Positions 1 through 64,000 of a DNA stretch of 64,000 bases are shown here, one piece after another. Location: contig NZ_CP119572.1 of the NCBI RefSeq assembly GCF_029278605.1, positions 992,001 to 1,056,000 of the forward strand. Reading direction: 5' to 3'. Within the stretch, counting starts at the first letter, position 1; each line of letters begins with the position of its first letter. The stretch is from Cupriavidus sp. WKF15 (GTDB lineage: Bacteria > Pseudomonadota > Gammaproteobacteria > Burkholderiales > Burkholderiaceae). The notes below the pieces were generated by a model. The model was not told where the DNA came from and made no database searches. It saw only the letters and a program-made list of their open reading frames with translations. Both the position numbers and the translations under genes were made by a program.

Positions 1-264
1 GGCCTGGTGAAGGCGTTCGCCGACAAGAAGCGTGACGCCAACGGTCCGTTCCAGATGCCGTCCTACGCCGCCGTCAAGATCATCGGCGACGCCATCGCCG
101 GCGCCAAGAGCACCGATCCCACCAAGGTCGCGGCGTACATGCACAAGAACGCCTTCCAGACCCCGATCGGCAAGGTCGAGTACGACGACAAGGGCGACCT
201 GAAGTCCTTCAAGTTCGTCGTCTACACCTGGCACAAGGACGCCAGCAAGACCGCCGCCAACTGA
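1..264 (+). CDS. Branched-chain amino acid ABC transporter substrate-binding protein, C-terminal fragment
   Basis: The reading frame is open from the first base of the window and ends at the TGA at 262-264, giving the last 87 residues of a longer protein. The end, with VAAYMHKNAFQTPIGKVEYD and the terminal phrase FKFVVYTWHKDAS, is typical of periplasmic LivK/LivJ-type binding proteins (periplasmic binding protein fold type I). It lies directly upstream of livHMGF on the same strand, so it is very likely the solute receptor of that transporter. The signal peptide and the ligand-binding first lobe lie outside the window. Confidence 0.85.
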   Translation, partial: GLVKAFADKKRDANGPFQMPSYAAVKIIGDAIAGAKSTDPTKVAAYMHKNAFQTPIGKVEYDDKGDLKSFKFVVYTWHKDASKTAAN

Positions 265-284
265 TCCTGGCATTTCGTCCGCAG

Positions 285-318
285 CCATCCCGCGCCCCCA
301 TAAGGGGCGGCGGGATGG
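285..318 (+). terminator. Hairpin between the binding protein and livH
   Basis: A 9-bp stem (CCATCCCGC with GCGGGATGG) continues through GCCCC/GGGGC to give about 14 bp, with one bulged G at 309 and a five-base loop. It is followed by a short TTTGCT. It lies between the binding-protein gene and the permease genes. In this transporter class such a hairpin usually gives partial termination or mRNA stabilisation, so that more receptor than permease is made; that role here is inferred. Confidence 0.6.
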
Positions 319-378
319 TTTGCTATCGGGCTTCGGCACGGGCTTCAATCCGGGCTTCGATTTCCTGAGGCTTCTCCC

Positions 379-1305
<927 letters not shown>

Positions 1306-1318
1306 GGGAAAACGCGAC

Positions 1319-2586
<1,268 letters not shown>

Positions 2587-2590
<4 letters not shown>

Positions 2591-3359
2591 GTGCAAATGC
2601 GGAATTGCTGAAGGTTTCCGGCCTGCAGATGCGCTTCGGCGGCCTGCTGGCGGTGGATGGTATCGAATTCGACGTGAAGCGCGACGAGGTCTTCGCGATC
2701 ATCGGCCCTAACGGCGCCGGCAAGACCACCGTGTTCAACTGCGTCGGCGGTTTCTACAAGCCGACCGCGGGCGAGGTCACGATGGACGGTCACGCCATCG
2801 CCGGCCTGCCGAGTCACATGGTCGCGCGCAAGGGCCTGGTGCGCACGTTCCAGAATATCCGCCTGTTCAAGAACCTGACCGTGGTCGAGAACCTGCTGGT
2901 GGCGCAACACCTGCAGGTGCAGTCCGGCATCCTGCGCGGGCTGTTCGCCACGCCGGCCTACCGCCGCGCCGAGCGCGAAGCGCTGCAGCGTGCCGCGCAA
3001 TGGCTGGAACGCATGGGCCTGACCAAGGTTGCCAACCGCGAGGCGGGCACGCTCTCGTACGGCCACCAGCGCCGGCTGGAGATCGCGCGCTGCATGATCA
3101 CCAGGCCGCGCCTGCTGATGCTCGACGAGCCGGCCGCTGGCCTCAACCCCCAGGAGAAGATCGAGCTGTCCCAGCTCATCGACCAGCTGCGCAAGGAGTT
3201 TGGCATTGCCGTGCTGCTGATCGAGCACGACATGAGCCTGGTGATGGGCGTGTCCGACCGCATCCTGGTGATGGAGCATGGCAAGCCGATCGTGATCGGC
3301 AAGCCCGAGCAAGTGCGCAATGACCCGCGCGTGATCAAGGCCTACCTGGGAGAGGACTG

Positions 3360-3360
<1 letters not shown>
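2587..3360 (+). CDS. livG: Branched-chain amino acid ABC transporter ATP-binding protein LivG
   Basis: A 257-residue cytoplasmic ATPase of the LivG family that powers the LivHM channel. Walker A is GPNGAGKTT (residues 40-48), the ABC signature is [13 protein letters not shown], Walker B is [11 protein letters not shown], and the switch histidine is in [11 protein letters not shown]. The glutamine loop is in the [11 protein letters not shown] phrase typical of this subfamily. The start overlaps the livM stop by 4 bp and the stop overlaps the livF start by 1 bp (TGATG). Confidence 0.96.
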
Positions 3361-4061
<701 letters not shown>

Positions 4062-4157
4062 CCCTGCGCGCCGGCTCCCGCCGGGGCTGGCGCGACCTGC
4101 TTTCGCCATCCGCGAAAGCCCCCTTTCGCCAATCACGGCGCAGCGCAAGGCTGTGCC

Positions 4158-4189
4158 GGGGCCGGCCGGCGCCGGCCCCGTGGCATAAT
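4158..4189 (+). promoter_or_regulatory. livF-leuC gap: GC-rich palindrome followed by a -10-like element
   Basis: The livF-leuC gap (4062-4373) holds no convincing gene. A perfect 9-bp inverted repeat with a 4-base loop spans 4158-4179 and is immediately followed by GTGG and a CATAAT hexamer at 4184-4189, which resembles a sigma-70 -10 site. A clear -35 is not visible. Weaker hairpins occur at about 4068-4096. The simplest reading is the end of the liv transcript plus a promoter for leuC with a leader of roughly 180 bases. No leucine-codon leader peptide could be found there. Confidence 0.4.
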
Positions 4190-4373
4190 CGCTTGAGAAG
4201 TCAAGCATCGCAAAAAGCGCTCGCTTCGGACGGCTTCCGGCGTCATCATCGCCGTTGTCGTCACCGTGTCCTGCCCCGGCAACGAGGCGGCCGGACAACA
4301 AAGATCCCTGCAAACAACCTGCGCGGTACCGCGCCATTTCCACCGGAACTGGACGCCGGCCGCCCCCTGCATC

Positions 4374-5783
4374 ATGGCCAAGACGCTCTACGACAAACTC
4401 TGGGATGACCACACCGTCCACGTCGAGGAAGACGGCACCACGCTGCTCTACATCGACCGCCACCTGCTGCACGAAGTCACCAGCCCGCAGGCGTTCGAAG
4501 GCCTGAAGATGGCGCAGCGCCCGGTGTGGCGCATCAGCGCCAACCTGGCGGTGTCGGACCACAATGTGCCGACCACGGATCGCACGCAGGGCATTGCCGA
4601 CCCGGTGTCGAAGCTGCAGGTCGATACGCTGGACGCGAACTGCGACAGCTATGGCATCACCCAGTTCAAGATGAACGACCATCGCCAGGGCATCGTGCAC
4701 GTGATCGGGCCGGAGCAGGGCGCCACGCTGCCGGGCATGACGGTGGTGTGCGGCGACTCGCATACCTCGACGCACGGCGCGTTCGGCGCCCTTGCACACG
4801 GCATCGGCACGTCGGAAGTCGAACACGTGCTGGCCACGCAGACGCTGCTGGGCAAGAAGGCGAAGAACATGCTGGTCAGCGTGGAAGGCAAGCTGCCGCG
4901 CGGCTGCACCGCCAAGGACATCGTGCTGGCGATCATCGGCAAGATCGGCACGGCTGGCGGCACCGGCTACACCATCGAATTCGCCGGCTCCGCGATCCGC
5001 GACCTGACCATGGAGGGCCGCATGACGGTCTGCAATATGGCCATCGAAGCGGGCGCGCGCGCGGGCCTGGTGGCGGTGGACAACGTCACGCTCGAATACG
5101 TGAAGGGCCGCCCGTACGCGCCGCAGGGCGTGGAGTGGGAGCAGGCCGTGGGCTACTGGCGCACGCTGCATTCGGACGCCGGCGCCAAGTTCGACCAGGT
5201 GGTGGAACTGCGTGCCGAAGAGATCCGCCCGCAGGTGACCTGGGGCACCTCGCCCGAGATGGTGGTCAGCATCGAAGACCGCGTGCCGGATCCGGAGAAG
5301 GAAAAGGACCCGACCAAGCGCAACGCCATGGAGCGCGCGCTCGAGTACATGAACCTGCAGCCCAACGTGCCGATGGAAAGCATCAACGTTGACAAGGTGT
5401 TCATCGGTTCCTGCACCAACAGCCGCATCGAGGACATGCGCGCCGCCGCGTGGGTGGTGCAGAAGCTGGGCCGCAAGGTCGCGTCCAACGTCAAGCTGGC
5501 GATGGTCGTGCCGGGCTCGGGCCTGGTCAAGGAACAGGCCGAGCGCGAAGGGCTGGACAAGGTCTTCAAGGCCGCGGGCTTCGAATGGCGCGAGCCGGGC
5601 TGCTCGATGTGCCTGGCCATGAATGCCGACCGCCTCGATCCGGGCGAGCGCTGCGCGTCCACGTCGAACCGCAACTTCGAAGGCCGGCAGGGCGCGGGTG
5701 GCCGCACCCACCTGGTGAGCCCGGCGATGGCCGCCGCGGCTGCCATCGAAGGCCATTTCGTCGACATCCGCAAGCTCGGCTGA
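4374..5783 (+). CDS. leuC: 3-isopropylmalate dehydratase large subunit LeuC
   Basis: Isomerises 2-isopropylmalate to 3-isopropylmalate with LeuD in leucine synthesis. From the ATG at 4374 it is 469 residues, the normal length; an in-frame GTG at 4266 would add 36 unconserved residues. The start [13 protein letters not shown] is typical. The [4Fe-4S] cluster ligands are visible as Cys347 (FIGSCTNSR) and Cys410/Cys413 (GCSMC), and the substrate phrases [20 protein letters not shown] and [12 protein letters not shown] are intact. It is separated from leuD only by the small lipoprotein gene. Confidence 0.97.
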
Positions 5784-5796
5784 GCGCAGCGCGACG

Positions 5797-5928
5797 ATGA
5801 AACGGATCCTGATCGTGCTGCTGGCATGCCTGGGCATGCTGCAGCTTGCCGGCTGCAACACCATGGCCGGCCTTGGCAAGGACACGCAGGCCGCCGGCAG
5901 CTCGCTCGAGCGCGCGGCCAAGAAGTAA
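5797..5928 (+). CDS. Entericidin A/B-family small lipoprotein
   Basis: A 43-residue protein, too short for usual ORF cut-offs. It has a positively charged start (MKR), a hydrophobic stretch, and a lipobox LAGC with the lipidated Cys at residue 20, then [20 protein letters not shown], the characteristic entericidin tail. It starts 13 bp after leuC and ends 10 bp before leuD, so it sits inside the leucine operon. In E. coli entericidins are envelope lipoproteins linked to programmed lysis (EcnB) and its antidote (EcnA); whether this copy does either is unknown. No second entericidin is next to it. Confidence 0.85.
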
Positions 5929-5938
5929 GGAAAGAGAC

Positions 5939-6589
5939 ATGGACAAGTTCACTGTACACAGCGGCCTCGTGGCACCTCTCGACCGCGAGAACGTCGACAC
6001 CGACGCCATCATCCCGAAGCAGTTCCTGAAGTCGATCAAGCGCACCGGCTTCGGCCCGAACCTGTTCGACGAGTGGCGTTACAAGGATGTCGGCGAGCCC
6101 GGCATGGACAACAGCAAGCGTCCGCTGAACCCGGACTTCGTGCTGAACCAGCCACGCTACCAGGGCGCGTCGATCCTGCTGGCGCGCCGCAACTTCGGCT
6201 GCGGCAGTTCGCGCGAGCACGCGCCGTGGGCACTGACGCAATACGGCTTCCGCGCCGTGATCGCGCCGAGCTTTGCCGACATCTTCTTCAACAACTGCTA
6301 CAAGAACGGGCTGCTGCCGGTGGTCCTGAGCGAACAGCAGGTGGAGCACCTGTTCAACGAGACCAACGCGTTCAACGGCTACAAGCTGACCATCGACCTG
6401 GACAAGCAGGCCGTGATCACGCCGTCAGGCCAGGGCTATGAATTCGACATTGCCCCGTTCCGCAAGTACTGCATGCTGAACGGCTTCGACGATATCGGCC
6501 TGACCCTGCGCCACGCCGACAAGATCAAGGCGTACGAGGCCGAACGCGTGGCGAAGATGCCGTGGCTGAACAACCGCCTGGTCGGCTGA
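5939..6589 (+). CDS. leuD: 3-isopropylmalate dehydratase small subunit LeuD
   Basis: A 216-residue small subunit that completes the LeuCD isomerase. The start at ATG 5939 gives [20 protein letters not shown], the family start, preceded by the ribosome site AAGGAAAGAG. Conserved features include [14 protein letters not shown], the [13 protein letters not shown] active-site loop and [16 protein letters not shown]. The next gene, leuB, begins 34 bp downstream. Confidence 0.97.
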
Positions 6590-6623
6590 GCGCGGAAGCA
6601 GACATCAAACGAGGAAAAACAGC

Positions 6624-7691
6624 ATGAAGATCGCAGTCCTGCCGGGTGACGGCATCGGTCCGGAAATCGTTGCGGAGGCCGTCAAGGTCCTGAACGCGCT
6701 CGACGAGAAGTTCGAGATGGAAACCGCCCCGGTGGGCGGTGCCGGCTACGAGGCCGAAGGCCATCCGCTGCCGGAAAACACGCTGAAGCTCGCCAAGGAG
6801 GCCGACGCCATCCTGTTCGGCGCCGTGGGCGACTGGAAGTACGATAGCCTCGAGCGCGCGCTGCGCCCGGAGCAGGCCATCCTGGGCCTGCGCAAGCACC
6901 TGCAGCTGTTCGCCAACTTCCGCCCGGCCATCTGCTACCCGGAACTGACCGGCGCATCGAGCCTGAAGCCGGAACTGGTGGCGGGCCTCGACATCCTGAT
7001 CGTGCGCGAGCTGAACGGCGATATCTACTTCGGCCAGCCGCGCGGCGTGCGCGAGGCGCCGGACGGCCTGTTCAAGGGCGCCCGCGAAGGCTTCGACACC
7101 ATGCGCTACAGCGAGCCGGAAATCCGCCGCATCGCGCACGTGGCGTTCCAGGCCGCGGCCAAGCGCGGCAAGAAGCTGTGCAGCGTGGACAAGGCCAACG
7201 TGCTGGAGACCTTCCAGTTCTGGAAGGACATCATGATCGACGTCAGCAAGGAGTATCCGGACGTCGAGCTGTCGCACATGTATGTCGACAACGCCGCCAT
7301 GCAGCTGGTCAAGGCGCCCAAGAGCTTCGACGTGATCGTCACCGGCAATATGTTCGGCGACATCCTGTCGGACGAGGCCGCCATGCTGACCGGCTCGATC
7401 GGCATGCTGCCGTCGGCGTCGCTCGATGCGAACAACAAGGGCCTGTATGAGCCGTCGCACGGCTCGGCGCCGGACATCGCCGGCAAGGGCGTGGCCAATC
7501 CGCTGGCGACGATCCTGTCGGCCGCCATGATGCTGCGGTACTCGCTGAACAGGGCCGAGCAGGCAGACCGCATCGAGAATGCCGTCAAGAAGGTGCTGGC
7601 CCAGGGCTATCGCACCGGCGACATCCTGACTCCGGGCTGCAAGCAGGTCGGCACGCGTGAAATGGGCGAGGCCGTGCTGGCCGCTCTGTAA
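6624..7691 (+). CDS. leuB: 3-isopropylmalate dehydrogenase LeuB
   Basis: Catalyses NAD-dependent oxidation and decarboxylation of 3-isopropylmalate, the third step of leucine synthesis. It has 355 residues and the usual family features: [10 protein letters not shown] at the start, [14 protein letters not shown], the catalytic lysine in [10 protein letters not shown], the metal-binding aspartates in [12 protein letters not shown], and the NAD site around [28 protein letters not shown] site precedes the ATG. It is the last leu gene; a strong intrinsic terminator follows 12 bp after the stop. Confidence 0.97.
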
Positions 7692-7703
7692 GTCACAATC
7701 CGG

Positions 7704-7730
7704 AAAAGGCGCTGCGCGGCAGCGCCTTTT
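7704..7730 (+). terminator. Rho-independent terminator of the leu operon
   Basis: A perfect 12-bp inverted repeat (arms 7704-7715 and 7719-7730) with a three-base loop ends in TTTT and continues CTTTTATTTG. This is a strong intrinsic terminator. It separates leuCDB transcription from the asd unit, so asd needs its own promoter in the roughly 60 bp that follow. Confidence 0.92.
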
Positions 7731-7792
7731 CTTTTATTTGTCCCCGATTTTCCACGCTGCGGCGGCGCCGCAAAATCGTGTAGACTCTGCAG

Positions 7793-7924
7793 ATGGCCCG
7801 ATTTTCCCAGTCCACCCTGACTGCTGTTGCTGCCCTGACCGCTACCCGCGGCCCGGTCGGCACGATTTCGCTCGGCCAGACCGCAACGACGATTAAAACG
7901 ATTACCAAAACCGCGATCGCCTAG
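7793..7924 (+). CDS. Candidate Thr/Ile/Lys-rich attenuation leader peptide upstream of asd
   Basis: A 43-residue reading frame from the ATG at 7793 to the TAG at 7922-7924, ending 90 bp before asd. Eleven of 43 residues are threonine, and the last fourteen read TATTIKTITKTAIA: six Thr, three Ile, two Lys, three Ala. These are amino acids made from the product of asd (or, for Ala, neutral filler). The concentration just before the stop is the layout of known leader peptides such as thrL. The ATG has no Shine-Dalgarno sequence and lies 6 bp after a TAGACT hexamer (7781-7786), so it could be translated as a leaderless message. The peptide itself is presumably not the functional product. Seen directly: the frame and composition. 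Inferred: regulation. Confidence 0.6.
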   Translation: MARFSQSTLTAVAALTATRGPVGTISLGQTATTIKTITKTAIA

Positions 7925-7938
7925 ATCCGTTCGTCGTG

Positions 7939-7990
7939 CCTGCCCGTCTTCCCCGCGCAGCCACGCCGGGCGAGGAAAATGGCGGGGAAG
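7939..7990 (+). promoter_or_regulatory. Mutually exclusive RNA stems between the leader frame and asd
   Basis: Two pairings overlap and cannot form together as simple nested hairpins. CCTGCCCG (7939-7946) can pair with 7967-7975 (8 bp, one bulged G). CTTCCCCGC (7948-7956) can pair perfectly with GCGGGGAAG (7982-7990). The arrangement resembles the alternative stems of an attenuator. However, the second stem is followed by TAAAAATC, not a U-run, so a classical intrinsic terminator is not evident; the effect might be on Rho access or on translation of asd. Confidence 0.4.
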
Positions 7991-8014
7991 TAAAAATCAC
8001 ATCCGAGGTAAATC

Positions 8015-9151
8015 ATGATTGTAGGTCTCGTCGGTTGGCGGGGAATGGTCGGCAGCGTCCTGATGCAGCGCATGCAGGAAGAGCGTGATTTCGACCATAT
8101 CGAGCCCGTCTTCTTCAGCACGTCCAACGCCGGCGGCAAGGCGCCCGCCATGGCCAAGAACGAAACCACGCTCAAGGATGCCAACGACATCGAGGCACTG
8201 AAGAAGTGCGACGTGGTGCTGACCGCCCAGGGCGGCGACTACACCAATGAAGTCTTCCCGAAGCTGCGCGCGGCTGGCTGGAAGGGCTACTGGATCGACG
8301 CGGCTTCGTCGCTGCGCATGAAGGACGATGCCATCATCGTGCTGGATCCGGTCAACCAGGGCGTGATCAAGGATGCCCTGTCCAAGGGCGTGAAGAATTT
8401 CATCGGCGGCAACTGCACGGTCAGCTGCATGCTGATGGGCCTGGGTGGCCTGTTCGAGGCTGACCTGGTCGAGTGGATGACCTCGATGACCTACCAGGCC
8501 GCCTCGGGCGGCGGCGCGCAGCACATGCGCGAGCTGCTGACGCAGTTCGGCACGCTGAACGCGTCGGTCAAGCCGCTGCTGGACAATCCGGCCTCGGCCA
8601 TCCTGGAAATCGACCGCCAGATCCTGGCGACCCAGCACGGCCTGTCCGCCGAAGAAACCAAGCAGTTCGGCGTGCCGCTGGCCGGCAACCTGATTCCCTG
8701 GATCGACAAGGACCTGGGCAACGGCCAGTCGCGCGAAGAATGGAAGGGCGGCGCCGAGACCAACAAGATCCTGGGCCGCGGCGAGGGCTTCCTGGGCGCG
8801 ACCGGCGCCACGCCGATCGCCGTGGACGGCCTGTGCGTGCGTATTGGCGCGATGCGCTGCCATTCGCAAGCGCTGACCATCAAGCTGCGCAAGGATGTGC
8901 CGCTGGACGAGATCGAAGGCATGCTCGCCGCCCACAACCCGTGGGCCAAGGTTGTGCCGAACACCCGCGAGGCCAGCATGACCGACCTGACTCCGGCTGC
9001 CGTGACCGGTACGCTGAGCATTCCTGTCGGTCGCCTGCGCAAGATGCAGATGGGCGGCGAGTACCTGTCCGCGTTCACCGTGGGTGACCAGCTGCTGTGG
9101 GGCGCGGCCGAGCCGCTGCGCCGTATGCTGCGCATTTTGATCGAGTCCTGA
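8015..9151 (+). CDS. asd: Aspartate-semialdehyde dehydrogenase
   Basis: Reduces aspartyl phosphate to aspartate semialdehyde, the branch point to lysine/diaminopimelate, threonine, isoleucine and methionine. It has 378 residues, matching the long proteobacterial Asd class. The NADP loop is [14 protein letters not shown] (residues 3-16). The catalytic cysteine is Cys134 in [16 protein letters not shown], and the phrase [11 protein letters not shown] is also diagnostic. A CCGAGG ribosome site lies 6 bp before the ATG. It is transcribed apart from the leu genes and has the unusual leader described above. Confidence 0.97.
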
Positions 9152-9225
9152 TCCCGGCTCTGAGCCGGCTGGAGCCTGGCGGCTTTCGTTGCAGCCAGGC
9201 AACAGAAACTACGGCTTTGCCTGCG

Positions 9226-9247
9226 ACGCCGCGCCCATGCGCGGCGT
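9226..9247 (+). terminator. Probable terminator after asd
   Basis: A perfect 9-bp stem ACGCCGCGC/GCGCGGCGT with a CCAT loop, followed by TGTTA. The U-run is poor, so this is a weak intrinsic terminator at best. It lies 74 bp after asd and 179 bp before fimV. Confidence 0.5.
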
Positions 9248-9426
9248 TGTTACACCTGGGCGCCTATTTCTCCGGGCGATCAGTCACAATACGGCGGCAT
9301 ACGCCCGCCCGCCGACCTCGTCGGCTCGGGGGGTAATCCGGCAACGGGCACGCAAGAATGCACGCTAGCCGGGGTGAATGCTTTGGGGTCGGTTTCTATC
9401 GCTACTAAAACATAACGGAGCACAAG

Positions 9427-12252
9427 GTGAGTGTGAGTCAACATCGCCGGAAAGATGCGCCAACCGTCCGTCAGCGCTGGTCAACGCTGGCCGTCACGGC
9501 TATCGGCCTGCTGCTCGCGCAGCCGGCTGCTTACGCCGCGGGGTTCGGGCAATTGCGGGTACAGTCGAATCTGGGGCAGCCGCTGCAGGCCGAGATCGAC
9601 ATCAGCGGGGTGAGTGCAGAAGAGGCAGCCGGGCTCAGCGTCAAGCTGGCCTCCCCGGCGGCGTATGCCCGCGCGGGGCTGACCTATGCGCCGGCGGTGA
9701 GCAGCCTGCGGCTCGAGATCGAGCGCCGCCCCAATGGCAGCTACGTGGCCAAGGTCCGCTCGAGCCAGCCGATCAGCGAGCCGTTCGTCGACATCCTGGT
9801 CGACATGAGCTGGTCCAGCGGCAAGGTATCCCGCGCCTATACCTTCCTGCTTGACCCCGCCGGGGCCAAGCCTTCCAACCAGACTTTCTCGCCGACGACG
9901 GTGGTCCAGGCCGCGACGCCGGACGCATCGCCGGCTGCCGCACCCGCTCCCTCGCCGTTGCCGGAGCCTGCGCCGGCCGTCGCGCAGGGCACGCAGCCGG
10001 CTGCCCAGGCGCCGGCAAGGCCCGCGCGGCAGCCCGCCGCCCGCCGCGCGCAGGCAGCCCAGCCTGCCGCCGAGGGCGAGGCAGCGGCTAGCGGTGCCTA
10101 TACGGTCAAGCGTGGCGATACGCTGTCGTCGATCGCCGGCGATGCCGTGATGGATCAGGAGGGCGTGTCGCTGGACCAGATGCTGGTCGCGCTCTACCGG
10201 AACAATCCCAATGCCTTCATTGGCGGCAACATCAATCGCCTGAAATCGGGCGCGGTGCTGCAGGTGCCTTCGCGACAGCAGGCGCAGTCCGTCGCGCCCA
10301 AGACGGCCCGCCGCGAAGTGGTCGCGCGTACGCAGGGGTTTGATGCGTACCGCAGCCGTCTGGCAGGTGCCGCCGCGGCCAAGTCGGTCGAGCCGGACAG
10401 CGGCCGCCAGCAGTCGGGGAATGTCACGGCGCGCGTGCAGGATCAGGCGGTGCCGGCCGCAGGCCCGCAGAACGAGCTCAAGCTGAGCAAGGCGGAGCGT
10501 GCGGGACAGGCCAACGCCGCGGCACAGGCCGAAGCCAGCGTCGCCCGCGAGCGGCAACTGAAGGAAGCCGAGGCGCGCCTGGCACAGCTCGAAAAGAACG
10601 TCGGCGATATGCAGAAGCTGATCGAGCTGAAGAACAGCGAGATCGCCAAGCTGACGCAGGCCAACCAGGCTGCGCTGGCCGACAAGGACAAGGCCGAGAA
10701 GGCAGCTGCCGACAAGGCCGCGAAGACCGAAGCCAAGGCGCCGACCGTGGTCGCGGCCGAGCCGCCGAAGGCGGACGCGCCGGCTGAAGCCGCGCGGGTC
10801 GCGCCAGCCGCGCCAGTGGCGCAGGCTGCTGCAGCCAGCGCCGCGGAAGCTCCGGCTGCGGTCCCGGCAGCCGCAGCGGCGGCCGCCGCTGTGCCTGGCG
10901 CGGCAGCCAGCGCCGCGCAGGCTGCGGCCCCGGCATCGGCCCCGGCCCCGGCCGTCAAGCGTCCGCCGGTGGTGGTGCAGGCGGCGCCCGCGCCCGAGCC
11001 ATCATTCCTCGACGGGCTGCTGGCCAACCCCATGCTTCTGCCGGGCGGGGGCCTGCTGGTCGCGCTGCTGGGTGGTTACGTGATCTACCGCCGGCGCCAG
11101 CAGCAGAAGTCGGCCGACGGCGGTGCCTTTGGCGACAGCGTCCTGTCTCAGGAAAGCACCGTGATGGCGGGCGCCAATTCACTGTTCGGCGCCGCTGGCG
11201 GCCAGAGCGTGGATACCTCGCAGCACAGCGTGTTCGGTGCGGACTTCCGCATCGGCAACAATATGCCGGAAGCCAGCGAGGTCGACCCGATCGCCGAGGC
11301 GGAGGTCTATATCGCCTACGGGCGTGACGTGCAGGCGGAAGAAATCCTGCGTGAAGCGCTCGAGAAGGATCCGGAGCAGCAGCCGATCAGGCTCAAGCTC
11401 CTGGAGATTTACAGTAATCGTCAGGATGTGGAAGGTTTCCGCGTGATTGCAGAAGAGATGTTCGCCCAGACCGGCGGACAAGGCGCGGAATGGCTCAAGG
11501 CCGCGGAAATGGGGCGCGCACTCGATGCGGGCAATGCGTTGTTCCTGTCTGTGACGCCGGATACCAGTGGTGGCCCCGAAACGGCCACGGCGCCGGGCGA
11601 TCAGTGGCGCACCCAGGATCCGTCGCACGACCCGGCCGCGCCGCGCCAGGCCGCGCTCGCCGATCTGGCCCTGCCGCTCGACGCCTTCCCGGCGCCGGCA
11701 GCCGGTGACCCGATCGTCGCGCCGGAATCGGCTGCGCTGGTATTCGGCGACACCGCTATTCACGCGGACGCGCAGCTTGAGCCGGCCGCGAAGTTCGATG
11801 ATGCGTTGGACCTGACCCTGCCGGTCACCGATGGCGACGCGCTGGCGGACGTGCCGCGCCTGGACACGCCGACGCGTTCGCGCGGGCTGGATTTCGACAT
11901 GTCGGGCATCTCGCTCGACCTCAATGCCGGATCCGCGGCCGAGTCCTCGGTGCCGCTGCCGTCGCCGACCATGATCCGCGACGGCAAGTTGCCCGAGCCG
12001 ATCGACCTGGCCGGCATCGGCGTCAGCGACAACGACCGGGGTGCCGACACCACGCCGGGCGTCTCGCCGAGCACGCTGTCGACGGACGGCATGGATGGCG
12101 GGCGCGACATGCAGATCAAGCTTGACCTGGCGCGCGCCTACATCGAAATCGGCGACAAGGAAGGCGCGCGCGAACTGCTGCAGGAGGTTGTGGAGCAGTC
12201 GCAGGACGCCCTGCAGGCGGAGGCTCGTTCGCTGCTGCTAGAGGTAGCCTGA
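9427..12252 (+). CDS. fimV: FimV/HubP-family peptidoglycan-binding polar protein
   Basis: A 941-residue inner-membrane protein of the FimV/HubP family, known in relatives for polar organisation, type IV pilus assembly and twitching. It has an N-terminal signal or anchor ending near AAYAAGFGQ. A conserved FimV N-terminal domain follows (QLRVQSNLGQPLQAEI), then a LysM domain at about residues 223-282 (YTVKRGDTLSSIAG) and a coiled coil at about 350-420. After an Ala/Pro-rich linker there is a transmembrane helix at about 535-553, an acidic cytoplasmic region, and the C-terminal FimV domain at about 893-941 (KLDLARAYIEIGDKEGAREL). The start is a GTG at 9427; a second in-frame GTG lies 6 bp later. 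Confidence 0.9.
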   Translation: MSVSQHRRKDAPTVRQRWSTLAVTAIGLLLAQPAAYAAGFGQLRVQSNLGQPLQAEIDISGVSAEEAAGLSVKLASPAAYARAGLTYAPAVSSLRLEIERRPNGSYVAKVRSSQPISEPFVDILVDMSWSSGKVSRAYTFLLDPAGAKPSNQTFSPTTVVQAATPDASPAAAPAPSPLPEPAPAVAQGTQPAAQAPARPARQPAARRAQAAQPAAEGEAAASGAYTVKRGDTLSSIAGDAVMDQEGVSLDQMLVALYRNNPNAFIGGNINRLKSGAVLQVPSRQQAQSVAPKTARREVVARTQGFDAYRSRLAGAAAAKSVEPDSGRQQSGNVTARVQDQAVPAAGPQNELKLSKAERAGQANAAAQAEASVARERQLKEAEARLAQLEKNVGDMQKLIELKNSEIAKLTQANQAALADKDKAEKAAADKAAKTEAKAPTVVAAEPPKADAPAEAARVAPAAPVAQAAAASAAEAPAAVPAAAAAAAAVPGAAASAAQAAAPASAPAPAVKRPPVVVQAAPAPEPSFLDGLLANPMLLPGGGLLVALLGGYVIYRRRQQQKSADGGAFGDSVLSQESTVMAGANSLFGAAGGQSVDTSQHSVFGADFRIGNNMPEASEVDPIAEAEVYIAYGRDVQAEEILREALEKDPEQQPIRLKLLEIYSNRQDVEGFRVIAEEMFAQTGGQGAEWLKAAEMGRALDAGNALFLSVTPDTSGGPETATAPGDQWRTQDPSHDPAAPRQAALADLALPLDAFPAPAAGDPIVAPESAALVFGDTAIHADAQLEPAAKFDDALDLTLPVTDGDALADVPRLDTPTRSRGLDFDMSGISLDLNAGSAAESSVPLPSPTMIRDGKLPEPIDLAGIGVSDNDRGADTTPGVSPSTLSTDGMDGGRDMQIKLDLARAYIEIGDKEGARELLQEVVEQSQDALQAEARSLLLEVA

Positions 12253-12302
12253 GTTATCATCGACGGTCCGGACAGGCGGCACGCTTGCCGCGGTCCGAAG
12301 CG

Positions 12303-12331
12303 ATGCGCCGGAAGCGTCCCTTCCGGCGCAT
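12303..12331 (+). terminator. Rho-independent terminator after fimV
   Basis: A perfect 12-bp stem, ATGCGCCGGAAG with CTTCCGGCGCAT, and a five-base loop, followed by TTGTTTTTG. It lies 50 bp after fimV and 48 bp before truA, so truA and the trp genes downstream probably start from a promoter close to truA or by read-through. Confidence 0.85.
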
Positions 12332-12378
12332 TTGTTTTTGTCGGCCCCAGTCCAACTGACCGGCCAGTCTTCCGCTCC

Positions 12379-13200
12379 ATGAACCGCATCGCCATCGGCC
12401 TTCACTACGACGGTGCCGCCTTTTCCGGCTGGCAGTCGCAGCCGCATCGCAACACCGTGCAGAATCACCTCGAGGACGCTATCGAGCGTTTCGCAGGTGT
12501 GCGCTTGCTTACCACCGTGGCCGGTCGTACCGATGCCGGCGTGCACGCGCTGGGCCAGGTGATCCATCTCGACACCACGCTGGATCGCGAGATGTTCTCG
12601 TGGGTGCGGGGCATCAACGCTTTCCTGCCTCCATCGATCGCGCTGCAATGGGCGCGCCCCGTCGACGAAGGGTTCCATGCCCGTTTCCTGGCGTTCGAGC
12701 GCATGTACTACTACGCGCTCTACACCGGGCCGCACCGTGTGCCGCTCGCCCATGGCCGGGCCGGCTATCTGATGCTGCCACCGGGCCGCCGGCTCGATGT
12801 GGAGGCCATGCGGGCCGCCTCGCGCTGCCTGCTGGGCGAGCATGATTTCTCGTCGTTCCGCGCGGCCGAGTGCCAGGCCAAATCGCCGGTCAAGACCATG
12901 TACGACGTAACGCTGAAGGCGGACGGCAACTGGGTCTTTGCGCGCTTTCGCGCCAGCGCCTTCCTGCATCACATGGTGCGCAACCTGATGGGTTGCCTGG
13001 TGGCAGTGGGGCGCGGGCGTTACCCGGCGGAATGGCTGGCCGAAGTGCTGGCCAGCCGCGACCGCCGCCTGGCCGCGCCGACATTCATGCCCGATGGGCT
13101 TTACCTGGCCGACGTGAAGTATCCTGAGGCTTTCCAGATTCCGGCGGCCGACCCTTCCGCCAGCCTGTTCCACGGAGTGTTTCCCAATGACGCAGCCTGA
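12379..13200 (+). CDS. truA: tRNA pseudouridine(38-40) synthase TruA
   Basis: Converts U38-U40 in the anticodon arm of many tRNAs to pseudouridine. It has 273 residues. The start [19 protein letters not shown] is typical and the catalytic aspartate is Asp52 in [25 protein letters not shown] near the C-terminal third is a further TruA hallmark. Its last 14 bp overlap the start of trpF, so the two are probably co-translated. Confidence 0.96.
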
Positions 13201-13903
13201 GCGTGCCGATGCAGCGGTTGCGGCCCGCACCCGCATCAAGATCTGCGGCCTCACGCGCGAGGAAGACGTGCGCGCCGCGGTTGACGCGGGCGCCGATGCG
13301 ATCGGGCTGGTGTTCTACCCGCCGAGCCCTCGCTACGTGGACCTCGCCCGGGCCGCGGAACTCGCCGAAGCCGCCGGGCCGTTCGTGTCGGTGGTCGGCC
13401 TGTTCGTCAATGCGGACATGGAGGAAGTGGCTCATGTGGCCGAGCGTGTGCCGCTTACGCTGCTCCAGTTCCATGGCGACGAGACCCCGCAGTACTGTAC
13501 CCAGACCGCCCAGCGCTGCCGCCTGCCTTTTCTGCGCGCGGCGCGTGTGCGCCCGGGTCTCGATTTGATAGAATTCGCCAGTCAATACCGCGATGCCGCC
13601 GGCTTGCTGCTCGACGCCTTTGTCGAAGGCTACGGCGGTGGCGGCCACGTCTTCGACTGGACCCTGATTCCCCCGGCATGGCTCGCTTCCAACCATCCGT
13701 CCACCGGCAACCCGAACGCAAGCGACGCTCCTCGCATCGTTTTGAGTGGTGGGTTGAACGCGCAAAACGTCGCTGGCGCGATTGAACGCGTGCGGCCCTA
13801 CGCTGTTGACGTCAGCAGTGGTGTCGAGGCCGCCAAGGGCGTGAAAGACCACGCCCGCATTGCCGCGTTCGTGCGCGCTGTCCGCAGTGCCGAGGCAGGA
13901 TGA
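13187..13903 (+). CDS. trpF: Phosphoribosylanthranilate isomerase TrpF
   Basis: Isomerises N-(5-phosphoribosyl)anthranilate in tryptophan synthesis. It has 238 residues with a TIM-barrel pattern. The general-base cysteine is in [14 protein letters not shown] and the catalytic aspartate in [19 protein letters not shown] and VDVSSGVE, which bind the phosphate, are intact. A short loop insert ([16 protein letters not shown]) makes it slightly longer than the E. coli domain. The ATG at 13187 lies within truA, preceded by GGAG. Confidence 0.95.
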
Positions 13904-14030
13904 GCAGGGCCGCAAAGACCGGCACCTGGGCCATGCTCCCGGCGGCCCGCTGGCCGCGCCACCCGCATCGCAGTCACAATTTGCGCCCTTGCCCGCGTGA
14001 GGCAAGGCCGCTGACCTGAAGAGCCCAGAC

Positions 14031-15224
14031 ATGTACGACCTGCCCGATTCCCGTGGCCATTTCGGCCCTTATGGCGGCACCTTCGTCTCCGAGACGCTGG
14101 TCCACGCGCTCGACGAGCTGCGCGAGGCCTATGCCCATTACCAGAAAGACGCCGATTTCGACGCCGAATTCCGCCGCGAACTGAAGCACTTCGTCGGCCG
14201 TCCGTCGCCGATCTACCACGCCCAGCGCTGGAGCGAGCTGCTCGGCGGCGCGCAGGTCTACCTCAAGCGCGAGGATTTGAACCACACCGGCGCCCACAAG
14301 ATCAACAACGTGATCGGCCAGGCGCTGCTGGCCAAGCGCATGGGCAAGAAGCGCGTGATCGCCGAGACCGGCGCCGGCCAGCACGGCGTGGCCACGGCCA
14401 CGATTGCGGCGCGCTTCGGCATGGAGTGCGTGGTCTACATGGGCTCCGAGGACGTCAAGCGCCAGGCCGCCAACGTCTACCGCATGAAGCTGCTGGGCGC
14501 CACCGTGGTGCCGGTGGAAAGCGGCTCGCGCACGCTCAAGGACGCGCTCAACGAAGCGATGCGCGACTGGGTGACCAACGTCGAGACCACCTTCTACATC
14601 ATCGGCACGGTTGCCGGCCCGCATCCGTATCCGATGATGGTGCGCGATTTCCAGTGCGTGATCGGCGAGGAAGCCAAGGTGCAGATGCCCGAAATGACCG
14701 GGCGCCAGCCGGATGCGGTGATCGCCTGCGTGGGCGGCGGCTCCAATGCGATGGGCATCTTCTACCCGTACATCGAGCACAAGGACGTGCAGCTGATCGG
14801 CGTGGAAGCCGCCGGCGATGGCCTGGACACCGGCCGTCACGCGGCCTCGCTGACCGGTGGCACGCCGGGCGTGCTGCACGGCAACCGGACCTACCTGCTG
14901 CAGGACGAGAACGGCCAGATTATCGAGACGCACTCGGTATCGGCCGGCCTGGACTATCCGGGCGTGGGTCCCGAGCATGCCTGGCTCAAGGACACCGGCC
15001 GCGCGCAGTATGTACCGATCACCGATGAAGAGGCGCTCAAGGCCTTCCATGACTGCTGTCGCATCGAGGGCATCATCCCGGCGCTGGAGTCGAGCCACGC
15101 CATCGCCTACGCGTGCAAGCTGGCGCCGACGCTGCCCAAGGACAAGCTGCTGCTGGTGAACCTGTCGGGCCGCGGCGACAAGGACATGCACACCGTGGCC
15201 GAACGCTCGGGGCTCAAGCTCTGA
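14031..15224 (+). CDS. trpB: Tryptophan synthase beta chain TrpB
   Basis: Condenses indole with serine using pyridoxal phosphate. It has 397 residues, the normal length. The PLP lysine is Lys90 in [11 protein letters not shown] and the phosphate-binding loop is [10 protein letters not shown]. The catalytic glutamate is in the [11 protein letters not shown] phrase. The 127-bp gap after trpF has a 7-bp hairpin (13987-14007) and a 39-codon frame that I do not accept as a gene. The stop overlaps the start of the following methyltransferase gene (TGATG at 15222-15226). Confidence 0.97.
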
Positions 15225-16150
15225 TGCGCGCGCTGCCACCTTCCGCACCGTCGGAACTGGCCCTGGGCGGGGCTTCGGACCTGCCCGGCGCGCCGGACGC
15301 ACCCGCGCTGCAGCTGTTCCAGGAGGACATGTTCGAGGGCATCGCACGCCTGCCGGACGGTTCGGTCGACCTCATCGTCGCCGATCCGCCCTACGGGCTG
15401 GGCAAGGACTACGGCAACGATTCCGACCTGCTCTCGGGCCAGGCCTACCTGGAGTGGTCCGAGCGCTGGATGGATGCCGTCTGCCCCAAGCTGTCGCCGA
15501 AGGGCACGCTGTACCTGTTCTGCACCTGGCAGTACTCGCCCGAGCTGTTCGTGATGCTCAAGCGCCGCCTGACCATGATCAACGAGATCATCTGGGACCG
15601 CCGCGTGCCGAGCATGGGGGGCACGACGCGCAAGTACTCGTCGGTGCACGACAACATCGGCTTCTTTGCCAAGGCGCGCGATTACTACTTCGACCTGGAC
15701 CCGGTGCGCATTCCGTATGACCCGGAGACCAAGAAGGCGCGCAGCCGCCCGCGTTTTGAAGGCAAGAAGTGGCTCGAGATGGGCTACAACCCCAAGGACC
15801 TGTGGAGCATCTCGCGCATCCACCGGCAGGATCCGGAGCGCGCCAACCATCCCACGCAGAAGCCGCTGGAGATCGTCGAGCGCATGGTGCTGTCGAGCTG
15901 CCCGCCGGGCGGCCTGGTGCTGGATCCGTTCGCCGGCAGCGGCACGACTGCCGTGGCGTGCCTGCGCCACGGGCGGCGCTTCGCGGGCTTCGAGATCAAC
16001 CCCGAGTATGTCGAGGTGGCGCGCGGACGCGTGGCAGCGGCTGTGCAACTGGCCAGGCCCGAGGCGGACCCCATCCCGAACCCAAGCCCAACATCGCCGG
16101 CTGCCAATGACGAGGATTCGTCGGCGCAGCGGCCTCACCTGATTCCCTGA
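15224..16150 (+). CDS. Orphan adenine- or cytosine-N-specific DNA methyltransferase in the trp operon
   Basis: A 308-residue SAM-dependent DNA methyltransferase of the beta arrangement. The catalytic motif DPPYGLG is near the N-terminus (Asp54-Tyr57) and the SAM-binding motif DPFAGSGTT near the C-terminus (FxGxG at residues 236-242). [13 protein letters not shown] is also present, typical of N6-adenine/N4-cytosine enzymes. No restriction endonuclease gene is adjacent. It overlaps the trpB stop by 1 bp and ends 1 bp before trpA, so it is fully embedded in the operon. I recall an orphan methyltransferase of this type in Ralstonia/Burkholderia methylating GTWWAC; specificity here cannot be read from sequence. 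Confidence 0.9.
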
Positions 16151-16151
16151 T

Positions 16152-16949
16152 ATGTCCCGCATCCAGAAGACATTCGCGGCGCTGGCCGCGCAGAACAAGA
16201 AGGGCCTGATTCCGTTCATCACCGCAGGCGACCCGGAGCCTGGGCTGACCGTGGAACTGATGCACGCGCTCGTCGCGGGCGGCGCCGACGTGATCGAGCT
16301 GGGCGTGCCGTTCTCCGACCCGATGGCCGATGGCCCGGTGATCCAGCGCGCTTCGGAGCGTGCCCTGGCCAATGGCGTGTCGCTCACGCAGGTGCTGCAG
16401 TGGGTGCGCGAATTTCGCCAGACCGATGCCGACACGCCGGTCGTGCTGATGGGCTATGCCAACCCGATCGAGCGCATGGGCGAAGCGGCGTTTTCCACGG
16501 CCGCACGCGAGGCCGGCGTGGACGGCGTGCTGGTGGTCGACTATCCGCCCGAAGAGTGCGAGTCGTTCGCCGCGCTGATGCGCGACAACGGCATCGACCC
16601 GATCTTCCTGCTGGCGCCGACTTCCACCGACGACCGCATCGCGGCCGTGGGCAAGGTGGCGAGCGGCTATGTCTACTACGTCTCGCTCAAGGGCGTGACC
16701 GGTTCGGCCACACTGGACCTGGACAGCGTGGCGGCGCGCATGCCGCTGATCAAGCAGCATGTGAACCTGCCTGTTGGCGTGGGCTTCGGCATCCGCGATG
16801 CGCAGACCGCCCGGGCCATCAGCGGTGTGTCCGATGCGGTGGTGATTGGCAGCCGGCTGGTGCAACTGCTCGAAGATGCGCCGCGCGACCAGGCGGTCGC
16901 ATCGCTGCGCTCGTTCATCGCCGGGATTCGCCAGGCGCTGGACGCCTGA
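16152..16949 (+). CDS. trpA: Tryptophan synthase alpha chain TrpA
   Basis: Cleaves indole-3-glycerol phosphate to indole, which tunnels to TrpB. It has 265 residues. The catalytic glutamate is in [19 protein letters not shown], the catalytic aspartate in [13 protein letters not shown], and the phosphate-binding loops are [11 protein letters not shown] and GVGFGIRD. It starts 1 bp after the methyltransferase gene, so trpB, methyltransferase and trpA behave as one translational block. A 183-bp gap follows before accD. Confidence 0.97.
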
Positions 16950-17132
16950 AGTGATGATTAATCGGCCTAAAAACCGTCGAAAAGTGCCGAAGCGTGCGCG
17001 CGGTGTGCGTTCTGCTTCGGCCGAACCTTGCCGGCGTGGTAAATTCGCAGCTTGATTCCCTGCCGTTCCCTCCGGTTTCACCGGATCGATGCGTAGCGCA
17101 AGCCGAACGGCAGTCATCCGAAAGGAGCTTTC

Positions 17133-18005
17133 ATGAGCTGGTTGGATAAACTCCTGCCCCCCAAGATTCAACAGACCGACCCCCGTACCCGCAAGGGCAT
17201 TCCCGAGGGGCTGTGGGTCAAGTGCCCGTCGTGCGAGTCCACCCTGTACCGGACCGACGTCGAGGCCAACCTGCACGTCTGCCCGAAGTGCGACCACCAC
17301 ATGCGCATCAGCGCGCGCGCGCGCCTGGACGCGCTGCTCGACGCCGAGGGCCGCTACGAGATCGGCCAGGAGATCGTGCCGGTCGACGCGCTCAAGTTCA
17401 AGGACAGCAAGAAGTACCCCGATCGCATCAAGGCCGCCATGGATGACACCGGCGAGACCGATGCGATGGTCGTGATGGGTGGTGCGATCCACACCATCCC
17501 GGTGGTGGCGAGCTGCTTCGAGTTCGAGTTCATGGGCGGCTCGATGGGCTCCGTGGTCGGCGAGCGCTTCGTGCGCGGCGCCCAGGCCGCGCTGGAGCAG
17601 AAGGTGCCGTTCATCTGCTTTACCGCCACGGGCGGTGCGCGCATGCAGGAAAGCCTGCTGTCGCTGCTGCAGATGGCCAAGACCACGGCCATGCTGAACC
17701 AGCTCTCCGCATCCAAGCTGCCGTTCATCAGCGTGCTTACCGATCCGACCATGGGCGGCGTGTCCGCGAGCTTCGCGTTCCTGGGCGACGTGGTGATCGC
17801 CGAACCGAAGGCGCTGGTCGGCTTTGCCGGCCCGCGCGTGATCGAGCAGACGGTGCGCGAAAAGCTGCCGGAAGGCTTCCAGCGGTCGGAATTCCTGCTG
17901 CAGAAGGGCGCCATCGACATGATCGTCGACCGCCGCAAGCTGCGCGCCGAGCTGGCGCAGCTGCTGGCGCTGCTGCAGAAGCAGCCGGCTGACGCGGTCG
18001 CGTAG
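17133..18005 (+). CDS. accD: Acetyl-CoA carboxylase carboxyltransferase subunit beta AccD
   Basis: Transfers the carboxyl group from biotin carrier to acetyl-CoA, forming malonyl-CoA together with AccA. It has 290 residues. The N-terminal four-cysteine zinc ribbon is Cys31, Cys34, Cys50 and Cys53 (CPSC and CPKC). The crotonase-like core shows [18 protein letters not shown] and [11 protein letters not shown]. An AAAGGAG ribosome site lies just before the ATG. The upstream gap has a TAAATT hexamer at 17040-17045 that may be part of a promoter, with no clear -35. Confidence 0.97.
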
Positions 18006-18026
18006 GACCGCAACGGTGGTACAAGC

Positions 18027-18054
18027 AAGGGCGCGGGCGGTTGACGCGCCTTTT
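18027..18054 (+). terminator. Rho-independent terminator after accD
   Basis: Arms GGCGCG (18030-18035) and CGCGCC (18045-18050), extended by an A/T-rich base, are followed by TTTTGCTTTT. It lies 22 bp after the accD stop. folC begins 87 bp beyond it. Confidence 0.75.
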
Positions 18055-18140
18055 GCTTTTGCTGGCGCCGCCGCGCCAACAGCGAGCTTGACTTTCGGGC
18101 CGGCTGGCCAAATCTAGTAGCAAAGCTTTTTCACCCCCTC

Positions 18141-19451
18141 ATGCCTGTCTTCCACACCCTTCCCGAATGGCTTGCCCATCTCGAAACCGCCCATCCCGTG
18201 GGCATCGACATGGGCCTGACCCGTATCACGCGCGTCAAGGAAGCGCTGGGCCTGCGTATTGATGCCGTGGTGTTCACGGTCGGCGGCACTAATGGCAAGG
18301 GCTCGACTTGCGCCATGCTGGAGCGCATCCTGCTGGAAGCGGGCTACAAGGTGGGCTGCCATACGTCGCCGCACCTGGTGTCGTTCAACGAGCGCGCCCG
18401 CATCAATGGCGAGTTCGCCACGGACGCCCAGCTGCTGCCGCACTTCGAGGCGGTGGAACGTGCCCGCACGAGCTTTGCCGATCCGTTCAGCCTGACGTAC
18501 TTCGAGTTCACCACGCTCGCGATCATCCACATGTTCGCGGCGGCCGGGCTGGATGCCATGGTGCTCGAAGTGGGGCTGGGCGGGCGGCTCGATGCCGTCA
18601 ACGTGATCGATACGGACTGCGCGGTCGTCACCAGCGTCGATATCGATCACACGCAGTACCTGGGCGACACGCGCGAGAAGATCGGCTTCGAGAAGGCCGG
18701 CATCTTCCGTCCGGGCGTGCCGGCGATCTGCGGCGACCCGGTGCCGCCGCAGTCGCTGGTGGACCATGCCGAGACGATCGGCGCCGACCTGTGGCTTGTC
18801 GGGCGCGATTTCCGGCACCAGGCCGCCAAGGGGCAGGAACGCCAGCAGTGGGACTGGAGCGGGCGCGAGCGCAAGCTCAACGGCCTAGGCTATCCGGCGC
18901 TGCGCGGCGCCAACCAGTTGCTGAATGCATCGGCGGCGCTGGCTGCGCTGCAGGCGATGCGTTCGCGACTGCCTGTGAGCGCCCAGGAAGTGCGCAACGG
19001 CCTGGCGTTCGTGGAACTGCCGGGGCGCTTCCAGGTACTGCCTGGACGTCCGGCCGTGATCCTGGACGTGGCGCATAACCCGCATGCGGCGGCCACGCTC
19101 GGGCAGAACCTGGAGAACATGGGCTTCTTCCGCTACACCTACGCGGTCTTCGGCGCCATGCAGGACAAGGACATTGCGGGTGTGCTGAGCCAGGTGGCCG
19201 ACAAGATCGACCACTGGTGCCTGTGCGACCTGCCGACCGAGCGCGCCGCCTCTGCCGCCGACCTGCTGCAGAAGCTGGAAGAGGGTGGTTTCCAGCCCGG
19301 GCCGGATGCCACGGCTGCCTGCTTTTCCAGCCCGGAGGCGGCTTACAGGGATGCCATCGAGAGAGCGACCGAGAATGATAGAATTCTGGTCTTCGGATCG
19401 TTCTATACCGTTGCCGGCGTGATGGCTTACCGCGCCACGCAGGCAAACTAG
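18141..19451 (+). CDS. folC: Bifunctional dihydrofolate/folylpolyglutamate synthase FolC
   Basis: Adds glutamate to dihydropteroate and extends polyglutamate tails on folates. It has 436 residues of the Mur-ligase fold: the ATP loop GGTNGKGSTCAMLE at about residues 48-61, the HTSPHLVSFNERARING phrase, EVGLGGRLDAVNV, and DIDHTQYLG. The C-terminal domain carries LDVAHNPHAA and VFGAMQDKDI. Length is standard. It is followed by dedD, a common folC-dedD-cvpA-purF order in beta- and gammaproteobacteria. Confidence 0.96.
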   Translation: MPVFHTLPEWLAHLETAHPVGIDMGLTRITRVKEALGLRIDAVVFTVGGTNGKGSTCAMLERILLEAGYKVGCHTSPHLVSFNERARINGEFATDAQLLPHFEAVERARTSFADPFSLTYFEFTTLAIIHMFAAAGLDAMVLEVGLGGRLDAVNVIDTDCAVVTSVDIDHTQYLGDTREKIGFEKAGIFRPGVPAICGDPVPPQSLVDHAETIGADLWLVGRDFRHQAAKGQERQQWDWSGRERKLNGLGYPALRGANQLLNASAALAALQAMRSRLPVSAQEVRNGLAFVELPGRFQVLPGRPAVILDVAHNPHAAATLGQNLENMGFFRYTYAVFGAMQDKDIAGVLSQVADKIDHWCLCDLPTERAASAADLLQKLEEGGFQPGPDATAACFSSPEAAYRDAIERATENDRILVFGSFYTVAGVMAYRATQAN

Positions 19452-19575
19452 CCAGCAAACCAGCGGTACCGCCGCCGGTACGACCACGTGATAGCGCGGC
19501 GGTCGTGCGGCAACCGAGCGACAAACCAGCGGTCGACACCGACGCAAACGGACGGCCGCCGCACCGAACCAATCT

Positions 19576-20313
19576 ATGGGCCTGCTTTCGCTGTTTTCTT
19601 CCCGCAAGGGCAACGACCCGGCACCCGAGCGTACGCGCCGCCAGCGTACCGACCCTGGTGCGGGCATCGCCTCGTCGCGCCGGCTGGCGGAGGAATATGC
19701 CGATGACACGCTGGATCCAGAATTCCCCCAGAAGCAGCGCGCACGCCGCCGCCTGATCGGCGCCGTGGTGCTGGTGGTGGCCGCGGTCATCGTGCTGCCG
19801 ATCATCTTTGAGACCAAGCCGCGTCCGGTGTCCGAGGACGTGTCGGTCAAGGTGGCGGGCGGGCAGGGCACGCAGAAGCCGAAGGTCGAGGCGCGCAAGG
19901 CGGATCCTCTGCCGCCGGCCCCGCAGTCCCAGCAGGCCCGCGGCGACAGCGCCGAAGCGCTCGATGCCGGCGAGGAACTGGTGAGCACGCCGGCCAAGCC
20001 TGCCGCCGTGGCGGACAAGCCCGCTGCCCGCGCGGAAACCAGGCCCGCCGAGAGCAAGACGGCGGATGCCAAGCAGCAAGGCAGCGGCAAGTACCTGATC
20101 CTGATCGGCGCCTTCTCTTCGGAAGAGCGGGCGAAGAACTGGCTGGCCAAGCTCAAGGCGAGCAAGGTGCCGGCGTATGTGGAAAAGAAAGTCCTGGCCG
20201 ATGGCGAGCGTATCCTGCTGCGCGCGGGCCCCTTCAGTGACCGCGATGCCGCCGATGCCGCCGACAAGCGCGTGCGCGCGGCCGGTCTGACTTCGAAGGT
20301 GGTGGAACAGTGA
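19576..20313 (+). CDS. SPOR-domain cell division protein (DedD-like)
   Basis: A 245-residue bitopic inner-membrane protein. A short cytoplasmic N-terminus is followed by one transmembrane helix at about residues 60-78 (GAVVLVVAAVIVLPIIF). A Pro/Ala/Lys-rich linker comes next, then a C-terminal SPOR domain at about residues 171-245 (YLILIGAFSSEERAKNWLAK, VLADGERILLRAGPF). SPOR domains bind denuded peptidoglycan at the septum. Its place between folC and cvpA matches dedD. The N-terminal part is poorly conserved, so I leave the symbol blank. Confidence 0.88.
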   Translation: MGLLSLFSSRKGNDPAPERTRRQRTDPGAGIASSRRLAEEYADDTLDPEFPQKQRARRRLIGAVVLVVAAVIVLPIIFETKPRPVSEDVSVKVAGGQGTQKPKVEARKADPLPPAPQSQQARGDSAEALDAGEELVSTPAKPAAVADKPAARAETRPAESKTADAKQQGSGKYLILIGAFSSEERAKNWLAKLKASKVPAYVEKKVLADGERILLRAGPFSDRDAADAADKRVRAAGLTSKVVEQ

Positions 20314-20351
20314 GCCCGCGCGGCCGCGCGTGACGCGGCCCGCTTGCAACG

Positions 20352-20849
20352 ATGCAGCCGACTTTCTTCGACTACGCTGTCGTCTTCATCCTGCTCGCTT
20401 CCGGCCTGATCGGCGTGCTGCGCGGACTGGTCCGCGAGGTGCTGTCGCTGATGGGCTGGGTCGTGGCGTTCTGGGTTGCCTACCGTTTCGGCGGCGTGGC
20501 CGCCGGCTGGATGCCGCAGTCGCTGCCCGGCGGCGAGATCGCGCGTCATGCGCTCGGTTTCGTCACCTTGCTGATCGGCACCGTGATCGGTGCGGCGCTG
20601 GCGGGCACGGTGATCGGCCAGTTGCTGGAAAGCACCGGGCTGAAGCCGGCGGACCGCGGACTGGGGCTGGTGTTCGGGCTGCTGCGTGGCGCGCTGCTCG
20701 TGATGCTGCTGGTGACGCTGGCCGGATTGACGAAATTGCCGGAAGAGGAATTCTGGCGCGACGCGGTGAGCCGCCCCTATGTGATGCAGGCCATGGAATC
20801 GCTCAAGCCATGGCTGCCACCGGAGCTGGCGAAATACGTCAAGACATGA
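20352..20849 (+). CDS. cvpA: CvpA family membrane protein
   Basis: A 165-residue integral membrane protein with four predicted helices, matching CvpA, named for its role in colicin V production. The start FDYAVVFILLASGLIGVLRGLVREVLSLMGW, split here as FDYAVVFILLASGLI then RGLVREVLSLMGW, is characteristic. It is 38 bp downstream of the SPOR protein and 100 bp upstream of purF, the usual partner. Its direct molecular function is not settled in the family. Confidence 0.92.
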   Translation: MQPTFFDYAVVFILLASGLIGVLRGLVREVLSLMGWVVAFWVAYRFGGVAAGWMPQSLPGGEIARHALGFVTLLIGTVIGAALAGTVIGQLLESTGLKPADRGLGLVFGLLRGALLVMLLVTLAGLTKLPEEEFWRDAVSRPYVMQAMESLKPWLPPELAKYVKT

Positions 20850-20949
20850 CACTGAGGCCCGGCAGCCATGCCTGGCCGGTACGAAACGCAGGCCTTGTCC
20901 TAAGGACCGGGCTGCGCCCCTGAATCAAAGCCTTTCCTGGGAGCTTGGC

Positions 20950-22476
20950 ATGTGCGGTATCGTCGGCGTGGTCTCAACCTCGCCTGTCAACCAACTGATT
21001 TACGACAGCCTGCTGTTGTTGCAACACCGCGGACAGGATGCTGCCGGCATCGCCACCGCCAACGGCAGTACCTTCCACATGCACAAGGCCAACGGCCTCG
21101 TGCGCGACGTGTTCCGCACGCGCAATATGCGTGGCCTGCCGGGCACGGCCGGCATCGGCCAGGTGCGCTACCCGACTGCGGGCTCGGCCTCCAGCGAGGA
21201 AGAGGCGCAGCCGTTCTACGTCAACGCGCCGTACGGCATCATCCTGGCGCACAACGGCAACCTGACCAACTGGCAGCAGCTGCGCGAAGAAATGTTCCGC
21301 CGCGATCGCCGCCACATCAACACGCACTCCGACACCGAAGTGCTGCTGAACGTGCTGGCTGACGAGCTGCAACGTGCCAGCCACGGCATGGCGCTTGATC
21401 CCGAAACGATCTTCACCGCCGTGGCCGGCATGCACCGCCGCGTGAAGGGTTCGTACGCGATTGCCGCGCAGATCGCCGACTATGGCATGCTGGCCGTGCG
21501 CGACCCGTTCGGCATCCGTCCGCTGTGCCTGGGCAGCATCGATACGCCCACCGGCAAGGAGTGGATGGTGGCGTCGGAGTCGGTGGCGCTCGAAGGCATC
21601 GGCTACCGCATGGAACGCGACGTCGCGCCGGGCGAGGCTATCTTCATCGACCTGGACGGCAAGCTGTACAGCAAGCAGTGCGCCGACAATCCGGAGCTCA
21701 CGCCCTGCATTTTCGAGTACGTCTACCTGGCGCGCCCGGATTCATGCATCGATGGCGTGCCCGTCTATGATGCCCGCCTGCGCATGGGCGATTACCTGGC
21801 CGAGAAGATCCGCCAGGAAGTATCGGCCGGCGACATCGACGTGGTCATGCCGATTCCCGATTCCAGCCGCCCGGCGGCCATGCAGGTGGCCAACCGTCTG
21901 GGCGTGGGCTACCGCGAGGGCTTCTTCAAGAACCGCTACGTGGGCCGCACCTTCATCATGCCGGGCCAGGCCGTGCGCAAGAAGTCGGTGCGCCAGAAGC
22001 TCAACGCCATGGGCGTGGAGTTCAAGGGCAAGAACGTGCTGATCGTCGACGACTCGATCGTGCGCGGCACCACCTCGTTCGAGATCGTGCAGATGGCGCG
22101 CGACGCGGGCGCCAACAAGGTGATCTTCGCCTCGGCCGCTCCGCCGGTGAAGTACCCGAACGTGTACGGCATCGACATGCCGACGCGCAGCGAACTGGTG
22201 GCGCATGGCCGCACGCACGAAGAGATCGCGAAGATCATCGGCGCCGACAAGCTGGTGTACCAGGACGTGGAAGCGATGAAGCAGGCCGTACGCGACATCA
22301 ATCCCGCGCTGAAGGACTTCGACGCTTCATGCTTCGACGGCCGCTACATCACCGGCGATATCGACGAGGCCTACCTGGAGCGCCTGGAAACGGCGCGCAG
22401 CCAGGCCGACCGCGAAGGCACCGGCGATATGGAGCGCTCGCAACTGCACCTGCAGCGTTCGGGCGGCAACGAGTAA
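20950..22476 (+). CDS. purF: Amidophosphoribosyltransferase PurF
   Basis: Makes 5-phosphoribosylamine from PRPP and glutamine, the first committed purine step. It has 508 residues. The N-terminal nucleophile is the cysteine after the initiator (MCGIVGVV), with no propeptide, as in E. coli PurF. The glutaminase contacts QVRYPTAGSAS and AHNGNLTNW are present. The PRPP loop is VLIVDDSIVRGTTS, and the PRTase flexible-loop region is FIMPGQAVRKKSVRQKLN. A hairpin follows the stop by 8 bp. Confidence 0.97.
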   Translation: MCGIVGVVSTSPVNQLIYDSLLLLQHRGQDAAGIATANGSTFHMHKANGLVRDVFRTRNMRGLPGTAGIGQVRYPTAGSASSEEEAQPFYVNAPYGIILAHNGNLTNWQQLREEMFRRDRRHINTHSDTEVLLNVLADELQRASHGMALDPETIFTAVAGMHRRVKGSYAIAAQIADYGMLAVRDPFGIRPLCLGSIDTPTGKEWMVASESVALEGIGYRMERDVAPGEAIFIDLDGKLYSKQCADNPELTPCIFEYVYLARPDSCIDGVPVYDARLRMGDYLAEKIRQEVSAGDIDVVMPIPDSSRPAAMQVANRLGVGYREGFFKNRYVGRTFIMPGQAVRKKSVRQKLNAMGVEFKGKNVLIVDDSIVRGTTSFEIVQMARDAGANKVIFASAAPPVKYPNVYGIDMPTRSELVAHGRTHEEIAKIIGADKLVYQDVEAMKQAVRDINPALKDFDASCFDGRYITGDIDEAYLERLETARSQADREGTGDMERSQLHLQRSGGNE

Positions 22477-22484
22477 GCCGCGCC

Positions 22485-22514
22485 GGCCCCGCGTGCGTTG
22501 ACGAACGCGGGGCC
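22485..22514 (+). terminator. Hairpin after purF
   Basis: A perfect 10-bp stem GGCCCCGCGT/ACGCGGGGCC with a ten-base loop. Its right arm overlaps a second hairpin, CCCGGCC/GGCCGGG (about 22512-22532), which is followed by GTCGATTTGAT. Together they look like an inefficient terminator or a 3' protective structure for the purF message. Confidence 0.6.
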
Positions 22515-22586
22515 CGGCCGTAACATGGCCGGGCGTCGATTTGATCGTCAGCTTGCGGACGCGGGTCCTGCCCGAAACAGCTAAAG

Positions 22587-22636
22587 AGATTGCCGTCAGG
22601 AGATTGCCGTCAGGAGATAGCCGTCAGGAGATTGCC
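22587..22636 (+). repeat. 14-bp tandem repeat, 3.6 copies, in the purF-metZ gap
   Basis: The unit AGATTGCCGTCAGG occurs at 22587-22600, 22601-22614 and, with one change, 22615-22628, then a partial unit AGATTGCC ends at 22636. Each junction creates CAGGAGAT, so AGGAG recurs every 14 bases. A second short direct repeat, GGCTCCCAA twice, lies at 22673-22690. The 341-bp gap between purF and metZ (22477-22817) has no gene that I can support; it holds two hairpin regions and these repeats. Confidence 0.8.
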
Positions 22637-22708
22637 AAAGGGAAACAACCGGCTGCTGCCGCGCCGTCCCAGGGCTCCCAAGGCTCCCAAGGTATCCGCA
22701 GAACACGC

Positions 22709-22748
22709 AAGCCCGTCGATCCGACCACCCGATCGCACGGGCTTTTTT
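22709..22748 (+). terminator. Rho-independent terminator or attenuator upstream of metZ
   Basis: AAGCCCGT (22709-22716) pairs with ACGGGCTT, and the inner CGATC pairs with GATCG, giving about 13 bp with one bulged base. The hairpin is followed by a run of six T residues ending at 22748. It lies only 70 bp before the metZ ATG. I see no good promoter in the 69 bp that remain, so metZ may be reached by read-through past this site. Confidence 0.82.
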
Positions 22749-22817
22749 CATGGCCGGCCGCTTGCTGCCGGCTTGTTGGAACCACTGCATTCACGCGGGT
22801 ACGACCGCGCCACCAGC

Positions 22818-24023
22818 ATGAACGAACCGCTCAATCCTGAATCGCTTGGCATCGATACCCTCGGCGTGCGCGCCGGCACGCTGCGCAGCGAATACATGGA
22901 GCACTCCGAGGCGATGTACCTGACCTCGAGCTTCTGCTTCAACAGCGCCGCGGAAGCCGCCGAACGCTTCGCCAACTCGGAAGAGGGTTTCACCTATTCG
23001 CGCTTTACCAACCCCACGGTGTCGATGTTCCAGTCGCGCCTGGCGGCACTGGAAGGCGCGGAGTCCTGCATGGCGACCGCTTCGGGCATGAGCGCGATCC
23101 TGTCGGTGGTGATGTCGCTGCTGCAGGCGGGCGATCACCTGGTGAGCTCGCGCGCGATCTTCGGCTCGACCATGACGCTGTTCGGGAACATTTTCTCGAA
23201 GTTCGGCGTCGAGACCACCTTTGTCGATCCGGGCGACCTGAATGCATGGCGCGCGGCAGTGCGCCCGACCACGAAGATGTTCTTCCTGGAGACGCCGTCC
23301 AACCCGCTCACCGAAGTGGCCGACATTGCCGCCGTGGCCGAGATCGCGCACGATGCCGGCGCGCAGCTCGTCGTCGACAACTGCTTCTGTTCGCCGGCGC
23401 TGCAGCAGCCGATGAAGTTCGGCGCCGATATCGTGGTGCATTCGGCGACCAAGCATATCGACGGGCAGGGCCGCGTGCTCGGCGGTGCCGTAGTCGGTTC
23501 GCGCGACTTCATCATGGGCAAGGTATTCCCGTTCGTGCGTACCGCCGGCCCGACGCTGTCGGCGTTCAATGCCTGGGTGCTGCTCAAGGGCATGGAAACG
23601 CTGGCCATCCGCATGGAGCGGCATTCGGCCAACGCGCTCGCGCTGGCCGAATTCCTGGAATCGCACCCCGCCGTGGCGCGTGTATTCCACCCCGCGCTCA
23701 AGTCGCATCCGCAGCATGAGATCGCCATGCGCCAGCAGAGCGGCGGTGGCGCCATCGTGTCGTTCGAACTCAAGGGCGCCACGCCCGAGCAGCAGCGCGC
23801 GAATGCATGGCGCGTGATCGACAACACGCGGCTGTGCTCGATCACCGGCAACCTCGGCGACACGCGCACCACGATCACGCATCCGTACACGACCACGCAC
23901 GCTCGCGTCACTCCCGAGGCCAAGGCGGCTGCGGGAGTTGGCGAAGGACTGATTCGACTGGCCGTGGGGCTGGAGTCGGTGGCCGACCTGAAGGCCGACC
24001 TGCTGCGCGGATTGGGCGAGTAA
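22818..24023 (+). CDS. metZ: O-succinylhomoserine (or O-acetylhomoserine) sulfhydrylase MetZ
   Basis: A PLP enzyme of the Cys/Met metabolism family that makes homocysteine directly from activated homoserine and sulfide. It has 401 residues from the ATG at 22818; the upstream in-frame extension is repeat-derived and unconserved. The PLP lysine is Lys212 in HSATKHIDGQGRVLGG, with SGMSAILSVVMSLLQAGDH for cofactor binding and SLCSITGNLGD-like LCSITGNLGDTRTTITHP near the C-terminus. The cvpA-purF-metZ order is typical of Burkholderiaceae. Acyl-donor preference is not determinable here. Confidence 0.93.
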   Translation: MNEPLNPESLGIDTLGVRAGTLRSEYMEHSEAMYLTSSFCFNSAAEAAERFANSEEGFTYSRFTNPTVSMFQSRLAALEGAESCMATASGMSAILSVVMSLLQAGDHLVSSRAIFGSTMTLFGNIFSKFGVETTFVDPGDLNAWRAAVRPTTKMFFLETPSNPLTEVADIAAVAEIAHDAGAQLVVDNCFCSPALQQPMKFGADIVVHSATKHIDGQGRVLGGAVVGSRDFIMGKVFPFVRTAGPTLSAFNAWVLLKGMETLAIRMERHSANALALAEFLESHPAVARVFHPALKSHPQHEIAMRQQSGGGAIVSFELKGATPEQQRANAWRVIDNTRLCSITGNLGDTRTTITHPYTTTHARVTPEAKAAAGVGEGLIRLAVGLESVADLKADLLRGLGE

Positions 24024-24043
24024 GACGAAGGCGCGGTGCCGGC

Positions 24044-24313
24044 TCAGGGTGTCTGGGCCGGTGTCTCGCTGTCGCTGCCGGCCACGGCCTTGACGCCGGC
24101 CTTGGTCACGTCATAGGTGGCTTCGACCGCCGTCGACGCAACGCTGACGGCGGCAGAACCCACCGTCGCCACGGTCGATACGGCAGCACTGCCAACGGCC
24201 ACGGTTGCCCCGACGACGCTGCAACCTGCAAGTATCGCGCTGGCCAGGAGGGCGCCGGACAGGCGGACAGCCTGACGTGAAGATCGGGAAAAACCGGAAA
24301 ACGAAAACGGCAT
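24044..24313 (-). CDS. Small lipoprotein with internal repeats
   Basis: An 89-residue predicted lipoprotein on the minus strand. It starts MPFSFSGFSRSSRQAVRLSG, followed by a hydrophobic segment and the lipobox ILAGC with the Cys at about residue 31. The mature part has an 11-residue near-repeat (VGSAAVSTVAT then VGSAAVSVAST) and ends in a short charged tail. It sits tail-to-tail with metZ (21 bp apart) and downstream of the ABC exporter genes. I do not recognise a specific function. Upstream in-frame starts would break the signal peptide pattern, so ATG 24313 is preferred. Confidence 0.75.
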   Translation of the reverse strand: MPFSFSGFSRSSRQAVRLSGALLASAILAGCSVVGATVAVGSAAVSTVATVGSAAVSVASTAVEATYDVTKAGVKAVAGSDSETPAQTP

Positions 24314-24384
24314 GCAGGATTGCCCGGCGGGCATATGGATAAGCGCCAGGTCAACGGGCCCGGGCAACCGGCCGCCCGCGTTTC

Positions 24385-25254
24385 TCAGCGCAGCAAGCGG
24401 CGCCGCAACAGTACCAGCGAAAGTACCAGCGCGACAATGGCGTAGGCGGCCAGCACGGCGAGATGCAGGCCGATGCTGTCAACCGGACGGCCCAGCATGA
24501 GCGGCCGGATCAGCGCCACCGCATGCGCCAGAGGCAGGACATTGGTGGCAGCACGCGCACCGTCCGGCAATTGCTCCAGTGGAAAGAAAACGCCTGAGAG
24601 CAGCAGCATCGGCGTCATGACCAGCGTCTGGTAGAACATGAAGAAGTCATAGCCAGGGGCCAGCGCCGTCACGATCATCGCCAGGCTGGCGAAGGCGATG
24701 CCCGCCAGCACGATCACCGGCAGCGCCAGCAGCGCGCCCGGCATGTGCGCATAGCCGAGCGCGCCCGCCACCAGCATGATGGCCAGCCCCGACAGCACGG
24801 CCTTGCTGGCCGCCCACAGGATCTCCCCGAGCACCACGTCGCCGAGCGTCAGCGGCGCATGCATGATCGCCTCCCAGGTGCGCTGCACGTGCATGCGCGA
24901 GAACGCCGAGTACATCGACTCGAAGCTGGCCGACATCATCACGCTCGATGCCGTGGTGCCGGCCGCAAGGAAGGCGATGTACGAGACGCCGTGCACCTGC
25001 CCGACCAGCAGGCCGAGCCCGAGGCCAAGGCCGAACAGGTAGATCATCGGGTCGGCCAGGTTGCCGATCATCGACGGGATGGCCAGCTTCTTCCACACCA
25101 TGTAGTTGCGGTACCAGACCATCATCCAGTTGCGCACGTTGCGCGGCAGCAGCGGCTGCGGATAGTGCTGGCGCAGTTCGATGCCGCCGGCCTGCCCGCG
25201 GGCGTGGCCGGTCTCTGCGGTGGCCGCTTCCGGGCGCGGATCCTGTTCGCTCAT
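24385..25254 (-). CDS. ABC-2 type exporter permease (NodJ family)
   Basis: A 289-residue inner-membrane permease with a cytoplasmic N-terminus and six hydrophobic segments. It has the ABC-2 phrases LADPMIYLFGLGLGLGLLVG and FFPLEQLPDGARAATNVLPL, and PLMLGRPVDSIGLHLAVL near the end. It matches the NodJ/DrrB-like family. It is paired with the ATPase encoded immediately upstream (1 bp apart). No nodulation genes are present, so a general export role (lipid, oligosaccharide or drug) is more likely than Nod factor export; the substrate is unknown. Confidence 0.85.
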   Translation of the reverse strand: MSEQDPRPEAATAETGHARGQAGGIELRQHYPQPLLPRNVRNWMMVWYRNYMVWKKLAIPSMIGNLADPMIYLFGLGLGLGLLVGQVHGVSYIAFLAAGTTASSVMMSASFESMYSAFSRMHVQRTWEAIMHAPLTLGDVVLGEILWAASKAVLSGLAIMLVAGALGYAHMPGALLALPVIVLAGIAFASLAMIVTALAPGYDFFMFYQTLVMTPMLLLSGVFFPLEQLPDGARAATNVLPLAHAVALIRPLMLGRPVDSIGLHLAVLAAYAIVALVLSLVLLRRRLLR

Positions 25255-25255
25255 C

Positions 25256-26167
<912 letters not shown>

Positions 26168-26317
26168 GGCAGGAAGACGGTTGGCGCGCCGGCGGGCGCA
26201 ATATCCGCCATTATGCCGGTCATCGCCGCGCATGACCTGTGGTGCACTGCACTATGACCCGGGCGGCGCTTCAGTGCGGGTAACGCGAAATGTGGCGCAT
26301 AAAGAAAGCGGCGCATA

Positions 26318-26347
26318 AAAAAACCGCCAGCATGCTGGCGGTTTTTT
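26318..26347 (-). terminator. Bidirectional perfect-palindrome terminator after rpsU
   Basis: A perfect 30-bp palindrome centred between 26332 and 26333, with AAAAAACCGCCAG on one side and the mirrored TTTTTT on the other. On either strand it makes a GC-rich stem followed by a T-run. It lies 17 bp past the rpsU stop, so its main role is to end rpsU transcription. It also insulates nodIJ-like genes from upstream reading. Confidence 0.93.
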
Positions 26348-26364
26348 ATGCGGTGCGAACCGAA

Positions 26365-26577
26365 TCAGTAGAGCTTCTTCGGCAGCATCTGCATGCGCAG
26401 GCGCTTGCGCAGGCGCGCTTCGGCAGCCTTCTTCTTGCGCTTGCGCTCGGTCGTGGGCTTTTCGTAGGCGGTGCGGCTCTTCAGTTCGACGATCAGGCCA
26501 GTCTGCAGGATCGAGCGACGGAAGCGACGCATTGCAACTTCAACCGGCTCACCGGGTTTCAAGACGATCTTGGTCAA
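26365..26577 (-). CDS. rpsU: 30S ribosomal protein S21
   Basis: A 70-residue basic small-subunit protein needed for translation initiation. It shows the S21 pattern: [17 protein letters not shown], then [20 protein letters not shown] and a Lys/Arg-rich tail ending in PKKLY. The start codon is TTG at 26577-26575, with an AAAGGA ribosome site seven bases upstream, and no ATG is available in that position. It is monocistronic here, not followed by dnaG-rpoD as in enteric bacteria. Betaproteobacteria often carry more than one rpsU; other copies are outside this window. Confidence 0.93.
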
Positions 26578-26813
26578 TTCAGTCCTTTAGGGGATTGCTG
26601 CCGCGCAAGCGGCTGGTTCAAACGAGGGGGAAACTGCGGCCGCCGAAGCGGCTGGTATTGCACACAAGGCAGACACTGCCCTGAGTGCACCCCCGCGAAC
26701 CTGAAAGATGTGGACCGATGAGTCCGTGCAACCAGTGTCAGGGGTGATAGCGCCGGGTTCCTTGTACAAGGGGCCTGGCAGTACCGGTTTCCGTAAAAAG
26801 CTATACGCCCGTA

Positions 26814-26843
26814 ACTATGGCACGTATACGACGCAAATGTCAA
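26814..26843 (-). promoter_or_regulatory. Possible sigma-70 promoter for rpsU; description of the rpsU-kdp gap
   Basis: Reading the minus strand, a perfect TTGACA (26843-26838) is followed 18 bp later by CATAGT (26819-26814), aimed at rpsU with a leader of about 230 bases. The leader contains a 12-bp palindrome CCTTGTACAAGG (about 26759-26770). The whole gap 26578-27124 has no supported gene. Its right half is AT- and T-rich compared with the surroundings and carries the likely kdp control region. Confidence 0.45.
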
Positions 26844-27025
26844 GAATGTGCCGTGATTCGGAATGCGTCGGGCGGTACGTTGCCAGCAAAAGTGGAGCCC
26901 CAATCGCTCCGGAGTCGCGGTGCCAGGTTCAGAGCGGCCCGCGAGTTCGAGGATGTGAATGTACACGAAATTGATGTCGCGGCCATATCGGGCCTGTAGC
27001 TGCTGCGTCTCCGGAGCTGGCGCCG

Positions 27026-27048
27026 TTTTTATATCTTCTTTATCTGCC
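27026..27048 (+). promoter_or_regulatory. T-rich KdpE-box-like element upstream of kdp
   Basis: The sequence TTTTTATATCTTCTTTATC followed by TGCC resembles the T-rich KdpE binding site upstream of the E. coli kdpFABC promoter. It lies 77 bp before the first ORF of the kdp cluster. Farther down, TCGATCCA (27079-27086) and TGGATCGA (27112-27119) form an 8-bp inverted repeat whose right arm ends 5 bp before the ATG at 27125. The similarity is by eye from memory; no binding matrix was used. Confidence 0.4.
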
Positions 27049-27124
27049 CTCGGTCTCTTTCTACCCCGTTTTTAGCGGTCGATCCATAAGCTTCCCGGTG
27101 TCAGTCACTCTTGGATCGATTGTC

Positions 27125-27295
27125 ATGGACGGGGTCTTCCTGATCGTCTTGATCGTATTCGCCGCCGCCAGCGCGGCATTGCTATGGCTGTGCGCCGCCT
27201 TGGGCGCCAACGGGCCGGGAGCCGCCGCGGAGCACGGCGGCCTGCACAACGACGCCGCGCTTGGCAAGCACAGCGCTGCCGACAAGGGGTTGTGA
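27125..27295 (+). CDS. Small single-span membrane protein ahead of kdpF
   Basis: A 56-residue frame, MDGVFLIVLIVFAAASAAL then LWLCAALGAN, with one strongly hydrophobic helix at about residues 4-27 and a hydrophilic Gly/Ala/His-containing tail (HGGLHNDAALGKHSAADKGL). Its TGA overlaps the kdpF ATG by one base, indicating translational coupling. The ribosome site is poor and partly inside a possible hairpin. I do not recognise the family. It could be an extra peptide of the Kdp complex or a translational leader. Confidence that it is translated is moderate. Confidence 0.55.
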   Translation: MDGVFLIVLIVFAAASAALLWLCAALGANGPGAAAEHGGLHNDAALGKHSAADKGL

Positions 27296-27384
27296 TGGAT
27301 TGGGCTGACCTGCTGAGCGCCGCCCTGGCCGCGCTGATTTTCATCTACCTCCTGATTGCGCTGTTCCGCCCGGAGAAATTCTGA
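27295..27384 (+). CDS. kdpF: KdpF, small subunit of the potassium-transporting ATPase
   Basis: A 29-residue membrane peptide, [20 protein letters not shown] with the end [10 protein letters not shown] single helix followed by RPEKF is the KdpF signature. In E. coli KdpF stabilises the KdpABC complex. It overlaps by one base both the preceding small ORF and kdpA (TGATG at 27382-27386). It is too short for common ORF cut-offs. Confidence 0.92.
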
Positions 27385-29201
27385 TGTCGACCCAATTCCT
27401 GGGCCTGCTGGCCCTGTACCTGGCAATCCTGTTTGCCATGGCGCCGTTCCTGAGCCGTTACATGCGGCGCGCGATGGAGGATGGCACCTACAAGCTGACC
27501 GCGTGGGGGCGTCCGCTCGAACGCGTGCTCTACAAGCTTGCCGGCGTGCGCGCCGATGCCGAAATGGGCTGGAAGCAGTACACGGTCGCCGTGCTGGCGT
27601 TCAATCTGCTGGGTGTGGTGGTGGTCTACGCGCTGCAGCGGCTGCAGAGCTACCTGCCGCTCAATCCGCAGGGGTTTGGCGCGGTGACGCCGGACTCGGC
27701 CTTCAATACGGCTATCAGCTTTGTCACCAACACCAACTGGCAAGGCTACGCGGGCGAGTCAACCATGGGCTACCTGACGCAGATGCTGGCGCTCACAGTG
27801 CAGAACTTCTTTTCCGCGGCGACCGGCATCGCAGTGGTGTTCGCACTGATCCGCGGCTTCGCGCGCCAGAGCAGTGCGACCATCGGCAACTTCTGGGTCG
27901 ACATGACGCGCAGCACCCTGTACGTGCTGGCGCCGATTGCCACCGTGATCGCGCTGGCGCTGGTCAGCCAGGGTGTGATCCAGAACTTCGACAGCTACAA
28001 GGAAGTCAGCCTGGTCACGCCGGTGGAGTACAGCCAGCCCAAGGTCGACGCGGCGGGCCAGCCGGTGCTTGATGCCCAGGGCAAGCCGGTCACCGAAGAC
28101 CTGAAGACGGACAAGCAGACGCTGGCCATGGGCCCGGTGGCTTCGCAGGAAGCCATCAAGATGCTGGGCACCAACGGCGGCGGCTTCTTTAACGCGAACT
28201 CGGCGCACCCTTACGAGAACCCGACCGCGCTCGCCAACATGATCGAGATGCTGGCCATCTTCCTGATTCCGGCCGCGCTGTGCTTCACGTTCGGCGAGAT
28301 GGTGAAGGACCGGCGCCAGGGCGTGGCGGTGCTCGCCTCGATGACGGTGATCTTCGTCGGCATGGCGTGCGTCGCCTCGCTGTCCGAGTTGCAGGCCAGC
28401 GCCGCGTTGGCCGGACTGCCGATCGATCATGCCGCTTCCGCGTTGCAGGCCGGCGGCAACATGGAAGGCAAGGAGACGCGCTTCGGCACGGCGGCATCGG
28501 CGCTGTTCGCGACCATTACCACGGCGGCCTCATGCGGCGCGGTCAATGCGATGCATGACTCCTTCACGGCTATCGGCGGGCTGGTGCCGATGCTGCTGAT
28601 CCAGCTTGGTGAAGTCGTGTTCGGCGGCGTCGGTTCCGGTCTCTACGGCATGCTCGTGTACGCGGTGCTGGCAGTGTTCATCGCCGGCCTGATGATCGGG
28701 CGCACGCCGGAGTACCTGGGCAAGAAGATCGAGGCGTACGAAATGAAGATGACCGCGGTGGCCATCCTAGTGACGCCGCTGCTCGTGCTGGTCGGCACTT
28801 CCATCGCGGTGATGACGGAAGCGGGCAGGGCGGGCGTGTTCAACCCGGGCACGCACGGCTTCTCCGAGATCCTCTATGCGCTGTCCTCGGCGGCCAACAA
28901 CAACGGCAGCGCCTTTGCCGGCCTGTCCGCCAACACGCCGTTCTACAACACCCTGCTGGCGGCCGCCATGTGGTTCGGACGCTTCTGGATCATCATCCCG
29001 GTCCTCGCGCTGGCCGGCTCGCTGGCGGCGAAAAAGCGGCTGCCGGTTACGGGCGGCACCATGCCTACTCACGGCGCGCTGTTCGTGGTGCTGCTGGTCG
29101 GCTCGGTGCTGCTGGTCGGCGCACTGACCTATGTCCCGGCTCTGGCGCTGGGCCCCGTTGCCGAGCAGCTGCAGGGCGCGGTGACGGCGATTGCCAAGTA
29201 A
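27384..29201 (+). CDS. kdpA: Potassium-transporting ATPase potassium-binding subunit KdpA
   Basis: The K+ channel-like subunit of the high-affinity Kdp pump, 605 residues with about ten membrane segments. Selectivity-filter-like phrases are present in each of the four repeats: [43 protein letters not shown] and [12 protein letters not shown]. The start [16 protein letters not shown] is typical. It is slightly longer than the E. coli protein (557) because of periplasmic insertions around residue 215-245 ([20 protein letters not shown]), a feature I also recall in relatives. Confidence 0.97.
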
Positions 29202-29220
29202 GCGTATTGCGGAGAAACGC

Positions 29221-31440
29221 ATGCAACAAGAATCCATGGCGACGCGCAGCAAGGCTGGCGGCGCTGCATCCAGAACCGATGCATCGACGGCGAATGCCGC
29301 CACGACGTCGGGCGGTGCGCCCCGTGCGCATGAGCACCACCATCGCTCGCCACGCAGCGGCATGTTCGCGCCCGAACTCGTCAAGCCGGCCCTGCTGGCC
29401 GCGCTGAAGAAGCTGTCACCACGCGAGCAGGTACGCAATCCGGTGATGTTTGTGGTGTACGTGGGTAGCATCCTCACTTCCATCCTGTTCCTCAAGGCCC
29501 TGGCTGCGCCCAAGGCTGCAGGCGGAGAGAGCGCCGGCTTCATCCTGGCCGTTTCGGTCTGGCTGTGGTTCACGGTGCTGTTCGCCAACTTTGCCGAAGC
29601 GCTCGCGGAAGGCCGCAGCAAGCAGCAGGCGGAATCGCTGCGGGGACTGAAGACGACCGCCACGGCGCGCGTGCTGCTCGACGGCAGGCGCGGTGGCGCG
29701 ACGGAAACGCGGGCGGCCACCACCCTGCGGCGCGGCGATATCGTGCTGGCCCAGGCCGGTGACATGATCCCCGGCGACGGCGAAGTCATCGAAGGCGTGG
29801 CGTCGGTCGACGAGAGCGCGATCACGGGCGAATCCGCACCGGTGATCCGCGAATCGGGTGGCGACTTTTCGTCGGTCACCGGCGGCACGCGCGTGCTGTC
29901 GGACTGGATCGTGATACGCATCACCACCAATCCGGGCGAAAGCTTCATCGACCGCATGATCAGCATGGTCGAGGGCGCCAAGCGGCAGAAGACGCCCAAT
30001 GAGCTGGCGCTGACGATCCTGCTGGTGGGCCTGACCATCGTGCTGCTGCTGGCGACCGCCACGCTGCTGCCGTTCTCGCTCTACAGCGTGCTCGTCACCA
30101 AGGCCGGGCTTCCGGTGACCATCACGGTGCTGGTGGCGCTGCTGGTGTGCCTGATCCCGACCACCATCGGCGGACTGCTGTCGGCCATCGGCGTGGCTGG
30201 CATGAGCCGCATGATGGAGGCGAACGTCATTGCCACCTCGGGCCGCGCGGTGGAAGCCGCGGGCGACGTGGATGTGCTGCTGCTCGACAAGACCGGCACC
30301 ATCACCCACGGCAACCGCCAGGCCTCGCGCTTCGTGCCCGCGCCGGGCATTCCGGCCCAGCAGCTCGCACAGGCGGCATGGCTGTCGTCGCTGGCCGACG
30401 AGACGCCCGAAGGGCGCAGCATCGTGACGCTGGCGCGCCAGCAGCAGGGTGTCGCGGCACCGGACATGGCGGCGCTGCGGCCGGTGTTCATCCCGTTCAC
30501 GGCGCAGACGCGCATGAGCGGCGTGGACCTGCGCAACGGCGAAGGCGAGCGCATCGTGCGCAAGGGTGCGGCCGATGCGGTGCGGCGCTTCGTGGCCGAA
30601 CGCGCCGGCAAGTTTCCCGAGGCCGTGATGCAGGCGGTGGATGACGTGGCCCGTGCGGGCAGCACGCCGCTGGTGGTGGCGGAGGAAGCCGACGGCAGCG
30701 TGCGCGTGCTCGGCGTGGTGGAACTCAAGGACATCGTCAAGACCGGTATCCGCGAGCGCTTCACGGAGCTGCGCAAGATGGGCATCAAGACCGTGATGAT
30801 CACCGGCGACAACCGGCTCACCGCGGCGACCATCGCGGCCGAAGCCGGCGTCGATGACTTCCTGGCCGAAGCGACGCCGGAAGCCAAGCTCAAGCTGATT
30901 CGCCAGTTCCAGGGCGAGGGCCGCCTCGTGGCGATGACTGGCGACGGCACCAACGATGCGCCGGCGCTGGCCCAGGCCGATGTCGCGGTGGCGATGAACA
31001 GTGGCACGCAGGCGGCGAAAGAGGCCGGCAACATGGTCGACCTGGACAGCAACCCGACCAAGCTCATCGAGATCGTCGAGATCGGCAAGCAGATGCTGAT
31101 GACGCGCGGATCGCTCACGACGTTCAGCGTGGCCAACGACGTGGCCAAGTACTTCGCCATCATCCCGGCCGCGTTTGCCACCACCTACCCGCAGCTGAAC
31201 CTGCTGAACGTGATGGGGTTGAGCACGCCGGCGTCGGCCATCATGTCGGCGGTGATCTTCAACGCGCTGATCATCGTGGCGCTGATACCGCTGGCGCTCA
31301 AGGGCGTGGCCTACCGGCCGCTCGGCGCGGCGGTGCTGCTGCGGCGCAACCTGCTGGTCTACGGCCTGGGCGGCATCCTGGTGCCGTTTGCCGGGATCAA
31401 GCTGATCGACATGGCGCTGGCCCTGCTGGGCTGGGTCTGA
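29221..31440 (+). CDS. kdpB: Potassium-transporting ATPase ATP-binding subunit KdpB, with N-terminal extension
   Basis: A P-type ATPase that powers KdpA. It has 739 residues from ATG 29221, preceded by GCGGAG. The phosphorylation motif is [10 protein letters not shown] with Asp356. The actuator phrase TGESAPVI and the hinge [21 protein letters not shown] are intact. E. coli KdpB is 682 residues; here the conserved part starts at about residue 49 ([17 protein letters not shown]). The first 48 residues are a low-complexity Thr/Ala/Ser/Arg stretch containing HEHHH. An in-frame ATG at 29236 would remove only five residues, so the extension is real unless a non-ATG start is used. Confidence 0.96.
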
Positions 31441-31458
31441 CCGTACCTCCGCATAGAG

Positions 31459-32094
31459 ATGGCAATCATGAATACGCAAGTGCAATCCACGCAATCCGCA
31501 CCCATCGTGCCGCAGCAGGGCGGGCTGCTGCGGCCGGCGCTGGTCGTCTTTGCCGCGCTGTCGCTGCTGACGGGTTTGCTCTATCCCGGCGTGATCACCG
31601 CAATTTCGAAGGCGGTGTTTCCACAGCAGGCAGCGGGCTCGCTGATCGTCAGGGACGGCAAGGTCGTGGGCTCTGCCCTGATCGGGCAGCCGTTCTCGGA
31701 CCCGAAGTATTTCTGGGGCCGCCTGTCGGCCACGGCGCCCATGCCCTATAACGCGGCGGCATCGGCTGGTTCCAACCTTGGGCCAAGCAACCCGGCGCTG
31801 AGCGATGCGGCGCGCGCGCGCATCGAGGCACTGCGCGCGGCGGGCCCGGACAACAAGGCGGCGGTGCCGGTGGACCTGGTCACGGCTTCCGGCAGCGGGC
31901 TGGATCCGCACATCAGCATCGCGGCGGCCGACTACCAGGCGCCACGCGTGGCGCGGTTGCGCGGGCTGCCGCCGGAGAAGGTGCAGGAGCTGATCCAGGC
32001 GAACACCGAATCGCCGTCGCTGGCCGTGCTGGGCGACCCTGGCGTCAATGTGCTCAAGCTGAACCTGGCGCTGGATGCGGTATCTGGTAAATAG
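31459..32094 (+). CDS. kdpC: Potassium-transporting ATPase subunit KdpC
   Basis: A 211-residue inner-membrane subunit with one N-terminal helix ([20 protein letters not shown]) and a periplasmic domain. It shows [50 protein letters not shown] and the end [10 protein letters not shown]. KdpC stabilises KdpAB and assists ATP use. The likely start is ATG 31459 (MAIMNTQ), with ATG 31468 as an alternative. The gap to kdpD has a GGCACAAT element at about 32123-32130 that might be an internal promoter. Confidence 0.96.
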
Positions 32095-32175
32095 GCAGGC
32101 CGGGCGGGCGTGCGGCGCCGCGCGCGTGGCACAATCTGACAGCGCCTGCCCCTGCGCCGGGCGGCGCCGCTGACC

Positions 32176-35028
32176 ATGCCCGAATTGCGATCTCCCACTG
32201 AACGTCCCGACCCGGACAGCCTGCTGCAGCGCATGCAGGAGGAGGGCGCGCGTGCCGCGCGGGGCAAGCTGCGCGTCTACTTCGGCGCCTCGGCCGGCGT
32301 GGGCAAGACCTTCGCGATGCTGACCGCCGCACGGTCACTGAGGGAGCAGGGCGCGGACGTGGTCATCGGCGTGGTCGAGACGCATGGCCGCGCCGAGACC
32401 GAGGCACTGATCGACGGCATCGAGCGCCTGCCGATGAAGGACGTGCCGTATCGGGACCGCGTGCTCACGGAGTTCGACCTCGACGGCGCGCTGGCACGGC
32501 GACCGGCACTGGTGCTGGTCGACGAACTCGCCCATTCGAATGCGCCGGGCAGCCGGCACCCCAAGCGCTGGCAGGACATCCAGGAGCTGCAATCGTCCGG
32601 CATCGATGTCTGGACGACCGTCAATGTGCAGCACCTGGACAGCCTCAACGAGGCGGTGGGCGGCATCACCGGCATCCGTGTCTGGGAAACCGTGCCGGAC
32701 GCCGTCTTCGACAGCGCCGATGAGGTGATCCTGGTCGACCTGCCCGCCGATGAGCTGCTGCGGCGCCTGCGCGAAGGCAAGGTCTACCTGCCGGAGCAGG
32801 CGCGCCACGCAGTGCGCAATTTCTTCCGCAAGGGCAACCTGATCGCGCTGCGCGAACTGGCCCTGCGGCGCACCGCGGACCGGGTCGACGATGATGTGCG
32901 CGCCTATCGCCGCGCCGAGTCGATCCAGTCGGTCTGGCGCACGCGCGAGGCCGTGCTGGCCTGCATCGGCACAGGCAGCGATGCCGAGCAGGTCGTCAGG
33001 AGCGCGCGCCGCCTGGCCGGCCAGCTCGATTGCGACTGCCACGTGATCACCGTGGCCGCGCCGCGGCTTGCGTCCGTGCCCGATGGCGAACGCGCGCGGC
33101 TGGAGTCGGCGATGCGCCTGGCCGAGGAACTGGGCGCGCGCACCGAGACACTGGCCGGCAGCGACATGGTGCAGGCCGTTGCCGGTTATGTCCGGCGCCA
33201 TAACCTGACCAAGGTGGTGCTGGGCCGCACGCCGACGCGATGGCGGCGCATGGACGAGTCGCTCGTGAGTCAGGGGCGGTCGTTGCTGGTCTGGGCGCTT
33301 TCGCCGTTTCTTGGCGCGCGGGCCTGGCTGTTCGGGCGCAAGAGCTTTGCCGATGCGCTATCGGCCGCGTGCCCGGAGATCGACGTCATACGCGTGGCCG
33401 CGGATACCACGCGCATGGACGTCAAGCCCGCGAGCGTATCGGCACCGGCCGAGGAAAGCGAGGCCGTGCAGGCGCAGGAGCGCCGTGTGCGCATGCAGTC
33501 CTACCTGTGGGCGGTGGCCTGGTGCGCCGGCGCGACGGCGGTATCGACGCTGGCCCGGCCGTGGTTCGACCTGGTCAATATCGCCATGCTGTTTCTCGTG
33601 GCGGTGGTTGGCGTGGCCTTGCGCCACGGCCGCGCGGCGGCGGCGCTGGCCTCGGTGGTTGCCGTCGCTGCCTTCGACTTCTTCTTCGTGCCGCCCAGGC
33701 TCTCCTTTGCCGTGAGCGATGTGCAGTACCTGCTGACCTTCCTGGTGCTGCTCTCGGTCGGGCTGGTGATCGGCCAGCTCACCGCCGGCCTGCGCGAGCA
33801 GGCAGAAGTGGCGGTGCAGCGCGAGACCGATGCGCGCACGCTCTACGAGCTCGCGCGCGAGCTGTCGTCGACATTGATGCCCGAGCAGATCGTCTCGATC
33901 GGCAGCCGCTTCCTGCGCGCGGCCTTCGACGCGCGCTCCGCCTTCTTTCTGGTAGGGCCCGATGGCCGCCTGCTGCCGCCCGCAGTCGAGCAGGGGCAAA
34001 CCGACGCGCACAGTGACGCGATCGACCGCGTGCTTGCACAATGGGTGTTCGACCACGGCCAGCCGGCGGGCACCGGCACGCACACGCTGCCCGCCGGCAC
34101 CGTGCTGTACCTGCCGCTCAAGGCGCCGATGCAGACGCGCGGCGTGCTCGCGGTGGAACCGCGCGCGTGGCGCGCGTTCGCCCAGCCGGCACTGCGGCGC
34201 CAGGTCGACGTGTTCGCGACGCTGATCGCCATCACCATCGAGCGGCTGCATTATGTGGACGTCGCCCAGCAGGCCCTGCTGTCGATGGAATCGGAGCGGC
34301 TGCGCAGCTCGTTGCTGGCCGCGGTCTCGCACGACCTGCGCACGCCGCTGACCAGCCTGATCGGCATGGCCGAGACCTTGCAGCGCGGCGATCCGCCGCT
34401 CGCGCCGCGTATTGCCGATACGGTCGCCGCGATGCGCGACCAGGCCAGGCGCATGAGCACCATGGTGGTCAACCTGCTCGACATGGCGCGGCTGCAGGGA
34501 CGCGACGTGCGCGTGCAGAAGGAGTGGCAGTCCTTCGAGGAGCTGGTCGGCGCGGCGCTGGGTGCCTTGCGTGATGCGCTTGCCGGGCATCGTGTCATGG
34601 TGGCCGACCTGTCCGCGATGCCGCTGGTGGAATGCGATGCCGTGCTGATGGATCGCGTGCTGTGCAACCTGCTGGAGAATGCTGCCAAGTACGCGCCGGC
34701 CGGGACCGAGATCCGCATCCGCGCCCAGGCCATGGATGACGAATTGCGCCTAGTGGTGGAAGACGATGGCCCCGGCGTGCCGGCCGGCAGCGAACGGCAG
34801 ATTTTCGAGAAATTCACGCGGGGCGAGCGCGAATCGGTGACGACGGGCGTGGGCCTTGGGCTCGCGGTCTGCGATGCGATCGTGCAGGCCCATGGCGGAC
34901 GCATCTGGGTCGAACCAGTGCGCGAAGCGGCCATGGCGGGCGCAGGCATCGGTGCGCGCTTCGTGGTGGCCCTGCCGCGCGGCAATCCGCCGGTGATCGA
35001 GCCGGAGGCGGCGGACATCCCCGCGTAA
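32176..35028 (+). CDS. kdpD: Sensor histidine kinase KdpD
   Basis: A 950-residue membrane sensor of potassium limitation and turgor. The N-terminal KdpD domain has Walker A GASAGVGKT (residues 37-45), followed by a universal-stress-like domain. Four closely spaced helices follow at about residues 440-535, then a GAF-like region, the dimerisation domain with phospho-accepting His719 (AVSHDLRTPLTSL), and the ATPase with NLLENAAKYAP and GVGLGLAVCDAIV. The start at 32176 is supported by proximity of conserved sequence. kdpE follows 24 bp later. Confidence 0.96.
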   Translation: MPELRSPTERPDPDSLLQRMQEEGARAARGKLRVYFGASAGVGKTFAMLTAARSLREQGADVVIGVVETHGRAETEALIDGIERLPMKDVPYRDRVLTEFDLDGALARRPALVLVDELAHSNAPGSRHPKRWQDIQELQSSGIDVWTTVNVQHLDSLNEAVGGITGIRVWETVPDAVFDSADEVILVDLPADELLRRLREGKVYLPEQARHAVRNFFRKGNLIALRELALRRTADRVDDDVRAYRRAESIQSVWRTREAVLACIGTGSDAEQVVRSARRLAGQLDCDCHVITVAAPRLASVPDGERARLESAMRLAEELGARTETLAGSDMVQAVAGYVRRHNLTKVVLGRTPTRWRRMDESLVSQGRSLLVWALSPFLGARAWLFGRKSFADALSAACPEIDVIRVAADTTRMDVKPASVSAPAEESEAVQAQERRVRMQSYLWAVAWCAGATAVSTLARPWFDLVNIAMLFLVAVVGVALRHGRAAAALASVVAVAAFDFFFVPPRLSFAVSDVQYLLTFLVLLSVGLVIGQLTAGLREQAEVAVQRETDARTLYELARELSSTLMPEQIVSIGSRFLRAAFDARSAFFLVGPDGRLLPPAVEQGQTDAHSDAIDRVLAQWVFDHGQPAGTGTHTLPAGTVLYLPLKAPMQTRGVLAVEPRAWRAFAQPALRRQVDVFATLIAITIERLHYVDVAQQALLSMESERLRSSLLAAVSHDLRTPLTSLIGMAETLQRGDPPLAPRIADTVAAMRDQARRMSTMVVNLLDMARLQGRDVRVQKEWQSFEELVGAALGALRDALAGHRVMVADLSAMPLVECDAVLMDRVLCNLLENAAKYAPAGTEIRIRAQAMDDELRLVVEDDGPGVPAGSERQIFEKFTRGERESVTTGVGLGLAVCDAIVQAHGGRIWVEPVREAAMAGAGIGARFVVALPRGNPPVIEPEAADIPA

Positions 35029-35052
35029 TCCCATTCAGACGGAGAGCAACAG

Positions 35053-35748
35053 ATGCCTTTCGAGTTTTCGCCCACGGTGCTGCTGGTCGAGGACGAACCC
35101 CATATCCGCCGCTTCGTGCGCACGGCCCTGCAGGCCGAAGGCTGCACCGTGCACGAGGCGGAAACGCTCAAGCGCGGCCTGATCGAAGCGGGCACGCGCC
35201 AGCCGGACCTGGTGGTGCTTGACCTTGGCCTGCCCGACGGCGACGGCGTCAACCTGATCCGCGAAGTGCGCACCTGGACCGAGGTGCCGATCCTGGTGCT
35301 GTCCGCGCGCAGCGGCGAGGAGGACAAGATCGGCGCGCTCGATGCCGGTGCCGACGACTACCTGACCAAGCCGTTCGGCGTGGGTGAACTGGTGGCGCGC
35401 CTGCGCGTGCTGCTGCGCCGGCATGCGCGATCGAATCCGCATGGGTCGACGCAGATTGCCTTCGGCGAGGTGCAGGTCGACCTGGCCAACCGCATGGTCA
35501 CGCGCGCCGGGGAGACCGTGCACCTGACGCCGATCGAGTATCGCCTGCTGTCGGTGCTGATCGCGCATCGGGGCAAGGTGATGACCCATCGCGAACTGCT
35601 GCGCGAGGTATGGGGGCCTTCGCATTCCGAGAGCAGCCAGTATCTGCGGGTCTATATGGGCCACTTGCGGCACAAGCTCGAAGCAGATCCCGCGCAGCCC
35701 GTGCATCTGCTCACTGAAGTCGGGCTCGGCTACCGCTTTGCAGGGTAA
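35053..35748 (+). CDS. kdpE: Response regulator KdpE
   Basis: A 231-residue OmpR-type regulator that activates kdpFABC. The receiver domain has the acidic pair in VEDEPHIRR, the phosphoacceptor Asp57 (VVLDLGLPDGDG) and the conserved lysine in YLTKPFGVGEL. The C-terminal winged helix shows VHLTPIEYRLLSVLIAHRGK and YLRVYMGHLRHKLE. A GGAGAG site precedes the ATG. A probable KdpE target is the T-rich element at 27026-27048. Confidence 0.97.
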   Translation: MPFEFSPTVLLVEDEPHIRRFVRTALQAEGCTVHEAETLKRGLIEAGTRQPDLVVLDLGLPDGDGVNLIREVRTWTEVPILVLSARSGEEDKIGALDAGADDYLTKPFGVGELVARLRVLLRRHARSNPHGSTQIAFGEVQVDLANRMVTRAGETVHLTPIEYRLLSVLIAHRGKVMTHRELLREVWGPSHSESSQYLRVYMGHLRHKLEADPAQPVHLLTEVGLGYRFAG

Positions 35749-35890
35749 GGCGCGGGGCAGGGCGGAATCTTTATTCCAATTCCCTCATCACGCGCAAGTT
35801 TCTTGATACCGAATTTAGGTGCTGGTCCTTATCGTGGCAGACAGTCCCGCGGGGTTCCGCGGGCAGTTCCTCAACTCTGCCTCGATAACA

Positions 35891-36679
35891 ATGACAGCTT
35901 TGCGCAAACCGGCCGCGTGGATTGCGGCCGCGATTCCTTCCTTCGCCTTCTTCAGCGCGAGTCCGGTGCTCGCCCAGTCCGCGCCTGAATCAGCGGACGG
36001 GCCCGCATCGGCGTGGACGGTCACCGCGAATGTGGCGCTGGCCACCGAGTACCGCTACCGCGGCCTGATGCAGACCAACCGCCGTCCGGCAATCCAGGGC
36101 GGCTTCGACGTCAGTCACGAATCGGGCTTCTACCTGGGCAACTGGAACTCGAATATCAGCTGGCTCGGTGACAGCAATCCTGATGTCTCGGCGCCGATCG
36201 AGATGGACTTCTATAGCGGGTTCAAGAACACCTTCGGTGGCGGTGACTGGAACTACGACGTCGGCGTGCTGCAGTACTACTATCCGGGCGACTATCCGGC
36301 TGGCTATGTGCGGCCCTATACCACGGAGTTGTATGCGGGCATCGGCTATGGGCCGGTGTTCCTGAAGTACTCCTATGCGCCGACCAACCTGTTCGGCTTT
36401 GCCGACAGCAAGAACAGCTGGTATGCCGACCTGTCGGCGAACGTGCCGCTCAATGTCTGGGGCCTGACGTTGAACGCGCACGTGGGCTACCAGAAGGTGC
36501 AGTTCACCGATGCCTCCTACACGGACTGGAAGCTGGGCCTGACCAAGGACATCGGCAAGGGTTTCGCAGTATCGGTGGCCTACATCGACACCAATGCCGA
36601 CAAGGCGGTCTACACCAACGCAAAGGGACGCTACATGGGCAAGGCTACGGCCTGGGCGTCAATCAGCAAGACGTTCTGA
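35891..36679 (+). CDS. TorF-family putative outer-membrane porin
   Basis: A 262-residue secreted beta-barrel protein. From ATG 35891 it begins MTALRKPAAWIAAAIPSFAF and has a signal peptide cleaved after SPVLAQ. The frame is open further upstream but the added residues would spoil the signal. The mature part has alternating strands with ATEYRYRGLMQTNRRPAIQG, GFYLGNWNSNISW and the C-terminal aromatic (KTF), as in the TIGR02001/TorF group of uncharacterised outer-membrane proteins. A 7-bp hairpin lies in the leader at 35846-35863. Function is unknown; transport of small solutes is the usual guess. Confidence 0.82.
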   Translation: MTALRKPAAWIAAAIPSFAFFSASPVLAQSAPESADGPASAWTVTANVALATEYRYRGLMQTNRRPAIQGGFDVSHESGFYLGNWNSNISWLGDSNPDVSAPIEMDFYSGFKNTFGGGDWNYDVGVLQYYYPGDYPAGYVRPYTTELYAGIGYGPVFLKYSYAPTNLFGFADSKNSWYADLSANVPLNVWGLTLNAHVGYQKVQFTDASYTDWKLGLTKDIGKGFAVSVAYIDTNADKAVYTNAKGRYMGKATAWASISKTF

Positions 36680-36798
36680 GCCGTACCACCGTGATGTGGA
36701 TTCAAGGCTTGGGCCTGGCATTGCCGCATTACATCCGGGCCGCCAGGCCAAGCCTGGGCGCTGCCGCGCAAAGACAATGCCGGAGCGAGAAAAAGAAA

Positions 36799-36824
36799 AA
36801 GGCCGATGCTTGCGCATCGGCCTT
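36799..36824 (-). terminator. Terminator between the porin gene and tRNA-Asn
   Basis: An 11-bp perfect stem AAGGCCGATGC/GCATCGGCCTT with a TTGC loop. On the minus strand it is followed by a T-rich run (complement of GAGAAAAAGAAAAA), making it a strong terminator for tRNA-Asn. On the plus strand the T content after it is lower, so it probably also serves the porin gene but less well. Confidence 0.9.
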
Positions 36825-36838
36825 CGTCTTGTATCGGA

Positions 36839-36914
36839 TGGCTCCCCGACCTGGGCTCGAACCAGGGACCTACGGATTAACAGTCCGGCGCTCTACCGAC
36901 TGAGCTATCGGGGA
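36839..36914 (-). tRNA. tRNA-Asn (GTT anticodon)
   Basis: Seventy-six bases including an encoded CCA. On the minus strand the 7-bp acceptor stem is TCCCCGA with TCGGGGA-type pairing. The D arm contains AGCTCAGTCGGTAGAGC, the anticodon loop is CTGTTAA with anticodon GTT, and the T loop is GTTCGAGCC. All arms pair properly. A consensus promoter lies just upstream and a terminator downstream. Confidence 0.97.
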
Positions 36915-36929
36915 ACAGCAGAGAAGGAA

Positions 36930-36959
36930 ATTATAGCCAGCTTCTCGATTCCTCGTCAA
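36930..36959 (-). promoter_or_regulatory. Sigma-70 promoter of tRNA-Asn
   Basis: On the minus strand TTGACG (36959-36954) is followed after 18 bp by a perfect TATAAT (36935-36930). The tRNA begins 15 bp beyond the -10. This is among the best sigma-70 promoters visible in the window. Confidence 0.85.
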
Positions 36960-37246
36960 TACCCTCCGCCAATTTTATTGCTGCCGGCGAGTCTGGCGAA
37001 GCGGCTGGCTGCCGTGGGCTGCGTAGCAGGCACGAACTGACTGGTGGCGCTCCGGGGCTTGGCGTTCAACAGGGAGGCCGAATAGATACGCTCCTTGTAT
37101 TCAAGAGGCTTTGGTCTCGCGAGGCTTGGTTGCCCGTTCGGGCCTGCTACGCATAGTGATTCAGAACCAGTGCCTGCGATAACCGGCTTGTGTACGATCC
37201 CCATGTAGGGCTCGGGTACAGCGTTCCAACAGCGTCAGTGGTGGGA

Positions 37247-37402
37247 CGCCTTCGGCTGCGCTGCGCGCACGTCCTAGTCGGTCTGCGACGGGCATCATCA
37301 TCGCCAGTGCCAATGATTCGGTTTCTCTGCTTCGCTGCGGCGCGGTTTGCCTGCGGCCCGGGGGCTCAGACTAGGGCTCTGCGCGTAGCGCAGCCGAAGG
37401 CG
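37247..37402. repeat. Long-spaced inverted repeat in a gene-poor 850-bp stretch
   Basis: CGCCTTCGGCTGCGCT (37247-37262) is repeated exactly as its reverse complement at 37387-37402, and similarity continues imperfectly inward toward CCTAG on both sides (to about 37280 and 37369). The region 36915-37765 lacks any protein-coding frame I can support; frames there are short and unlike known proteins. The arrangement suggests a remnant of a mobile or REP-like element. No transposase is present. Confidence 0.65.
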
Positions 37403-37596
37403 ATTACACGATGTCGGTAGCAGCAGGGACCACGGACAGTTTCGGGGCTCGTTCAATCATTGCTTGAAAGCCTACCGGCGGACGCGCACCACGCGGCAGG
37501 CAGCCAGGCAGACTCTGAAGCCCATCCCCGTACAACACCCGCAGTACACTACGATCAATATTCGCCCGCTAGGGCAAGTAAACGCGCTTTTTGGTT

Positions 37597-37643
37597 ACTT
37601 TTTGTAGCTCGGACAAAAAGTGACTCGCCGGCTACGCCGGCGA
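37597..37643. repeat. REP-like double hairpin element
   Basis: A perfect 9-bp inverted repeat ACTTTTTGT/ACAAAAAGT (37597-37605 and 37613-37621, seven-base loop) is followed at once by a second, TCGCCGG/CCGGCGA (37625-37631 and 37637-37643). The preceding CGCTTTTTGGTT plus this arrangement is a pattern I recall as recurrent in intergenic DNA of Ralstonia, Cupriavidus and Burkholderia. Copy number in this genome cannot be judged from one window. Confidence 0.6.
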
Positions 37644-37712
37644 AACAGCAGCGCCTGCCAGGCACGACAACCCCATCTTCCCCATCCCCCGCAGTCTGGC
37701 GAAGAACCAAGA

Positions 37713-37737
37713 AAAAGCCGCCATTCCGGCGGCTTTT
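37713..37737 (-). terminator. Terminator of the ferredoxin-NADP reductase gene
   Basis: A perfect 10-bp stem AAAAGCCGCC/GGCGGCTTTT with an ATTCC loop. On the minus strand it ends in TTTTTCTTGG, a good intrinsic terminator, 28 bp past the stop codon at 37766. On the plus strand it also has TTTT, so it may work in both directions. Confidence 0.88.
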
Positions 37738-37765
37738 CATTCGATCGCTATTGTCCGGACGATGA

Positions 37766-38872
37766 TCAGTCGAACACCGGCGACTCCACGCCGAGCACCT
37801 TGTGCAGCTTCGGCGAGGTGGTGGTGTACTGCATGTGGATCTTCTTCTCGGGGAAGATATACGGCGCAGCACCGAACGCGGCCAGCGCGGCCTCGTGGAA
37901 GCCAGACAGGATCAGCTTCTTCTTGCCGGGGTAGGTGTTGATGTCGCCCACCGCGAAGATGCCAGGGATATTGGTCTGGAACTTCTCGGTGTCCACCTTG
38001 ATCTGCTTGCGCTCGAGGTCCAGGCCCCATTCGGCGATCGGGCCGAGCTTGGGCGACAGGCCGAAGAACACCAGCAGGTCGTCCACCGGCAGGCGGCGGG
38101 TCACGCCGTCGGCGCCCGTCACCTTGATCTCGGTGAGCACGCCATCCTTTTCTTCATAGCCGCCAATCTGGCCGACCAGGAACTGCATTTCCATCTGTTC
38201 GCACAGGTCCTTCATCTTGGCGACCGAGGCCGGAGCCGCGCGGAAGCCATCGCGGCGGTGGATCATCACCACCGACTCGGCCTTGCCGACCAGGTCCAGC
38301 GTCCAGTCCAGCGCCGAGTCGCCGCCGCCCACGATCACCAGGTTGCGGCCGTGGAAGCGGCTCGGATCCTTGACGCGGTAGAACAGCTGCTTGCCGTCGA
38401 ACTTGTCGATGCCATCGACCTTCAGCGTGCGCGGCTGGAACGAGCCCACGCCGGCGGCGATGAAGATGGTCTTGGTGATGAAGCGGGTTCCGAGCGAGGT
38501 CTCGACGAAGAAGCGGCCATCTTCACGGCGCTCGACCACGGAGACTTCCTGGCCCAGGTGGAAGGTCGGCTCGAACGGCTCGATCTGCTTGAGCAGGTTG
38601 TCGGTCAGTTCCTGGCCAGTGCAGCTGGGCACCGCCGGGATGTCGTAGATGGGCTTGTCCGGATACAGCTCCACGCACTGGCCGCCAACTACCTTGAGGG
38701 AGTCGATGACGTGCGCCTTGATTTCGAGCAGGCCCAGCTCGAACACCTGGAACAGGCCGACCGGGCCGGCACCGACGATCAGTGCATCGATTTCCAGCGG
38801 CTGGCCGCCGGCGGTGTTGCTGGCGGCGGCTTTGGTCGTGTCGGCAACGGGATTGGGAATGCTCAAGTCCAT
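37766..38872 (-). CDS. Ferredoxin-NADP reductase, thioredoxin-reductase type
   Basis: A 368-residue FAD enzyme that exchanges electrons between NADPH and ferredoxin or flavodoxin. It has the FAD loop [34 protein letters not shown], the NADPH loop [14 protein letters not shown], and the second FAD contact [19 protein letters not shown]. It lacks the CxxC of true thioredoxin reductases and so is a TrxR-like FNR. The start at ATG 38872 gives a short variable N-terminus. A ferredoxin gene lies just upstream on the same strand, a plausible redox partner. Confidence 0.93.
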
Positions 38873-38946
38873 ATTCGTCCTGATACGTTGTGGGCATCGC
38901 GTGCCCGGCATTGCGGAAAGCGCGTGGGGACGGCTTTCTAGTCGGT

Positions 38947-39270
38947 TCAGCGCTGCAGGTACTGCAGCTTGTCGGTCGCGTCCTTCCACTCTTCGGCCTC
39001 GGCCAGCGGGGCCTTGGTCTTGGTGATGGACGGCCAGTTGCGCGCCAGCTCGGCATTCAGGTCAATGAACTGCTGCTGGTCGCCCGGAACGTCTTCCTCG
39101 GCGTAAATGGCGTTCACCGGGCATTCGGCCACGCACACCGCGCAGTCGATACACTCATCCGGGTCAATGGCCAGGAAATTCGGGCCTTCACGGAAACAAT
39201 CCACCGGACATACGTCAACGCAGTCTGTGTAGCGGCAACGGATGCAGGATTCGGTGACAACGTGAGTCAT
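38947..39270 (-). CDS. fdxA: 7Fe ferredoxin FdxA ([3Fe-4S][4Fe-4S])
   Basis: A 107-residue ferredoxin of the Azotobacter FdI type. By analogy Cys9, Cys17 and Cys50 bind the [3Fe-4S] cluster and Cys21, Cys40, Cys43 and Cys46 the [4Fe-4S] cluster; Cys12 is extra. The start [20 protein letters not shown] is the family start, so ATG 39270 is used although the frame continues upstream. The C-terminal tail of about 45 residues is normal for this class. It precedes the FNR gene by 74 bp and is probably its partner. Confidence 0.95.
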
Positions 39271-39596
39271 TTCGGTTCCAGGAAAACGGGTCGGCTTTTG
39301 ATGGGAAACTGGTTTCGGACACTTGTTTGCCTGCGCCGCAACGAGCATTTCCGTCAATGGCGGTCTGCAGGGGGCGAGCGCGGGCCGTGGCCTTTCAGAA
39401 ACCGATATTGTATCTGAGCCTTCTGGCAAGGATAGCGGGTCTATATAGCCAGATCAGATAGTTTTCTTATTTCTTTATGTATATTTGATTGCGAACAGGT
39501 CTGTGCCATTCGGGCCGGCAATGGCACGATGCGATGTGCCGGACGCACTTTCCGTCGCAGGACCCGCCGCCTTCGACCAACCATGAGGAGATCGCC
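39271..39596. other. Divergent intergenic region between fdxA and the secreted protein gene
   Basis: These 326 bp hold no gene I can support. The middle (about 39430-39485) is markedly AT-rich compared with the surrounding DNA (TATATAGCC, TTTTCTTATTTC), which suggests promoter activity for one or both divergent genes. A TACAAT hexamer facing fdxA lies at 39407-39412 on the minus strand, without a clear -35. Confidence 0.5.
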
Positions 39597-40157
39597 ATGC
39601 CGTGCCAGCTGCGCTTTGGTCCGTGGGATTTCGGCAGGCGGGCGCGGCGCCGAGCGCTGTCCGGGCTGCTGGGGCTGTTCGGACTGCACATGCTGGCGGC
39701 TCTCTTGCCCGTTGGCGCGAGCGCGCAGATGCTGTCGGAGCCCGCCATGGCCGACAGCGTGGTGTCCCGCCTGGTGGCATGGCGCACGCGGTCCGACCAG
39801 CCTGTGACGCTGGCGGCACTGACTGGTTTCGATTGGGAGAGCTTCAGCGTCACCCGGGCCCCGGCCGGAGACGCCATGGCCAACTGCGGCCGTGCCGGGC
39901 TGCTGCCTTGCGGCCCGGAACTGCAGCCCGAAGCCGGCCAGATGGTGCAGGTGCTGAGCTTCCAGCGTGCGGGACGCGATGTCTACGCCGAGCGCATCAT
40001 GGCGCAGAACGGCGCCTTTGCCGACCCGTTGCCGGTGCAAGTGCCGCGCGCGGCCGCCACGCTCGTATCGTGTCGGGCCGGCGATGGCCGTCCCTTGTGG
40101 TGTGTGCAGGGCATCCGGGCACTGCGGCGCCCGCAGCCTTTTCTCGATGGTGGCTGA
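39597..40157 (+). CDS. Hypothetical secreted protein with four cysteines
   Basis: A 186-residue protein I do not recognise. From ATG 39597, with GAGGAG seven bases upstream, it has an Arg-rich start (RRARRRA), a hydrophobic segment (LSGLLGLFGLHMLAALL) and a likely signal-peptidase site after ASAQ at residue 44. The mature part has two cysteine pairs, NCGRAGLLPC and SCRAGDGRPLWC, which could form disulfides in the periplasm. Its C-terminus is basic. It stands alone between fdxA and pncB. Confidence 0.65.
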   Translation: MPCQLRFGPWDFGRRARRRALSGLLGLFGLHMLAALLPVGASAQMLSEPAMADSVVSRLVAWRTRSDQPVTLAALTGFDWESFSVTRAPAGDAMANCGRAGLLPCGPELQPEAGQMVQVLSFQRAGRDVYAERIMAQNGAFADPLPVQVPRAAATLVSCRAGDGRPLWCVQGIRALRRPQPFLDGG

Positions 40158-40237
40158 GCGGGCTCTCGCCCGCCCGCCGGCAAGGGCGAACATCGGTTAG
40201 CATGTGTGCCTGAACCGGCATCGCCGTCTGGCCCGTT

Positions 40238-41416
40238 ATGATCATCCCATCCCTGCTCGACACCGACCTGTACAAGTTCACGATGATGCAGGTGGTACTG
40301 CACCATTTTCCGCAGGCGCAGGTCGAGTATCGCTTCAAGTGCCGCAACGCTGGCGTCGACCTGACCCCGTATATCGAGGAGATCCGCGCGGAGGTGGCGC
40401 AGTTGTGCAGCCTGCGCTTCACGGAAGAGGAACTCGCCTACCTGCGCGGCATGCGCTTCATCAAGAGCGATTTCGTCGATTTCCTCGCGCTGTTCCACCT
40501 GAACCAGAGGTACGTGTCGGTCGAGCCCGCGCCACAGGGCAACGGCGAGATCGAGATCGCGATCCGTGGGCCGTGGCTGCACACCATCCTGTTCGAGGTG
40601 CCGCTGCTGGCCATCGTCAACGAGGTGTATTTCCGCCGCACGCAGCCCAAGCCTGACTTTGCCGAAGGCCGGCGCCGGCTGGAGCAGAAGCTCGCGCTGC
40701 TGCTGGCGCCGGAGTACCGCGACTGCGTGATTGCGGACTATGGCACCCGCCGGCGCTTCTCGCGTGACTGGCAGGAAGAGATTTTGCTGGCGATACGCAA
40801 CACGCTGGGGCCGCAACTGGCTGGCACGAGCAACGTACATTTCGCGCGGCTGCACAATATGGTGCCGCTGGGCACCATGGCCCATGAATACGTGCAGGCG
40901 TGCCAGGCGCTGGGCCCGCGCCTGCGCGACTCGCAGGTCTTTGCGCTTGAGAACTGGGCGCGCGAATACCGCGGTGACCTGGGCATTGCGCTGTCGGACA
41001 CCTATGGCTTCGACGCGTTCCTGCGCGATTTCGACCTGTATTTCTGCAAGCTGTTCGACGGCGTGCGGCACGATTCCGGCGACCCCTTCCTGTGGGGTGA
41101 GCGGATGCTGGCGCACTATGCGGCCAACCGCGTCGATCCGCTTGGCAAGACGCTGATCTTCAGCGACAGCCTCGATATCCCGCGCGTCATTGAACTGTAT
41201 GAACGCTTTCACGGCCGCTGCCGGCTGGCCTTTGGCGTGGGCACGAACCTGACCAACGACCTTGGCTATACACCGCTGCAGATCGTCATCAAGATGGTCC
41301 GCTGCAACGGGCAGCCGGTGGCCAAGCTGTCGGATACGCCGGAAAAGACCATGTGCGACGATGCCGGCTACCTGGCCTACCTGCGCCAGGTGTTCGAGGT
41401 TCACGCGCCTGCGTAG
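40238..41416 (+). CDS. pncB: Nicotinate phosphoribosyltransferase PncB
   Basis: Salvages nicotinate into NAD by joining it to PRPP with ATP. It has 392 residues. The start [20 protein letters not shown] and the phrases [35 protein letters not shown] and [19 protein letters not shown] identify it. The autophosphorylated histidine is expected in the [11 protein letters not shown] region. It appears to be transcribed alone; 89 bp separate it from the next gene. Confidence 0.96.
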
Positions 41417-41461
41417 CAATTTTCAACGTATTCGCGGCGGGAGCGGAGCAGGGTGCGCCAC

Positions 41462-41467
41462 TATAAT
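41462..41467 (+). promoter_or_regulatory. -10 element upstream of the LutC-type gene
   Basis: A perfect TATAAT hexamer lies 38 bp before the ATG at 41506, in the context CACTATAATGGCG. No good -35 is visible at 16-18 bp upstream, so an activator or an extended element may be needed. Confidence 0.5.
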
Positions 41468-41505
41468 GGCGTGCATTGCCCCGCATTTTCGTGACGCCAG
41501 GCCCT

Positions 41506-42192
41506 ATGGAAACCAACCAAGCCCGTGACCGCATCTTTGCCCGTATCCGCGCCGCGCAGGGGCGTTCGCCCAAGGTGACCAGCGGCGAGCGCGAAGCCGT
41601 GGCCGACTACCTTGCGCGTCATCCGCAGGGGCCCCGTCCAGGCGCCCAGCCGGACCGTACCGAAGCCTTCATGGCCCAGGCGCAGCGCATGGCGTCTACG
41701 GTCGATCGCGTTGCGCGGCTGGCGGATGTGCCTGCTGCAGCGGTGCGCTACCTGGACAGCCTGAATCTCGAGCATCGAGCCGTCGCCTGGGATGCATTGG
41801 GCGCGCTGTCCTGGCAGGACTGCGGCATGGCCGTCGAGTGCCGGCCTCCCGTGCGCGATCCGCAGGCCGACCGCGAGCACGGCGACCTGGTCGGCATCAC
41901 GGGATGTTTCTGCGCCATTGCCGAGACCGGTTCGCTGATGCTGCTGTCGGGGCCGGAAACGTTCGCGTCGGCAGCGCTGTTGCCCGAGACGCATATCGCG
42001 GTGGTGCCGGTATCGCGCATCGTCGACAGCCTCGAAGATGCCTTTGCGCTGGTGCGCAGCGAATGCGGCGAACTGCCGCGCGCGACCAATATCATCAGCG
42101 GCCCGTCGCGTACCGGCGACATCGAGCAGACCATCGTGCTGGGGGCACACGGGCCGTACCGCGTCCACGTCATCCTGGTCGACCAGGCCTGA
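41506..42192 (+). CDS. LUD-domain lactate utilization protein (LutC/YkgG type)
   Basis: A 228-residue protein of the LUD (lactate utilization domain) family. The start is ATG 41506 (METNQARDRIFARIRAAQGR), typical of LutC. Core phrases are GITGCFCAIAETGSLMLLSG, LLPETHIAVVPVSRIVDSLE and SGPSRTGDIEQTIVLGAHGP. In lactate oxidation LutC acts with the iron-sulfur proteins LutA and LutB, but neither is next to it here, so it either works with distant partners or has another role. Confidence 0.88.
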   Translation: METNQARDRIFARIRAAQGRSPKVTSGEREAVADYLARHPQGPRPGAQPDRTEAFMAQAQRMASTVDRVARLADVPAAAVRYLDSLNLEHRAVAWDALGALSWQDCGMAVECRPPVRDPQADREHGDLVGITGCFCAIAETGSLMLLSGPETFASAALLPETHIAVVPVSRIVDSLEDAFALVRSECGELPRATNIISGPSRTGDIEQTIVLGAHGPYRVHVILVDQA

Positions 42193-42350
42193 CCGCGCGT
42201 TCCGGTCGTCGCCGCGCGGGACGCTGCGGCGCCTGCATTACACTGGCACGCTTACCGCGCGAGGCACGGAGCCTTGCTGCGAGTCTCATACCTGTGCGGC
42301 GGGTCTGTCCGTCCCGCCACTGCGCACACTGTCCAAGGAGAGTCCGTCTG

Positions 42351-43775
42351 ATGCAACGCGCCCGCATGCTGTTGCCGCTGCCGGCCATGCTGGCTGTTTT
42401 TCCTTCGCTGTCCCACGCCGCCGACATCGATGGCGCAGCCCTTGCCGCATGGTGGGGGTTGCCATTCGCCGGCGTATTGCTGTCGATTGCGCTGTTGCCG
42501 CTGCTCGTGCCGCGTTTCTGGCATCACCACTACGGCAAGATCGCGGCGGGCTGGGGCCTGCTGTTCCTGCTGCCATTCGCGGCGGCGTTTGGCGTGCACG
42601 CGGCGCTGGCAGGAGCGGTGCATGCGTTGCTGGCCGAGTACATTCCGTTCATCGCGCTGATCGCAGCCCTCTACATCGTCGCGGGCGGCATCTGCGTGCG
42701 CGGCAACCTGCATGGAACGCCGCGGCTCAATACCGGCATCCTGGCACTGGGCACCGCTCTGGCCAGCTTCATGGGCACGACGGGCGCGGCCATGCTGCTG
42801 ATCCGGCCGCTGCTGCGCGCCAACGACAACCGCCGCCATGTGGCCCACGTGGTGGTGTTCTTCATCTTCCTGGTGGCCAATGCCGGCGGCGCGCTGACGC
42901 CGCTCGGCGACCCGCCGCTGTTCCTCGGCTTCCTGCAGGGCGTGGACTTCTTCTGGACCATGCGCAAGATCCTGCCCGAGACCTTGTTCATCTGCGTGGC
43001 GCTGCTGGCCATCTTCTACGTGCTGGACCGGCACTACTACTACAACAAGGAGGAGGAACTGCCGGCGCGCGGCGATCCCACGCCGGACACGCGCGGCATC
43101 CGCATCGAAGGAAAGATCAACTTCGTCCTGTTGCTCGCAGTGGTGGGGCTGGTCCTGATGAGCGGATTGTGGAAGCCGGGCATTTCGTTCGATGTGCTTG
43201 GCACCGACGTGCCATTGCAGGCAGCCGTGCGCGACGCGATGCTGGTGGCGGTGGCCATCGTCTCGCTGCTCGTGACGCCGCATTCGGCGCGCAGCGGCAA
43301 CGAGTTCAGCTGGGAACCGATCCTGGAGGTTGGCAAGCTTTTCGCCGGCATCTTCCTGACCATCATCCCGGTCATCGCGATGCTCAAGGCGGGCACCGAT
43401 GGCGCGTTCGCGGTCGTGGTCCGGGCTGTGAGCGACGCCAACGGCCAGCCCGTCGACAGCATGTACTTCTGGGCGACCGGCCTGCTTTCGTCCTTCCTGG
43501 ACAATGCCCCGACCTACCTGGTGTTTTTCAATACAGCAGGCGGAGATGCCGCCACGCTGATGACGCGTGACGCGTCGACGCTCGCGGCCATCTCTGCCGG
43601 CGCGGTCTTCATGGGCGCCAATACGTACATTGGCAATGCGCCGAACCTGATGGTGAAGGCTATCGCTGAAAACCGGGGCCTGCGCATGCCCAGTTTCTTC
43701 GGCTACATGCTATGGTCTGTCTCGATCCTGTTGCCGCTGTTCCTGGTGATGACGTTCCTCTTTTTCCATGTGTGA
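42351..43775 (+). CDS. NhaD-like sodium:proton antiporter / ion transporter
   Basis: A 474-residue inner-membrane carrier with twelve or so helices of the ion-transporter superfamily. From ATG 42351 it has a signal-like first helix (MLLPLPAMLAVFPSLSHA), preceded by AAGGAGAG. Diagnostic phrases are ALASFMGTTGAAMLLIRPLL, NAGGALTPLGDPPLFLGFL, LLSSFLDNAPTYLVFFN and GANTYIGNAPNLMVKAIAE, shared by NhaD, ArsB and citrate carriers. Ion specificity is inferred. The stop overlaps or nearly abuts the next gene, suggesting co-translation. Confidence 0.85.
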   Translation: MQRARMLLPLPAMLAVFPSLSHAADIDGAALAAWWGLPFAGVLLSIALLPLLVPRFWHHHYGKIAAGWGLLFLLPFAAAFGVHAALAGAVHALLAEYIPFIALIAALYIVAGGICVRGNLHGTPRLNTGILALGTALASFMGTTGAAMLLIRPLLRANDNRRHVAHVVVFFIFLVANAGGALTPLGDPPLFLGFLQGVDFFWTMRKILPETLFICVALLAIFYVLDRHYYYNKEEELPARGDPTPDTRGIRIEGKINFVLLLAVVGLVLMSGLWKPGISFDVLGTDVPLQAAVRDAMLVAVAIVSLLVTPHSARSGNEFSWEPILEVGKLFAGIFLTIIPVIAMLKAGTDGAFAVVVRAVSDANGQPVDSMYFWATGLLSSFLDNAPTYLVFFNTAGGDAATLMTRDASTLAAISAGAVFMGANTYIGNAPNLMVKAIAENRGLRMPSFFGYMLWSVSILLPLFLVMTFLFFHV

Positions 43776-43779
43776 TGCC

Positions 43780-44775
43780 ATGAAGCCGTCTGTCCTTGTC
43801 ACCCGCGCCATTTTTCCCGACGTCATTGAACATCTTTCCCGGTACTTCGACGTCGATGACAACCAGCAGGATGCCGTGCTCGACGCCGCCGCGCTCAGGT
43901 CACGCCTGGCCGGCAAGGCGGGCGTGCTGACCAATGCCGCGGACCGTATCGATGCTGGCCTGATCGCCGCCCTGCCTGGCCTGCGAGCCGTCTGCAATAT
44001 GGCGGTCGGCTATAACAACCTCGACATTCCGGCGCTGACGGCGGCGGGCATTGTTGCAACCAACACGCCCGACGTACTGACCGAGACCACGGCCGACTTC
44101 GGCTGGGCGCTGCTGATGGCGACCGCGCGCCGCGTGACCGAGTCCGAGCACTACCTGCGCGATGGCAGGTGGCAGCGCTGGAGCTACGACATGATGGTCG
44201 GCATGGACGTGTACGGCAGCACGCTGGGTATCCTGGGCATGGGCCGCATCGGCCAGGCGCTGGCTCGTCGCGCGGCCGGGTTTGGCATGACGGTGCTATA
44301 CCACAACCGCAGCCGGCTGCCGGAGTCCACGGAGCAGTCGCTCAATGCGCGCTATGTCAGCAAGGCCGAGTTACTGCAGCAGTCGGATCATTTGGTGCTG
44401 GTGTTGCCGTACGGCCCGCATAGCCACCATGCCATCGGTGCCGCCGAACTGAATCAGATGAAGTCCACGGCCACGCTGATCAACCTGGCGCGCGGCGGTA
44501 TCGTCGATGACGCCGCATTGGCGCAGGCGCTCAAGGCACGCCGTATCTTTGCCGCAGGCCTCGACGTGTTCGAAGGTGAGCCCGATGTCCACCCGGACCT
44601 GCTGACCGTGCCCAACGTGGTGCTGACGCCGCACATCGCCAGCGCATCGGAGAAGACGCGCCGCGCCATGGCCATGCTGGCCGCCGACAACCTGATCGCG
44701 GCGCTCGATGCCGGGCCCAGCGCCGGACATCCGTTGTCGGTCATCAATCCCGCGGTGATGGGGCATCGCCGCTGA
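43780..44775 (+). CDS. 2-hydroxyacid dehydrogenase (glyoxylate/hydroxypyruvate reductase type)
   Basis: A 331-residue NAD(P)-dependent reductase of the D-isomer 2-hydroxyacid dehydrogenase family, closest in pattern to GhrB/glyoxylate reductase. The nucleotide loop is LGILGMGRIGQALARR. The catalytic arginine is in NLARGGIVDDAAL, and the catalytic histidine in LTPHIASASEKTR. VCNMAVGYNNLDIPA is also typical. ATG 43780 gives MKPSVLVTRAIFPDVIE; ATG 43768 would add four residues and overlap the transporter stop. Confidence 0.9.
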   Translation: MKPSVLVTRAIFPDVIEHLSRYFDVDDNQQDAVLDAAALRSRLAGKAGVLTNAADRIDAGLIAALPGLRAVCNMAVGYNNLDIPALTAAGIVATNTPDVLTETTADFGWALLMATARRVTESEHYLRDGRWQRWSYDMMVGMDVYGSTLGILGMGRIGQALARRAAGFGMTVLYHNRSRLPESTEQSLNARYVSKAELLQQSDHLVLVLPYGPHSHHAIGAAELNQMKSTATLINLARGGIVDDAALAQALKARRIFAAGLDVFEGEPDVHPDLLTVPNVVLTPHIASASEKTRRAMAMLAADNLIAALDAGPSAGHPLSVINPAVMGHRR

Positions 44776-44785
44776 AACGTTTCCC

Positions 44786-46279
44786 ATGACCTGGATTCCC
44801 TTGCTCACGCTGGGCGTTGCGCTGCTGGCGCTCGCCCTGTTGCTTGTTCTGGTACTGCGCCAGCAGGCTTCTCCCGCCGCCACCGGCGACCTGTATCGCC
44901 AGCTTGCCGATTTCCGCAACGAAAACCTGCGCGGCATGGAGCGGCTCGAGCGCGAACTGCGCAACGAAGTGGCCGAGACCGCGCGCGGCAGCCGTTCGGA
45001 GTCGGCCCAGCAGATGCTGCGCTTCCAGCAGACGCTGTCGTCGCAGCTCACGAGCATCGCCACGCTGCAGAACAACCAGATCGACACCTTTGCCCAGCAA
45101 CTGGCCAAGCTGACCGAATCGAATACGCAGCAGCTCGAACATGTCAGGCAGAACCTGCTGCTGCAGGGCCAGCAGGCGCGCGACGAGCAGGCCGTGTCAT
45201 TGCGGCGCTTCGGCGACGGCCTGCAGCAACAGCTTGCGCAGATGTCGGAGGCCAACGAGCGCCGGCTGGCCGAGGTGCGCGCCACGCTGGAGCAGAAGCT
45301 GCGCGACATCGAGGCCAACAACGCCGCCAAGCTCGACGAGATGCGCCGCACCGTCGACGAGAAGCTGCACGCCACGCTGGAGCAGCGTCTGGGCGAGTCG
45401 TTCCGGCTGGTCTCCGACCGGCTGGAGCAGGTGCATCGCGGACTCGGCGAAATGCAGATGCTGGCGCAGGGCGTGGGCGACCTGAAGAAGGTGCTTACCA
45501 ATGTGAAGTCGCGCGGCACCTGGGGCGAGGTGCAGCTCGAGATGCTGCTCGAGCAGATGCTGACGCCAGACCAGTACGGCAAGAACGTGGAAACCGTGCG
45601 CAATTCGGGCGCGCGCGTGGAGTTCGCCATCCGCCTGCCAGGCAAGGATGCCGCCCAGGGTGCGGTTTGGCTGCCGATCGATGCCAAGTTCCCCAAGGAG
45701 CAATACGAGCGGCTGCTCGACGCCCAGGAGCGTGGCGACGTCGACGGCGTGGCCGCGTTTGGCCGCGAACTGGAAATGGCGTTGCGGCGCGAGGCGCAGA
45801 CCATCTCGGAGAAATACCTGTCGCCGCCTGCCACCACCGATTTCGCCATCCTGTTCCTGCCGACGGAGGGGCTCTACGCCGAGGCATTGCGCCGGCCGGG
45901 CCTGACCGACGTGATGCAGCGGAACTACCGCGTCACGGTGGCCGGGCCGACCACGCTGACGGCACTGCTCAACAGCTTGCAGATGGGCTTTCGCACGCTG
46001 GCACTGGAAAAGCGTTCCAGCGAGGTCTGGGAGGTGCTGGGCGCCGTCAAGACAGAATTCGGGAAATTCGGGGAAGTGCTGGCCAAGACCCGCGACACGC
46101 TCGAGCGCGCGGCACGCAATATCGAGCAGGCCGAGGTTCGCACGCGCCAGATGGCGCGCAAGCTGCGAACAGTGGAAGCGTTGCCCGGCGAGGCGGCACG
46201 GCAGTTGCTGGGCACTGGTGTGCCGGAAGTGCCGGAAGTGCCGGAAGTGCCGGAAGTGTCGGAAGACGGGGTTGGCTGA
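44786..46279 (+). CDS. rmuC: DNA recombination protein RmuC
   Basis: A 497-residue protein with one N-terminal helix (LLTLGVALLALALLLVLVL), a long coiled coil at about residues 35-215, and a C-terminal RmuC nuclease-like domain. The domain shows RGTWGEVQLEMLLEQML, WLPIDAKFPKEQYERLL and EGLYAEALRRPG. It is thought to limit recombination between inverted repeats. The C-terminus ends in a VPE tandem tail encoded by a 9-bp repeat. It lies 10 bp after the dehydrogenase gene. Confidence 0.93.
   Translation: MTWIPLLTLGVALLALALLLVLVLRQQASPAATGDLYRQLADFRNENLRGMERLERELRNEVAETARGSRSESAQQMLRFQQTLSSQLTSIATLQNNQIDTFAQQLAKLTESNTQQLEHVRQNLLLQGQQARDEQAVSLRRFGDGLQQQLAQMSEANERRLAEVRATLEQKLRDIEANNAAKLDEMRRTVDEKLHATLEQRLGESFRLVSDRLEQVHRGLGEMQMLAQGVGDLKKVLTNVKSRGTWGEVQLEMLLEQMLTPDQYGKNVETVRNSGARVEFAIRLPGKDAAQGAVWLPIDAKFPKEQYERLLDAQERGDVDGVAAFGRELEMALRREAQTISEKYLSPPATTDFAILFLPTEGLYAEALRRPGLTDVMQRNYRVTVAGPTTLTALLNSLQMGFRTLALEKRSSEVWEVLGAVKTEFGKFGEVLAKTRDTLERAARNIEQAEVRTRQMARKLRTVEALPGEAARQLLGTGVPEVPEVPEVPEVSEDGVG
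46220..46264 (+). repeat. 9-bp in-frame tandem repeat at the end of rmuC
   Basis: GTGCCGGAA occurs four times in a row (46220-46255), followed by GTGTCGGAA (46256-46264). It encodes Val-Pro-Glu repeated four times and Val-Ser-Glu once. The unit length is a multiple of three, so copy-number changes would lengthen or shorten the tail without a frameshift. Confidence 0.92.
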
Positions 46280-46315
46280 AGCTGGCGGCGCAGCGCGCGC
46301 CAGCCCGAAATTGGA

Positions 46316-46597
46316 TCAGTTCGGCTCTTCGGGAGCCAGTTCGCGCACGTGGACTTCGATACCGCCGAAGCGCGCGGCAACCCAGTTATAGGCCTTGCAG
46401 GCCAGCCACAGCAGCCCGAATCCGATCAGCGCGTTCAGGATCAGCGCAGTGAATACGGTGATGCCGGGCAGGTCGCCGTAGCGCACGAACGCGACAAACA
46501 GGCCCAGCGAGACGATCGGTACCGAAAAGCACAGGTAGACCAGCACCAGCGCGCGCGCGGTCTTGACCGGGTGGAGGTAGGCAATCTCCTGATTCAT
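46316..46597 (-). CDS. Small two-helix membrane protein
   Basis: A 93-residue protein from ATG 46597. Two hydrophobic helices are present: LVLVYLCFSVPIVSLGLFVAF (given here as LVLVYLCFSVPIVSLGLF) and ALILNALIGFGLLWLACK. The C-terminus YNWVAARFGGIEVHVREL resembles the GGIEV end of DUF3566-like membrane proteins, but I am not certain of the family. It lies tail-to-tail with rmuC and 175 bp downstream of moeA. Function unknown. Confidence 0.7.
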   Translation of the reverse strand: MNQEIAYLHPVKTARALVLVYLCFSVPIVSLGLFVAFVRYGDLPGITVFTALILNALIGFGLLWLACKAYNWVAARFGGIEVHVRELAPEEPN

Positions 46598-46772
46598 GAC
46601 TGGGGAGGGCAATGTTTCAAAATCGTGCGGCAAGTGTAGCGACTGCCCGGACCGACGCATAGCCCGACAGCGGCGTGGCGTGCATTTCACACGCAGCAGG
46701 CCCATGCCAGCCGCCAATATGCAGCGCAAAAACGACACATTGGCGCCGCCCGGGCCACCCGTTGGCAGGGGC

Positions 46773-48059
46773 TCAGACCAGTCCGTCGAACAGCATCACG
46801 TCGACCATGTCCCCGGCGCGGACCGAATCCTGCTCATGGGCCAGCACGATGAAGCAGTTGGCTTCGCTCATCGAGCGCAGCACGCCCGAGCCTTGCTGTC
46901 CCGTAATCCGCACCTCCCAGTCGCCACCCTGGCCCGGCGCCAGGATGCCGCGCTGGTATTCGGTCCGGCCCGGCTTCTTGCGGATCGCCTGGGCGCTGCG
47001 CACGCGCATCAGCGGCAGCGGCGGCACGCTAGCCCCCATTTGACGGTGCAGCGCGGCGCGCACGAAGTGGTAGAAGGTCACCATGACGGCCACCGGATTG
47101 CCCGGCAGGCCGAACAGCAGCGCATCGCGCCCGCCCGAGGCGATGCGCCCGAAAGCCATTGGCCGCCCGGGACGCATCGCGATTTTCCAGAACGTGACGT
47201 CGCCCAGGCTGGCCATGATCTGCTTGGTGTAGTCCGCTTCGCCGACCGAAACGCCGCCCGAGGTGATGACCGCGTCGGCGTTCTCGCAGGCCGAGCGGAA
47301 CGCGGCTTCCAGTGCAGCGGGGTCGTCGCGCACCACGCCCATGTCGATCAGCTCGACGTTCAGGCGTCGCAGCATACCGTGCAGGGTGTAGCGGTTCGAG
47401 TCGTAGACGCAGCCGGCATCGAGCGGCTCGCCGATGGAGCGCAGCTCGTCGCCGGTGGAGAAGAAGGCCACGCGCAGGCGGCGGCGCACCCGTACTTCGG
47501 CAAAACCCAGCGAGGCCAGCAAGCCCAGGTCCGCCGGCTGGATGATGCGTCCGGCCGACAGCGCGGCCTGGCCGCGCGCCAGGTCTTCGCCGCGCAGGCG
47601 GCGGTTGTCACCGGCGCGTACCGTGTCGGCGGCAAAGCGGATGCGGCTGCCGTCGGCTGACGCTTCCACAAACTCCTGCGGCACCACGGTGTCGCAGCCC
47701 TCTGGCATGACCGCGCCGGTCATGATGCGCACCGCCTTGCCCGCGCCCGGCTGGCTGCTGGCGCCGCCCCCTGCGAATGCGGTCCCTGCGATTTCGAGTT
47801 CCACGTGCCCCGCAGCCGACTGCAGTGCGCTGCTGGCGAAGGCGTAGCCGTCCATCGCCGAGTTGTCGTGCGAGGGGACATCGATCGGCGAGATGATGTC
47901 CTCGGCCAGCACGCGATCCAGCGCGCTGCGGATGGGCACTTGCTCGATGCCGCGCACCGGTTCCACCACCTCGCCGATGATGCGGTTGGCGTGGGCCACG
48001 GGCAGGGCAGTGGGGTCGTAGTCGGAGAGACAGGAAATGACGGTTTGCAGGGATGGCAT
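46773..48059 (-). CDS. moeA: Molybdopterin molybdenumtransferase MoeA
   Basis: Inserts molybdenum into adenylylated molybdopterin. It has 428 residues. Conserved features are VPSHDNSAMDGYAFA, MTGAVMPEGCDTVVPQE, FFSTGDELRSIGEPL and SGGVSVGEADYTKQIM, plus LFGLPGNPVAVMVTFYHFV. It begins MPSLQTVISCLSDYDP. It lies 15 bp downstream of mobA and forms a molybdenum cofactor cluster with mobA and moaA. Confidence 0.96.
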   Translation of the reverse strand: MPSLQTVISCLSDYDPTALPVAHANRIIGEVVEPVRGIEQVPIRSALDRVLAEDIISPIDVPSHDNSAMDGYAFASSALQSAAGHVELEIAGTAFAGGGASSQPGAGKAVRIMTGAVMPEGCDTVVPQEFVEASADGSRIRFAADTVRAGDNRRLRGEDLARGQAALSAGRIIQPADLGLLASLGFAEVRVRRRLRVAFFSTGDELRSIGEPLDAGCVYDSNRYTLHGMLRRLNVELIDMGVVRDDPAALEAAFRSACENADAVITSGGVSVGEADYTKQIMASLGDVTFWKIAMRPGRPMAFGRIASGGRDALLFGLPGNPVAVMVTFYHFVRAALHRQMGASVPPLPLMRVRSAQAIRKKPGRTEYQRGILAPGQGGDWEVRITGQQGSGVLRSMSEANCFIVLAHEQDSVRAGDMVDVMLFDGLV

Positions 48060-48074
48060 GGTGGGAACGGGCCG

Positions 48075-48674
48075 TTAGCGGGCTTCGTGCGTGCGCAGCT
48101 CGTCGAGGGTGTTGATATTGGCAAAGGCGCCGGCGTCATCGAACAGGACTTCCGCGAGCCGGTGCGAGGTCGCCCAGGTTTCGATCTTGCGGCCGCCGCC
48201 GTTCAGGTAGGCGACCATGCTGTCCAGCATGCTGACCGGCATCAGGCAGAAGACCGGCTGGAGCTGGCGGCGGCCGGTCTCGTCGAGCGTGACCGGGATC
48301 GCCAGTTCGGCGCCTTCAACCTCGATGGCGTCGCCGAGCCGCTGCACCAGATCGGTGGGCAGGAACGGTGAATCGCAGGGCGCGGTGACCATCCAGCCGG
48401 TTTGGCATTGCTCGAGCCCGGCCAGCATACCGGCCAGCGGCCCGGCAAAGTCGGGCACCGAATCGGTCACCACCGGCACGCCGAACGATTCGTAGGCCGA
48501 CAGGTTCCGGTTGGCATTGATCATCAGCGCGCCGGTCTGCGGCGTCAGCCGCATCATGGTGTGCATGGCCATGGGCGTGCCGTGCAGGGGCTGCAGGCCC
48601 TTGTCGGTGCCGCCCATGCGGCTGCCCCTGCCGCCTGCCAGGACCAGGCCGGTAATGTCGTCGCGTGCAATCAT
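48075..48674 (-). CDS. mobA: Molybdenum cofactor guanylyltransferase MobA
   Basis: Transfers GMP to molybdenum cofactor to make the guanine dinucleotide form used by DMSO-reductase family enzymes. It has 199 residues from ATG 48674. The nucleotide loop is GLVLAGGRGSRMGGTDKGLQ, and the metal site is in VTAPCDSPFLPTDL. The C-terminal phrase AFANINTLDEL is typical of MobA. The upstream in-frame extension into moaA is not conserved. The next gene, moeA, begins 15 bp downstream. Confidence 0.94.
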   Translation of the reverse strand: MIARDDITGLVLAGGRGSRMGGTDKGLQPLHGTPMAMHTMMRLTPQTGALMINANRNLSAYESFGVPVVTDSVPDFAGPLAGMLAGLEQCQTGWMVTAPCDSPFLPTDLVQRLGDAIEVEGAELAIPVTLDETGRRQLQPVFCLMPVSMLDSMVAYLNGGGRKIETWATSHRLAEVLFDDAGAFANINTLDELRTHEAR

Positions 48675-48699
48675 CGGAAGGATTGGGTCCGGCGGGGTG

Positions 48700-49824
48700 T
48701 CATCCGCCGATGTATGACATTTCGATCTTGCGTTCGGCGCGCGCCTGCCGCACCGCGGGGTTGCTGCGCTGCTCGGAGTAGTTGTCGGTGCGGCCCTGCC
48801 ATACCTGCGCGATGGCGTTCGACACCTGCAGGTCGCTGTAGCCGCCGCGCAGCAGGGCGCGCAGGTCATAACCCTCGGTCGCGAACAGGCACAGGTAGAG
48901 GCGGCCTTCGGTCGACAGCCGGATGCGGCTGCAGTCGCCGCAGAAGGCGTGGGTCACGCTGGAGATCACGCCGATCTCGCCGCCGCCGTCGCGATAGCGC
49001 CAGCGCTCGGCGGTTTCGCCGGCGTAGTTGGCCTGTACCGGCTCCAGCGGAAAGGCCTCGTCGATGCGGCGCACGACTTCGGCGGACGGCAGCACTTCGT
49101 CCATCTGCCAGTGATTGCTGGCGCCGACATCCATGAACTCGATATAGCGCACGATGATGCCGCTGCCGCGGAAGTGGCGGGCCATCGGTACGATCTCGGC
49201 ATCGTTGGTGCCGCGCTTGACCACCATATTGACCTTGATCGGCGCGAGCCCCACGGCCTGGGCGGTCTCGATGCCGTGCAGCACGTCTGCCACGGCGAAG
49301 TCCACGTCGTTCATGCGGCGGAAGGTGGCGTCGTCGATGGCGTCAAGGCTCACGCTCACGCGGCTCAGGCCGGCATCGCGCAGCGAGCGCGCCTTGCGCG
49401 CCAGCAGCGAGGCATTGGTGGTCAGCGTCAGGTCCAGCGGCTTGCGAGAGGCGGTTTCGATGCGCGCCAGCATTTCCACCAGCTTTTCGATGTTCTTGCG
49501 CAGCAGCGGCTCGCCGCCGGTCAGGCGGATCTTCTCTACGCCGAGGCTGACGAACAGGCGCGCCGTACGCTCGATTTCCTCGAAGCTGAGCAGCTCCGAA
49601 TGCGGCAGGAAGGTGTAGTCCTTGTCGAAGACTTCCTTCGGCATGCAATACACGCAGCGGAAGTTGCAGCGGTCTGTCACCGAGATGCGCAGGTCGTGCA
49701 GCGGGCGCGCCCGGGTATCGGCGACCAGCCCGGAAGGCTCAAGCAGCGTTTCGGGGATGCTGGGCGTCATCGAGCGGTAGCGATGATCGCGCAGATCGAA
49801 GATCGGAATGACGGTTTCGGTCAT
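48700..49824 (-). CDS. moaA: GTP 3',8-cyclase MoaA
   Basis: A radical SAM enzyme that starts molybdopterin synthesis from GTP. It has 374 residues from ATG 49824. The SAM cluster motif is [13 protein letters not shown] (CxxxCxxC). The second cluster is in [23 protein letters not shown], split as [11 protein letters not shown] and [24 protein letters not shown] and [12 protein letters not shown] are further family phrases. It heads the moaA-mobA-moeA set. Later Met starts (for example [10 protein letters not shown]) cannot be excluded. Confidence 0.95.
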
Positions 49825-49935
49825 GGCCTGTGGGTGGGCGACGCGTCCGGAGAGCGGGGCTCGGGGACCGGACGCATTCTGTTGCCATTCTATCCGAGGC
49901 CGGCTGCCGGCATCCGGATTGACCATGCATGAAAA

Positions 49936-49961
49936 AAGGGGACGGCCTGAGCCGTCCCCTT
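49936..49961 (-). terminator. Rho-independent terminator of rne
   Basis: A perfect 11-bp stem AAGGGGACGGC/GCCGTCCCCTT with a CTGA loop. On the minus strand it is followed by TTTTTTC. It lies 28 bp past the rne stop and 111 bp before moaA, so it separates rne from the molybdenum cofactor genes. Confidence 0.92.
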
Positions 49962-49989
49962 CGATTCCTGCTGGCAGGAAATGTGGCGC

Positions 49990-52900
49990 TTACTGCTGTG
50001 CGGCCATTTCGACTTCGCGACCGCCGGTTTCGACCAGGATCATCGGGCCTTGCTGCATCGGCGGCAGCGGCTTGCGCTCACGCGGCACACGCGGAGCGGG
50101 CACGATGCGTGCGGCGGCCTCCTGGGCTGCGCGCAGCTTTTCGCTGTCCGTGTTGACCCATTCCAGGCCGGCCGTGGCCAGCATCGGTTGCAGGCTTTCC
50201 ATCGCTAGCGGCGACGCGGCCGACGGGCTGGTCACCACGGCAGGAGCCGGGGTTGCCGGTGCAGCGGCCGCGGTGGCTACGGGTGCCACCGGCGCTTCAA
50301 CCACCGCGGGTGCGATGGCGGCTTGCACGACCGGCGCGGCCGGCTCGGCTTGCGGGGCCTGTACGGGCTCGGCGGCCACGGCCACCGGCTGGACGACCAC
50401 GGGCGCCGGCGTAGCTTCAATGGCCGGAGCCTCTGCAACCACAGGGGCAGGCGCCTGCGTCACAACCGGTTCGGCCGCGGCTTCGGCCACGACGGCGGCA
50501 ACAGGTTCGACGGGCTGGGCGGGCACTTCAGCGACCGGCGCGGCGGCTTCCGTTTCACGTACATCGGCTACCGCAGCGGCCGGAGCCGGCGCGGAGACAG
50601 CCTCGGCGGCGACGGCCACGGTCGCCTCAGCGGCGATGTCCGAGGCCGTGGCGGCTTCGGCGTCATCCTGCGAGGCCTGCACCGAATCGTCGCGCTCGCG
50701 ACGATAGCGGTTGCGGCCGCGACGGTTACGGCGGCGGCGTTCTTCGCCGTCTCCACCTTCGGTCGCTGCTTCAGCGCCTTCCGGCAGGTCGGCGCGCAAT
50801 GCCTCGGCTTGCGGTTCCTCGAGCGCTGCCCGCGGCAGGTTGGCGGCGGCCTGGATCGCGGCAACAGCTTCCGCCGGTGCGGCTTCGCCGGCTTCGGCTT
50901 CACGCGTGTCGCCGCGTTCACGCTGGCGCTCGCGCTGCCGTTCACGGCGCTCCTGGTTGCGGTCGCGACGGCCTTCCTGGCGGCCTTCCGTGCGTTCGCC
51001 TTGAGCGGCGTCGGCCTGGCGGGCTACTGCGGGGGTGGCTTGTGCGTCACCCTGGCGCGGCTGGCGGCCCTGACGTTCGCCGCGCGGCTCGCGTTGCTCA
51101 GGACGCTCGCCGGTCTGGCGCTCTGCACGTTCGCCGCGCGGACCGCGTTCGCCACGCTGGCGCTCACCACGCTCACCGCGCTCGCCGCGTTCACCACGGT
51201 CGGCGCGTTCGCCACGCTGACCCTGGCCGCGGCCTTCACCGCGCTGGCCACGTTCACGACGCCCATCGGCGCTGCGCGTTTCACTGGCAACAGGCTTGGC
51301 CGGCTCGACCACCACCGGTGCCGCCGGGCGGGCACCAAACAGGCCCTTCAGCCAGGCGATGAAGCCGCCACCTTCCACCGGCCTGGTTGCCGGGACAGGC
51401 GGGGCTGCGGGAGCGGCTTCCGGGCGCGGGGCGCGCTCGGGGCGCGGTACCGACACCGGTGCCGGTTGTTCCGGCGTAATGCCCTTGACCGCGGCTTCCT
51501 GGCGCGGCTTGGCGTCTTCCTTCTTGCGGCTGCTGTAGCTGGTGTCGGCTTCCAACTCCTTGGCGGCGGCTTCCGCCATGCGGTAGCTGGCCATGCCTTC
51601 TTCCAGGCGCGGATCGTCGTGGCGCAGACGTTCCAGCTTGTAGTGCGGCGTTTCCAGGTGCTTGTTCGGAATCAGCAGCACATTGACCTTGAAGCGCAGC
51701 TCGATCAGGTTGATTTCCTGGCGCTTCTCGTTCAGCAGGAAAGCGGCAACCTCGACCGGCACCTGGCAGTGGATGGCGGCGGTGTTTTCCTTCATCGCCT
51801 CTTCCTGGATGATGCGCAGCACCTGCAGGGCGGACGATTCGGTATCGCGGATATGGCCGGTGCCGTTGCAGCGCGGGCAGGTGATGTGCGAGCCCTCGGA
51901 CAGGGACGGACGCAGGCGCTGGCGCGACAGCTCCATCAGGCCGAAACGGCTGATCTTGCCCATCTGCACGCGTGCGCGGTCGTGGCGCAGCGCATCCTTC
52001 AGGCGGGTTTCTACATCCTTCTGGGCCTTGCCCGACTCCATGTCGATGAAGTCGATCACGATCAGGCCGCCCAGGTCGCGCAGGCGCAGCTGGCGGGCGA
52101 TCTCGTCGGCAGCCTCGAGGTTGGTGCGCAGCGCGGTTTCCTCGATGTCGGCGCCCTTGGTGGCACGGGCCGAGTTCACGTCGACCGAGACCAGGGCCTC
52201 GGTGTGGTCGATCACGATGGCGCCGCCGGACGGCAGCATCACCATGCGGGAATAGGCCGACTCGATCTGGTGCTCGATCTGGAAACGCGAGAAGAGGGGC
52301 ACGTCGTCCCGGTACTTCTTCACGCGGTTCATGTTGTCAGGCATCACCACGCTCATGAAGGCGCGGGCCTGTTCGTAGATCTCGTCGGTATCGATCAGAA
52401 TCTCGCCGATATCCGGCTGGAAGTAATCGCGGATCGCGCGGATGACAAGGCTCGATTCCAGGTAGATCAGCAGCGGGGCCTTGTTGTCGCCGGCGGCGCC
52501 GTCGATGGCCTTCCATAGTTGCAGCAGGTAGTTCAGGTCCCACTGCAGTTCCTCGGCCGAGCGGCCGATGCCGGCGGTACGGGCGATGATGCTCATGCCA
52601 TCGGGCACGGTCAGCTGCGCCATGGTTTCGCGCAGTTCCTGGCGGTCTTCGCCTTCGATACGGCGCGACACGCCGCCGCCGCGCGGGTTGTTCGGCATCA
52701 GTACCAGGTAGCGGCCGGCCAGCGAGATGAACGTGGTCAGGGCAGCGCCCTTGTTGCCGCGCTCTTCCTTCTCGACCTGGACGATCAGTTCCTGGCCTTC
52801 ATGCAGGGCATCCTGGATGCGCGCATTGCGCACGTCGATGCCTTCCTTGAAGAAGGCGCGGGCGACTTCCTTGAAGGGCAGGAAGCCGTGGCGTTCCTCG

Positions 52901-53082
52901 CCATAATTGACGAAGCAGGCTTCCAGCGAGGGTTCGATGCGGGTGATGACACCCTTGTAGATGTTGCCCTTGCGCTGTTCGCGCCCGGCGGTTTCGATGT
53001 CGATATCGATCAGTTTCTGACCGTCGACGATGGCGACGCGCAACTCCTCCTGTTGCGTCGCGTTGAACAGCATGCGTTTCAT
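49990..53082 (-). CDS. rne: Ribonuclease E
   Basis: The main endoribonuclease of mRNA decay and rRNA/tRNA processing, 1030 residues. The catalytic half begins [20 protein letters not shown] and carries an S1 domain, the 5' sensor region and the catalytic aspartates around residues 300-350 ([19 protein letters not shown]). The zinc-link cysteines are Cys402 and Cys405 (CPRC). The C-terminal half is low complexity: an Arg/Gly/Glu-rich part (repeats such as [13 protein letters not shown]) likely to bind RNA, then a long Ala/Pro/Val-rich acidic part and a conserved tip [16 protein letters not shown] long leader precedes it. Confidence 0.96.
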
Positions 53083-53848
53083 CGCAATACCTCACTCCAG
53101 TGTCGCGGATGGCACCGTCAAGCGGTGTCCGCGGCGATCGATGAAGCACGCAAGGGAGCGAAGCGAGGCGCGAGAATTGCCGAAAAGCGCCAGATTGCGT
53201 CAAGACGCAACCGGCTGGGCGCGGGTGAAAGAAAGGCGACGACGCCTGCGAGGACGTCCGCATGGCGGGAGAGAACACCGGCTGCTGCTCTTGTCGCAGA
53301 AATCCGGCGTGTTCCCGGATGCCGGTGGCGATGCGGGGCCGGCGCAACGGGCGCCGGCGGCATCGCGGCCGGCCACGGAAGGCCTAGACGCGTCAAAGAG
53401 CAAGTTTTTCGGACGCGGCACGGCGATCCATTGCTACCTGACATCTCCTGGCGGGCGCACCTACTACTTCTTGGAGTTCTGCGACCGGGCGCCGGTATTT
53501 CTAGTCAGGTGGCAGGCTCGCCTGCCGGCCGGCACCGTTTCCTGGTGCGGCGGGACTTTCTCTCACCGAAGCGGATGCCACCTGGCATCCGCCTTCAAAT
53601 TCTGTATTACCTGAACACTTTGTTCCCACGAAATTGCCGGCCTTGCCGAAGCCACCTATGGGCGACTTCCTGCGCGCCGGCAATTGCGCGCGTGCTGCTT
53701 TGCCGCCATTTGCCCGTCTGGCGCCTGCGGGTTACGCGAATAAGCGGGAGACGGAAGGGCTGACGGCGACCCCAAGTGTAAAATGCGATAAATCGCTTAC
53801 ACAGGCCTTGTGCTGCCGGTCATTGGCCGAAACAGCGAGGAAATTATA
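53083..53848 (-). promoter_or_regulatory. rne-rluC divergent region with a long structured rne leader
   Basis: These 766 bp have no supported gene; frames crossing it are short and unlike known proteins. If rne starts near rluC, its 5' leader is up to about 700 bases. Hairpins seen include GGCAGGC/GCCTGCC (near 53511-53526) and a perfect 9-bp stem GCGGATGCC/GGCATCCGC (53571-53579 and 53584-53592). E. coli rne has a 361-base leader that mediates autoregulation by RNase E; a similar role here is inferred. Confidence 0.5.
53776..53802. promoter_or_regulatory. Palindromic element near the rluC promoter
   Basis: GTGTAA (53776-53781) and TTACAC (53797-53802) flank a smaller palindrome GCGATAAATCGC (53785-53796). 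A TAAAAT hexamer (53779-53784) overlaps the left arm and could be the -10 of rluC, 65 bp before its start. A dimeric regulator could bind here; none can be named. Confidence 0.4.
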
Positions 53849-54916
53849 TTGAAAATGAATGAGTTACGCCATCAAATTGAAACAGGGGCAAAGTCTGCGC
53901 CGGCGAGTCCCCAGGTGGCGTATGTCACGATCGACGAAGGCGCCGAAGGGCAGCGCATCGACAACTTCCTGCTGAAGATTTCCAAGGGGGTGCCGAAGAG
54001 CCATCTCTACCGGGTGCTGCGCTCTGGCGAGGTGCGTGTCAATAAAGGGCGCGTCGACGCCACTTATCGCCTGCAGATTGGCGACGTGGTACGCATTCCC
54101 CCGATGCGGGTGGCGGAATCTTCACAGGCGGCCGGCCGGCAGCCCGTCCCGGCGGCCGATTTCCCGGTGCTGTTCGAGGACGCGCACCTGCTTGTCATCA
54201 ACAAGCCGGCGGGCGTGGCCGTACATGGTGGATCCGGCGTGGCCTTCGGCGTGATCGAGCAACTTCGCAAGGCGCGGCCGCAGGCCAAGTTCCTGGAGCT
54301 GGTCCATCGCCTGGACCGCGAGACCTCCGGCATCCTGGTGCTGGCCAAGAAGCGTTCGGCGCTGGTCGACCTGCACGAGCAGATCCGCGGCAACAGCATG
54401 GACAAGCGCTACTTCGCTTGCGTGGCCGGGGCGTTCCCCAATAACCGCCAGCATGTCCGGTTGCCACTATATAAATACAGCACGCCGGACGGCGAGCGTC
54501 GCGTGCGCGTGCAGGCGGACGGCCTGGCGTCGCACACGGTATTCAGCCGGGTCGAGGCATTCCCCGGCTTCACGCTGCTGGAGGCCGAACTGAAGACCGG
54601 GCGCACGCACCAGATTCGCGTGCACCTGGCGCATTCCGGCTTTCCCATCGTCGGCGACGAGAAGTACGGAGACTTTACGCTCAACAAGCAGTTGGCCCGG
54701 GCGGGTGCGCGGCCGGGCATCAAGCGCATGTTCCTGCACGCGCACAAGCTGACGTTTGTCCATCCGGCGACGGGCGAGCCCCTTGTGGTGGTGGCGCCGC
54801 TGCCGGACGATTGCACCGGATTCCTGCAACAATTGCGCAGCCAGAAAAACCAGGACGCCCCGGAGTCGGGCGGCCGTCACGCCAACAAGGAAACCAATGG
54901 CCAGGCAACGATTTGA
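53849..54916 (+). CDS. rluC: 23S rRNA pseudouridine synthase RluC
   Basis: Makes pseudouridines in 23S rRNA (positions 955, 2504 and 2580 in E. coli). An N-terminal S4 RNA-binding domain (QRIDNFLLKISKGVPKSHLY) is followed by the catalytic domain with Asp156 in VHRLDRETSGILVL. GRTHQIRVHLAHSGFPIVGD is another family phrase. A TTG at 53849 lies 7 bases after AGGA (53837-53840), the better spacing; ATG 53855, two codons later, is the alternative. The length is about 355 residues. The 3' end overlaps the next gene by 20 bp. Confidence 0.93.
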   Translation: MKMNELRHQIETGAKSAPASPQVAYVTIDEGAEGQRIDNFLLKISKGVPKSHLYRVLRSGEVRVNKGRVDATYRLQIGDVVRIPPMRVAESSQAAGRQPVPAADFPVLFEDAHLLVINKPAGVAVHGGSGVAFGVIEQLRKARPQAKFLELVHRLDRETSGILVLAKKRSALVDLHEQIRGNSMDKRYFACVAGAFPNNRQHVRLPLYKYSTPDGERRVRVQADGLASHTVFSRVEAFPGFTLLEAELKTGRTHQIRVHLAHSGFPIVGDEKYGDFTLNKQLARAGARPGIKRMFLHAHKLTFVHPATGEPLVVVAPLPDDCTGFLQQLRSQKNQDAPESGGRHANKETNGQATI

Positions 54917-55556
54917 CCTGATCGTCTTCGACTGGGACGGAACCCTGATGGATTCCACCCCGACCATCGCCAAGTGCATCCAGCTGGCCAGCCGGGATCT
55001 GGGGCTGCCGGTACCGGACGACAGCGCTGCCAGCCATGTCATCGGCCTGGGCCTGAAAGATGCCCTGTCCTATGCTGTCCCGACCCTGGATCCGGCCGAT
55101 TATCCCCGCCTGGCCGAGCGCTACCGCTTCCACTTCCTCACGCGAGACGCCGAGCTGGTGCTGTTCGATGGTGTGCGCGAGATGCTCGAGGCGCTGCACG
55201 GGGAGCACTATTTCCTCGGTGTGGCGACCGGCAAGACTCGCGTCGGCCTGCAGCGTGCGCTGGCCGCCAGCGGCCTGACGCAGCGATTCGACGCCACGCG
55301 CTGCGCGGACGAGAGCTTTTCCAAGCCGCATCCGGCAATGTTGCAGGAACTGACCCGGGAACTGGGTCAGGACATGGGTCGCACGGTCATGATCGGCGAT
55401 ACCACGCACGACTTGCAGATGGCTGCCAATGCCGGCGCCTACGGCATTGGTGTGTCGTACGGGGCGCATCCCGGGGATTCGCTGCGTGCCATGGCTCCCG
55501 TCCACTGCGCGGGTTCGATCGGCGACCTGACGGAATGGCTGCTGGCCAATGCCTGA
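54897..55556 (+). CDS. HAD-superfamily phosphatase (phosphoglycolate phosphatase-like)
   Basis: A 219-residue HAD hydrolase. Motif I is VFDWDGTLMDST with both aspartates, motif II is VATGKTRVG, motif III is the lysine in SFSKPHPAML, and motif IV is MIGDTTHDLQMA. A cap domain lies between motifs I and II. The ATG at 54897 has AAGGAAACC just upstream and starts within rluC. Position after rluC is common in proteobacteria. The exact substrate is not known; 2-phosphoglycolate or a nucleotide are possible. Confidence 0.9.
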   Translation: MARQRFDLIVFDWDGTLMDSTPTIAKCIQLASRDLGLPVPDDSAASHVIGLGLKDALSYAVPTLDPADYPRLAERYRFHFLTRDAELVLFDGVREMLEALHGEHYFLGVATGKTRVGLQRALAASGLTQRFDATRCADESFSKPHPAMLQELTRELGQDMGRTVMIGDTTHDLQMAANAGAYGIGVSYGAHPGDSLRAMAPVHCAGSIGDLTEWLLANA

Positions 55557-55950
55557 GGCCATGATTGACGGCATCGCTGCGCAGTTCCTGTGCTCCGCAG
55601 AGACATTGGTCGACGGCGGTGCCGGCGTGCGTTTCACCGTCGAGTTCAATGCCCGCCGGTTGGCAGCCTTTGCGGTGCGCTTTGATGGCGCGGTGCACGG
55701 CTACCTGAACCAGTGCGCCCACGTGCCCATGGAGCTGGACTGGCAGGAGGGACAGTTTTTTGAGTCCTCGGGCCTATACTTGATCTGCGCGACACATGGG
55801 GCGATGTACGAGCCCGACAGCGGCCTGTGCGTCGGCGGCCCGTGCCGGGGTGCCTCCCTGGCCAAGCTGCGTATCGAAGAGCGCGACGGCAAGGTATTCT
55901 GGGTGCCGGACGCGCCATACCGCCTGGCGGAGCCGGCGGATAATGCGTAA
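55549..55950 (+). CDS. Rieske [2Fe-2S] domain protein
   Basis: A 133-residue small Rieske protein. The cluster ligands are in NQCAHVPMELDW (Cys and His) and CATHGAMYEPD (Cys and His), and GGPCRGASLAKLRIE follows in the usual place. It overlaps the HAD phosphatase gene by 8 bp (ATG 55549 within its end); ATG 55561 is an alternative start. It is probably an electron carrier, but no oxygenase partner is nearby, and its role beside rluC and the peptidase gene is unknown. Confidence 0.88.
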   Translation: MPEAMIDGIAAQFLCSAETLVDGGAGVRFTVEFNARRLAAFAVRFDGAVHGYLNQCAHVPMELDWQEGQFFESSGLYLICATHGAMYEPDSGLCVGGPCRGASLAKLRIEERDGKVFWVPDAPYRLAEPADNA

Positions 55951-56014
55951 ACGGGTCACCTTGATCATTGCCTGACATCCGCCCCTTCCAAGAGCCTTTC
56001 CACGAGCCACTTGC

Positions 56015-57199
56015 ATGACAGAACAGCAAAAGCCGCCTTTGGGCGAATCGGGTCAGCCGGATGAACAAGGGGGTGCCGGCCCTGCCGCGGCGCCAGGTCC
56101 GGCGAGCGGTACGGGCGAGGCGGAACGCCTCGAGACCGCGCAGAAGGCGGACTATCCGCTCGAGCGAGAACTGCGTGCCTCCGATGATGCGGCACGCCGT
56201 GAGGCCGGCGAGCGCAAGGCGCGCATAGAGGGCAGCAAGGGCAGCGGGCCGGTCGGCGGAGGTGCTGGCTGGGAGCGCGATGTGCTCGAAAAAGTGCTGA
56301 TGGCGACATTGCGCGAACAGCGTGCCGCCCGCCGCTGGCGTATCTTCTTCCGGTTTGCCGGGCTGGCGGTCCTGCTGGTGATCTTCCTTGCCGTGTTTGA
56401 TTTCAAGGGCGAGAGTGCCATCGGCACCGGCAAGCACACGGCCATGGTCTCCCTCGAGGGCGAGATCGCTGCCGGGACGCCAGCCAGTGCGGAATCGATC
56501 AACGCATCGCTGCAGGCGGCCTTTGCCGACAGCAATGCAGCCGGTGTGATCCTCAAGATCAACTCGCCCGGCGGCTCGCCGGTCCAGGCGGGCATCATCA
56601 ATGACGAGATCCATCGTCTGCGTACGCTGTACCCGTCCAAGCCGTTCTATGTGGTCGTCGAGGAAATCTGCGCGTCTGGCGGCTACTACGTGGCCGCCGC
56701 CGCGGACAAGATCTACGTCGACAAGGCCAGTATTGTCGGCTCGATCGGTGTGCTGATGGATGGATTCGGCTTCACGGGGCTGATGGACAAGCTGGGCGTG
56801 GAGCGCCGCCTGTACACGGCAGGTGCCAACAAGGGCATGCTGGATCCGTTCTCGCCGCAGGTGCCCAGGCAGAAAGCCTATGCGGAAACCATGCTCAAGG
56901 AGATCCACCAGCAGTTCATCGACGTCGTGAAGGAAGGGCGCGGCGATCGCCTCAAGGATGATCCGGAGCTGTTCTCTGGCCTGTTCTGGTCGGGTGAGCG
57001 CAGCGTCGAACTGGGCCTTGCCGATGGTCTCGGGGGTGCCGACTACGTGGCGCGCGACCTGTTCAAGGCCGAGGACATCGTGGACTATACCGTCAAGGAG
57101 AACATCGCCGAACGTGTGGCCAAGCGCTTCGGCGCCGCGGTGGGCACGGCAGCGATGAAGACGATGCTCTGGAGCACCGGTCTGCAGGGTATGCGGTAA
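56015..57199 (+). CDS. sppA: Signal peptide peptidase SppA-type S49 protease
   Basis: A 394-residue membrane-bound serine peptidase. A hydrophilic 105-residue N-terminal region is followed by one helix at about residues 110-126 (FAGLAVLLVIFLAVF). The S49 domain comes next: INSPGGSPVQAG, EEICASGGYYVAAAADKIY and the nucleophile serine in ASIVGSIGVLMDG (about Ser243). It degrades remnant signal peptides or misfolded membrane proteins. It lies 64 bp after the Rieske gene. The long charged N-terminal part is typical of betaproteobacterial members. Confidence 0.9.
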   Translation: MTEQQKPPLGESGQPDEQGGAGPAAAPGPASGTGEAERLETAQKADYPLERELRASDDAARREAGERKARIEGSKGSGPVGGGAGWERDVLEKVLMATLREQRAARRWRIFFRFAGLAVLLVIFLAVFDFKGESAIGTGKHTAMVSLEGEIAAGTPASAESINASLQAAFADSNAAGVILKINSPGGSPVQAGIINDEIHRLRTLYPSKPFYVVVEEICASGGYYVAAAADKIYVDKASIVGSIGVLMDGFGFTGLMDKLGVERRLYTAGANKGMLDPFSPQVPRQKAYAETMLKEIHQQFIDVVKEGRGDRLKDDPELFSGLFWSGERSVELGLADGLGGADYVARDLFKAEDIVDYTVKENIAERVAKRFGAAVGTAAMKTMLWSTGLQGMR

Positions 57200-57239
57200 G
57201 CGCGTACTCGCGGACGGCCGGTATCCGCCAAGCGCTGGA

Positions 57240-57260
57240 GCCCGCCAGGAACCTGCGGGC
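57240..57260. terminator. Hairpin between sppA and the convergent methyltransferase gene
   Basis: GCCCGC plus AGG pairs with CCTGCGGGC across a two-base loop, with one bulged C (57246). There is no adjacent T-run, so it is a weak terminator or a convergent-transcript barrier. Confidence 0.45.
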
Positions 57261-57296
57261 CCGTTCCATCACGGTCCTTCCCGTTTTTGCGCCGTT

Positions 57297-58046
57297 TCAG
57301 CCGGCGAGCAAGGAAAAGATGGCGGGGCGCTTGTGCAGGTCCAGCCGGTCCGGCCGCCACTGCGCAAGCGGCAGCGTGACGATAGTCTCGGTCGGCAGTG
57401 TGAGATCCACTGCCACGGACAGCAGCGTGGCGCCGGCACAGTGCTGGCGCAGCGCGTCGAGCAGGGCGCCGTTGCGATAAGGCGTTTCAATCCAGACTTG
57501 GGTCTGGCGGAACTTGCGCGAGTGCTGTTCCAGTTCGCGCAGCCGCTTCGCGCGCTCGTCGGGGTCCACCGGCAGATAGCCGTTGAAGGCGAAGCTCTGG
57601 CCGTTCAGCCCGGAGCCCATCACGGCGAGCAGGATCGAGCTGGGGCCGACCAGCGGGCGTACGCGGATGCCGCGTGCATGGGCCAGCCGCACCAGTTCGG
57701 CTCCCGGGTCCGCAACGGCGGGCACGCCGGCTTCGGACAGCAGCCCGCCGTCACGGCCGCCGGCCAGCGGCGCGAGCAGTTCGGCCAGCGCATCGGCGCG
57801 GGTGTTCACGTTCAGTTCACGAATTTCGATCTGCTGGATCGGCCGCGCCAGCGGGCATGTTTCGCCCAGCTTCTTGAGGAAGGCGCGTGCGGTCTTGGCG
57901 TTTTCGGCCACCAGGTAGTCCAGCCGCGCGGCGACCTGCTGGACGCCCGCCGGGATGACGTCGGGCAGCGGATCGGCGTCGTCGCGCTTGCCGAGTGTAT
58001 TGGGGATCAGGTAAAGGGTGCCGCTCATCGTGTAGGTGCCGCTCAT
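57297..58046 (-). CDS. SAM-dependent methyltransferase, tetrapyrrole-methylase fold (RsmI-like)
   Basis: A 249-residue protein related to RsmI. It shows GTLYLIPNTLG, LLSEAGVPAVADPGAELVRL, VGPSSILLAVMGSGLNG and IETPYRNGALLDAL, the core of this fold. RsmI methylates the 2'-O of C1402 in 16S rRNA; this protein is from a divergent subgroup, so the target is not certain. Its ATG overlaps the maf stop by 4 bp (ATGA). The start region is duplicated: MSGTYT then MSGTLYL, from an 11-bp repeat 18 bp apart, so ATG 58028 is an equally good start. Confidence 0.85.
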   Translation of the reverse strand: MSGTYTMSGTLYLIPNTLGKRDDADPLPDVIPAGVQQVAARLDYLVAENAKTARAFLKKLGETCPLARPIQQIEIRELNVNTRADALAELLAPLAGGRDGGLLSEAGVPAVADPGAELVRLAHARGIRVRPLVGPSSILLAVMGSGLNGQSFAFNGYLPVDPDERAKRLRELEQHSRKFRQTQVWIETPYRNGALLDALRQHCAGATLLSVAVDLTLPTETIVTLPLAQWRPDRLDLHKRPAIFSLLAG

Positions 58047-58642
58047 GCGGCAAAGAATGGGTAACCGGCCTGGCGCAGCATCGTCGTGAGCGCGATCAGC
58101 GGCAGGCCGACCAGCGCGGTGGGGTCGTCGGACTCAACCCGCGACAGCAGCGCAATGCCCAGGCCTTCGGACTTGGCGCTGCCGGCGACATCGTACGGCC
58201 TTTCCAGGTGCAGGTAGGCATCGATCTCGGCGTCGCTGAGGTCGCGCATGGTGACGCGCGTCTGCACATCGGCAAGCTGCGACTGGCCGGTGCGTCCATC
58301 GAGCAGGCAGAGCGCGGAGTGGAAAGTGGCGGTACGGCCCCGCATCAGGCGCAGTTGCTCCCGCGCCTTGTCGTGGGAACCGGGCTTGCCCATCTGTCGG
58401 CCGTCGAGTGTCAGCACCTGGTCCGAACCGATGATCAGGGCTCCGGGCTGGCGTTGCGCGATGGCCTGGGCCTTGTTGAGCGACAGGCGCAGAGCGGTAG
58501 CCTCCGGCGTTTCGCTGTCCAGCGCGGTTTCGTCGATGTCGGGTACCGCCACCTCGAAAGGCAGGCGCAGCCGCTCCAGCAACTCGCGACGATAGGGCGA
58601 ACTGGAGCCCAGGATCAGTCTGGGAAGCGGTTGTGAGTGCAT
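58043..58642 (-). CDS. Maf-family nucleotide pyrophosphatase (YceF subgroup)
   Basis: A 199-residue house-cleaning enzyme that hydrolyses modified nucleoside triphosphates. The N-terminal LILGSSSPYRRELLERL matches the YceF (7-methyl-GTP) subgroup, with the conserved ALIIGSDQVLTLDG and KPGSHDKAREQL. The catalytic aspartate is in the GSDQV motif. It is convergent-free and divergent from yceD, matching the common maf-yceD-rpmF-plsX order in proteobacteria. Confidence 0.92.
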   Translation of the reverse strand: MHSQPLPRLILGSSSPYRRELLERLRLPFEVAVPDIDETALDSETPEATALRLSLNKAQAIAQRQPGALIIGSDQVLTLDGRQMGKPGSHDKAREQLRLMRGRTATFHSALCLLDGRTGQSQLADVQTRVTMRDLSDAEIDAYLHLERPYDVAGSAKSEGLGIALLSRVESDDPTALVGLPLIALTTMLRQAGYPFFAA

Positions 58643-58691
58643 AAGTGATTGAAGCGGAACAGGAATTCAAAGGGTAACGCACTCAAGGTCT

Positions 58692-58721
58692 TTGACCAGG
58701 GAGCAATTTTCATCTTATAAT
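58692..58721 (+). promoter_or_regulatory. Sigma-70 promoter of the yceD-rpmF-plsX-fab cluster
   Basis: TTGACC (58692-58697) and a perfect TATAAT (58716-58721) separated by 18 bp, 78 bp before the yceD ATG. It is one of the best promoter matches in the window and faces the ribosomal protein and fatty-acid genes. Confidence 0.85.
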
Positions 58722-58798
58722 CCCGCGTTTCGCTGCATCCGAGCATGGCTTGCCATGCCGCCCGAGGGCCAGTTGGTCCAGGATGTGGCGAGCCAAGC

Positions 58799-59404
58799 AT
58801 GAGCAGCCATATGACCCAGTCGATCGACCTGCGCGAGCTAGATCTCTTTGCTTTCTGCCGCAAGGGCGGTAGCGCAGCTGGCGAGGTGGCGGTGCGGGAT
58901 TTGCCGCGCATCTTAGCCGAGACGGCCGCGCAAGCGCCAGCTTCGGCGGCAGGTGAGGTTTTCGCCTATACGGCTACCGGGTTTGCGCGCGAAGAGGCTT
59001 CCGAGCCCGGTGCGCCGGTGGCGCAGCGCCTGTTCCTGGACCTTGCCGTGAATGGCCACGTCTGGCTGAACTGCCAGCGTTGCCTGGAGGTTTATGCGGA
59101 ACCCGTCGCTACGTCCATGCGCTTTGAGGTGTTCGTCAGCGATGTGGCGGCCGACAGCGCGCCGATGGACGATGACGAGCTTGACGCGATTGTCGGCTCC
59201 AAGCGCTTTTCGTTGCTTGAACTGATTGAAGATGAGGTGTTGCTGGCGCTGCCTGCGGCACCCAAGCATGCCGTCTGTCCGGTAGTGCACGAGAGTCTCG
59301 TGACTGGCGCCGACGGCGAGGTGGAGCCTGAGGCTGCACCGGAAGAAGAGGAAAAGCGGCCGTCGCCCTTTGCGGCGCTGGCCGGCCTGAAGACCAAGCA
59401 TTGA
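58799..59404 (+). CDS. YceD/DUF177 family protein
   Basis: A 201-residue protein of the DUF177 family, whose members in plants and bacteria have been linked to 23S rRNA accumulation. The start at ATG 58799 gives MSSHMTQSIDLRELDLFAFC; ATG 58811 is an alternative. It has the family motif LNCQRCLEVYAEP with two cysteines, and a Glu-rich C-terminal tail (EPEAAPEEEEKRPSPFAALA). It lies 120 bp upstream of rpmF, the invariant neighbour. Confidence 0.88.
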   Translation: MSSHMTQSIDLRELDLFAFCRKGGSAAGEVAVRDLPRILAETAAQAPASAAGEVFAYTATGFAREEASEPGAPVAQRLFLDLAVNGHVWLNCQRCLEVYAEPVATSMRFEVFVSDVAADSAPMDDDELDAIVGSKRFSLLELIEDEVLLALPAAPKHAVCPVVHESLVTGADGEVEPEAAPEEEEKRPSPFAALAGLKTKH

Positions 59405-59524
59405 TGCCGCGCGGCGGTGTCACGCAAAGTCTTGCGGGTAGTGGTTGAAGCATCCGGCCGGGCCCCGGCTACGCCTAGTGCAGGGTGCGTGTGTTAATAT
59501 TGAAAAATTCTCGAAGGAGTCATC

Positions 59525-59704
59525 ATGGCTGTTCAACAGAACAAGAAGTCGCCGTCCAAGCGCGGCATGCATCGCTCGCACGACCACCTGTCGGTCGCCC
59601 CGCTGGCAGTCGAGCCGACCACCGGCGAAACCCACCTGCGCCACCACGTGAGCCCGAACGGCTACTACCGTGGTCGCAAGGTCATCAAGACCAAGAACGA
59701 CTGA
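59525..59704 (+). CDS. rpmF: 50S ribosomal protein L32
   Basis: A 59-residue basic ribosomal protein, [20 protein letters not shown] at the start and [12 protein letters not shown] near the end. The middle contains [11 protein letters not shown]. It is preceded by an AAGGAG ribosome site eight bases before the ATG. It is shorter than many ORF cut-offs. Betaproteobacterial L32 normally lacks zinc-binding cysteines, as here. It precedes plsX with a strong terminator between them. Confidence 0.95.
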
Positions 59705-59757
59705 TCGCTTCGTTCGGCGTGACGTTGCGTCTCGCTCGCGCATGCCTGTAGGTCAGA

Positions 59758-59794
59758 AACAAAAAAGCGGCAAGATCGTTGCCGCTTTTTTGTT
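59758..59794 (+). terminator. Rho-independent terminator between rpmF and plsX
   Basis: A perfect inverted repeat of about 16 bp (arms 59758-59773 and 59779-59794, loop GATCG) with a stem core GCGGCAA/TTGCCGC and T-run of six. It ends rpmF transcription strongly and is symmetric enough to work on both strands. plsX starts 62 bp later, so the lipid genes need read-through or a promoter here. Confidence 0.93.
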
Positions 59795-59855
59795 GGGCGC
59801 TTGCGATGCGAACCGGCTTGTCGCCGGCGCCGATGCGTAATCCGTACCCGGAACA

Positions 59856-60932
59856 ATGACGATCAAAATCGCTATCGACTGCATGGGCGGCGACCACGGC
59901 GTATCCGTGACTGTCCCGGCGGCGATCAGTTTTCTTTCCAGCCACGACGATGCCGAGGTGGTGCTGGTCGGCTTGCCCGATGCCATCCAGGCGCAGCTGA
60001 AGAAGCTGCACGCACAGGACCATGCGCGCGTCAGCATCGTGCCGGCGACCGAGGTCATCACCATGGATGACCCGGTGGAGGTGGCGCTTCGCAAGAAGAA
60101 GGATTCCTCGATGCGGGTCGCGGTGACCCAGGTCAAGGAAGGCCTGGCGGGTGCCTGCATTTCCGCCGGCAATACCGGCGCGCTGATGGCGGTGTCGCGC
60201 TACGTGCTCAAGACGCTCGAAGGCATCGAGCGCCCGGCCATTGCCACCACCATTCCCAACGAGAAGGGCTGGGGCACCACGGTGCTGGACCTCGGCGCCA
60301 ACGCCGATTGCGAACCGGAGCACCTGCTGCAGTTCGCGCGCATGGCGGAGGCCATGGTCGCTGTGGTGGACCATAAGGAACACCCGACGGTAGGCCTGCT
60401 CAATATCGGCGAGGAAGTGATCAAGGGCAACGAGGTAGTCAAGCGCGCGGGTGAACTGCTGCGTGCCTCGGGGCTGAATTTCCATGGCAACGTGGAAGGC
60501 AACGACATCTTCAAGGGTACGACCGATATCGTCGTATGCGATGGCTTCGTCGGCAACGTAGCGCTCAAGAGCACCGAGGGCCTGGCGAAGATGATCGGTG
60601 GCATGATCAAAGAAGAATTCACCCGGTCCTGGTTCACCAAGCTGCTGGCGGGCATTGCCATGCCTGTGCTGTCCCGCCTGGCCAAGCGGCTGGATCCCGC
60701 GCGCTACAACGGCGCCTCGCTGCTCGGCCTGCGCGGGCTGGTGATCAAGAGTCACGGGTCGGCCGATGCCCATTCTTTTGAATGGGCGATCAAACGCGGG
60801 TATGATGCCGCCAAGAACGGCGTCATCGAACGCATAGCAAGGGCATTTGCCGACAAGACCAGCGCTGCGGGCGCTGCGCCGGCCAGCCCGGAGACCACAC
60901 CGACCCCGCACCCCAGCACCCGCGCCGCCTGA
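59856..60932 (+). CDS. plsX: Phosphate acyltransferase PlsX
   Basis: Transfers acyl chains from acyl-ACP to phosphate, giving acyl phosphate for phospholipid synthesis. It has 358 residues. The start [20 protein letters not shown] is diagnostic, and [36 protein letters not shown] and [18 protein letters not shown] are conserved. The C-terminus ends in an Ala/Pro/Thr tail ([16 protein letters not shown]). Followed by fabH 53 bp later. Confidence 0.96.
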
Positions 60933-60985
60933 TGGACCGGGCCGGCGCCTGAGGCTGTCATACGGACAAATCGATCCGACACTAC

Positions 60986-61966
60986 ATGACCAAGTACGCA
61001 AAAATCATCGGTACCGGGAGCTACTTGCCTCCGCGGCGCGTGACCAACCATGATCTGGCGGTGCAGTTGGCCGAAAAGGGCATCGAGACCAGCGACGAGT
61101 GGATTTTCTCGCGCAGCGGCATTTCGGCCCGGCATTGGGCCGAGCCCGACGTGGCAAGCAGCGACCTGGCCGTCAAGGCTGCCGAGAAGGCGATCGAGGC
61201 GGCTGGCATTGACCGCCAGAGCATCGACCTGATCCTCGTGGCGACGTCGACGCCTGACTTCGTGTTCCCGAGCACTGCGTGCATCGTGCAGAACAAGCTT
61301 GGTATCGACAACCAGTGCGCAGCATTCGACCTGCAGGCGGTCTGCTCGGGCTTCGTGTATGCGCTGGCCACCGCTGACAAGTTCATCCGGAGTGGCTCGC
61401 ATCGCAATGTGCTGGTGATCGGCACAGAAGTATTCTCGCGGATTCTCGACTTCAACGACCGCACGACATGTGTGCTGTTCGGCGATGGTGCAGGCGCGGT
61501 CGTGCTGACGGCCTCTGACGAACCGGGCATCCTGTCGACGGCCATGCACTCTGACGGCAGCCACGTGGGCATCCTGTGCGTGCCGGGCAACGTCGCCGGC
61601 GGCGCCGTCACCGGGAATGCTTTCCTGCACATGGACGGCCAGGCAGTGTTCAAGCTTGCCGTGAACGTGCTGGACAAGGTGGCGCGCGAGGCGATGGCCG
61701 CGGCGGAGATCCAGCCCGAGCAGGTCGACTGGCTGATTCCCCACCAGGCCAATATCCGCATCATGCAGGGCACCGCGCGCAAGCTCGGCTTGCCCGCCGA
61801 ACGCATGGTGGCTGTCGTCCACGAGCACGGCAATACCTCCGCGGCATCGATTCCGCTGGCGCTTGATGCCGCCGTACGGGACGGCCGCATCCGCCCGGGA
61901 CATACCGTATTGCTGGAAGGCGTGGGTGGTGGATTCACCTGGGGTGCTGCGCTGCTGCGCATGTAA
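60986..61966 (+). CDS. fabH: 3-oxoacyl-ACP synthase III FabH
   Basis: Condenses acetyl-CoA with malonyl-ACP to start fatty-acid synthesis. It has 326 residues. The catalytic triad is Cys120 ([12 protein letters not shown]), the histidine in [12 protein letters not shown] and the asparagine in [31 protein letters not shown] is also typical. It starts 53 bp after plsX and is followed 69 bp later by fabD. Confidence 0.96.
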
Positions 61967-62035
61967 CAACGGCTGGCGCGGCAGGCAAGGCCGGCCGCGC
62001 GGCTACCGGTATTCAAATTCTGGGATAGCACTTCG

Positions 62036-62965
62036 ATGAAATTTGCTTTCGTATTTCCTGGCCAGGGCTCGCAATCGGTCGGCATGCTCAATGCGTTCGC
62101 CGATAACGCGGTGGTGCGTGCGACCCTGGAGGAAGCCTCGACCGCCCTGGGTCAGGACATCGGCCGCATGATCGCCGAAGGTCCGGCTGAAGAACTGAAC
62201 CTGACCACGAACACGCAGCCGGTCATGCTGACGGCCGCCGTGGCGATTTACCGCGCCTGGCTCGACGCCGGTGGCCCGGTGCCTGCCCTGGTGGCCGGGC
62301 ACAGCCTGGGCGAGTACTCGGCGTTGGTGGCGGCAGGCGTGATCCCGTTTGCGGATGCCGTGCCCCTGGTGCGCTTCCGCGCGCAGGCCATGCAGGAGGC
62401 CGTGCCGGTTGGCGAGGGTGGTATGGCTGCCATCCTGGGCCTGTCGGACGATGACGTGCGCGCGGCGTGCGCCGAAGCATCGGTCGCCGGCGTGGTCGAG
62501 GCCGTCAATTTCAACGCGCCGTCGCAGGTCGTGATTGCCGGCAGCAAGGCAGGCGTCGAGAAGGCGTGCGAAGTCGCCAAGGCCAAGGGCGCCAAGCGTG
62601 CGCTGCCGCTGCCTGTGTCGGCACCGTTCCATTCGTCGCTGCTCAAGCCGGCGTCGGACCGCCTGCGTGAGCGCATGGCCGGCCTGACGTTCTCGGCCCC
62701 TGCCATTCCGCTGGTCAACAACGTGGATGTCGCCATCGTCAACGATCCGGACGCCATCAAGGACGCGCTGGTGCGCCAGGCCGCCGCGCCGGTGCGCTGG
62801 GTGGAATGCGTGCAGAAGATGGCCGCCGAAGGCGTCACGCACGTGATCGAATGCGGTCCGGGCAAGGTGCTGGCTGGCATGACCAAGCGCATCGACGGCA
62901 ACCTGGTTGGCGGCGCGATCTTCGATCCTGCCTCGCTGCAGGAAACCCTGGCGCTGCTGAAGTAA
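62036..62965 (+). CDS. fabD: Malonyl-CoA-ACP transacylase FabD
   Basis: Loads malonate onto acyl carrier protein. It has 309 residues. The start FAFVFPGQGSQSVGM contains the oxyanion loop. The nucleophile serine is Ser90 in VAGHSLGEYSALVAAG, and the catalytic histidine is in PVSAPFHSSLLKPA. VIECGPGKVLAGM is near the end. It lies between fabH and fabG, the canonical order. Confidence 0.97.
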   Translation: MKFAFVFPGQGSQSVGMLNAFADNAVVRATLEEASTALGQDIGRMIAEGPAEELNLTTNTQPVMLTAAVAIYRAWLDAGGPVPALVAGHSLGEYSALVAAGVIPFADAVPLVRFRAQAMQEAVPVGEGGMAAILGLSDDDVRAACAEASVAGVVEAVNFNAPSQVVIAGSKAGVEKACEVAKAKGAKRALPLPVSAPFHSSLLKPASDRLRERMAGLTFSAPAIPLVNNVDVAIVNDPDAIKDALVRQAAAPVRWVECVQKMAAEGVTHVIECGPGKVLAGMTKRIDGNLVGGAIFDPASLQETLALLK

Positions 62966-62990
62966 GCGATCGCAAGAAAGGACAATTCGC

Positions 62991-63740
62991 ATGACCAAAC
63001 TCCTCGACAACCAGATCGCGCTCGTCACTGGCGCCTCGCGTGGCATCGGCCGCGCCATCGCGCTGGAGCTGGCCCGCCAGGGTGCCACTGTGATCGGCAC
63101 CGCCACCAGCGAGTCTGGTGCTGCGGGCATCACCGAATACCTTGGCGCCGAAGGACTGAAGGGCAAGGGCGCGGTGCTGAATGTGAATGACGCTGCCGCC
63201 TGCGATGCCCTGATCGACGAGATCGTGAAGGGCCACGGCGGCATCAGCGTGCTGGTCAACAATGCCGGTATCACGCAGGACCAGCTCGCCATGCGCATGA
63301 AGGACGAGGACTGGCTGGCGGTCATCCAGACCAACCTGACCTCGGTTTTCCGCCTGTCGCGCGCAGTGCTGCGCCCGATGATGAAGGCGCGCCAGGGCCG
63401 CATCATCAATATCACTTCGGTAGTGGGCTCCGTGGGCAACCCGGGCCAGATGAACTACTCGGCTGCCAAGGCAGGCGTGGCGGGCATGACCCGGTCGTTG
63501 GCCGCCGAAATCGGCAGCCGAAACGTGACGGTCAATTGCGTCGCGCCGGGCTTTATCGATACCGACATGACCAAGGCGCTGTCCGAAGAGCAGCATGCTT
63601 CGCTCAAGCAGCAGATTCCGCTCGGCCGCCTGGGGCAGCCGGAAGATATCGCCAATGCGGTGGCCTTCCTGGCGGGTCCGCAGGCGGCCTATATCACCGG
63701 CACCACGCTGCATGTGAACGGCGGCATGTACATGAATTAA
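62991..63740 (+). CDS. fabG: 3-oxoacyl-ACP reductase FabG
   Basis: NADPH-dependent reductase of the fatty-acid elongation cycle, 249 residues of the short-chain dehydrogenase fold. The cofactor loop is TGASRGIGRAIA, NNAG is in LVNNAGITQDQLAMRMKDED, and the catalytic residues are Ser143, Tyr156 and Lys160 (NYSAAKAG). A GAAAGGAC site precedes the ATG. acpP follows 169 bp later with its own promoter-like element. Confidence 0.97.
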   Translation: MTKLLDNQIALVTGASRGIGRAIALELARQGATVIGTATSESGAAGITEYLGAEGLKGKGAVLNVNDAAACDALIDEIVKGHGGISVLVNNAGITQDQLAMRMKDEDWLAVIQTNLTSVFRLSRAVLRPMMKARQGRIINITSVVGSVGNPGQMNYSAAKAGVAGMTRSLAAEIGSRNVTVNCVAPGFIDTDMTKALSEEQHASLKQQIPLGRLGQPEDIANAVAFLAGPQAAYITGTTLHVNGGMYMN

Positions 63741-63867
63741 TGGATTTTTGGGCGGCTTTTTCGGAGAAGAAGAAGGAAGAAGCTGCCTGAAGTAGTAGTT
63801 TTCCGAACCAATCGGGCGCGATCCTTGCAAAGCTTGGCAGGCGGCATTTCTGACGCCTCAAACCTGC

Positions 63868-63873
63868 TAAAAT
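63868..63873 (+). promoter_or_regulatory. -10 element upstream of acpP
   Basis: A TAAAAT hexamer 36 bp before the acpP ATG, in the context CTGCTAAAATGCGCC. A clear -35 was not found, but acpP usually has its own promoter because it is made in large excess over the other fab genes. Confidence 0.5.
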
Positions 63874-63909
63874 GCGCCCACTTTTTGTCGAACTTCCCTG
63901 GAGGGTTAC

Positions 63910-64000
63910 ATGGACAATATCGAACAACGCGTCAAGAAAATCGTGGCAGAACAGCTTGGCGTGGCCGAGGCAGACATCAAGAACGAATCGTCGTTCGTGA
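63910..64000 (+). CDS. acpP: Acyl carrier protein AcpP, N-terminal fragment
   Basis: The first 30 codons of acyl carrier protein, [20 protein letters not shown] followed by [10 protein letters not shown], cut by the window end. A CTGGAGGG ribosome site lies a few bases before the ATG. The phosphopantetheine serine (DSL motif) is beyond the window. Position after fabG is canonical. Confidence 0.95.

Follow-up and report, generated by a model that had tools for sequence, protein, structure and literature searches.

Threonine, isoleucine and lysine all derive from the product of aspartate-semialdehyde dehydrogenase (Asd). Enterobacterial thrL and ilvL are leader open reading frames in which runs of product-amino-acid codons precede the stop codon and competing helices follow it. 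In translational attenuators of the erm type, the position of the leader ribosome decides whether a ribosome-binding site further downstream is exposed or masked. SecM carries a C-terminal arrest sequence, and there the tail of a complete protein serves as the sensor governing the gene that follows. A structured RNA, the asd RNA motif (RF01732), is positioned upstream of asd. In their accessible parts, PMC2864571 covers this asd RNA motif of Lactobacillales and PMC2965389 mentions ermC. The accessible part of PMC1262725 describes an actinobacterial LEU element upstream of leuA, in which a leader codon run is combined with a proposed pseudoknot and Shine-Dalgarno (SD) pairing, and on that basis it is the nearest published case we found with both a leader run and SD pairing. 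An asd leader peptide in Burkholderiales was not found described in the open full-text literature (a scope outside which most subscription papers fall), nor in the accessible parts of PMC2965389, PMC1262725, PMC5688073 and PMC2864571.

Here we analysed the asd locus of Cupriavidus sp. WKF15 within a 64,000-nucleotide stretch of its genome (hereafter the window; NZ_CP119572.1, positions 992,001 to 1,056,000), where a short frame ends in a tail of six Thr, three Ile and two Lys ahead of asd. From sequence comparison we infer that this frame would exert ribosome-mediated attenuation of asd by sensing charged Thr, Ile and Lys tRNAs, a reading we hold to be highly likely. Like the thr and ilv attenuators, the locus places a run of pathway-product codons just before the leader stop, with RNA helices downstream that may compete; it differs in its target (asd, at the branch point), in its Lys codons, in a predicted leaderless start and, for the Burkholderiaceae type, in having no intrinsic terminator. 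Thr_leader and the other Rfam leader families do not match at the element. As in erm-type systems, ribosome position on a leader would control a downstream ribosome-binding site, but the signal would here be the charging of the tRNAs read at Thr/Ile/Lys codons and not a drug. In the LeuB-fused regions, the tail of an entire enzyme would report to the following gene, as in SecM, although the tail composition points to codon hunger and not to nascent-chain arrest. RF01732 is likewise a structured RNA upstream of asd, but belongs to another phylum and has no match here. The LEU element, going by the accessible part of PMC1262725, shares the codon-run leader and the proposed pseudoknot and SD pairing; it concerns leucine and another phylum, and its SD partner is the codon run itself, whereas here, in Comamonadaceae, the strand after the leader stop complements the SD.

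Layout of the leuB-asd locus

The gene order in the window is leuB, a terminator-like hairpin, the leader frame and asd (Table 1), which agrees exactly with the original observation of a 43-codon frame of Thr/Ile/Lys-rich composition between the leu terminator and asd. The hairpin is terminator-like and would separate leu transcription from the asd leader, although 0.9 sites of this pattern are expected by chance in the region; it was the only site found when the region around the leader was scanned for terminators. The 90 nt between the leader stop and asd are C-rich and untranslated. The window's own genome contains a single asd match, and the nearest named relatives of the window Asd are from Cupriavidus, with identity of up to 98%. 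A FimV/HubP-type polar landmark protein is encoded 3' of asd (window 9427-12252).

Table 1 Features of the leuB-asd region, in window coordinates
Feature	Position	Strand	Basis or detail
leuB, upstream gene	6624..7691	+	NCBIfam TIGR00169, E 1.1e-146
Terminator-like hairpin after leuB (stem)	7702..7732	+	Pattern match, 14 pairs
-10-like box TAGACT, 6 nt before leader ATG	7781..7786	+	Hexamer match
Leader ORF, 43 codons plus stop	7793..7924	+	ATG 7793, TAG 7922-7924
Thr/Ile/Lys codon run TATTIKTITKTAIA	7880..7921	+	Composition and conservation
Candidate segment 1, ACGACGA (Thr-Thr-Ile codons)	7886..7892	+	Complementary to segment 2
Candidate segment 2, TCGTCGT	7931..7937	+	Complementary to segment 1
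S1 5' arm CGTGCCTGC	7935..7943	+	Paired in alignment of 29 sequences
S1 3' arm GCAGCCACG	7957..7965	+	Paired in alignment of 29 sequences
S2 5' arm CTTCCCCGC, within S1 loop	7948..7956	+	Helix of at least 8 bp in 71/72
S2 3' arm GCGGGGAAG, without clear U-tract after	7982..7990	+	Pairs with S2 5' arm
asd Shine-Dalgarno-like GAGGT	8005..8009	+	Sequence
asd, aspartate-semialdehyde dehydrogenase	8015..9151	+	NCBIfam TIGR01745, E 6.4e-190

Removing identical regions and L192 left 141 asd-upstream regions, 103 with free-standing leaders and 38 in which the run is fused to LeuB, and the distance from leader stop to asd in these ranged from 69 to 150 nt. A -10-like hexamer, mostly TAGACT, TACAAT or TATATT, precedes an in-frame start in 103/103 distinct free-standing leaders, a figure favoured by our picking start codons for having such a box. 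The start codon is ATG in 101 of them, and the spacing from box to start is 6-10 nt in 102, the other being 12 nt before a TTG (L296). As background, 40 of 1,031 ATGs (3.9%) in 124 regions without a leader have a box at 6-10 nt. A convincing -35 was not found upstream of the leader, and a generic promoter scan found no promoter at the window leader because it also requires a -35. With a -10-like box lying just before the start, the transcript probably begins at or next to the leader ATG (~7793) and the mRNA would probably be leaderless.

Distribution of the codon run among relatives

Regions were counted as carriers when at least six of the last 14 codons before the stop encoded Thr, Ile or Lys. 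All 56 fetched Cupriavidus asd-upstream regions carry the run (55/55 parsed by script, and L134 read by eye), these coming from a search of 60 genomes of the genus in which the window's own genome was not refetched, G011 gave no match, and asd was broken or cut in G047 and G048. In the other genera of the family, 28/39 parsed regions are carriers (40 chosen and fetched), while for the Comamonadaceae-type family the counts were 27/30 and 13/20 (40/50), and for an order-wide draw 8/59 (60 fetched). Named loci carry the run in 42/80 cases (9 Cupriavidus and 33/71 others), and all sets together give 190/314 parsed loci, with duplicates of some genomes included. L168, whose score of 6 reflects the natural LeuB end, was not counted; L138 and L141 (scores 5 and 4) fall below the threshold, L170 and L270 lie outside the parsed set, and the Comamonadaceae group excludes L192.

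Named carriers belong to Cupriavidus, Burkholderia, Paraburkholderia, Trinickia, Variovorax, Xenophilus, Ramlibacter, Polaromonas, Rhodoferax, Hylemonella, Caldimonas and Piscinibacter. The run is absent at the sampled named loci of Noviherbaspirillum, Massilia, Duganella, Collimonas, Glaciimonas, Pandoraea, Oxalobacter and Thiomonas, and at one Caldimonas locus (L059). A conserved short frame with Thr/Ile/Lys codons despite drifting DNA had been named as support for such control, and a frame of this kind is present in every Cupriavidus region and in most sampled Burkholderia-type and Comamonadaceae-type regions. Two observations run counter to the attenuation reading: locus L251 keeps the RNA element without the run, and among the 15 non-Cupriavidus regions with the closest Asd (L212-L226) L212 alone has the run.

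A divergent Thr/Ile/Lys leader occurs in 3/3 genomes of a further family, f13 (L321, L322, L323), and 92-93 nt separate its stop from the anchor motif in asd. Inspection by eye shows that this leader is followed by complementary stretches that cross and carry compensatory changes (UCGUCCC/GGGACGA and UGGCCCC/GGGGCCA; CUCCGC/GCGGAG and CCCCGC/GCGGGG). On a weakly resolved Asd tree, Cupriavidus Asd groups with Oxalobacteraceae and a long-branched Burkholderia group. In genomes of genus g133 (e.g. G298), Asd is no more than 68-70% identical to that of the window, yet the leader and the element are kept; asd may have been displaced behind a leader that stayed in place, or the branch may be a fast one.

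RNA elements between the leader and asd

Comparison across relatives brings out the codon run, the promoter box and an asd-proximal element, which takes two forms. In the Comamonadaceae type, the post-stop strand CCCGGUUCGUC pairs with GACGAGCCGGG (the 2:3 helix), with 92.4% of cells paired in 61 distinct sequences versus 25-58% when the helix is slid, and eight cells changed on both sides, a number reached by 16/500 shuffles. A second helix (3:3'), CCCGGC with the same GCCGGG, is 85.9% paired and excludes the first, with no covariation beyond shuffles (122/500). Going by these alignments, the complementarities after the run in Comamonadaceae appear mutually exclusive. Between the helices lies GCGCCCU or a similar stretch, complementary to the asd SD AGGGCG. 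Across 68 distinct pairs, the SD duplex has -12.11 kcal/mol with its own partner versus -11.50 kcal/mol with swapped partners, and 13/5000 permutations were as low, these permutations ignoring relatedness. The L228 fold is far stronger than its shuffles (z -4.43). A terminator-like site was found between leader stop and asd in 4/69 regions of this type (shuffles 11/345). Many Comamonadaceae regions (L067, L297, L306, L314 and others) show, by eye, an A-run/T-run inverted repeat before the asd SD.

In the Burkholderiaceae type, to which the window belongs, stem S1 (CGUG-x-CYGC with GCRG-x-CACG) has 97.4% of its cells paired in 29 sequences. One S1 pair is C-G in 18 sequences and U-A in 11, and since all 11 are from Cupriavidus this change looks like a single lineage change. 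Stem S2 forms at least 8 bp in all but one of the 72 regions examined; in the remaining one, L296, TATTCTAAG with CTTAGAATA folds in the corresponding stretch, a replacement of the whole stem. The genome behind L296 (G283, of the family) measures 1.2 Mb; its leader region is AT-rich, the Thr/Ile/Lys run is kept and the GC stem has become an AT-rich one. Because the 5' arm of S2 lies inside the S1 loop, S1 and S2 could compete or form a pseudoknot. The last Thr-Ile codons and the bases after the stop form a helix with 91.9% of cells paired and without covariation. The 1:2 pairing of the candidate segments in Table 1, considered as a selected feature, did no better than a synonymous-codon control. 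Thermodynamic folding alone was noisy: the window element is not unusual and folds no better than its shuffles (z -0.54), and RNAalifold consensus structures on two group alignments were weak.

Putting these elements together, we infer the following sequence of translation, stalling, direction of control and output. A promoter with the -10-like box of Table 1 would yield a leaderless mRNA, on which a ribosome translating the leader, or the end of LeuB, meets the run of Thr/Ile/Lys codons. If one charged tRNA is scarce, the ribosome would stall in the run, the post-stop RNA would fold into the 2:3 helix and asd would stay on; if all charged tRNAs are ample, the ribosome at the stop would cover the post-stop strand and an alternative fold would lower asd expression.

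The output step may differ between the two types. In Comamonadaceae it is most likely initiation of asd translation, through SD pairing. SD sequestration as a general rule was rejected, with no swap signal in the Burkholderiaceae group (4325/5000 permutations as low, 41 distinct pairs) and a predicted SD accessibility that rises, not falls, as the ribosome reaches the stop. Placing L051 and L060 (Variovorax) outside this group left the outcome of the SD test and of the composition analysis the same. Classical intrinsic termination is unlikely as the output: a terminator-like site after the leader was found in 0/71 Burkholderiaceae-type regions (shuffles 7/355), and the S2 stem is followed by one to five T in 8 nt, with five in only 4/71. 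As far as these scans can tell, the window and its Burkholderiaceae relatives are not classical intrinsic-terminator attenuators.

The same sensor could instead have another output, in which leader translation governs Rho-dependent termination in the C-rich post-stop stretch and control is exerted at transcription. The lack of terminator-like sites, the lack of support for SD pairing in the Burkholderiaceae group and the 90 untranslated, C-rich nucleotides before asd would all suit such an output, but the conserved helix set and the SD complementarity of Comamonadaceae suggest that folding matters, and we treat Rho as a tentative, rather unlikely alternative.

Conservation of the codons and fusion to LeuB

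In 57 distinct Burkholderiaceae-type tails, 83% of the final 12 codons encode Thr, Ile or Lys (Thr 36%, Ile 28%, Lys 19%), or 84% in 56 tails once the two Variovorax rows leave the group; Leu and Val are rare in these codons and Met is absent. The last eight codons of 50 distinct Comamonadaceae-type tails are 43% Thr, 22% Lys and 17% Ile, and these tails usually end in Gly. As a chance level, 44 of 8,151 stops preceded by 12 open codons score at least 7 Thr/Ile/Lys on both strands of the 80 named loci, a total close to the count of leaders at these loci (42), the comparison being one of totals. Asd-upstream regions not classed as leaders score at most 6, mostly 1-4. Of the single-base differences that separate near-identical tails, 22/31 and 15/22 are synonymous or within Thr/Ile/Lys (20/29 and 14/21 when changes in Ala/Leu codons are excluded), where a simple mutation model expects ~42-43%. 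The remainder of the leader peptide drifts, its N-terminal part varying in length and sequence: distinct Cupriavidus leaders have 38 to 50 codons from the promoter-proximal start, and the tail varies much less. Judged across relatives, the conserved feature is the codon identity of the run, in terms of the amino acids encoded.

The run forms the C-terminal tail of LeuB itself in 38 of the 141 distinct regions, among them regions from Variovorax, Ramlibacter and Caldimonas, as in the Variovorax tail MGDAVVAAITKKTITG, whereas the window LeuB ends in MGEAVLAAL without a run. The stop of the fused form lies 73-126 nt before asd, and most fused regions were included in the element alignment. On an Asd tree of 83 rows, built by a quick method and with many open forks, well-supported branches force at least three changes of the fused label, so that free and fused forms probably interconverted more than once. 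Since the run persists as part of LeuB, it is the codons before the RNA element that appear conserved and not the peptide, and this argues for the identity of the codons translated directly before the element as the decisive factor. The leader-peptide attenuation first proposed keeps its conserved Thr/Ile/Lys frame, but a separate peptide proves needless. For Variovorax, Ramlibacter, Caldimonas and relatives, we lean towards the view that ribosomes finishing LeuB sample Thr/Ile/Lys tRNA charging and thereby set asd expression. In L251 (1399-1441) the element is kept right after leuB, whose product ends in ..VIKALK without a Thr/Ile/Lys tail; a decayed or intermediate state is possible.

These patterns also bear on whether the frame could instead be the gene of a small protein that has a role of its own. 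Its conservation across genera would fit, but a variable N-terminal part beside a kept run, changes that are largely synonymous or within Thr/Ile/Lys, and the appending of the run to LeuB all speak against it. Nor did the four leaders tested give any Pfam match or any above-cut-off NCBIfam match (one fell far below the cut-off; NF041705, E 0.15), and we consider a small protein very improbable.

Specificity of the element for asd

A covariance model of the Burkholderiaceae element matched 65/120 genomes of the family, once each, and all 65 matches end within 30 nt of asd (coordinates compared by eye). Neither a second copy nor another operon with the element was found in these 120 genomes under strict filters with at most 38 candidates scored per genome, settings with which weak second copies could be missed. 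The model found nothing in 32 run-less loci nor in L192, and matched L296 only weakly. The Comamonadaceae model matched 3/150 genomes of the order, each belonging to that family and each with the match ahead of asd; among 39 run-less loci (examined together with L192, whose run is divergent) it found the element in one, L251, and a second match in L213 (E 0.77) is at chance level. A narrow pattern, ACNATHAARACNATH, occurs at four places in the window's own genome, one of them at asd.

Searched against Rfam, the window gave only a tRNA elsewhere at gathering scores and no leader family, and 14 loci searched up to E 5 showed no leader family at the element. Two chance-level matches to unrelated sRNA families, P10 (L001) and Acido-Lenti-1 (L058), overlap the leader or element, and a sub-threshold Leu_leader match in L001 lies away from the element.

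A leader peptide acting in trans has been reported (peTrpL of S. meliloti, in the accessible part of PMC7298713), and the leader RNA or peptide here might by analogy act mainly in trans, as an sRNA or a peptide regulator. The element is nevertheless asd-proximal in every matched genome and where LeuB carries the run there is no leader frame apart from leuB, so we give such a role very little credence. That the frame is a chance occurrence or a functionless relic would fit the unexceptional fold of the window, but its conservation across families and the gap in Thr/Ile/Lys score between leaders and other regions reduce this probability to almost nothing.

Implications for aspartate-family control

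If the attenuation reading is true, control of the aspartate-family branch point would read three end products on one short codon run across a large bacterial group, and the gene so controlled is present in a single copy in the window's genome. The Burkholderiaceae type, with its lack of a terminator, is well placed to show by what means leaders of this kind work. The alternation between free leader and LeuB tail is a natural experiment, indicating that codons and not the peptide are conserved and that a gene already present can take up an attenuator; if true for the fused form, translation of the leucine pathway would control entry to the aspartate-family branch point by way of an attenuator that is part of an enzyme. 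Such control may also be relevant to amino-acid production in Cupriavidus.
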